Shown here: positions 1 to 32,595 of the stretch, one piece after another
How the letters are laid out: the number at the start of each line of letters is the position of its first letter
Numbering within the stretch: the first letter of the stretch is position 1
DNA from: Myxococcota bacterium
GTDB lineage: Bacteria > Myxococcota_A > UBA9160 > UBA4427
DNA: 32,595 nucleotides
Assembly: GCA_029268645.1 (NCBI GenBank)
Contig: JAQWNI010000251.1
Coordinates: 1 to 32,595, forward strand
Direction: 5' to 3'
Notes under the pieces: generated by a model
What the model was told of the DNA's origin: nothing
What the model saw: only the letters and a program-made list of their open reading frames with translations
The model's database searches: none
Program-made: the position numbers and the translations under genes

Positions 1-591
1 AATGCGGACCGTCGAATTCCCACCGAGCTCACTCGTCGGAAGCTCAATTGCGGTCGAGAACACGTTCGCTTCGGCGTTCGAGTCCTTTCCGGTCCAAGGA
101 GCCTCGCCACCCAGGTGGGGCGCAGTGAAGTTTCTTCCACCGTCGGTATCAAATAGAGCGCCGATTCCATCGAAGTCGAAAAAAAACGCATCGCTGCGAG
201 CGCCAAAAAAGAACGCGTAAGGACCGGATTCGACGATGTTGGCATCAGCGCCGAAGGATACTTCGGCTTGGCTAACGATCTTTGTCCCCACCGCTTCAGC
301 CGACCGGGATTCCTCGCCTCTGGCCAAGAAGACGTCAACAGTCTGTTTGCCGTTTTCGACCGGTGAGAACACATAGCTTATGGCCAGGTCTGTCAGGCAA
401 TCTCCGTCATTGTCGATATTGAGACGGTAAATGGCGTCGGGATGAAATCCGTCAGCAGAGGGATTCGCATTGAGGATGAGCACCGTCCTCGTCGGATCCG
501 CTAAAGACTGGAACGCGTAGAGATCGCAAAGATCGAGTCGCTGGTCCCCCAGAGGCGGCCCCAGACTGAGTCCCGTGAAATGGTTAGACAC
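1..591 (-). CDS. DUF4331 domain protein, C-terminal part missing (runs off left edge)
   Basis: The minus strand is open from a GTG at 591-589 to the window edge, giving 197 residues without a stop. The GTG is preceded by a good ribosome binding site (AAAGGAG, read on the minus strand near 594-602). The protein begins VSNHFTGLSLGPPLGDQRLD and contains LCDLYAFQS followed by YRLNIDNDGDCLTDLAISY. This resembles the opening of DUF4331 proteins, which have a D..D.Y.F segment and then a Y.i.iDnnGDa..D repeat. DUF4331 proteins are usually of unknown function and often secreted; no signal peptide is visible at this start. The next gene to the right is divergent. I identify the family from motif memory only, and the function is unknown. 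Confidence 0.72.
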   Translation of the reverse strand, partial: MSNHFTGLSLGPPLGDQRLDLCDLYAFQSLADPTRTVLILNANPSADGFHPDAIYRLNIDNDGDCLTDLAISYVFSPVENGKQTVDVFLARGEESRSAEAVGTKIVSQAEVSFGADANIVESGPYAFFFGARSDAFFFDFDGIGALFDTDGGRNFTAPHLGGEAPWTGKDSNAEANVFSTAIELPTSELGGNSTVRI

Positions 592-941
592 CTTTTTCTC
601 CTTTAAGCTGAAAGCCAATTTTTTGGGTTTGAATAGTCAACAGCCGCGGCGAGATTCGGCTACTGCTCAAAGATACTAGAAACGGCCACAGGATGATAAC
701 CGCCAATTCATCAACGCAAGAATGGCGACGGTCAAAATCAAGGAATATGAACGAGTAACGAATTTCAGACGAACCCTTCTGTCCCCGCGAATCCAACCTC
801 CAAAGGCCACCCTCAATCCCTGACCAAGTCCGGCAGTGTCAAAGAGGGGACGCCGGGGCTCTCGTAAGACGCCCGAGGGCGCTCTGCGTCGTGCTCCGTG
901 ACGGATAGCCTGCACTCACCCTATCCCGCGGCGTGTATCAT
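592..941. other. Intergenic region between divergent genes, no gene seen
   Basis: About 350 bases separate the minus-strand DUF4331 gene from the promoter of the alpha/beta hydrolase. Short open frames here show no recognisable motif and no convincing ribosome binding site. The left part must hold the promoter of the DUF4331 gene, but no clear hexamer pair stands out. Confidence 0.5.
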
Positions 942-973
942 TTGACTCTAGGCACACGGCCCGTGCATATAAT
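942..973 (+). promoter_or_regulatory. Likely sigma70-type promoter for the alpha/beta hydrolase
   Basis: TTGACT at 942-947 and a perfect TATAAT at 968-973 are separated by 20 bases. That is longer than the usual 16-18, so the -35 assignment is less sure than the -10. The boxes lie inside the longest possible reading frame of the next gene (from 933) and upstream of its TTG codon at 1023, which supports the shorter start. Confidence 0.5.
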
Positions 974-1022
974 GGGCGTCTCAGCGCTCACTGTGGCGCT
1001 CCCGCACACGGAGGATTTCGAA

Positions 1023-2210
1023 TTGAAAAATCAACTTCGGATCGCTCAAGGAAGTGGTCAACTTTCTCGTACGGATCGCAGCACCCGCAGGCCTTCGCAA
1101 AGAATCGAAAAAATCGTGTGGCCAGTCATCTCTGCAGTGGTCGTTCTGGCCACTGCATGCCACGAGCCACCTCCGCAACGCGAAACCCGCGTGGGTTACA
1201 CCGAGCGCGAATGGACAGATCCAACTCGGACCGCGTGGAACGACGAAACCGAATGGCCGATCCCGGCCGCCATCTGGTACCCCGCCGTCGATGACGCAAT
1301 CGAAGAACCCTTCGTAATCGGCCCGCCTGGGCTGCCCTTTCTGCTGCGAGGTTGGATCGCCCGTGATGCCCCTCCAGCGAGCACCCCAACGCGCCTTCCA
1401 CTGATTCTTCTATCACATGGGACCGGTGGGTCGCGCAGCGACCTCTACTGGCTCGCGGAGAAGCTCGTCCAGGACGGCTACGTGGTCGTGGCCGTGACGC
1501 ATCACGGCAACTCGATCCAATCCGACGATCTCACGGCACAAGGCTTCTTTCTCTTTTGGGAACGAGCCCGCGAGATGACGGCGCTGCTCGATCACATCCT
1601 TCAAGACAATGAATTCGGCCCACGGATCGATCGCACACGCATTGGTGCAGCGGGTTTCTCCCTTGGCGGAAACACAATGGCGCTGCTCGCAGGAGGCCGA
1701 CTCGACATCGAGGCCTACTACGAACATTGCCAGGGTGCCGAAGCCGATGCGGCGGATTGCGAACCTCCGCCGGAATCGCCCTTTCGTGTGGACGATCTCG
1801 AAAGGCTGATTGAAAACAATCCGAGGGTCCGCGCTTCGATCAAAAGCGCGAATGATGATTGGCGCGAAGAGAGGATTCGCGCGGTCTATGTTATCGCCCC
1901 TGCTGCACTGGTCGCGATGGGTCAAAGCGGAGCGGCACAAATCAAGGTTCCGCTTCGCGTCGCGGTTGGGGATGCAGATACGATGGCTCCCTTGGCGACC
2001 AACGCCCGCCCCCTTGCCGAATCGGCCCCACAGGCGGACCTATGGGTCCTTTCAGGAGTAGACCACTATACCTTTCTCGGCCCATGCGGCTGGGCGGGGA
2101 AGATGGTGATGGGCGAGGTCTGCGCCGAGTCGCAAGAGCTGCCACGAAGTCAAGTCCTCGAACGTGTAGCAGCAGATGCATCTGCATTCTTTGACCGCAC
2201 TCTTCGCTAA
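1023..2210 (+). CDS. Lipoprotein-like alpha/beta hydrolase (dienelactone-hydrolase-like)
   Basis: A 395-residue protein if translated from TTG 1023, which has GGAGG at 1010-1014 and a TATAAT box 50 bases upstream. The open frame extends back to an ATG at 933, but that start would precede the promoter. Residues about 30-47 form a hydrophobic stretch ending in LATAC, a plausible lipobox, so the protein may be a lipid-anchored envelope protein. The core is an alpha/beta hydrolase: an oxyanion-region LSHGTGG, the nucleophile elbow GFSLGG (Ser at about residue 213), VGDADTMAP as the acid region and GVDHY carrying the catalytic His. The family resembles COG4188 predicted dienelactone hydrolases, which act on esters or lactones; the substrate cannot be read from the sequence. 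It stands alone, with no co-oriented neighbour close by. Confidence 0.8.
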   Translation: MKNQLRIAQGSGQLSRTDRSTRRPSQRIEKIVWPVISAVVVLATACHEPPPQRETRVGYTEREWTDPTRTAWNDETEWPIPAAIWYPAVDDAIEEPFVIGPPGLPFLLRGWIARDAPPASTPTRLPLILLSHGTGGSRSDLYWLAEKLVQDGYVVVAVTHHGNSIQSDDLTAQGFFLFWERAREMTALLDHILQDNEFGPRIDRTRIGAAGFSLGGNTMALLAGGRLDIEAYYEHCQGAEADAADCEPPPESPFRVDDLERLIENNPRVRASIKSANDDWREERIRAVYVIAPAALVAMGQSGAAQIKVPLRVAVGDADTMAPLATNARPLAESAPQADLWVLSGVDHYTFLGPCGWAGKMVMGEVCAESQELPRSQVLERVAADASAFFDRTLR

Positions 2211-2308
2211 CTCCCACCCAGCCGGTCGCGGGATTCGTATCGACTGCTTTCGTCTAGGTTCGGACGACACTTGACCCATCCAATCAAGGGTGGCTCGGTG
2301 AAGCCGCC

Positions 2309-2768
2309 CTACCCCATGCGCCTCGTCATCCTGAGCCCGATCAAACCGAGTCCAACAAGCAAAGAAGCGGCGGGCTCGCGAACGGCGATCATCCAGAGAA
2401 TGCTTGTGGGAACCATGCTGATACGGCGCCAAACCTGTAAACAGAAAGGCATGGGTCGGCAAAGTCCAAGGAGAACTCGAATACCTGTGCGTATGAATGA
2501 CAGCCCTCGCCGCGAACTGATCAAGGTGGGGAGTCGTCGGCCGGGGATACCGGTAGGCGCCGACGTGATCTACCCGCAACCTATCCAAAACGATCAGGAC
2601 AACGTCGGGAAGCTCTCCTCTCTGAGCCTTCGGGAGTTTTCCAACCTTTCCGTCCTGCCGTCCTGGCCACACCCGAGAATCAAAGCAAAGGAGCAGAGAG
2701 TCCCCGCCAAAAAACGGGCCTGACACGATCACTAAATTGGGCATGCATCGGGCCAGTCTATCACCCAA
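2309..2768 (-). pseudogene. Sulfatase N-terminal fragment running into an out-of-frame PEP-CTERM tail
   Basis: On the minus strand, about 2612 to 2395 encodes a clear sulfatase / alkaline-phosphatase-superfamily opening: PDVVLIVLDRLRVDHVGAY, then PTTPHLDQFAARA, then SPWTLPTHAFLFTG, the block aligning with the active-site region of the family. Homology stops after about 75 residues; intact sulfatases have roughly 450 or more. In the next frame, from about 2383 to a stop at 2309, the sequence reads VREPAASLLVGLGLIGL followed by RMTRRMG. This is an almost perfect PEP-CTERM sorting tail with Arg replacing the first Pro of VPEP. The two pieces meet at about 2385-2395. The simplest reading is a deletion that joined remnants of two genes. 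No product is expected. The fragment lies next to a broken FAD oxidoreductase on the same strand. Confidence 0.7.
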
Positions 2769-2962
2769 CAGAGAACCGTAAGAGTAGTGGGCTGCGACGC
2801 AATCCCGTAAAAGTCACAAGAGCGCATCTTCCGCCTTCATCCTCGGGTGATCACAAGTGCGATTGGCTGGGACGGCTGGTCACCGCCAGAATCCACCAAT
2901 GGATTCGAAACCGCTAGACATCGATCACACAAGCTCGAAAGGGTCTGCTGAAGACCTCGGTC
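2769..2962. other. Spacer without a recognised gene
   Basis: About 190 bases between the sulfatase remnant and the FAD oxidoreductase. A short + strand frame is present but has no motif or ribosome binding site. Confidence 0.4.
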
Positions 2963-4699
2963 CTATTCCCCGATTAGGTAGTTCCTCAAATACAGATAAA
3001 GGTCTGAGAAGCTTGGATCCGGGTCCCACTCGAGGATAACCCCTTCATTCAACAGTGTCTTCCGAAGCACGGAGTAGTCGACATCCTGCACGCTTGTTTT
3101 TTGATCGATGGCCAGCGAAGCGGCGGCGCCTGCAGCCTGACCGAGCGCAAAGAAAACCGGCTCCATCCTAATTGAGCCGTATGCAGTATGCGAAGCGGAG
3201 ATCGCACTGGCCACCAGCAGATTGCGAGCCTCTTTGGCCAACGGGGTCAGGGCGCGATAGCTGATTGGAAACGGCTCAGGCACACGAATTGTCACATTCC
3301 CCTCATTCAAGGCAACCCCATCCGAACCAACGATTCGTTGCACATGATGGGAATCAATCGGATAGCTCGCCAGAGCGATCGGGTCCTCCACAACATCTCT
3401 GCCGAACGCATTGTGTTCAGTCATCACGTAGCGCCCCTTCAATCGACGCGCTTCCCTAACATAGAGTTGCTGACTCCAGCCATCGGTCTCAATAAATTCA
3501 TCGGAAGCGAGCCCCAAAGCTCCGACTTCTTGCCGGATTCCAATGGGAACATCCGGATCGTGGCTAAGAAAATAGAGTAGTCCCATTTGATAGGTCTTGT
3601 GGTCATCAAGGATCTTTTCCCGAGCGGCATAATCACCATCTGGATATCCGAAACTCGCACCGACGTAATCGGTCGAAATCGGGCCCAAATTATTAAGGTC
3701 GTACTTGCCGCCCCTAAGCTCGTTAATCTTCAGCAGCCCTGAACCGGTCCCCCCCCGAGCGGAGGGCACCATCCTTCTTGCGCGCAGATTGGATGTATCG
3801 AAGCAGAAGTTCGTAATGATCCTGATACTGGACATCGTCATACCTTAAGGGCTTAGACCAAGGGATCCTGTCACTCGAGCGGGTAAGGATCAGCCGAAAA
3901 TTGTAGGCCTGGACTTTACCATCTCCTGCTCCGGGTTCCGGCTGATCAAGACTCGAGACTCCAGCAAGGAGCCCGCTGGACGGATCGCCTTCAGAACGAT
4001 AAGGGTCAACCGGGTAAACAAAAGGCTGTCGGTAGTATGGTGACTCCGGATTCCCCTGAAATCCGTTATACCTCTCTCCGTAAAGAGAGTTGGCTCTCTA
4101 CCGACGATATAGGATACGCCAGCTGTCGCCATCAAATCGCCCTCGTAGCTCGCGTCGATAAAAACTTTCCCTCCAATCTCTAATCCACTTTCCATCCGAA
4201 TCGATTCAATCAAACCGTCCGATATGGAAACGCCGCGATCCAGATCGAGCCTCTCGTCGGTCAAGACAGTAAAGCCGTATCGAGCCGCCCACTGTAGAAA
4301 AACTGCAAGCGCTACCTTTGGCTCAAAATTCAAGACGAGATCGTGATCCGCGACCCTCGGCCCTCTCGCGCCATATCGCAAACTAATTTCTTCATAAAAC
4401 TGTCTCGCCAGCCCTTTAACAGCTGACTTGTTTCCAAAATCGGTCAGGCTCAGTCCGTTCGTCGTCATACCGCCAATCCGACTGGTGGGCTCAACTACGA
4501 CAGCTTCTTTGCCGAGTCGCTCGGCTTCAACCGCCGCTGCTAAGCCACTTGGCGTGGCGCCGTATATCACGACGTCGTACTGGATCGAGGGACTCGCCCC
4601 ACCCAGAACCGGCAAAAAAAACAATGCGGCCAAAATCAAAATAAAGGAACAGCTTCCCCGAAGCCTCAGCCTAAAACCGCGGGCCTGTGCAACCGGCAC
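2963..4699 (-). pseudogene. Secreted FAD-dependent oxidoreductase, two single-base frameshifts
   Basis: Reading leftward from a GTG at 4699 (GAGGA nine bases upstream), the protein starts with a signal-peptide-like stretch (SCSFILILAALFFLPVLGGA). It then has the Rossmann FAD motif DVVIYGATPSGLAAAVEAE and VVVEPTSRIGGMTTNGLS, typical of the FAD_oxidored family (PF12831), often annotated as FAD-dependent oxidoreductase or xanthan lyase. Near 4094 the frame breaks. The alternative frame continues perfectly (ERYNGFQGNPESPYYRQPF, then VQAYNFRLILTR) until a run of eight G at 3749-3756. There the original frame resumes (GGKYDLNNLGPISTDYVG, later GQAAGAAASLA) to a stop at 2963. A lost base near 4094 and an extra base in the G run cancel, so the restored protein would be 578 residues with all family blocks. 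Everything else is well conserved, so this is either a very recent pseudogene or two sequencing errors. Confidence 0.82.
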
Positions 4700-5596
4700 G
4701 CCAGGATTTCCTCGGGTTTGACTCGTCAAAAAATTTAATCCCACAGGACCCACCAAATCTCTGCTCCACCGGCCTAGCCGTGAGCGGCGAGGGAGGGGCC
4801 ACCAAGGCACTCTAATAGCTAGAGCGTGACATGCCCTCCCCCGCCCTGCAACGCAATACGAAGGGCAAGATCCGGGATCCGATCCGTCGCAGCATGCTCT
4901 TGTACACTATGGTAACAAGAGGGCAGGCTGCACTAAAGATGCTCTTCGACGAGCCCCTCAAGGTTCGGATCGTGTTCAGCCCGCTTTGTTTACGGGCGAC
5001 AAAGAGTTTCTCGAGCCGTACTGGGAGGCGACCGCCCAGCAACTGCGAGCAATGGCCAAGACTAGACAAGCGAGGGGCTGAAAATTTCCCCGCGTCCCCG
5101 GCTCAGGACGTCAGGCGAGTCGCACTTTGTTCGATCCCTGTACCAGAATGACTTTTGTCCTTCGGCTTCGAACACCCAAATCGTGCCGACTTTTTCTTCT
5201 GGAAGTGCGACGCTATCGGCTTCGCGCCTTATAGAGCATTCTGCGACCCCTTAGGAAGCGCTGCGTTGCGCGCAGGGGGGGCCGGGTTTCAATCGTGTTC
5301 CCCCAGTGACCGAGTTAGCTCGACTCTTCGGCCGGTCGCGGGCAGGCTAGATCGAATGGATCGCGCGGAACATCCGGCAGGTCCTCGGCGGCCTCGATGC
5401 GCATGAGTCACTCTTCGCAAATCGGTGATACTGAGGGTCGCTCGCTGAGGCAGAATAGACCACCCGATACTCACATCATCGATCCGGGGTGCGTGAACCT
5501 GATGGGGAACTTCGATTTCGCGGAGGCGACGGGGCGAACCAGCACGGCTCGAAGCCAACGACCATCCCGCCTGGGTCTCCCCTTTGCCCGGATCGC
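4700..5596. other. Approx. 0.9 kb without a recognisable gene
   Basis: Open frames here are short, and none has both a ribosome binding site and a family motif. One stretch looks protein-like: a frame ending at a TGA at 5079-5081 reads ALFTGDKEFLEPYWEATAQ over its last 33 codons, but its upstream part is out of frame and I could not name a family. It may be the end of a decayed gene. The rest, including the G run near 5274, shows nothing definite. Confidence 0.4.
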
Positions 5597-5642
5597 TCCG
5601 AACGGACCTTTTGCGAGAAGGCAGCTTGTATGTCCTATACCC
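5597..5642 (+). repeat. Family A element, copy 1 (partial, upstream of TMTC-like gene)
   Basis: Contains TCCGAACG followed by TTTTGCGAGAAGG and the conserved tail CAGCTTGTATGTCCTATAC. The tail matches the copies at 10161 and 29916 closely. The left arm of the hairpin seen in other copies is not recognisable here. It lies about 35 bases upstream of the start at 5678, so it could be part of the leader or promoter. Confidence 0.5.
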
Positions 5643-5677
5643 GGCGCTACCTTGATTTTCTATAGCGGAACCCTTGC

Positions 5678-7345
5678 ATGCCTGATTTAACAGTTAGGAA
5701 GATACACCCCGTCATTCAGGGCAGCCTTCTCCTGGCCCTGACACTGCTCGCGTATGCGCCCATCTACGGTGGGGGATTTGTCTGGGACGACGACGCCCAC
5801 CTGCTGAACAACGTCGTGCTCCAGGAGCACGGACTCTATCGGGCCTGGCTCGCACCCGACCACGGCGTCTACTACCCGATGGCGTCGCTTTCGTACTGGA
5901 TCGATCATCGACTCTGGGGACTCAGCCCCAAAGGCTTTCATGCCACGAACGTGCTGATCCACGCGCTGTCGTCGCTGCTCATCTGGCGAATCCTGCTCCG
6001 CCTGCGCATCCCCGGTGCCTGGCTGGCCGCGCTGCTGTTTGCGCTTCATCCGGTCAACGTCGAGTCCGCGGCCTGGATCACGCAAAGGAAGAACACGCTG
6101 TGTCTCTTCTTCTACGCCACATCAATCCTCCTGTATCTGCGCGACCGAGAGGGAGACGGGCCAACCACACTGACGCGCGGCGCGGCAATCACGAGCTTCC
6201 TACTCTCGATGCTCAGTAAGGGGGCCGGCGCCGCGCTCCCCGCCGTTCTCCTGCTTCTGGGCTGGTTTCGGCGGGGGCGCATCGAGCACAAGGATTTCAT
6301 CAATAGCCTGCCCTTCTTCGCCGTGGCGGCTGTCATGAGCGGCCTGGAAATCAGTTTCCAGTACGGCGACGCCATTGCGGCAGGAACGCCGCGGCCCGAA
6401 GGCTTCTTCTCGCGACTGGCCGGGGCGGGCTGGGTCGCAGGCTTCTACCTCTTCAAAGCCCTGCTGCCCGTGCAGCTCAGCTTCGTATATCCGCGCTGGG
6501 ACATCAATCCGTCGGATCTCGTGACGTGGCTACCGAACGTCGGCTTTGCCCTAGCCCTGATCATCGCCTGGCGAGTCCGTCACCGAATCGGCCGTGGCCT
6601 GCTGACCGCCCTGCTCTACTTCCTGCTGGGCCTCGCACCCGTGATCGGCTTCTTTGAGTTCTACTACATGACCTACTCGCTGGTGGGCGACCATTATCAG
6701 TACATTGCACTGCCGGGCATCATGGCGCTAGTCACTGGAGGCGGCGCCTACCTCCTCGGCCGCGCGAGGTCGTACGGCCTGTCAACGTCGCTTGGCCAAC
6801 GAATCGCAATCGCAACCGGAACCCTGATCGCGGCCCTATTCTTCACGGGAACCCTGCAACGCAGCGCCGTATTCGCTGACAGCGAAATTCTGTGGATCGA
6901 TGCGATCGCGAAGAATCCCAGTGGCTACCTTCCGCGCTACAACCTCGGACTCGAACTCCAGCAACGAGGGGAGTACGCAAGAGCCGCAGGTCACTACCAA
7001 GCGCTGCTCGAGACGTATCCCGATTCTGCCGAAGTCCACAACAACCTGGGCAGCGTCTTGCTCCGCATGAGGCGGGCCGACCAAGCCCGCCGGCATTTTG
7101 AACGTGTGCTCGAGTTCGAGCCCAATCACACGGAAGCCCTGAACAACCTCGGCAACGCCCTCGAGCAGCTTGCGCGCCTCGATGACGCGGTCGACGCGTA
7201 CGGGCTCGCCGTCCAGACGGCCCCCGGCCTTATCGCGCCCAGGCTCAATCTCGCTCGCGCACTGAAGAAGCTCGGACGAGAAGAGGAGGCAAGGCGAGAG
7301 CGTGAGACAATCCGACGGTTGCGAGCGCAGTCGAGCACGGACTGA
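5678..7345 (+). CDS. TMTC-like membrane glycosyltransferase with C-terminal TPRs
   Basis: A 555-residue protein. The N-terminal 390 residues are polytopic, with about ten hydrophobic segments. The first external loop holds GGGFVWDDDAHLLNN (Asp 37-39), the acidic-motif position typical of GT-C transferases that use polyprenyl-phosphate sugars, and later blocks read LLFALHPVNVESAAWI and RKNTLCLFFYATS. From about residue 415 there are three to four tetratricopeptide repeats (NNLGSVLLRMRRADQARRHF, then NNLGNALEQLARLDDAV). This architecture is that of eukaryotic TMTC protein O-mannosyltransferases and their many bacterial relatives, usually annotated only as TPR proteins. A role in transferring a sugar to exported proteins is likely by family, but the substrate is unknown. 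No strong ribosome binding site precedes ATG 5678. A family A element lies just upstream. Confidence 0.78.
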   Translation: MPDLTVRKIHPVIQGSLLLALTLLAYAPIYGGGFVWDDDAHLLNNVVLQEHGLYRAWLAPDHGVYYPMASLSYWIDHRLWGLSPKGFHATNVLIHALSSLLIWRILLRLRIPGAWLAALLFALHPVNVESAAWITQRKNTLCLFFYATSILLYLRDREGDGPTTLTRGAAITSFLLSMLSKGAGAALPAVLLLLGWFRRGRIEHKDFINSLPFFAVAAVMSGLEISFQYGDAIAAGTPRPEGFFSRLAGAGWVAGFYLFKALLPVQLSFVYPRWDINPSDLVTWLPNVGFALALIIAWRVRHRIGRGLLTALLYFLLGLAPVIGFFEFYYMTYSLVGDHYQYIALPGIMALVTGGGAYLLGRARSYGLSTSLGQRIAIATGTLIAALFFTGTLQRSAVFADSEILWIDAIAKNPSGYLPRYNLGLELQQRGEYARAAGHYQALLETYPDSAEVHNNLGSVLLRMRRADQARRHFERVLEFEPNHTEALNNLGNALEQLARLDDAVDAYGLAVQTAPGLIAPRLNLARALKKLGREEEARRERETIRRLRAQSSTD

Positions 7346-7469
7346 CGCCGCGACCAGCCGCTGCTTGCTTAAGGGGTGAGGCGGTGGGCCGAGTCGGCTT
7401 CTGGCGCGAAGTCGATCCGGGGCCTTCTGGTCGCTTCCCATACAAGATCGAGTGGTGGCGAGGGACACC

Positions 7470-7545
7470 CAAGCAGCTCAGTCTGGCCCCAGGCGCCTCG
7501 CAGCCTTCTGAGCCGACTACAAAATGGCGCTTGAAATTCCTATGC
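7470..7545 (+). repeat. Family B element, partial copy upstream of a small membrane protein
   Basis: The right end, ATGGCGCTTGAAATTCCTATGC at 7524-7545 (written here only for comparison and split as ATGGCGCTTG + AAATTCCTATGC), matches the right end of the two full copies at 29982 and 30837, ATGGCCCTTTG + AAATTCCTGTCC in the latter. To the left, CAGCTCAGTC and GGCGCCTC also match the copy at 30837, with gaps. The element ends seven bases before the start codon at 7553. Confidence 0.45.
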
Positions 7546-7552
7546 TAAGCAC

Positions 7553-8059
7553 ATGGATTGGCGCGACACTTTTTCGACGTTGGCGGAAATTTCCGTTGGC
7601 ATTCTTGGATTCACGGCGGTTGTCAGCGCTCTTTCAAGCCCGAAGAGTCGTGGCCAGTACTCCGAAGCACATTTCCGAATGCTCTGGTTTCTCGACAGGA
7701 CCCTCTTGCTGATCGCCGCGTCGGTCTTGCCGTTTGCTGTCTTTCAGTGGGTCGAATCGGGAAATCTCGGTTGGAGAGTCGCGTCAGCACTCTCAATTTT
7801 CTTGGGATTAACGTTGCAGATTTACCGTATTAGACTTCCGTCGTATGTCACCTGGGTCAAGGCTCTGCCAAGGCCGATCTTTTTTGTCTTCGGCCCCGGA
7901 GACATCTTCTTTGTTTTTACGCTGGTCGCGATGACGTTCGGCGCGTTTCCTGACTCGGAAGCGCGCATGTACACCTTGGCCCTTTACTATCTCCTAGCCT
8001 ATTCGATTTTCGGATTTGTTTACTTTGTGGAGCTCATTTGGAAGGAAGAGTCCCCCTGA
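7553..8059 (+). CDS. Small integral membrane protein of unknown function
   Basis: A 168-residue protein with about four hydrophobic segments: around residues 10-28 (AEISVGILGFTAVVSAL), 48-66 (LLLIAASVLPFAVFQW), 73-90, 108-128 (FFVFGPGDIFFVFTLVAMTF) and a last one near 140-160 (LALYYLLAYSIFGFVYFVE). I do not recognise the family. Many environmental genomes carry similar short proteins starting with D-x3-T-x-A-E-I/V-x-x-G-I, annotated as hypothetical. The ATG at 7553 gives the cleanest N terminus, but there is no strong ribosome binding site; a partial family B element ends just upstream. It is flanked by same-strand genes at a distance, so it is probably transcribed alone. Confidence 0.65.
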   Translation: MDWRDTFSTLAEISVGILGFTAVVSALSSPKSRGQYSEAHFRMLWFLDRTLLLIAASVLPFAVFQWVESGNLGWRVASALSIFLGLTLQIYRIRLPSYVTWVKALPRPIFFVFGPGDIFFVFTLVAMTFGAFPDSEARMYTLALYYLLAYSIFGFVYFVELIWKEESP

Positions 8060-8521
8060 GCCGCGACGGTCCGCGAATTCCACTGCACTGCTACAAAAGC
8101 AAGAGCTTTCAGTAGAGGTAGAGCGTCGCAATAAGAACGAATCACCGTGGAGTGGCCTTGGAAAGAATTTCAGGCAGTCGGCCACACTGTGACTTAATCC
8201 CAGGAACATCAAAATGACCCAGACCTGTTCTTCGACGGCGCAGGAGAAATCTCGTCTTACCCCCTGAATGGCGTTGCCGCCCTAGTTTCCTCCGACACCC
8301 AACATGTCATTACGATAGACTCCGTTCCTGCCTTTCTCTGGCTCCACAGATCTGGCCATCAGTGGTCTAAATGACCTTTGACCGCTGACCGGGGGGGCTT
8401 CACTAGAGCTGCGGGTCAGACTTTCGGCAACAAATAGGACAAATGAACTGTCCAATTTTGATTCTCGCCGGCTAGGGCGCTTTGCCAATTTCCTGTGCAG
8501 AGACTGTGATGGGCTAGGGCT
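8060..8521. other. Long spacer before the carotenoid oxygenase, no gene seen
   Basis: About 460 bases with no supported gene on either strand. A weak hairpin AAAGC / GCTTT with a 4-base loop (8096-8109) follows the membrane protein gene and might help end transcription. Short minus-strand frames here overlap the next gene and have no motif. Confidence 0.4.
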
Positions 8522-8565
8522 TGCTGTGCCGGGCACGCCGGCTCGCGCCGCCATAGCGAGGCAGC
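8522..8565 (+). promoter_or_regulatory. GC-rich tandem hairpins upstream of the carotenoid oxygenase
   Basis: GCCGG (8528-8532) pairs with CCGGC (8538-8542), and CTCGC (8542-8546) pairs with GCGAG (8556-8560). The flanking GCTG and GGCAGC could close the structure. It sits about 100 bases before the start codon at 8662, so it could be a structured leader or the end of an upstream transcript. No T run follows. Confidence 0.3.
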
Positions 8566-8661
8566 ATGGTCTATGCTGACGGGGTGCTCGCCGAAGGGTT
8601 CGGAGCGGGCCCCGCGACCAAAGAGCCAGCAATCCAGCAGCCAAGAGGAAGACGAGAAGAT

Positions 8662-10098
8662 ATGGCCCATGCGAGTTCCACCAGCTCGAGCATTCCCCTT
8701 GATCCGCGGGGACAGGGACCCGATGCCCCCTGGCACTTAAAAGAGAGCCGTGCTCCTGTCTTCGATGAAGTTACAATTCTCACCGATCAGCTTGAGGTCA
8801 AAGGGTCGATTCCCCCTGAACTCAATGGCCGTTACTGCCGGAATACAGCGAACCCGCAGACCGGGTGGACAGAGCACTGGTTCATCGGGGACGGCATGCT
8901 GCATGGGATCGAGCTCAAAGATGGGAAGGCCAACTGGTATCGAAACCGCTACGTGCGTACGCCCCAGTATGAAAACCCTGGCGCCGACCGTCTTGAGCTC
9001 GCCCTCAACAAAGAAACCTTCACCTTTGACCACTCGGTGTCCGCGGCCAACACCCACGTAATTCGCCACGGCGGTCGAATACTCGCTCTCGAAGAGGGCG
9101 CCTTTCCCTATGAAGTCACGGCCGAACTGGATACGGCGGGCCCGCATACGTTCGAAGACATTTTGACAGGGCCCTTCACCGCTCATCCCAAAATATGCCC
9201 GGATACGGGTGAGATGTTGGCTTTCGGTTACGCGCAAATGGAGCCCTACCTCACCTACTACCGTGTTGATCAGAATGGGAAAATGGTTCAGAAAACACCC
9301 ATCACCGTCACGGGCCCGACCATGATGCACGATATGGCGGCGACTCGTCATCACGCCATCTTTATGGATCTCCCGGCGATCTTCGATTTTGAGCTGGCCA
9401 TGAAGGGCGGGATGCCGATTCGGTGGAGCGACGAATACCCAGCCCGGTTCGGTGTAATGCCGCGGGAAGGCGCCGATGCGGACGTACAATGGTTCGATGT
9501 AAAGCCCGGCTACTGCTTTCACACGCTCAATGCCTTCGATGAAGGCGATGAGACTGTGGTCTATGGAATGCGAGTGCCCGAGATCTGGCGTGACTCTTCC
9601 GCGATGGATATGACCTTGACGGTCGATCCTGCATCGAGCCCTCGTCTCTATGAGTGGCGTTTTAATCGTCAAACGGGCGGAGTGGCGGAGCGCTACCTCG
9701 ACGACGACTCTTCCGAGTTTCCTCGCATCCCAGACAGTAAACAGGGTCATGACTTCCGCTACGGCTATTCACTGGGAACGAGCGGCACAAGCAATTCGGC
9801 CTCAGGGGGGATGGGGAGTGCTGTCTTTAAATACGACCTTGCGAAGGGTGGATCAAAGGAAGTGCATTCCTTCCCAGCTGGTCACGAACCGGGAGAAAGT
9901 GTTTTTGTCCCCGCCGAAAACGGATCCAGCGAAGATGACGGCTATCTCATGACCTACGTCTGGAAACCGGACACAGATACCAGCTATTTGGTCATTCTCG
10001 ACGCATCGAATTTGGCCGCCGACCCCATTGCGGAAGTCCATATTCCCCGGCGAGTTGTTTCGGGTTTCCACAGCAGCTGGATCCCGGATGAACGCTAA
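8662..10098 (+). CDS. Carotenoid oxygenase (RPE65 / lignostilbene dioxygenase family)
   Basis: A 478-residue protein from ATG 8662 (AGAGGAAG and GAGAAG upstream). The open frame reaches back to 8566, but that part is low-complexity and lacks family motifs. The family cleaves a double bond in carotenoids or stilbenes using one Fe(II) held by four histidines. All four are visible: His175 (FTAHPKICPDTGEM), His223 (MMHDMAAT), His287 (YCFHTLNAFDEGD) and His470 (VSGFHSSWIPDE). The N-terminal signature LNGRYCRNTANPQTG with HWFIGDGMLHG is also present. The length is typical of bacterial members. The protein has no signal peptide and should be cytoplasmic or membrane-associated. The substrate is unknown; no carotenoid synthesis gene is nearby. 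Transcribed alone on the + strand. Confidence 0.93.
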   Translation: MAHASSTSSSIPLDPRGQGPDAPWHLKESRAPVFDEVTILTDQLEVKGSIPPELNGRYCRNTANPQTGWTEHWFIGDGMLHGIELKDGKANWYRNRYVRTPQYENPGADRLELALNKETFTFDHSVSAANTHVIRHGGRILALEEGAFPYEVTAELDTAGPHTFEDILTGPFTAHPKICPDTGEMLAFGYAQMEPYLTYYRVDQNGKMVQKTPITVTGPTMMHDMAATRHHAIFMDLPAIFDFELAMKGGMPIRWSDEYPARFGVMPREGADADVQWFDVKPGYCFHTLNAFDEGDETVVYGMRVPEIWRDSSAMDMTLTVDPASSPRLYEWRFNRQTGGVAERYLDDDSSEFPRIPDSKQGHDFRYGYSLGTSGTSNSASGGMGSAVFKYDLAKGGSKEVHSFPAGHEPGESVFVPAENGSSEDDGYLMTYVWKPDTDTSYLVILDASNLAADPIAEVHIPRRVVSGFHSSWIPDER

Positions 10099-10160
10099 TC
10101 GGATTGATTAGAGCCTCAAATCGACCCGAGTCAGCGAACAGGCTCCCCCTATGAATTTGA

Positions 10161-10214
10161 CATAACGCCCATACTCGGGTGTTGTGCCAGCTTTCAGCTT
10201 GTGCGTCCTATCCC
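10161..10214 (+). repeat. Family A element, copy 2 (full hairpin)
   Basis: CATAACGCCC (10161-10170) pairs with GGGTGTTGTG (10177-10186), a 10-bp stem with two G-T pairs and loop ATACTC. The tail CAGCTTGTGCGTCCTATCCC follows at 10195-10214. Stem length, loop size, loop sequence pattern and tail match the copy at 29916, with base changes that mostly keep pairing. It lies between the carotenoid oxygenase stop and the next gene, 64 bases before its ATG. Confidence 0.6.
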
Positions 10215-10277
10215 TCCGCTCTCTTACTTAAGGGCTACGCTTGGCTCTCGCACTTCCGGCGCTCGCAGAGGTTTCCC

Positions 10278-10865
10278 ATGGCAGAGTTCTTCGATCACCT
10301 GACCGATGAACACATCGCGTTTGTCCAAAAACAGCCACTCTTCTTTGTTTCGACGGCGACGGGCGAAGGGCGGATCAACCTGAGCCCGAAGGGCCTCGAC
10401 GTCCTTCGCGTGCTCGGCCCCAAACGAGTCGCGTATCTCGACCTCGGCGGCTCGGGGAACGAGACGCACGCGCACCTGGCCGCAGACGGCCGGATCACAT
10501 TGATGCTGTGCGCGTTCGAGAACCCACCGCTGATCTATCGCATCTATGGCAGTGGTCGCCCCGTCCTGCCCCAGCACGACGACTGGAACGAGCTGGCGCC
10601 GCACTTCGAGCTGCTGCCGGGGACTCGTCAGATCTTCGACATCGCCGTTGAGAGCACGCAGACCAGTTGCGGCTGGGGGGTACCGTTGATGAACTTGCAA
10701 GGCGATCGCGAAACCTTACCGAAGCACCACGAGATCTTGAAGGCGAAGCCGGAGGTTTGGGTCGAGAAGTACCAGGAGCGCACGAAGAGCATCGACGGGC
10801 TCCCCGTCGAGCCGACGACGCGCTACTTCGGCCCTCCGGAGAACATGAGTGGCGACAATCAGTAG
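10278..10865 (+). CDS. Pyridoxamine 5'-phosphate oxidase family protein
   Basis: A 195-residue protein from ATG 10278, eight bases after AGAGG. A longer frame from 10179 overlaps the family A element and is unlikely. The sequence MAEFFDHLTDEHIAFVQKQ, then FFVSTATGEGRINLSPKG, then VLGPKRVAYLDLGGSGNETHAHL matches the FMN-binding split-barrel fold of the PNPOx-like (PF01243) proteins. In this subgroup an N-terminal H..F...Q..FFV.TA..eGrvN.SPKG pattern is typical. Such proteins bind FMN or a related deazaflavin and reduce or oxidise small molecules, but it is not a vitamin B6 enzyme by sequence. It is cytoplasmic, and a stable hairpin follows the stop codon. Confidence 0.85.
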   Translation: MAEFFDHLTDEHIAFVQKQPLFFVSTATGEGRINLSPKGLDVLRVLGPKRVAYLDLGGSGNETHAHLAADGRITLMLCAFENPPLIYRIYGSGRPVLPQHDDWNELAPHFELLPGTRQIFDIAVESTQTSCGWGVPLMNLQGDRETLPKHHEILKAKPEVWVEKYQERTKSIDGLPVEPTTRYFGPPENMSGDNQ

Positions 10866-10879
10866 AGCTCCGGAACGGG

Positions 10880-10917
10880 GAACCAACAGGGGCTCGTCAT
10901 TAGCCCCTACTCGGTTC
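10880..10917 (+). terminator. Hairpin terminator candidate after the PNPOx-like gene
   Basis: AGGGGCT (10888-10894) pairs perfectly with AGCCCCT (10902-10908) around a 7-base loop. An outer GAACC (10880-10884) pairs with GGTTC (10913-10917). There is no T run, so it could end transcription with help or protect the 3' end of the message. Confidence 0.5.
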
Positions 10918-10978
10918 TCACCCCAAACCCGGCTTTTACTTCCTACCCTGAATGCATTCTTCTTGAGGAAGGAATTTT

Positions 10979-11974
10979 TTGGAAGATTTCAAATCGAAGA
11001 AACTTCCCCAGACGATGCTTGGGCGCTGTTTTGCAACAAGTCGACTCGCGCTTGGAGGCGGCGGCATCGGTCAGGTCTGGGGCTCGACCGATCGGGATGA
11101 GGGGATCGCGACGGTTCGCGCGGCCTACGAGGCAGGGATCGACTTATTCGACATGGCTCCACTCTACGGTCGGGGCGAAGCGGAGTCCGTCATGGGCCTC
11201 GCCTTCGCGGATGGCTACCCGGACGATGTAAAGCTGACGACCAAGTGCATGCTAGGCGATGCACCGGTAGATGAAATCGAGTCGCGGCTGAGTCGCTCGC
11301 TTGACGAGAGCTGCGAACGGCTCAGGCGTGAACGCATCGATGTCTTCATTCTTCACGGCTACCTAATCGAGGATGGCTGGTCTGATTCTATCCGACCCTC
11401 CCTGCTGCCCCATATTGGGGTTCAGGAAAGCCGATTCGCGTCTCATGTCGTGCCGGTCTTCGAGAGATGGAAGGCGGAGGGCCGTGTCGGTGCCTGGGGA
11501 TTCACCGCGGCGAGCACACAGGCCCAGAATTTCGCCGCATTGGACGCCGATACGAAGCCTGACGTGGTTCAGTGTATTGCGAATTTGCTCGACTCCCCCG
11601 GTAGCATGGCCATATCTGCCGAGCCTCCTGAGCCGCGAGCCGTCATCGAGCGGGCGTCGAAGCGAGGCATCGGAGTGATGGGGATTCGCGCGCGCGCGGC
11701 CGGCGCGCTCGCGACGGCAATCGATCGATCCGTCGATCCGGGCTCGGCGGAACAGCGCGACTTCGATCGAGCCGAGGCATTTCGCGCCCTCGCTGCTGAA
11801 TCGGGCCAGAGTCCCGCCTTCCTGGCGCATCAATATACGCTCTCCATGCCGGGCGTGGACACGATGGTGCTTGGAGTAAAAAACCGCGAAGAGCTCTCGG
11901 AGTGTCTCGCCGTCGAAGCCGCTGGGCCGATGGATCCGAGCCTCATGGAAGCAATCGACCGCTCGGTCGGCTAA
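10979..11974 (+). CDS. Aldo/keto reductase family oxidoreductase
   Basis: A 331-residue protein starting at TTG 10979, with AAGGA five bases upstream (GAGGAAGGA overall). It is a TIM-barrel NAD(P)H-dependent aldehyde/ketone reductase. The catalytic set is complete: Asp58 and Tyr63 in DLFDMAPLYGRGEAE, Lys89 in LTTKC, and His126 in VFILHGYL. The end shows YTLSMPGVDTMVLGVKNREE, the usual cofactor-binding region. It belongs to the subgroup related to D-threo-aldose or L-fucose dehydrogenases, judging by the GRGEAE..MG pattern and WGFTAAS; the exact substrate cannot be told. It is separated by hairpins from both neighbours and probably forms its own transcript. Confidence 0.9.
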   Translation: MEDFKSKKLPQTMLGRCFATSRLALGGGGIGQVWGSTDRDEGIATVRAAYEAGIDLFDMAPLYGRGEAESVMGLAFADGYPDDVKLTTKCMLGDAPVDEIESRLSRSLDESCERLRRERIDVFILHGYLIEDGWSDSIRPSLLPHIGVQESRFASHVVPVFERWKAEGRVGAWGFTAASTQAQNFAALDADTKPDVVQCIANLLDSPGSMAISAEPPEPRAVIERASKRGIGVMGIRARAAGALATAIDRSVDPGSAEQRDFDRAEAFRALAAESGQSPAFLAHQYTLSMPGVDTMVLGVKNREELSECLAVEAAGPMDPSLMEAIDRSVG

Positions 11975-12155
11975 GACAGTGGGGCCCCCAGAGGCTTAGT
12001 CTACGCCCTCCATCTGGACGACAGAGCTCTTCAGAGAATCGGTTCCTGCTCACTCAAGGCCTGGCGAACCGGGTAGACCACCCAGCATACGAACGAACGC
12101 ATCCAGGTGTCGGGTCCCGACGGAACCCTTACTCAAGAGGTGGCGGGCTAGCAGG
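11975..12155. other. Spacer, no gene seen
   Basis: The spacer between the aldo/keto reductase and the MBL-fold gene totals about 400 bases, with no supported gene. The parts with recognisable structure are the two family A related segments listed separately (12156-12189 and 12259-12300). Confidence 0.4.
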
Positions 12156-12189
12156 AACGCTCATATTCGACCGTTTTACGGATTGCGAG
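12156..12189 (+). repeat. Family A element, copy 3 (hairpin part)
   Basis: AACGCTC (12156-12162), loop ATATTC and GACCGTT (12169-12175) match the hairpin of the copy at 29916 in 18 of 20 bases, including the same single mispaired position in the stem. TTGCGAG follows at 12183-12189, as in other copies, but the CAGCTTG tail is not adjacent. Confidence 0.45.
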
Positions 12190-12258
12190 CGCCTCAATTT
12201 TTTCACTCAAGTGCTTGTTTCGCTCCACAGGGCGCCTGCTCCCCTAGGGATCTGATAT

Positions 12259-12300
12259 CACAACCCTAACCGGACGCGGTGCCAAGCGGCAGCTTCAATG
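12259..12300 (+). repeat. Family A element, copy 4 (tail well conserved, hairpin degraded)
   Basis: Starts CACAACCCTAACCGG and ends GCGGCAGCTTCAATG. Aligned with the copy at 29916-29960 it agrees at about 32 of 42 positions with one 3-base gap, but the stem no longer pairs well. It ends 80 bases before the start of the MBL-fold gene. Confidence 0.45.
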
Positions 12301-12380
12301 ATGGAAACCAGAGGCGTGACGAGGCCGTCGGTATCGCGGCCTTGCGACCCGCCCTCCGATTTAGTTTCATATGAATTCTC

Positions 12381-13805
12381 ATGAAGTTCACCGTCCTGAG
12401 CCACGCCGGGCTTTACGTCGAAGCCCGCGGCACGAGTCTGATCATCGACCCGTGGATCGTCGGCTCTTGTTACTGGCGCTCCTGGTGGAACTACCCGAAG
12501 CCTGCGCCGTTCGCCTCGCGGCTTGAGACGCTCGACTACATCTACTTGACCCACCTACACTGGGATCACTTCCATGGTCCCTCGTTGCGCAAACTGCCGA
12601 GGGACGCGACGCTGCTGATCCCAGAGGCGCACTTCGATCGCTTCAGAAAGGACTCCAAGGGCTTCCGCTTCAAGGAGATCGTCGAGGTCCCGCACGCCAA
12701 GACGATCCAACTCGGCAACGGTGTCGACTTCACGACCTATCAGTACTCGTTGTTCACCGATTCGGCTGTGGTCGTCGACGATGGCGAGACGACGTTACTC
12801 GATCTCAACGACTGCAAAATCACGGGCATGCCGCTCGACCAGTTGCGGCGCTATCACCCAAAGATTGACTTTGTCTTTCGCAGCCACTCGTCCGCGTCGG
12901 CCTATCCGCAGTGTGTCGACGCCGAGGATGCCGACGGCGGTTCTTACCGGAGCAAAGAGGACTATATGAGCGAGTTCGTGGACACGGCTCGCCTCCTTGA
13001 GCCGAGATACGCAATCCCCTTCGCCAGCTCGCATTGCTTCCTGCACAAAGACACGATTCAGTACAACGTGGATGCCGTTTCGCCCGCCGACGTCGACGCC
13101 TACTTCGAACAGCATGGCCCCACGGGCAGCGAGTGCAAGGTGATGGTCTCTGGCGACTCCTGGGATTCCCAAGCCGGCTTCGACATTGCCGACAACGACT
13201 GGTGGTCAAACAAGGATACGCGCGTCGCAGAGTACGCCGAAGAGGTCGCGCCGAAGCTCAGGGATCAATACGCACTCGAGGACCGAACCAGCGTGAAGTT
13301 TCCGCGCTTCGCGAAATACTTCCAGGCCCAGATCGAGAGCCTGCCAAAGCTGTCGCGCAAACTTTTCAAGCCCGTGGTCGTCTACGGACTACCGGGGCGT
13401 GACGATATCCACTGGGTCGTCGACTACGACCAGCGCAAGGTCTACGAATCGGACGCCCTGCCCGATCACTGGGCGGTACGCGTCGTGATGCCACCCATCG
13501 TGCTACGCGATTGCTTGTATAAGAAAATGTTCTCGTGCTTCTCGGCGAGCAAGCGACTCCACGTTACGGTGCGAAGTGGCCACATGCGGGACTACTTCAT
13601 CCTGTTCCAACTGCTCGACATGTACGAGTACGAGTACTTCCCGCTACGCAATTGCTTCCGCTGGCGTTTCATCAAGGTGTGGCTTCGCCGCTGGCGCGAG
13701 GTGATCGAGTATTTCAAGCTACTAAGCAGCATCGCACTGGGCCGAGGCGATGACCCGCTCTCGAAGTTCGTACCGAAGGTCGACACCGGAAGCGACCCAG
13801 GCTGA
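12381..13805 (+). CDS. Metallo-beta-lactamase-fold hydrolase with long C-terminal region
   Basis: A 474-residue protein from ATG 12381; no clear ribosome binding site precedes it. Residues 1-270 are a metallo-beta-lactamase fold: strand VLSHAGLYVEARGTSLIIDP, then the metal-binding motif THLHWDH (His58, His60, Asp62, His63), and later SHSSASAYPQC and ASSHCFLH supplying further ligands. This pattern resembles UlaG-like and CMP-sialic-acid-hydroxylase-like hydrolases (Lactamase_B_2). The last 200 residues have no motif I know; they are rich in aromatic and basic residues and may be a separate domain, perhaps a lipid- or glycan-binding one. It precedes a glycosyltransferase gene, so a role in surface glycans is possible but is inference from position only. 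Confidence 0.8.
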   Translation: MKFTVLSHAGLYVEARGTSLIIDPWIVGSCYWRSWWNYPKPAPFASRLETLDYIYLTHLHWDHFHGPSLRKLPRDATLLIPEAHFDRFRKDSKGFRFKEIVEVPHAKTIQLGNGVDFTTYQYSLFTDSAVVVDDGETTLLDLNDCKITGMPLDQLRRYHPKIDFVFRSHSSASAYPQCVDAEDADGGSYRSKEDYMSEFVDTARLLEPRYAIPFASSHCFLHKDTIQYNVDAVSPADVDAYFEQHGPTGSECKVMVSGDSWDSQAGFDIADNDWWSNKDTRVAEYAEEVAPKLRDQYALEDRTSVKFPRFAKYFQAQIESLPKLSRKLFKPVVVYGLPGRDDIHWVVDYDQRKVYESDALPDHWAVRVVMPPIVLRDCLYKKMFSCFSASKRLHVTVRSGHMRDYFILFQLLDMYEYEYFPLRNCFRWRFIKVWLRRWREVIEYFKLLSSIALGRGDDPLSKFVPKVDTGSDPG

Positions 13806-13849
13806 TATCTTCCAAAGGACCTCATACCGGGCCAGCTCGACGCTTTCGA

Positions 13850-13888
13850 TGCCGGCAGATTGAGTCGAACCCCGTTTCCGGGCCGGCA
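13850..13888 (+). terminator. Weak hairpin after the MBL-fold gene
   Basis: TGCCGGC (13850-13856) can pair with GCCGGCA (13882-13888). Inside it, CCCG (13871-13874) pairs with CGGG (13879-13882) around TTTC; the two pairings share one base, so they compete at the edge. No T run follows. Confidence 0.3.
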
Positions 13889-14018
13889 GAACGCTGATCA
13901 GTCAGAAGCACACGTCATTGGGAACTGACGAAGCCAAGCAATCAACTACCCCGCCCCAAAGCATACGGAGTCTCGGCAAGGGCTCGGCATAAAAAATATT
14001 ACGCGACTGGAGTCGGAG

Positions 14019-15188
14019 ATGCCAAAGTCAGCTCTCACGGTCCTCGTTCCACTCTGTGGAGACCTGGACGCAAATACGGCGGGGCGCACCTACACAGAGG
14101 CCTTGTTGAACGAAATACAGCGTGATGATCGAGGCATCCACTGGATCATCGGTCTCGAAGAGAGCCTGATAAAACGAGTGAAGCAGAATAAGTCCGAAGC
14201 CCATATCAGCTGGCTACCCTTCCCACGTTGGAGTGTATCGAGCCTGGGCAGGTTGATCTTCGAGCAACTGCGCCTTCCCGCCATCATTCGCTCCACGAAC
14301 CCAGACGTAGTCTTCTTCTCCGCCAATTTTCTTACGCTCTTGAGCAAGACTCCATCCGTACTCGCCATACGCAGCCTCCTCTACTACCACTACCCAGGTG
14401 AGATTTCCAAACCTCGTCTGGTATCGCGAAAATTCTTGAATCGAAGAGGCGCTCACAAAGCGACAAGAATCGTCTGTCCATCCCAGAACATCGCCCGAGA
14501 GATCAACCAAATTCTAGATATTCCGCAGGAGCGGATCACCACCATCCTCCACGGCACAAGTTCCGCGTATCTCGAAAAGAAAACCGATGACGCGATTCTT
14601 GACCGCCTCGAACTACGCGATCGACCCTATTTCCTTTACCCATCGGCTCTTTGGGAATACAAGAACCACATCACCTTGATTCGCGCTGCGGAGAAGCTGG
14701 CGGACAGAGGCGAGAAAGCCGTCGTTGTATTTGCCGGCCACGGGATCGCGGTTAGGAATTCGCATGTCGACATGCTCAGGCGAGAGGCGAGAAACGTAAA
14801 GTTGCCCTCGGAAATTCTCTTTTCCGGCGAACTCGACCCCAGTGAACTCAATGTCCTCTACAAAAACGCTATCGCCCTACTTTTTCCATCCACATGTGAA
14901 TCCTTTGGAAACCCCATCGCCGAAGCGATGGCTTTAGACTGCCCAATTGTCGCTTCCAGTTCTCATGCAGTACCCGAGATCGTCGCTGGCGGGGGGATTA
15001 TTCTCGATGCTCTCGACGCAAACAAATGGGCCGGGGAGATGTCGCGGCTTGCCAACGACGCGCTCTATCGAAAGCTATGGTCCGAAAGGGCTTCAGCGCG
15101 CAAGAATCTTTACCTCATGGACCGCGCCATCGACGAACTCACTGAGGTAATCCGAAACGCCGCCATGAATCCTTCGGTATCGAGCTAG
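14019..15188 (+). CDS. GT4-family glycosyltransferase (GT-B fold)
   Basis: A 389-residue protein from ATG 14019 with TGGAG six bases upstream. The second half carries the donor-binding Rossmann domain of family GT4: YPSALWEYKNHITLIRAAEKL, VVVFAGHG, ILFSGELDPSELNVLYKNA, and the retaining-transferase signature EX7E as E294-SFGNPIA-E302 in STCESFGNPIAEAMA. The N-terminal half is an acceptor domain (PLCGDLDANTAGRTYTEALL). The enzyme would add a sugar from a nucleotide donor, on the cytoplasmic side, to a growing surface glycan. It faces the leftward operon, and its stop codon overlaps that of the convergent methyltransferase in the four bases CTAG at 15185-15188. Confidence 0.9.
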   Translation: MPKSALTVLVPLCGDLDANTAGRTYTEALLNEIQRDDRGIHWIIGLEESLIKRVKQNKSEAHISWLPFPRWSVSSLGRLIFEQLRLPAIIRSTNPDVVFFSANFLTLLSKTPSVLAIRSLLYYHYPGEISKPRLVSRKFLNRRGAHKATRIVCPSQNIAREINQILDIPQERITTILHGTSSAYLEKKTDDAILDRLELRDRPYFLYPSALWEYKNHITLIRAAEKLADRGEKAVVVFAGHGIAVRNSHVDMLRREARNVKLPSEILFSGELDPSELNVLYKNAIALLFPSTCESFGNPIAEAMALDCPIVASSSHAVPEIVAGGGIILDALDANKWAGEMSRLANDALYRKLWSERASARKNLYLMDRAIDELTEVIRNAAMNPSVSS

Positions 15189-15973
15189 TCTTCCAAGATG
15201 CGACGTGCAGTCAAAATACTGACCCGTTTGGTCACAATCATTGGACCTGTTTGATTGGAGATCTGGTTCAAACCGGCTTCGTATGTAGCTCCAGGAGTGC
15301 GCGCAAAAAGACTGGTTGCTTTCCAGTACTCCAGAAAGCTCAATGGTTCGGAAAACTCGATGCGATTCGTGTGAACAGCAACTTCGACTGAATCGAATCC
15401 AGCCCTCTCGACCGCTTCTCGAACATTTTCCTCCACATATCCCCACGCCATCCTGTCCGCATCACTCGGCTCAGCCCCGGTTGCTCTCCGATGAAATTCG
15501 TACAGCTCCCTGTTTGTATCGGACGCTGGGCCCGCCACGGCAAGCCTTCCACCGGGTTTCAGTACGCGAGCGAACTCAGACAAAGCCGCATCAAGATCAT
15601 CGTGATAGTAGATCGCGAAGATGCAGCTCAGCGCATCTGCAAAAGAAGCTTCGACGGGAATTTCCGCCGCATCCGCGACCTCAGCCCGTAGACCGAGGTT
15701 CCGGGTGCTTTCGACGGCATCTGCAGCAACATCGAAACCACGCGCGTAGCCTCCTGGAGAAAGCCGATCCGCCATTCGTGCCAGGAGTTGGCCTGACCCA
15801 CATCCTATATCGACCAGATTTTTCCCAGGACCGAGACACAACGCATCCGCCAGAGCTGCGGCAAGATCAAAGGTTCCGAGTTGAAGGTTTACGTCGCAGC
15901 GATGCGCGGCATCACTTGCACCCCGATTTAGATATAGATCCCCGGCAATCTCCCCTCTCTGTTTAGATGACAT
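15185..15973 (-). CDS. Class I SAM-dependent methyltransferase
   Basis: A 262-residue protein from ATG 15973, which overlaps the last 11 bases of the upstream PIG-L gene, so translation is probably coupled; longer frames toward 16129 lie inside that gene. Residues 53-61 give the SAM motif I, LVDIGCGSGQLLARMADRL, followed by ARGFDVAADAVESTRN, FADALSCIFAIYYHDDLDAALSE and VLKPGGRLAVAGP, in the order of Methyltransf_11/25 domains. In a polysaccharide cluster such an enzyme would methylate a sugar or its acceptor; the target is unknown. It is the last gene of the leftward operon, and its stop codon shares CTAG with the convergent glycosyltransferase. Confidence 0.88.
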   Translation of the reverse strand: MSSKQRGEIAGDLYLNRGASDAAHRCDVNLQLGTFDLAAALADALCLGPGKNLVDIGCGSGQLLARMADRLSPGGYARGFDVAADAVESTRNLGLRAEVADAAEIPVEASFADALSCIFAIYYHDDLDAALSEFARVLKPGGRLAVAGPASDTNRELYEFHRRATGAEPSDADRMAWGYVEENVREAVERAGFDSVEVAVHTNRIEFSEPLSFLEYWKATSLFARTPGATYEAGLNQISNQTGPMIVTKRVSILTARRILED

Positions 15974-16670
15974 AGCGCAAACACTCGAAGCCCTCAGCGT
16001 ATTCACAGCCTCCGAGCGCACCGAAAACAGAAGCTCGGGCTCGAATCCCTTCCAGACTGCGCCCATGAGGGGTATCAACGAGCTGGCTGGAGTAGCAGCG
16101 CATTGCGTCGAGTTTCTTTTCCAACACACTACCTATATCCACAAAAGTGGTAGGGTAAAATTGATAGGCCCTTCCCCCCCAACCGGCGGCTCCCGACTGC
16201 CCATAAGAGAGGACGAGTGGAACCAGGGGTCGCTTGCCATCCGGGGCCGGCCTTAGGGACGTAACGCACGCACGCGACATCGCGCGATGGTCCTGATGGT
16301 GGTCACCGAAGGAAGGGATGACGGCCAGAGAAGGGCGGTGGATCATCAATTCAGCCTCGACAAAATTAATCAGCTCGCTCTGAGCCACCGTGTCCAGTCG
16401 CAAGTGCTCTTCCTGTCCTCGAAAAAGCACCTTCCAGCTCGCACATCCCAATACCGCGAGCGCATGGGTCAATTCCTCTTCTCGGGTGTCGGCATCGGAA
16501 CTCGCTTCGTCATTCATCGAGTGAAAGCCTGAAACTACGCCGTAGAGGACATGAACGTCCCAGTTTTCTTCGCAGAGTCGAGCAATCATTCCTCCTGCGG
16601 CGAGAACTTCGTCGTCCGCATGGGGAGCCACGATGACTGCGCTCTTGTTTTGAGTTTCGAACAAAGACAT
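15963..16670 (-). CDS. PIG-L family deacetylase
   Basis: A 235-residue protein from ATG 16670, with GAAGG nine bases upstream; a GTG at 16691 is an alternative. The zinc motif is APHADDEVLAAGG (His17, Asp19, Asp20) and the second motif is GDHHQDHRAMS (residues 123-131, His125 and His128). This is typical of PIG-L / LmbE enzymes, which remove the N-acetyl group of GlcNAc on lipid or small-molecule carriers (GPI anchors, mycothiol, bacillithiol). Here it sits directly behind a GT4 glycosyltransferase, a pairing also seen in those pathways, so the natural guess is de-N-acetylation of an HexNAc added by that transferase. The next gene overlaps it by 11 bases. Confidence 0.92.
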   Translation of the reverse strand: MSLFETQNKSAVIVAPHADDEVLAAGGMIARLCEENWDVHVLYGVVSGFHSMNDEASSDADTREEELTHALAVLGCASWKVLFRGQEEHLRLDTVAQSELINFVEAELMIHRPSLAVIPSFGDHHQDHRAMSRACVTSLRPAPDGKRPLVPLVLSYGQSGAAGWGGRAYQFYPTTFVDIGSVLEKKLDAMRCYSSQLVDTPHGRSLEGIRARASVFGALGGCEYAEGFECLRYVI

Positions 16671-16736
16671 TTCCGGGCACCTTCTACGCACTAAAAATGA
16701 AGAGGATCATTCAACAATCGTGGAAAGAGGTTCGCT

Positions 16737-18239
16737 TCACATGGATCGATGGTCAGACGCATCAACGGAGGACTCGGACAGAATCAGGGGTACGTCCAGC
16801 AAGTAAGCGACAGGAGCCTCCGACCGCGAATCGAGCCACTCTCCTAGAGAATCGGCGGATTGAAGCTGGGCCTCTGGGCGAGAGATCGCCTCCCTTGCAC
16901 CCCGCGATCGCCCAAGGGCCACGTCTGCAACTCCGCCTAGCAGGCTCCGCAGCAAACGTCTCAAGCCCGGTTTCGGCCTCCTCTCGCTTGTCTGCGAGTC
17001 AATGAACGTCTGATCCAGCCCGACCGCCCAGTCCCTGGCCAACTGATGCGCATTCATCCAAGCGGCCGCCCACTTTTGACCGGCCTCTCCCATCGCGCGT
17101 CTTTCTTCATGCGAAAGAGCGGCCATTTCCACGGCGGCTCCTGCGAGAAAGCGCGTGGGGGTGTCACCGAGGCTAGCCTGGGCCTCGCAGGACCAACCCG
17201 CTCCAGAACGGGTGAGGATCTCTTCCGAGTGCCCCGAAGCGCAGGAAAGCACAGGAAGTCCAGCTGCCATGTAATCGAAGAGTTTTCCGGGGAGAACCGA
17301 ACGAAAGAGCGGATAGTCCGACAGCGTAACTAATGCGATGTCTGCACCCTTGAGCAGGGGTGCCAGAGCCGTCTTCGGAATCGGGCCGAGATCGCGCACG
17401 TAGGACTTCTTCCGGGCAGCAGCGGTCACGCGCGGCCGTTCGCGGCCGTCCCCACAAAAGACCCAAACGATTCTGGGATCGCGGCCGTGCGCTCTGTCAG
17501 CCGCCCTGAGTACGTCTTCGATACCGTAGTACTCGTTGAGAGAACCCGCATAGAGTACCACGATATTCCCATCCAGATCGTTGGCACTACGCCATGATCT
17601 GGCCAACTCTGGGGGACAATCGGCAAGAGCCGAATCCGAACCCGTAGGAATCACTTCAATCTTGCATTTGGGCACACCGAGTGCTTCGAAGTATCGAGTA
17701 AAACCGGGAGAGACCATTAGGCACCGGTCTGCGAACCGGGCCACTGAGGCTTCGAGAACCGAAAGCAAACCGTCCAAGATTGAGCTCTTCACCATTCCTA
17801 TCTCCACAAGCATGGCCGGCCATAGGTCTCGTACTTCGAAGACGAGAGGAAGGTGACGGTAGGCGGCCAGAAATAGCGCGGGTAACACTTGCGGCAGCGG
17901 TGGGCTCGAGCAGTAAATCAGATCCGGATGCTCAAGGCGCAGGGCCAGACCCAACGCCTTTCGCGAAAAATCAACATAGGATGCCTTACGCCTATGATGA
18001 CCGTATTTTCCCCGAGTCATCCCAAGCCGATGAATTCGTAGGTTGCCTTCGGTTTCTGTCAGGTAGCGACTGGGCTCTATATCGCTGTCGAGATAAGACC
18101 CGTGACCGCAGATCAAATCAATCGACCAACCCCGCTCCAGAAGAGCCGAAAGCAGCAATACCGGTCGCGAGTTTCCCGCCTGATTGCGACTGACAAAATT
18201 TTGATGAATCCAGATGAGACGCGCTATGCCAATCTCCAA
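16737..18239 (-). CDS. GT4-family glycosyltransferase (WbuB-like) with a C-terminal extension
   Basis: A 500-residue protein; the only start near the conserved N terminus is TTG at 18239 with a weak upstream site, so the start is uncertain. The order of motifs fits WbuB-type GT4 enzymes that add N-acetylated hexosamines in O-antigen and capsule pathways: LIWIHQNFVSRNQAGNSRP, VFEVRDLWPAMLVEIG, GSLNEYYGIEDVLRAADR and SVLPGKLFDYMAAGLPVLS. Family members are usually about 400 residues; this one has about 90 extra residues after the domain, starting near DQTFIDSQTSERRPKPG and including RRLLRSLLGG, with no motif I can name. It is the first gene of the leftward operon, 66 bases before the PIG-L gene, and diverges from the epimerase gene. 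Confidence 0.88.
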   Translation of the reverse strand: MEIGIARLIWIHQNFVSRNQAGNSRPVLLLSALLERGWSIDLICGHGSYLDSDIEPSRYLTETEGNLRIHRLGMTRGKYGHHRRKASYVDFSRKALGLALRLEHPDLIYCSSPPLPQVLPALFLAAYRHLPLVFEVRDLWPAMLVEIGMVKSSILDGLLSVLEASVARFADRCLMVSPGFTRYFEALGVPKCKIEVIPTGSDSALADCPPELARSWRSANDLDGNIVVLYAGSLNEYYGIEDVLRAADRAHGRDPRIVWVFCGDGRERPRVTAAARKKSYVRDLGPIPKTALAPLLKGADIALVTLSDYPLFRSVLPGKLFDYMAAGLPVLSCASGHSEEILTRSGAGWSCEAQASLGDTPTRFLAGAAVEMAALSHEERRAMGEAGQKWAAAWMNAHQLARDWAVGLDQTFIDSQTSERRPKPGLRRLLRSLLGGVADVALGRSRGAREAISRPEAQLQSADSLGEWLDSRSEAPVAYLLDVPLILSESSVDASDHRSM

Positions 18240-18393
18240 TGCGCTCAGGCGCCCGAAATGCCCGGACGAAGCGTTCGTTCTACGCGCGAAGTGTGCATTT
18301 GTTGGAAAAGATATCGGCTAAAAAAGCTCCCCGTCTGATAGAATGAAATTCTGCGCTGACCTTTCCCCGTGGGAACCAGTTGTGTTGCCAGCT

Positions 18394-18405
18394 CGGTTTA
18401 AACCG
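18394..18405. promoter_or_regulatory. Perfect 12-base palindrome in the divergent control region
   Basis: CGGTTTAAACCG is a perfect palindrome. GTGT and ACAC lie to its left and right as additional inverted flanks. It sits in the 273-base space between the leftward glycosyltransferase operon and the rightward epimerase operon, a place where one regulator could control both. No regulator gene is in the window. Confidence 0.4.
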
Positions 18406-18512
18406 CTCCACACGACAGCCGACTCGGAAGAGCATAGTTCGCATACGGTCAATCGGCCGGTGGCGCGTCTCTCCGTCATGCGGAGTTTCACTTTTAGATT
18501 GCGCTTAAAGAC

Positions 18513-19646
18513 ATGACTAAGCCCTATTTCAAACGAGAACCTTCGGGCGCCCCACTTGGGTGGGGCAGCGAACCGACGAATTCCTTCCACCCAAAAGACT
18601 CCAATGTGCTGGTGACCGGTGGATCCGGCTTCATTGGGACTTGGCTCGTGCGAGCGCTGGTGCGGCGAGGCGCCCACGTCACGATTCTCGATGATCAGTC
18701 GACCGCGAATTCTCTCACGCCTGATCCGATTCCGAATACTCGCCTGATTACTGAGAGCGTTCTCGATCTCGAAGTACTCAAACGCCAGAACATAGACTGC
18801 GACTTCGTGTTCCACCTCGCAGGGGTCGTGGGGATGAGGCTCGCCCACAGAGATGCAGCCCATGCTCATCGGGTGTCTGCTGAGGGCACCCGCAATGTGC
18901 TTGCAATCAGCGGCGACGTTCCGATTGTTTTGTTCTCCTCTTCGTCGGTGTACGGTCAGGGCAAGGCCCTGAACGAGGGCGAAGAAGTGAAGATGTCTGA
19001 AGAACAGCCCATAGATGTCGAAGAAATCCGAGCCTACGATGGCGGCCCCATCGGCTATGCAAACGGAAAAGTTGAAATCGAAAGACTCGCTCATCAAGTC
19101 TCGAAACGCGGCAGAAAATGTCTCGTGGTTCGGCCTTTCAATGTAATCGGGCCTGGCCAATCGGCACGATACGGTATGGTCGTTCCCCGTTTCATTGCTG
19201 CTGCCAGAGCCGGAGCCCCCCTTCGTATCTACGATGATGGTTTCCAAACCCGCTCTTTCGGCGACGTCGGGCATTTCATCGAGCATCTGCTTTCGCTCAC
19301 ATCCCAACCGACCGCCTTTTCACACGGCAACAACGTATTCAATCTCGGAAACTCTGAGAGCACGACAATCGCTGCACTGGCGAAAGCAGTAAAAGAGGCC
19401 ACCGGGTCTGAGTCACCGCTTAACTATGTTCCCTACGAAAAGGACTTCCCGGGCCGCAGAGACATCCGTCACCGGAGCCCCTGCGTGGACCGGGCTGAAT
19501 CGCTCATTGGGACACTTCAATGGTCAAACATCGACGAGATCATCCATGCCATCCTTCGACACCAGACGGGTCCACAAAAGTCTCATACGATGTCTTTACA
19601 CGAGGGGCCTCTGACTTCCAGAAAAACTCATTCGGCTGCTGGATAG
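18513..19646 (+). CDS. NAD-dependent epimerase/dehydratase (extended SDR)
   Basis: A 377-residue protein with the NAD-binding motif TGGSGFIG at residues 35-42, an acidic ribose-binding position at LDDQS, HLAGVVG, the active-site strand FSSSSVYG, and the catalytic pair Tyr182-Ala-Asn-Gly-Lys186. RPFNVIGPGQ and the end-region DVGHFIEHLL confirm a nucleotide-sugar epimerase/dehydratase. The usual YGxSK is YANGK here. About 30 residues precede the Rossmann strand, longer than usual, so the true start could be further in; ATG 18513 has only a weak ribosome binding site. It begins the rightward operon; the next gene starts four bases after its stop. Likely product: a modified UDP- or GDP-sugar for the cluster's glycan. 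Confidence 0.9.
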   Translation: MTKPYFKREPSGAPLGWGSEPTNSFHPKDSNVLVTGGSGFIGTWLVRALVRRGAHVTILDDQSTANSLTPDPIPNTRLITESVLDLEVLKRQNIDCDFVFHLAGVVGMRLAHRDAAHAHRVSAEGTRNVLAISGDVPIVLFSSSSVYGQGKALNEGEEVKMSEEQPIDVEEIRAYDGGPIGYANGKVEIERLAHQVSKRGRKCLVVRPFNVIGPGQSARYGMVVPRFIAAARAGAPLRIYDDGFQTRSFGDVGHFIEHLLSLTSQPTAFSHGNNVFNLGNSESTTIAALAKAVKEATGSESPLNYVPYEKDFPGRRDIRHRSPCVDRAESLIGTLQWSNIDEIIHAILRHQTGPQKSHTMSLHEGPLTSRKTHSAAG

Positions 19647-19650
19647 GCGG

Positions 19651-21012
19651 ATGACGAGTCACGATGTGGTCGTGATCGGTGCGGGCCCGGCTGGCCTGGC
19701 TGCCGGCTGGTCGCTGGGCGAGCGTGCGTGCGTACTCGAACGGGAGCAAAAGCCAGGAGGACTCGTCCGAACAGACTGTATCGATGGATATTGGTTCGAC
19801 CATGTCCTGCACCTGCTCCATCTCTCGGATCCACCCACGGAAGCGCGACTGCGCACCCTCCTCGGGCCAATCCTCACGCCGTGCCCTCCAAACGCTTGGG
19901 TCGACTGCAGCGCCGGAAGCGCGCGATATCCACTGCAGAACAACTTAAGAACACTCGACACCGAAGCCATCGTTAGGATCTTGTCAGATTTCGCCGAAGA
20001 GGCCTTCCGGGATGAGAAAGTTGAGCCTTCTACACACGAAGAGGTGCTCCTCCGCTCCTTTGGAAAGGCTCTGTGTGAAATCTTTTTCTTCCCTTATCAG
20101 AAGAAAGTCTGGAAGCGTCCTCTGTCGAACCTTGCAGCCACAGAATTTCAGTGGAATATCTCTCGGCCCAATTTTGACGAGATCCTACGAGGAGCCTTCG
20201 CCACACCCTCTTCACTCGCCCCCCAGTCAAAGACAATCTATAACCAAAATAGCTGGTACCCGAGGCCTCCAGGAGATGCGCCGATTCGTGGCATGGAAGT
20301 CTTGATCCACGAGATGCTGGCTCATGTTTCCGAGTTGAAGCTGAGCCACGATGTCGTCTCGATCGATCCTCAGTCTCGCCAGCTCCGAGTCCGTACCCAC
20401 GGCAAGGAGCTTGGCATCTCCTACGAGTCAGGTTGCGTAGCCACTCTGCCTCTTCCCAATACGATTCGCTTGTGCACCGACGCACCGCCGGATCTGCTTC
20501 GCAATATCAACCGTCTGCACTACAACCGAGTGCGATCCGTCATGGTGGGCGTCCGTGGGCCTCGGCACGAGAACACCGGGCTATGGAGGTACTACGCAGA
20601 CGAAAGTCTGATTTTTTCGCGACTTGCGTTCATGACGGAATTCGATCCCCTGATGGCACCTTCAGATGGTTTTGGGATCTTGGCCGAAGTGACCGAACCG
20701 GCCGAGGATCCGAAAACTCCCGATGCCAAAATTGCCGAAAAAGTCATCGCTGATATTAGACGCGTAGGCTGGATCCGCCCTTTGGATGAAATTCTCGTCA
20801 CTCGCGTTCTGACCATAAGTCCCGCCTATGTGGTTTTTTCCCATGACACCCGGAATATCCTCGCGGAGGCCAAGTCATTTTTGACGGAGCGCCAGATCGA
20901 GCCGCTGGGGCGTTACGGGCGCTGGGAATACTCGTCGATTGAATCTGTCATCCGAGACGGCTTCGAATGCAGTCAAACCTTCCGTTCTTCGGCTAAGCGT
21001 TCAGGGCCATGA
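19651..21012 (+). CDS. FAD-dependent amine-oxidase-fold protein related to UDP-galactopyranose mutase
   Basis: A 453-residue protein from ATG 19651 with GGATAGG just upstream, overlapping the stop region of the epimerase transcript. It starts with the dinucleotide-binding motif VVVIGAGPAGLAAGWSLG and then LEREQKPGGLVRT and GYWFDHVLHLLHL, the layout of NAD(P)-binding_8 / UGM-like flavoproteins. Other blocks are FFPYQKKVWKRPLSNLAATEFQ and GMEVLIHEMLAHV. Such proteins in polysaccharide clusters are often labelled FAD-dependent oxidoreductase or LPS biosynthesis protein. Ring contraction of a UDP-sugar is possible, but the close match is to uncharacterised relatives and not to Glf itself. It overlaps the next gene by four bases (ATGA), which shows tight coupling. 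Confidence 0.82.
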   Translation: MTSHDVVVIGAGPAGLAAGWSLGERACVLEREQKPGGLVRTDCIDGYWFDHVLHLLHLSDPPTEARLRTLLGPILTPCPPNAWVDCSAGSARYPLQNNLRTLDTEAIVRILSDFAEEAFRDEKVEPSTHEEVLLRSFGKALCEIFFFPYQKKVWKRPLSNLAATEFQWNISRPNFDEILRGAFATPSSLAPQSKTIYNQNSWYPRPPGDAPIRGMEVLIHEMLAHVSELKLSHDVVSIDPQSRQLRVRTHGKELGISYESGCVATLPLPNTIRLCTDAPPDLLRNINRLHYNRVRSVMVGVRGPRHENTGLWRYYADESLIFSRLAFMTEFDPLMAPSDGFGILAEVTEPAEDPKTPDAKIAEKVIADIRRVGWIRPLDEILVTRVLTISPAYVVFSHDTRNILAEAKSFLTERQIEPLGRYGRWEYSSIESVIRDGFECSQTFRSSAKRSGP

Positions 21013-22940
21013 CCGAATTTTCGACCACTGCATTTAAAATTTCCTCGGCGCTCTTCGTATTCAGCATGGGGACCATCGCCGGCGCCATCGCAACGGCTGG
21101 TTTCCAAAAATTGGCGATCCGCATTCACTTTTCGGCACCGTACAACCCGATTGCTAACCAGCATCAGGAACCGGTTGCCTATCTCGGCGGACTTGGCGTC
21201 GCCACTCCACTCATACTCTATATAGCGTGGCAAGCAATCACCTCTTCGGCGGCTGCCCCGGCCCAACTCTTTCCTCTCGCTTTAGCCAGCTCGATCTTTC
21301 TGATTTTAGGTTTGCTTGATGATGCGCTCAGCCTCGGCCCCAAGCGGAAAATTGTTCTTCAATTTTTTGCGGCAGGAGTCGCATGCGCAGTGGTCTCTGT
21401 GGCACCACTTACGGGAATTGCTCTATTCGATTTCCTGCTGTCCATGCTCTGGATCGTGGCAGTGATCAACGCTGTCAATTTCACGGATGTATCCGATGGA
21501 CTAGTAGGCGGACTTTCCTGCATTGCGCTCTTTTCCTTCGCCTTGCTGATTCCTGAACTCCAAACGTTTCTAATCATCGGTGCGGGCGCCTGCCTGGGAT
21601 TTCTATGGCTGAATCGGCCCCCAGCGCGGATATTTCTAGGTGATGCGGGGAGTCACTTCCTCGGTAGCTTGCTCGCCCTACTTGGAATCGTGTCGGTTCA
21701 GAATGGCCTCTCTTGGTCGAACCTTCTCTCCGTCATCCTGGTGCTCGGAATCTTTCTTCTCGAAATGACGTTCATCACATGGGTCCGGATCAAAAAAGGG
21801 ATTCCCTGGTGGCGGGGGAGCCCTGATCACTTCTCGCTCCGTATGCAAGCTGCGGGCTATAGTCGCTCTCGCATCAATGCTCTCACCTGGATCGTCGCAC
21901 TTCTACTAGCGGCGACTGGCATATTCATCCACGTCTGGCCGATGCATATCAGCATTCTGGTTATTAGCGGACTGATCGTCCTGATCGTCCTTGTCTGGAA
22001 GAAAATGCTCTCCTTGGAGGTGACGCAGCCGGAAGCAATGCAACCCCAACCTCTGCAGGGAGCACCGGACGGTGATTGCGGCCTATGCAAGGAAGCCGCG
22101 ATTTCTCGTTTCATCGACACGGGCGTGGCGCGCGTCGGGATCTGCTCCAGTTGTGGCACAGGACGCGTCCTCACGCTGAATTTCGGCCCACGCGGTCCTG
22201 GATTTGTCGACTCCTATGCGGAGGCCTATGCGACAGAGAGAAGAAGCGACAAGGCTCTTTCGTGCATGGAAGTCTTCGATACTTACGGCCCTAAACCAGA
22301 GAGCCACCGGAAACTCCTCGAAATTGGATGTGGTCGAGGTGAATTCTTGGACCTGGCTCGTGAGGCGGGCTGGGACACGACAGGCGTCGAGATTTCACGC
22401 GTATCCGCCGCCGTAGTGAAACAGTCGGGGCATCACGTATCGCAGAGTTCCGCGCTCGATTTCCTACCCGACAGTCCCGGCCACTTCAGTGCGGTGGTCA
22501 TGTGGGATCTCCTGGAACACCTCGACTCTCCGCGCATCGCTCTAGAAAACTGCATCCGGTGGCTGCGACCGGGCGGCACGCTCGTACTCGTAACGCCCTT
22601 TATGGGAAGTTTCTACGATCGCCTCGGACTCTTCGCTCACTCTACGGGCCTAGCCCGTCGTAACCCACTTCTCCGTATGTGCTGGAGTCAGGCACACCTC
22701 TACCGTTTCTCTCCATCCGGACTACGCGAGGAACTCGTCAAAATCGGATTTTCAGATGTTTTCATTGAACCCAAACTGCTTCTATCTCTTAGTTCCGACA
22801 GGTATGCCGGCGGAGATCTTATGCCACGCTGGAGCCAGATCTCCTTCCTCAACCGACTCGGGTCGCGGTTGGGAGTAGCTGCCGCATCGAGGTTCAGCTT
22901 GGAAAACAAAGTGGTCGTCGTCGCACGGAAACAGCCCTGA
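21009..22940 (+). CDS. Fusion: polyprenyl-phosphate sugar-1-P transferase (MraY/WecA family) + zinc-ribbon methyltransferase
   Basis: One uninterrupted 643-residue frame. Residues 1-330 form a polytopic glycan-lipid initiating transferase of the MraY/WecA family: LGLLDDALSLGPKRKI (Asp104, Asp105), NAVNFTDVSDGLVGG (Asn157, Asp160, Asp163; Val161 replaces the usual Gly), FLGDAGSHFLGS (Asp212) and the cytosolic loop block WWRGSPDHFSLRM. These enzymes transfer a sugar-1-phosphate to undecaprenyl phosphate. After a short linker (about 335-352), residues 357-382 hold CGLC and CSSC, a likely zinc ribbon, and residues 436-450 the SAM motif LLEIGCGRGEFLDLA with VMWDLLEHLDSPRIALENC and WLRPGGTLVLVTP, a complete methyltransferase domain. 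The two are normally separate proteins. The gene overlaps the FAD gene by four bases and ends the operon. Confidence 0.9.
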   Translation: MTEFSTTAFKISSALFVFSMGTIAGAIATAGFQKLAIRIHFSAPYNPIANQHQEPVAYLGGLGVATPLILYIAWQAITSSAAAPAQLFPLALASSIFLILGLLDDALSLGPKRKIVLQFFAAGVACAVVSVAPLTGIALFDFLLSMLWIVAVINAVNFTDVSDGLVGGLSCIALFSFALLIPELQTFLIIGAGACLGFLWLNRPPARIFLGDAGSHFLGSLLALLGIVSVQNGLSWSNLLSVILVLGIFLLEMTFITWVRIKKGIPWWRGSPDHFSLRMQAAGYSRSRINALTWIVALLLAATGIFIHVWPMHISILVISGLIVLIVLVWKKMLSLEVTQPEAMQPQPLQGAPDGDCGLCKEAAISRFIDTGVARVGICSSCGTGRVLTLNFGPRGPGFVDSYAEAYATERRSDKALSCMEVFDTYGPKPESHRKLLEIGCGRGEFLDLAREAGWDTTGVEISRVSAAVVKQSGHHVSQSSALDFLPDSPGHFSAVVMWDLLEHLDSPRIALENCIRWLRPGGTLVLVTPFMGSFYDRLGLFAHSTGLARRNPLLRMCWSQAHLYRFSPSGLREELVKIGFSDVFIEPKLLLSLSSDRYAGGDLMPRWSQISFLNRLGSRLGVAAASRFSLENKVVVVARKQP

Positions 22941-22950
22941 GTCAGACTCA
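22938..22950. promoter_or_regulatory. Small perfect dyad at the end of the fusion gene
   Basis: TGAGTC A GACTCA is a perfect 6+1+6 dyad that includes the stop codon. The one-base loop is too tight for a normal RNA hairpin, so if it matters it would be as a protein binding site. Confidence 0.25.
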
Positions 22951-23259
22951 TCTCTTATCTCACCATCTTTAGCCAACTCCAAGCGGAAGCAGCCGAGTAT
23001 ATCCTAAGCGGTTGGTCGGAAATGCAGGGGAGGAAGTTTGCGAAATCCCTCACCATCGTCTGCTCAGATATCGCCGGCTGCGATATCGATGAGAATCGAA
23101 AATCCGCCCCGGTACGGAGTCCACCTGAGTGGCTCCTCCGCGCATGATCGACGCCGTCACCCGCACGTACTCGGTATAGAACGACCAGACAAAGCACCGG
23201 CCAACGAAGCGTCGGGACATTGCCCCATGAGAGACCGGCAATCCTGCAGCGCCCCCAAC
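22941..23259. other. Spacer downstream of the polysaccharide operon, no gene seen
   Basis: About 320 bases. The only clear structure is the hairpin at 23063-23093, listed separately. Small open frames lack motifs. Confidence 0.4.
23063..23093. terminator. Strong hairpin downstream of the polysaccharide operon
   Basis: GATATCGC (23067-23074) pairs perfectly with GCGATATC (23080-23087) around CGGCT. The outer CTCA (23063-23066) pairs with TGAG (23090-23093) after a two-base bulge. It is 120 bases after the operon's last stop codon. There is no T run, so it may be an imperfect terminator for either strand or a protein binding site. Confidence 0.45.
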
Positions 23260-23946
23260 ATGCCTACAACCCGCGGCCGCTTAGTCCCGCTTGAACCTTG
23301 ACAGAGTGAACGGCACCGAAAAAACCTCTTTGCCGCCATCGCGAGCCCAGGCGATGAAGATCTCTGGCAATACATTCCCTTTGGCCCGCCCCAATCTGCC
23401 GGCCAGCGAGACGACACCCTGACTGCCGACAGCGACAGCGGAGAATGGCAGACGCTTATTCTATGTCACCCCGGAACGGGCGAAGCCCTGGGCATGGCGC
23501 GCCACATGCGTGTCCATCCTGAAGCCGAATCGGCCGAGGTCGGAAGCATCGCTCTCTCAAAAACCTGCAGCGCACTGCCGCCGCCACCCAGAGTATCTAC
23601 CAAATGTCGCGGTACCCAGCTCGGCTGTTCGTCATCCCCCAACGGCGTTTACCCTCAGCCCAGCTGCTGGGTCGCCAAAGTTCCATCTCACCCCTTGATC
23701 AGGTGTTCGATCTGGTTTTTCACGTTCGTGCGGATGGGTTATAAATGACGTTGCCGCAAGCGAATGTCCCGGCGATCCTCAGGGGGTCGCGACTCGCGGG
23801 ACCCAGCTTCGCCCCTCACTCAATTGTCCCCTTCAGCAAGAGCCAGGCAAATAGACGGCCGAGTGCAAGGCGACTCATCAACGACCAGCTGTCGATGATC
23901 AAGCCTGAACGGCGTCTGGAAAAATGGAGGGAAGCCAATTCTCGGT
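23260..23946 (+). pseudogene. Decayed GNAT-family acetyltransferase
   Basis: From ATG 23260 the frame reads MPTTRGRLVPLEP and then meets TGA at 23299. The same frame continues with RHRKNLFAAIASPGDEDLWQ and YIPFGPP, later TGEALGMARHMRVHPEAESA and EVGSIALS. This is the conserved core of a GNAT family in which ...LFAA..gDe.lW.Y.p.GP and R..G.aev.GSI are diagnostic. At about 23560, a run of five A appears one base short, and the homology moves to the next frame: LQRTAAATQSIYQMSRY. Beyond that the middle is unreadable. Near 23900-23930 SMIKPERRLEKW may be the C-terminal end (family: ..aW.sMld.EWp). The whole span is about the right length for the family (about 230 residues). Not expected to be functional. 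Confidence 0.6.
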
Positions 23947-23980
23947 GATCGGGAAACTGCCGGGCGCTAGGCTCATCAAA

Positions 23981-25174
23981 ATGGCCAATCCTACGACACA
24001 GAGCAGCCGTGTCATCAAAAGAGTGATCTTCAGCTTTCTACCATTGCTTCTCTTGATATTGAGCGTCGAATTAATTGTACGCTGGACTGGTTTTGCAGAG
24101 GATTGCAAGAGCCATGTGCGGGCCGGAACCTGGGCCTGTGACCCGCTGCTCTCTTTCAAGAACGATCCGTCAATGGTCGTGCGCGGCCAGCCTCTGAATA
24201 GCGACGGCTTTAGAGGGCGCGAGTTTGGGCCAAAAGAAGATGGTGTGCTTCGAATTCTCGCTCTCGGAGATTCCTGTACTTTTGGGGTTGTGCCTGCCGA
24301 CAACGGCTACTTCGTCGATCGCCCCTATCCAGAGCTACTCGAAGACGAAATCGGGCGAAAATTTGGGCGCGACCGCATCGAAGTATTCAATGGCGGTGTA
24401 CCCGGATACAACAGCTTCCAGGGCCTCATGCTTTTGCGCACCCAATTGCGATCTATCGAGCCTGATGTGATTACTGTACGATTTGGTTGGAACGATCATT
24501 TGATGTCAAGTTTCGGTCGGCGAGAGGGGGCATTCAGAGAATCTGGTCACCCATTGATTCGCCTGCCAATGAATCTGATCCAGCGTTCGGCGATCTATCC
24601 GGCTTCGATTCGACTTTCAATGGAGTTGCGTGCCGCGATTGGAGTAGAGTCGGTCGTGAGCCCCAGGATGCCCAGCGAGTGGCAGCCCAATATGTCACTG
24701 GAAGACTACCGCTACGCACTGGAAGCGATTTCGAGACTCGGCCAGGCCCTCGGCGCCCGAGTTGTATTGATTACCGCGCCACAAGCGACGAATCGTGATG
24801 TTGAGGTCGATCGTTTCGAACGGCTGCCAGCGAGTGCGGTGGCCCGCTATGTCTTAGCCTACAGCGCAATCGATTCCTTTGAGCGCATGCGCGGGATTCA
24901 TCAAAGCTATATCGAAGCCACGCGTGAGGTCGCCAATAAATTGGCGATACCGCTCGTCGACATGGCAAGTGTCTATCGCGATCAGAGAGATCGCCAACTC
25001 TTCTCTGACTCTGACATTCTTCATCCCACACAGCGTGGCCATATGCTTGAGGCGCGTACGCTCTTCCAAAGACTCGAAGAGCTCGGTGAATTCGCGGATC
25101 TTCTTCCGGACGACGCAAGGGACCACCCAAAACGCAAAACGCGATTCGGTGAGGTGCAAACGCGGAAACAGTAA
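23981..25174 (+). CDS. Membrane-anchored SGNH/GDSL hydrolase
   Basis: A 397-residue protein if started at ATG 23981; the frame is open from ATG 23924, but that stretch appears to overlap the end of the decayed GNAT gene. Residues 11-33 are basic and then strongly hydrophobic (RVIKRVIFSFLPLLLLILSV), an N-terminal anchor that would place the enzyme outside the membrane. The SGNH blocks are present: ILALGDSCTFG (catalytic Ser98), VFNGGVPGYNS, VRFGWND (Asn171) and DILHPTQRGH (Asp345, His348). These hydrolases often remove or transfer acyl groups on extracellular glycans, and this one lies just after the polysaccharide cluster, so O-acyl editing of that glycan is a reasonable guess. It converges on the next gene. 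Confidence 0.85.
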   Translation: MANPTTQSSRVIKRVIFSFLPLLLLILSVELIVRWTGFAEDCKSHVRAGTWACDPLLSFKNDPSMVVRGQPLNSDGFRGREFGPKEDGVLRILALGDSCTFGVVPADNGYFVDRPYPELLEDEIGRKFGRDRIEVFNGGVPGYNSFQGLMLLRTQLRSIEPDVITVRFGWNDHLMSSFGRREGAFRESGHPLIRLPMNLIQRSAIYPASIRLSMELRAAIGVESVVSPRMPSEWQPNMSLEDYRYALEAISRLGQALGARVVLITAPQATNRDVEVDRFERLPASAVARYVLAYSAIDSFERMRGIHQSYIEATREVANKLAIPLVDMASVYRDQRDRQLFSDSDILHPTQRGHMLEARTLFQRLEELGEFADLLPDDARDHPKRKTRFGEVQTRKQ

Positions 25175-25297
25175 AGAGCTGTACGCTCCGGTCTTCTGCG
25201 ATAAAGACTCTACATCCGCCAGCCGACACGCCATCACGAAAGCCCGTTCAGCGCCATCCTTGAGACGAGATCCAAGGAAACTAGAATCGGTGAGCAC

Positions 25298-26851
25298 TCA
25301 GAGTCGGTCACCGAGCACGCTGAGTACTTCCGCCTGAGGAGAACCGGGTTCGAAGACATTGTTGGTGTGCGGTGGCCAGGCCATGAACCGACTCCAGCCC
25401 CAAACCGCTGTGCCCAGGAATTGCGGATTCGCGCGCACGCCGCTGGCCTCCATGGCTTCGAGGGCCTGCTCGACGTACTGGCGCTGCGCGTAGCCCGAAG
25501 GCGTGCCGCGATAGCGCTCGAATTCCTTGGTGGAAGCCGCCGCCGGGATCGCGAGTTGGAAGGGGACATCGCTTGCGGCGGCTGAATTCGAGACGGTGCG
25601 AGCGATTTCGTTCGCCACGTAGCCGCGGTATTCGTCGGGGTCCGAGGCAACGGTGGCTGCACCCGGGCCCAGGTCGTAGAGCGAAATGATCACGTAACCA
25701 TTGCCGTACCGGGTAAAGACTTCACCGAGTTCCGGCGTAATCTGATTGGCGAAGGTGAAGACCGAGAAAAAGCGGCCTTGGGGATAGTCCTCGCTACGGC
25801 AACCGAGGATGGGCTCGAGGTCTTGGTTCTCACCGGCCAAGTTAAGGGCCACCTGATCGTAGAACCAGAACTGGGCCGGATCGTTGATGTCGAAAGGCTC
25901 GAGATCGAGCTGGACGCCGGGCACGGCCGGATCGGCGCAAACGGCCCGCGCAAAAATGTCCGCGTAGGTTCGCGCCTGGCTTTCACTCAGGGTTTCGAAC
26001 TCTTGTAAGTAGCCTCCGGCGTCAAAGCGTCCATCGAAGGTGGGGATCACCACGACTTCGCCGGGGGTCTTCGCATAGGCCTGCGTGCTGACAAATCCGC
26101 TTGCACCGGTTTCCTGAAAGCTCCGGTTGGCGCTCTGCGCAGTGGGCGGGTAGTAGTAGACATGCATTTTATTCGGGGTGCAGTCGGAGCCGCCCCGGCA
26201 TTCCATCTCGAGATCACCGCCGTAGGAGAAGACTTGATCGAGGCGGTGCCCGGCTTCGGCCTGGGCGTTGTATTCCGAGATGGCTTCGCGCCAGAGACCG
26301 GGGCTCACATAGGGTTCTCCATCGGGACCCTGGGGAAAGGTGGCGTCATAGACCCAGGTGCCGTTGCCCCGTGGCGGAAAATCACGATCGGACGCATTCG
26401 GTGGGTTCGTGACTCCGTCGCCGGAGTCGTCCGAGTCGTTTCCTCCGTCGGGAGAATCGGGTTCATCGGGCGTCGGCGGGACAGGCTCCACGGGAGGCGG
26501 AGTCGGGGTGGCCGGAAGCTGGGCAAGAGGTGCGCAGTCGCCGCCCCCTCCCACCCCGATCCCAACCCAGTGAACGGGGATCTTGAGGGTGCCGTAGCGA
26601 TCCTGAAGAGCCCCGCAAACATCAAGCCCCGTGGTGCTCGAGGCCGTGAGATAGATATGTCGATCGTCTCCCCAGCTGCTGGGCACACCGAACTGGGCGC
26701 CGGGTTCGATTCGGCTGGTGGCGCCGGAGACAGGGCTACTCAAGTTGAGAGCCTCCGCAGAGTCATTCACCACGGTGAGGGCGGAGGCGGTGCCGGCCGC
26801 TGCGATTGAGATCCCACAGGCGAGTGTCCAAAGGCAAGTACGCAACGACAT
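25298..26851 (-). CDS. Secreted protein with proline-rich linker and TIM-barrel-glycosidase-like domain
   Basis: A 517-residue protein from ATG 26851, seven bases after AGAGGA. Residues 1-24 form a signal peptide (CLWTLACGISIAAAGTASA). A beta-rich domain to about residue 110 (LTVVNDSAEALNLSSPVSGA) is followed by a Pro/Asp/Ser-rich linker at about 112-150 (PATPTPPPVEPVPP, GNDSDDSGDG) and a C-terminal domain of 350 residues. The latter has MHVYYYPPTAQ, VVVIPTFDGRFDAGGYLQEF and PGVQLDLEPFD. The D-x-E on a strand end (Asp316, Glu318) resembles the GH18-type catalytic strand, and the fold looks like a TIM barrel. I cannot assign a known glycosidase family. The first domain could bind a sugar or surface. 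An inverted repeat upstream may be its operator. Confidence 0.7.
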   Translation of the reverse strand: MSLRTCLWTLACGISIAAAGTASALTVVNDSAEALNLSSPVSGATSRIEPGAQFGVPSSWGDDRHIYLTASSTTGLDVCGALQDRYGTLKIPVHWVGIGVGGGGDCAPLAQLPATPTPPPVEPVPPTPDEPDSPDGGNDSDDSGDGVTNPPNASDRDFPPRGNGTWVYDATFPQGPDGEPYVSPGLWREAISEYNAQAEAGHRLDQVFSYGGDLEMECRGGSDCTPNKMHVYYYPPTAQSANRSFQETGASGFVSTQAYAKTPGEVVVIPTFDGRFDAGGYLQEFETLSESQARTYADIFARAVCADPAVPGVQLDLEPFDINDPAQFWFYDQVALNLAGENQDLEPILGCRSEDYPQGRFFSVFTFANQITPELGEVFTRYGNGYVIISLYDLGPGAATVASDPDEYRGYVANEIARTVSNSAAASDVPFQLAIPAAASTKEFERYRGTPSGYAQRQYVEQALEAMEASGVRANPQFLGTAVWGWSRFMAWPPHTNNVFEPGSPQAEVLSVLGDRL

Positions 26852-27587
26852 GATCGGTCCTCTTCTCTCTATGAGCCGGATTGAATCGGCATTGGAGTAG
26901 TCTGGAGCTTCGGAAACCATTTTTGGTTTTCGAGTTCCGACTGATTGACCACTTAACGCAAACATGAACATTATTTAATGTGATCAGGCTCACGCGTCGG
27001 CTCGACAAACGTCGGTAGGAAAGGCGCAGGAGGAGGCCACTTCAATGTGGGCTAGAAACTAAAAAGGGATTTTGGGGGGGGAGGGGGACAGTGATGTCCG
27101 GATACTCGGAAATCACTTCCTCGTCCTAGCCTTACCAGCTGCCGCATCGTGCTTGCGAATCACGGTAGAAATCTTTGATGTCCGCCATCGCGGCCCGGCT
27201 GTTGGCGACAAGTTCGCCGGATCTTTTCTCAACCAGGACATCGAGGGCCTCTTGGCCCGACACAGATTCGTCGTCCGGAAAGGTCCAATCCGTGCAAAGA
27301 GATCCCCTTGGCTTTGGGGACGCTGACAGCCCGGGTGACAGCGATGCTCAACGTCCGGGTACGGGCTTTCTGTTAACCCCCTGAGGCCCATTGCACACGA
27401 TTCCGCTTCACTCAAGGGCCCGTACAGGCGCATCACCTGTCGAGTGGTGGCTGGAGGCGGTGTCAGCTTTAGCAGAGGACGCCAGCCTTCTTGCCCCCCC
27501 TAACTTCTTCTGTCGATTTATCTTCTGTGGCCATCGCCAAGGGCATATACTGAAGTCGTCAGATTCCTATCTGCGACGGAGGCGACG
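26852..27587. other. Approx. 0.7 kb intergenic region between divergent secreted-protein genes
   Basis: No supported gene. Weakly protein-like frames occur around 27110-27430 on both strands, but none has a start with a ribosome binding site or a known motif. A run of eight G lies near 27073. AGCCCG (27328-27333) and CGGGCT (27362-27367) form a loose inverted repeat. The region should contain the promoters of both flanking genes. Confidence 0.4.
26968..26981. promoter_or_regulatory. AT-rich inverted repeat, possible operator
   Basis: ACATTA TT TAATGT is a perfect 6+2+6 inverted repeat in an AT-rich patch, about 117 bases upstream of the secreted protein gene read leftward. It could be a regulator site or part of a promoter. 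Confidence 0.35.
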
Positions 27588-28484
27588 ATGACAAGAGAGC
27601 CAATTCGGGAAGCCTTTTCCCTGACAGCTCTGCCCCGCACCCTTTGCTTGGCTCTCTCCCTCCTGCTTTTGTGTAAAACCGCTTCTGCGGCGGGAATGAC
27701 CTTCGATTTTTATGGAGATTGGAGGCAGATTTCGGCCGATGCTTCTTACAGCTTCGAAGGAAGTTCTGGATCCTACGGCTTCAATGACAGCGGCAGCGCG
27801 TCTCCTTTTAGTCTCGAATCGCGCCTTATGCCTTTCGACGAAACGTTCCATATCGTCATGCCCGGTACCTATACCAACAGCATCCTGGGCGAGGTGACCG
27901 TCACCCAGAACTCGAGCATGGAATCTCATCAGGTCAGCGCAACGGGTTCAGCTCACGGCTTTGGGCGCACGTGGAGTGAAAGTGGAGGCACACCCGGGGA
28001 TCCAGTCACCTCTTTTTGGCGTGACGAGACAGTCTGGGTGTCGGCGATATCAAAATTTCATATTCGAGTCATCGTGGAGGAAGTCCAGTCCTACACACTT
28101 TCTTTCTCGACCTCCGTGATTGGCGAGCCTGCGGCCGAGACCCAAGCGAGGTTCTATTTTACAGGGTCACCCGAGTGGAGTGAGTGGAATCGCTGGGACG
28201 GAGATCAGCCGCCTCTTGTAATCGAGGAGACGGGTCTCTTGCAACCGGGTACGTATTACCTCTTCGCCAATATGCAGGTTGACACCGGTGGCGAATGGCA
28301 AGAAATTGAACGAGGGGGGGCCTTCGAACTCGCGCTTGCGGTGCCAGAACCCTCACAGGCCCTTTTGACCTTTTCGGCCCTGAGTACGATCGGCTATCTG
28401 GTCGCAAGGTCTCGTCGGCGGCGTTGCAGAGGAAATCATCCACACAGAGCCAAACCCTCAATGCATCCGCACCTGTTCGGCTGA
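27588..28484 (+). CDS. PEP-CTERM sorting-domain protein
   Basis: A 298-residue protein from ATG 27588 with GGAGG six bases upstream. It has a signal peptide (RTLCLALSLLLLCKTASA) and a beta-rich, mostly polar body (DFYGDWRQISADASYSFEG and SWSE/W repeats) with no family I know. Near the end it has the tripartite sorting tail VPEPSQALLTFSALSTIGYL then VARSRRRRC at residues 252-280, recognised by exosortase for processing and anchoring or release at the surface. Unlike the usual form, 18 residues (starting RGNHPHRAKPS) follow the basic cluster. No exosortase gene lies in the window. Its exact role is unknown; such proteins are often found with exopolysaccharide. Confidence 0.85.
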   Translation: MTREPIREAFSLTALPRTLCLALSLLLLCKTASAAGMTFDFYGDWRQISADASYSFEGSSGSYGFNDSGSASPFSLESRLMPFDETFHIVMPGTYTNSILGEVTVTQNSSMESHQVSATGSAHGFGRTWSESGGTPGDPVTSFWRDETVWVSAISKFHIRVIVEEVQSYTLSFSTSVIGEPAAETQARFYFTGSPEWSEWNRWDGDQPPLVIEETGLLQPGTYYLFANMQVDTGGEWQEIERGGAFELALAVPEPSQALLTFSALSTIGYLVARSRRRRCRGNHPHRAKPSMHPHLFG

Positions 28485-28786
28485 CCCACTTCGAGCGAAC
28501 CGATCCTGAACGTGCTGGCCTCCTTCAAGATGCGAGCGAGCATAAATCGGTTGTAGACGAAGGGGCGCAACCAAGTGGCGACTATTGAGACGCGCTGCAG
28601 CCCAATGGATCACATGCTCCAGGCACATCGAACTCTGCAAGCTACGAGATGACGCCCCTCACGGCCCCCTGTGTTTTGCACAAACCGCCCTGCCCCGACG
28701 CTTGTGCGAGAGCACAGCTCAAATGTAATATTCCCCTCGATGTGGACCCGACGATCTCTGAATTTCGCCCGTAGCTCCGCGGGGGC
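28485..28786. other. Spacer of 300 bases, nothing recognised
   Basis: No gene or strong inverted repeat is seen between the PEP-CTERM gene and the YheT-like gene. Confidence 0.4.
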
Positions 28787-29914
28787 ATGATGGCAACACG
28801 TTCTCCGGCGGAGGCACCGATTACCGTGTTTCCCGGCGCAGACCGGGATTGGGCGGACACGATTCTACAGGCCTGTCCGTCGCTTCGGGTAGGGTGTCGG
28901 CCTCCTCGATGGGCTCGCAACGGACATGCGCAGGCCGCGCTCAGTTTGCTGCTCGACGATCGAGCCCCGAAGACGGCCTGGGATCTCGAGGAACGACTGA
29001 CGATGGCCGATGGCGGCACGGTTTCGCTGCAGTGGAATGGACTTGAAGAGGACGAGGACAAGCCCGTTCTCGTCGTTCTACATACGGTCTGCGGGAGCGG
29101 CCACTCCTTGCGGCGATTCATCGATTCAATGCGCCGCAGGCTTGGCTGGGTCGTGGTGGCTTGCAACCGGCGGGGACATGCGGAGCTGCCGCTCACCGCT
29201 AGGCGAATCAACACGATGGGCTCAGTCGATGATCTCGATGAGCAGCTTGATCGCATTTGCGAGCGTCGCCCTTTGAGCCCACTTTACGGTGTCGGAAAGT
29301 CTGCGGGATCCGGCCTCCTCGTTCGCTATCTCGGAGAGAAACGAGACGCATCTCGTTTCGTAGCAGCGGTGGCGGAGGGGCCGGCCTACGACATCCCCAA
29401 CGGCCTTCAGCATACGCACCGAGGCTACGACGCCTACCTCACGCGGAAAATGATTCGCTTCTTCCTCGAGCGAAATCGCGAAATGCTTCGTGACCTAGAT
29501 GGCTTCGAGCGCTGCGCGAAAGCGCGCACGATGGTGGAATTCCATGAGCGCCTTTATACGCTAGCCGGCTTCGAGACTCGCGAAGCCTATGAGCTCGCAT
29601 CAGACCCGATGCGGGTGGCAGGAGATATGACAACCCCGGTTCTCGTGCTGAATACCGAAGACGATCCGGTGTGCTCCCCAATCAACGTGCATCGCCACGT
29701 CAGCGAAATGCAGAAACTACAACGCACGATGACGGCCCTCACCCGGTATGGCGGGCACTGCGGCTTTTACGAAGGATGGGATCCGGAAAGCTCTTGGTCC
29801 GATCGCGCGATCGCCGAATACCTGACGGCGGTGGAGGCCAGCGGTATTGCACTTGACAGCAGCGCCGATGAAGTCTGCTCCCCGTCGCCGGCCACGGGCT
29901 CCCTTAGGGATTGA
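28787..29914 (+). CDS. YheT-family alpha/beta hydrolase
   Basis: A 375-residue protein; two ATG codons at 28787 and 28790 both follow a GC-rich site. The pattern RWARNGHAQAALSLLLDD (the YheT N-terminal signature P...n.h.qt....), VVLHTVCGSGHS, the nucleophile elbow GVGKSAGSGL (Ser172), VLNTEDDPV (acid region, Asp292/293) and GGHCGFYEG (His324) fits the COG0429 hydrolases. The canonical elbow GxSxGG is GKSAGSG here. These are cytoplasmic esterase-like enzymes of unknown substrate; there is no signal peptide. The stop codon lies one base before a family A element. Confidence 0.85.
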   Translation: MMATRSPAEAPITVFPGADRDWADTILQACPSLRVGCRPPRWARNGHAQAALSLLLDDRAPKTAWDLEERLTMADGGTVSLQWNGLEEDEDKPVLVVLHTVCGSGHSLRRFIDSMRRRLGWVVVACNRRGHAELPLTARRINTMGSVDDLDEQLDRICERRPLSPLYGVGKSAGSGLLVRYLGEKRDASRFVAAVAEGPAYDIPNGLQHTHRGYDAYLTRKMIRFFLERNREMLRDLDGFERCAKARTMVEFHERLYTLAGFETREAYELASDPMRVAGDMTTPVLVLNTEDDPVCSPINVHRHVSEMQKLQRTMTALTRYGGHCGFYEGWDPESSWSDRAIAEYLTAVEASGIALDSSADEVCSPSPATGSLRD

Positions 29915-29915
29915 A

Positions 29916-29970
29916 CACAACGCTCATATCCGAACGTTGTGCGAGGGGGCAGCTTGTATGCCGCCTACGG
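29916..29970 (+). repeat. Family A element, copy 5 (best hairpin)
   Basis: CACAACGCTC (29916-29925) pairs with GAACGTTGTG (29932-29941) around loop ATATCC, a 10-bp stem with one mismatch. GCGAGGGGGCAGCTTGTATG follows. It begins one base after the stop codon of the YheT-like gene, so it could act as its 3' end as well as part of the leader of the PEP-CTERM gene at 30153. Confidence 0.6.
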
Positions 29971-29981
29971 ACCCCAGTCCT

Positions 29982-30065
29982 CTCAGGGGAGCCCCTGTGT
30001 CGCGTCTTCTGCCTGTACCGGACATGGCCAAGGGTGCACGATGGGCCTTTCAAATTCCTATCCGC
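29982..30065 (+). repeat. Family B repeat, full copy 1 (84 bases)
   Basis: Begins CTCAGGGGAGCCCC and ends AAATTCCTATCCGC. It matches 30837-30920 base for base over 84 positions with 16 differences and no gap (about 81%). Half of the differences lie in one 16-base segment after the first 14 bases. It lies about 90 bases before the start codon of the PEP-CTERM gene. Confidence 0.75.
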
Positions 30066-30152
30066 AATCGCTTCCGTTCATAATTCCCGTACTCTTGCGT
30101 GCCGCTTCCTGCCATAATGGGAATGCACTCAGCTCAAGAGAAAAGGGACAAC

Positions 30153-30866
30153 ATGAAGAGGGCCATTCTGACAGCACTCCTGTTTTCGACGGCAGCATTT
30201 TCCGGCGCAGCTCGCGCCACCATTATCGAAAGTGGCGATCTGAACTTCATTTCTGATCTTGGGAACTCGTCCGATGGCCTGGCCTTTCTCGACATGACGT
30301 TTAGTACAGGCATGACCCAGGCAGCAGCGCTCGCGAACGCACAGCTGACGTACGCAGACGCGAGACTCGCCACACCCACTGAGTGGAATAATTTATTCAT
30401 CGCAGCCGGGGCAACATTTGTATCGACCCTCTTACCATCAGATGCGTTTACATCGGGGGCCGTCGGGGCTGTGACGCACCAAGATGCCGGCGTGGAACTC
30501 ATCGTGAATACGCTTGGGCCGACGGCAAATCCCTTGGGCCACGACTATCTCGCGGCATGGTCGGATCCCGACGGGGATGACGATAGTCTGTCGACGCGTG
30601 ACTACATCGAGCTTGCTGTGATCGGAGTAAACGGCGGAGGCACGATTATTCGGCAGAGCACAGCAGTACCTCCTCAGGCGCCGAACAGTGGCGACGCCGG
30701 CTGGATCCTAGTGTCCGATGCTGCGAACGTGCCCGAGCCGTCCACGGGCTTACTGGTTGCGCTCGGCATCCTCAGCCTGGGGATTCGCCAAAGGTTTTCA
30801 GCCCACTTGAAATCGCCACCGACGGAGAACAGCTCGCTCAGGGGAGCCCCGGCGCCTCCTCTTTAA
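30153..30866 (+). CDS. PEP-CTERM sorting-domain protein with an extended C terminus
   Basis: A 237-residue protein from ATG 30153, with AAAAGGGA upstream; the frame is open from 30099, but the signal peptide (AILTALLFSTAAFSGAARA) begins at 30153. The body (DLNFISDLGNSSDGLAFLDM, ATPTEWNNLFIAAGATF) has the look of a small surface protein of unknown role, also found with other PEP-CTERM proteins that begin with a W..L-type lectin-like segment. The sorting tail VPEPSTGLLVALGILSLGI with RQRF starts at residue 193. About 20 further residues (ending SSLRGAPAPPL) follow, the last of them encoded by the start of family B copy 2, so the original stop codon may have been lost. The family B and A elements lie upstream too. 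Confidence 0.85.
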   Translation: MKRAILTALLFSTAAFSGAARATIIESGDLNFISDLGNSSDGLAFLDMTFSTGMTQAAALANAQLTYADARLATPTEWNNLFIAAGATFVSTLLPSDAFTSGAVGAVTHQDAGVELIVNTLGPTANPLGHDYLAAWSDPDGDDDSLSTRDYIELAVIGVNGGGTIIRQSTAVPPQAPNSGDAGWILVSDAANVPEPSTGLLVALGILSLGIRQRFSAHLKSPPTENSSLRGAPAPPL

Positions 30867-30920
30867 CCTGTCCCGGACATGGCCCAGGGTGTAGAATGGC
30901 CCTTTGAAATTCCTGTCCGC
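30837..30920 (+). repeat. Family B repeat, full copy 2 (84 bases)
   Basis: Overlaps the last 30 bases of the preceding PEP-CTERM gene and reaches to 69 bases before the next start codon. It matches copy 1 at 68 of 84 positions. It contains TAGAAT, a possible -10 box, at about 30892-30897, although the matching place in copy 1 is less promoter-like. Confidence 0.75.
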
Positions 30921-30988
30921 GGCTTTGGCCAGGTCGCGGCACCGGACGCAACGATCAGCCGCTATGCCGAAATGCGGTGGTGATAAAA

Positions 30989-32008
30989 ATGTCAGCAGCG
31001 AGAGCCTTGTTCGGCCTTTTCGTCGCCCTGTGCGCTTTTGGAGGGTCGATGGCTTCTGCCTTACCTGCGCAAGCATGCCCGGCCTTCGAGCCCCCAATCA
31101 ACCTGGGCCAAGTGGCGGCGACCGGCCTGACGGAGGCTTCGGGCCTAGCGACCAGCCGGACCCAAGCTGGGATCTTGTGGACCCACAACGATAGCGGTGA
31201 CTCGGCGAGGGTTTTTGCAATCGAGTCCGACGGCAGCCTGCGGGCGGAGTACATCCTCCAAGGCGCTTCGAATCGGGATTGGGAAGACATGGCCATAGGA
31301 CCGGGACCGACCGCGGGACAAGACTATCTCTATCTGGCGGATATCGGTGACAACGCTTCAGCACGCAATACGGTCACCGTCTACCGCTTGCCCGAACCGC
31401 AAGTCCCTTTGGCTGCAACGACCATTCCCATTGAGGTCTCGGGTGCGGTGAGCCTAGAACTCAAGTACCCGGACGGGGCTCACGACGCCGAAACCCTGCT
31501 GGTCGATCCGTCAACGACCGACCTCTACATTCTCACCAAGGACGGCAGCACCGGCGTCAGCGGGCTCTACAGCGCTGACTACCCCCAGAACCAGTTTGGT
31601 GTTTCCACACTGGTCCACCACACCGATATTGTCTTTTCGGGAAACGTGTTTGAGCGTTCTGTAACCGGCGGTGACATTTCGGTGTCGGGAGATGAAATTC
31701 TTGTGAGAACGTATCTTTCGGCCCATTTATGGTCTCGTTCTGAAGCAGAGTCGGTCGCATCGGCCATGCAGAGCGCGTCCTGCATTCTACCGCTGGCCCT
31801 GGAGCTTCAAGGCGAAGCCATTGCCTTCAGCTCAGAAGGACAAAACTATTTTACGCTGAGCGAAGGGTCGAATCCCCCTGTCTACGAGTATCGCCGAGTG
31901 CCTTCTGTTCCAGTAATGAGTTTCTCCGCTGTCATCGGCCTGGTCGGCTGCTTGAGTGTGCTCGGAACCCGGTCTGCGCGCCTTCCTCGGTCCTCTCAAT
32001 CTGACTAG
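30989..32008 (+). CDS. Secreted beta-propeller-like protein with sorting-tail-like C terminus
   Basis: A 339-residue protein from ATG 30989, eight bases after GGTGG; a GTG at 30977 is an alternative. Residues 1-24 are a signal peptide (ALFGLFVALCAFGGSMASA). The body has ASGLATSRTQAGILWTHNDS and GDSARVFAIESDGSLRAEY, then DYLYLADIGDNASARNTVTV, repeats typical of beta-propeller proteins that open with LWTHNDSG. The last 36 residues (304-339) read VPSVPVMSFSAVIGLVGC, a hydrophobic stretch, and then TRSARLPR. This resembles a sorting tail of the PEP-CTERM kind in general layout but lacks VPEP, so assignment to a named signal is uncertain. It follows two PEP-CTERM genes on the same strand. Confidence 0.75.
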   Translation: MSAARALFGLFVALCAFGGSMASALPAQACPAFEPPINLGQVAATGLTEASGLATSRTQAGILWTHNDSGDSARVFAIESDGSLRAEYILQGASNRDWEDMAIGPGPTAGQDYLYLADIGDNASARNTVTVYRLPEPQVPLAATTIPIEVSGAVSLELKYPDGAHDAETLLVDPSTTDLYILTKDGSTGVSGLYSADYPQNQFGVSTLVHHTDIVFSGNVFERSVTGGDISVSGDEILVRTYLSAHLWSRSEAESVASAMQSASCILPLALELQGEAIAFSSEGQNYFTLSEGSNPPVYEYRRVPSVPVMSFSAVIGLVGCLSVLGTRSARLPRSSQSD

Positions 32009-32148
32009 ATCGATCGCAGACGGAGACAGGTCAACCTCAGGCTGACGACCTCGCCAAGCAACCCCTTGGGCGCTGCGGGCTTGCCGAGGGGCGACGATCG
32101 CCAGAGCAGCCAACAGCAGAAAGAGCCGGGCCAGCACGGGGCGAGGAT

Positions 32149-32595
32149 TCAGGCGAATCCAAGACGTGGCGGGCGCGTGGCCGGAGGAGACGGTTGGGAG
32201 TCTGCTTCGCGCGGCCACACGACCGGTGACACATCTCCGCGGATGGCCTCACCGACCCCGATGTCCTGGCGGTCGACGGTTTGGTGCGGAATCGCAGAGC
32301 GGCGCACACAGCCGTCGGCAAAGTAAATGATGCAGTAGACCCGCCGCGTTTGCGGGCTGTCGTTGGGTTCTGCGAGATGGACGGAGAGCGAATGGTGGAA
32401 GACGACGGCCCCAGGGTCGACCTCAACCCAGACGGGTTCGATGTGCGCGATTTTCGGATCCTCAAGGATGGGATAGGGCTCCTCGAGAAGGTGAGAGATG
32501 TCGACAAAACGTTCGAGGCCGAGGCGATGGGAGCCGGGCACATAGGCCATGGCCCCTTCCCCCCGCTGACAACCGTCAAACGGGATCCAAGCGGT
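32149..32595 (-). CDS. Phytanoyl-CoA dioxygenase family protein, N-terminal part missing (runs off right edge)
   Basis: The minus-strand frame is open from the right edge to a stop at 32149, giving 148 residues. It reads TAWIPFDGCQRGEGA, then MAYVPGSHRLGLERFVDI, a classic PhyH segment (v.aWia.d....enG.l..vPGSH), then VVFHHSLSVHLAEPNDSP and RRVYCIIYFADG, which give the distal iron-binding His and the Arg for 2-oxoglutarate. The HxD motif would lie in the missing N-terminal part. These are Fe(II)/2-oxoglutarate-dependent oxygenases that hydroxylate varied small molecules. The internal ATG at 32550 is not the start, because the homology extends upstream of it. Its 3' end faces the preceding gene. 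Confidence 0.88.
   Translation of the reverse strand, partial: TAWIPFDGCQRGEGAMAYVPGSHRLGLERFVDISHLLEEPYPILEDPKIAHIEPVWVEVDPGAVVFHHSLSVHLAEPNDSPQTRRVYCIIYFADGCVRRSAIPHQTVDRQDIGVGEAIRGDVSPVVWPREADSQPSPPATRPPRLGFA

What the first reader, a model, noticed from the sequence alone, without database searches (positions are those of the whole stretch)
21009..22940. Single protein joining a MraY/WecA-type lipid-sugar transferase and a zinc-ribbon methyltransferase
Sequence shows one uninterrupted frame with all MraY/WecA blocks (DD at 104-105, D160/D163, GD at 211-212) and, after a short linker, paired CxxC motifs and a full SAM-binding domain. Known members of these families are separate proteins. 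Inference: methylation of the lipid-linked sugar or its first sugar could be coupled to initiation of the glycan. The usual Gly after the first Asp of the NxxNxxDG motif is Val, which makes the catalytic loop unusual as well.
Basis: partly seen in the sequence, partly recalled or inferred. Interest (0 to 1): 0.65.

Follow-up and report, generated by a model that had tools for sequence, protein, structure and literature searches.

The report
Glycan-starting enzyme fused to a methyltransferase
In one uncultured bacterium, the membrane enzyme that loads the first sugar onto a lipid carrier is fused to a methyl-adding enzyme that is a separate gene in its closest relative; this is a new combination of two well-known parts, seen so far in only one assembled genome.

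Summary
ORF 21009-22940 (+, 643 aa) is open throughout and joins a polytopic phosphoglycosyl transferase (polyPGT; PF00953, E 1e-28) to a CxxC/CxxC class I methyltransferase (Methyltransf_23, E 4e-24). AlphaFold2 gives 11 transmembrane helices with an MraY fold, then a SAM-methyltransferase fold. This topology puts the methyltransferase on the cytosolic side, with the transferase active site.

The gene ends a conserved cassette: SDR epimerase, a flavoenzyme related to UDP-galactopyranose mutase, polyPGT. Eight other genomes have it, and in all eight the polyPGT stands alone. One of them (G098) encodes orthologues of both halves as separate genes of one cluster, so both belong to one pathway. 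No second fusion turned up in about 1,150 genomes.

Two first-reader points fail. The "unusual" Val161 is invariant in all nine cassette members. PolyPGTs with C-terminal partners also exist: several carry CoA_binding_3.

Best reading: a bifunctional polyPGT coupling glycan initiation to methylation of a lipid-linked sugar. The fusion rests on one draft MAG contig that carries a frame-disrupted gene elsewhere, so an artefact (about 10%) is not excluded. The methyl acceptor is unknown.

The parts
21009..22940 (+). Fused ORF, 643 aa: polytopic phosphoglycosyl transferase + Cys4-ribbon class I methyltransferase
   Evidence: Open frame; two Pfam domains in frame; AlphaFold2 model with both folds
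21009..22022 (+). polyPGT domain, residues 1-338: 11 predicted TM helices; D104-D105, D160/D163, G211-D212, SPDHFSLR loop (H274)
   Evidence: PF00953; alignments; model helices 7-335
22023..22076 (+). Linker, residues 339-356; contains an in-frame ATG at 22038 (M344); an SD-like GGAGGTGA starts just upstream at 22016 and runs to 22023
   Evidence: No homology to stand-alone relatives; low pLDDT 341-414; start context
22077..22154 (+). Cys4 ribbon, C357xxC360 and C379xxC382
   Evidence: All four Cys conserved in the stand-alone orthologue of G098; zinc binding itself not tested
22260..22754 (+). SAM-methyltransferase core (residues 418-582)
   Evidence: Methyltransf_23 E 3.8e-24; fold match to class I methyltransferases
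19651..21012 (+). Flavoenzyme related to eukaryotic-type UDP-galactopyranose mutase; overlaps the fused gene by ATGA
   Evidence: Family profile E 4e-40 to fungal UGM; conserved partner in 9 loci
18513..19646 (+). SDR-family nucleotide-sugar epimerase/dehydratase
   Evidence: PF01370 E 1.2e-31; conserved partner in 9 loci
16737..18239 (-). Glycosyltransferase (GT4/GT1 folds); in G098, G171 and G020 its orthologue directly follows the polyPGT
   Evidence: Pfam; synteny 39-42% identity
15963..16691 (-). PIG-L-type de-N-acetylase; orthologue in the G098 cluster (53%)
   Evidence: PF02585 E 1.4e-17
15185..16129 (-). Second, separate SAM methyltransferase; true start probably near 15966 because homology begins at residue 57
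   Evidence: Methyltransf_11 E 6.6e-15; orthologue in G098 47%
14019..15188 (+). Glycosyltransferase group 1; orthologue in the G020 cluster (55%)
   Evidence: PF00534 E 1.1e-23

Best explanation
The gene encodes a bifunctional polytopic phosphoglycosyl transferase. Its first 338 residues move a sugar-1-phosphate from a UDP-sugar to a polyprenyl phosphate on the inner face of the membrane, which starts a glycan. Its C-terminal half is a SAM-dependent methyltransferase with a small Cys4 ribbon, held on the same cytosolic face by a short flexible linker. Most likely it methylates the lipid-linked first sugar, or a sugar added soon after, before the glycan crosses the membrane. The donor sugar is probably prepared by the neighbouring epimerase and the UDP-galactopyranose-mutase-like flavoenzyme; the PIG-L deacetylase and second methyltransferase suggest an amino sugar that is deacetylated and methylated. 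Shown: intact ORF, both domains, predicted folds, motif residues, conserved cassette, separate orthologues in one cluster. Inferred: cytosolic C-terminus, activity of each domain, identity of the sugar and of the methyl acceptor, coupling.
For: Both domains in one frame; fold model with 11 TM helices, MraY fold and methyltransferase fold; catalytic Asp residues and SAM motifs intact; orthologues of both halves are separate genes of the same cluster in G098, together with epimerase, PIG-L, second methyltransferase, flavoenzyme and glycosyltransferase; the methyltransferase orthologue was found only in that genome among 379 of the phylum; the epimerase-flavoenzyme-polyPGT trio is conserved in nine loci; other polyPGTs carry C-terminal soluble domains; enzymes acting on the Und-PP-linked first sugar have precedent (Gnu, PMC3682973).
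Against: One contig of one draft MAG only; no other fusion found; no data on the substrate; the methyltransferase could act on the nucleotide sugar or a later sugar; an in-frame ATG with an SD-like sequence lies in the linker; the ribbon and linker are poorly modelled.
Confidence: 0.52

Rival explanations
1. The fusion is real, but the methyltransferase acts on the nucleotide-bound sugar before transfer, or on a sugar added later in the chain. The fusion then only channels the donor or holds the enzyme near the membrane assembly site.
For: Over its whole length the methyltransferase model has its highest query-normalised score, among the top matches, with KijD1, a nucleotide-sugar C3-methyltransferase (TMq up to 0.58). 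The cluster has several glycosyltransferases and a second methyltransferase.
Against: Fusion to the initiating enzyme rather than to the epimerase, the flavoenzyme or a later glycosyltransferase points to the first lipid-linked sugar, but weakly. The resemblance to KijD1 is 16-17% identity and its family-specific domains PF08421/PF08484 were not matched.
Confidence: 0.27
2. There is no fusion protein in the cell: two neighbouring genes look fused through an assembly or sequencing error, or the methyltransferase is made separately from the internal ATG at 22038.
For: All eight cassette relatives have a stand-alone polyPGT and G098 a stand-alone methyltransferase. The contig carries another gene with a frame-shifted middle. 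GGAGGTGA lies 14 nt upstream of the in-frame ATG.
Against: Both halves read in the same frame and the unexplained stretch is only about 55 bases, so a specific error is needed. The SD-like bases encode the conserved E-V of the polyPGT C-terminus (WEV in L015, L116 and L093), and the spacing is longer than usual. Known SD-less starts are common in this window, so the SD argument is weak both ways.
Confidence: 0.13
3. The methyltransferase half is a non-catalytic regulatory or scaffolding domain, as the CoA_binding_3 domain on other polyPGTs may be.
For: C-terminal Rossmann-like soluble domains on polyPGTs recur.
Against: SAM-binding motifs are intact and conserved with the stand-alone orthologue at 41-42% identity over the full length.
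Confidence: 0.05

Closest known systems
WecA / WbpL / MraY polytopic phosphoglycosyl transferases (PF00953)
   Same: Same domain, Asp motifs, MraY fold; 11 predicted helices as in WecA
   Different: C-terminal methyltransferase; TDV-C/S/A-DG loop with Val in place of Gly and an SPDHFSLR loop, both shared with eight stand-alone relatives. All NCBIfam WecA/MraY scores are below their cut-offs
Bifunctional monotopic PGTs (Bi-PGTs; described in PMC10942596)
   Same: A glycan-initiating PGT fused to another functional domain
   Different: Different PGT superfamily (monotopic). The same paper's table lists polyPGTs as 'PGT only'
polyPGT-CoA_binding_3 fusions (L097, L123, L124, L128, L129)
   Same: PF00953 followed by a C-terminal soluble domain in one protein
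   Different: The partner is CoA_binding_3 after an extra stretch that reads as membrane segments, not a methyltransferase
Zn-ribbon sugar methyltransferases such as KijD1 (PDB 5t6b)
   Same: Fold match over ribbon plus methyltransferase core, TMq up to 0.58
   Different: 16-17% identity; PF08421 and PF08484 not matched; fused to a membrane enzyme
Stand-alone Zn-ribbon methyltransferase of G098 (L092 about 7818-8676)
   Same: Full-length orthologue, 42% identity, all four Cys conserved, same gene cluster
   Different: Separate gene, located before the flavoenzyme gene

Membership tests
Polytopic phosphoglycosyl transferase (PF00953) | Match to the family model above the curated cut-off | tested here: met
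   100.8 bits against cut-off 27
Polytopic phosphoglycosyl transferase (PF00953) | Catalytic Asp residues (DD; NxxNxxDxxDG; GD) | tested here: met
   D104-D105, D160, D163, D212 conserved
Polytopic phosphoglycosyl transferase (PF00953) | MraY-type multi-helix fold | tested here: met
   Foldseek TMt up to 0.77 to MraY
Polytopic phosphoglycosyl transferase (PF00953) | Sugar-1-phosphate transfer to polyprenyl phosphate | not testable with these tools
   Needs an assay
WecA or MraY as named equivalogs (TIGR02380, TIGR00445) | Score above the NCBIfam cut-off | tested here: not met
   58.2 against 326 and 58.7 against 192; so it is a PGT but not filed as WecA or MraY
Class I SAM methyltransferase (Methyltransf_23) | Match above the curated cut-off with the SAM-binding motif | tested here: met
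   85.7 bits against 27; LLEIGCGRG motif conserved
Class I SAM methyltransferase (Methyltransf_23) | Methyl transfer from SAM | not testable with these tools
   Needs an assay
Zn-dependent sugar C-methyltransferases (KijD1/TcaB9 type) | PF08421 zinc-binding and PF08484 C-terminal domains | tested here: not met
   Neither is among the Pfam matches at E 0.001
Bifunctional monotopic PGT (Bi-PGT) | Monotopic PGT catalytic domain | tested here: not met
   The catalytic domain is polytopic PF00953 with 11 predicted helices; it works like a Bi-PGT but is not one
UDP-galactopyranose mutase (flavoenzyme neighbour) | Sequence homology over most of the length | tested here: met
   Profile E 4e-40 to fungal UGM, in two pieces covering most of the chain
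UDP-galactopyranose mutase (flavoenzyme neighbour) | Mutase activity and catalytic residues | not tested
   Catalytic residues were not mapped; the substrate is unknown

The most novel reading that the evidence does not exclude
A polytopic phosphoglycosyl transferase that methylates its own lipid-linked product, within an otherwise undescribed glycan-initiation route in which an epimerase and a UGM-like flavoenzyme make an unusual (perhaps furanose or amino) first sugar recognised by a DVCDG-type polyPGT subfamily.
Probability: 0.22. Interest if true: 0.55.

Novelty: new variant of a known kind. Interest (0 to 1): 0.36.

Why it matters
PolyPGTs commit a shared lipid carrier to one glycan. A methyltransferase tethered to that step would link sugar methylation to initiation, and the fusion tells which separate genes elsewhere belong to the same pathway. 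It also draws attention to a conserved epimerase / UGM-like flavoenzyme / DVCDG-polyPGT cassette in at least two phyla, whose first sugar is unknown and can be tested directly.

Tried and rejected
Chance ORF, or two unrelated genes read as one: rejected, because both halves align in one frame to orthologues that lie in one cluster elsewhere. 'Unusual catalytic loop': rejected, Val161 is invariant in nine of nine. A second fusion in G098, suggested by an 807-aa open frame: rejected, it is spurious read-through upstream of a 344-aa gene in high-GC DNA. A fusion in G349 (597 aa): real, but to CoA_binding_3. Long polyPGT frames in the phylum of L015: CoA_binding_3 in all four scanned; frames of about 560 and 830 codons were not examined. 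Plasmid relatives of the flavoenzyme: distant, in other contexts. Paper searches for polyPGT-methyltransferase fusions: nothing in the held library; the PNAS 2021 network paper on PGT fusions is not held. Alignment A4 misplaced the methyltransferase-only rows and was replaced by A5.

Full report
Observation. The ORF at 21009-22940 (+) is open for 643 codons. Residues 89-229 match Glycos_transf_4 (PF00953, E 1e-28) and residues 418-582 match Methyltransf_23 (E 3.8e-24). The frame starts in an ATGA overlap with the preceding flavoenzyme gene; the same overlap is seen in L015, L116, L092 and L093. GC3 is 0.60 before and 0.61 after the join.

Fold and topology. AlphaFold2 on alignment A5 gives mean pLDDT 77, with 11 transmembrane helices in residues 7-335 and a methyltransferase fold after about residue 415; residues 341-414 are poorly modelled. 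Foldseek finds MraY structures (TMt up to 0.77) and class I methyltransferases. With eleven helices, the catalytic Asp residues, the His loop and the C-terminus fall on one side of the membrane, which the known topology of WecA makes the cytosol. MraY, with ten helices, has its C-terminus outside (established knowledge), so the eleventh helix matters for a SAM enzyme. This step is inference from the model and hydropathy.

Neighbourhood. Upstream lie an SDR epimerase (18513-19646) and a flavoenzyme (19651-21012) whose family profile matches fungal UDP-galactopyranose mutase at E 4e-40. Before them, partly on the other strand, are a glycosyltransferase (16737-18239, -), a PIG-L deacetylase (15963-16691, -), a second methyltransferase (15185-16129, -) and another glycosyltransferase (14019-15188, +).

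Relatives. The trio epimerase, flavoenzyme, polyPGT occurs in eight further genomes: G098, G171 and G020 of the window's phylum, and L015 (Bacteroidetes MAG), G576, G701, G723 and G739 of the order of L015. In all eight the polyPGT is 328-352 aa and ends close to where the fused one enters its linker. G098 has epimerase, PIG-L, second methyltransferase, Cys4 methyltransferase, flavoenzyme, polyPGT and glycosyltransferase in a row, each 40-53% identical to the window's version. So the same seven genes recur, with the methyltransferase separate in one genome and fused in the other. In G098, G171 and G020 the polyPGT stop overlaps the start of the next glycosyltransferase gene; in the window that gene sits on the opposite strand and the methyltransferase follows the polyPGT instead. 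A local rearrangement before the fusion is the simplest history (inference).

How rare. Searches with the whole protein or a profile of it found no other match spanning both domains in 379 genomes of the phylum, 398 of the order of L015, and 267 and 111 of two phyla, nor in plasmids or IMG/VR. The scan of 84,980 genomes uses exact peptide patterns and reaches only near relatives, so it says little. The number of candidates scored per genome was limited. 'Rare' is safe; 'unique' is not.

The Val residue. Position 161 is Val in nine of nine cassette members, with Cys at 162 in seven. It marks a subfamily and is not a peculiarity of this protein.

Precedent for fusions. PolyPGTs with a C-terminal CoA_binding_3 domain occur in G349 and in four genomes of the phylum of L015. 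PMC10942596 describes bifunctional monotopic PGTs with fused domains, while its table lists polyPGTs as 'PGT only'. Modification of a lipid-linked first sugar is documented for the 4-epimerase Gnu (PMC3682973).

Mechanism. Most likely the PGT half makes polyprenyl-PP-sugar and the tethered methyltransferase modifies that sugar or one added next. The fold match to the KijD1 C3-methyltransferase keeps open that a UDP-sugar is the substrate. Nothing here identifies the acceptor or shows coupling.

Reliability. The fusion rests on one contig of an 83% complete MAG. The same contig has a FAD-oxidoreductase gene at 2963-4810 whose middle reads in another frame, so either gene decay or indel errors occur on it. 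The critical stretch is about 55 bases long and both sides read in one frame, so I put the artefact-or-separate-product reading at about 13%, most of it artefact. An in-frame ATG at 22038 with GGAGGTGA 14 nt upstream would allow internal initiation, but those bases also encode the conserved E-V of the polyPGT C-terminus.

Verdict. A real-looking, rare domain fusion with good functional-linkage evidence; a new variant of fused PGTs, of moderate interest.

Noticed in passing
window 2963-4810 (-): A FAD-dependent oxidoreductase gene (PF12831) is split into two ORFs; its middle part reads in a different frame, with two stops in the main frame. Either a pseudogene or indel errors on this contig; it bears on how far single-base accuracy can be trusted.
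   Followed up: partly
L097 7313-9106; L123 1450-3312; L124 1438-3318; L128 382-2334; L129 1489-3432: PolyPGTs of about 600-650 aa with a C-terminal CoA_binding_3 (PF13727) domain. To my knowledge this domain usually precedes monotopic large PGTs, so two unrelated PGT superfamilies seem to share an accessory domain. Further frames of about 560 and 830 codons were not examined.
   Followed up: partly
window 18513-21012 and L015, L092, L093, L094, L116, L117, L118, L119: Conserved epimerase / UGM-like flavoenzyme / DVCDG-polyPGT cassette in two phyla, with no assigned glycan; the two L015-order loci read in full also have a polysaccharide deacetylase right after the polyPGT.
   Followed up: partly
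window 16129: The listed GTG start of the second methyltransferase overlaps the PIG-L gene by 167 bases; homology begins at residue 57, so the true start is probably near the PIG-L stop.
   Followed up: no
window 8566-10098 (+): Carotenoid-oxygenase family protein (RPE65, PF03055, E 4e-118).
   Followed up: no
window 25298-26971 (-): 557-aa ORF without any Pfam or NCBIfam match at E 0.001.
   Followed up: no
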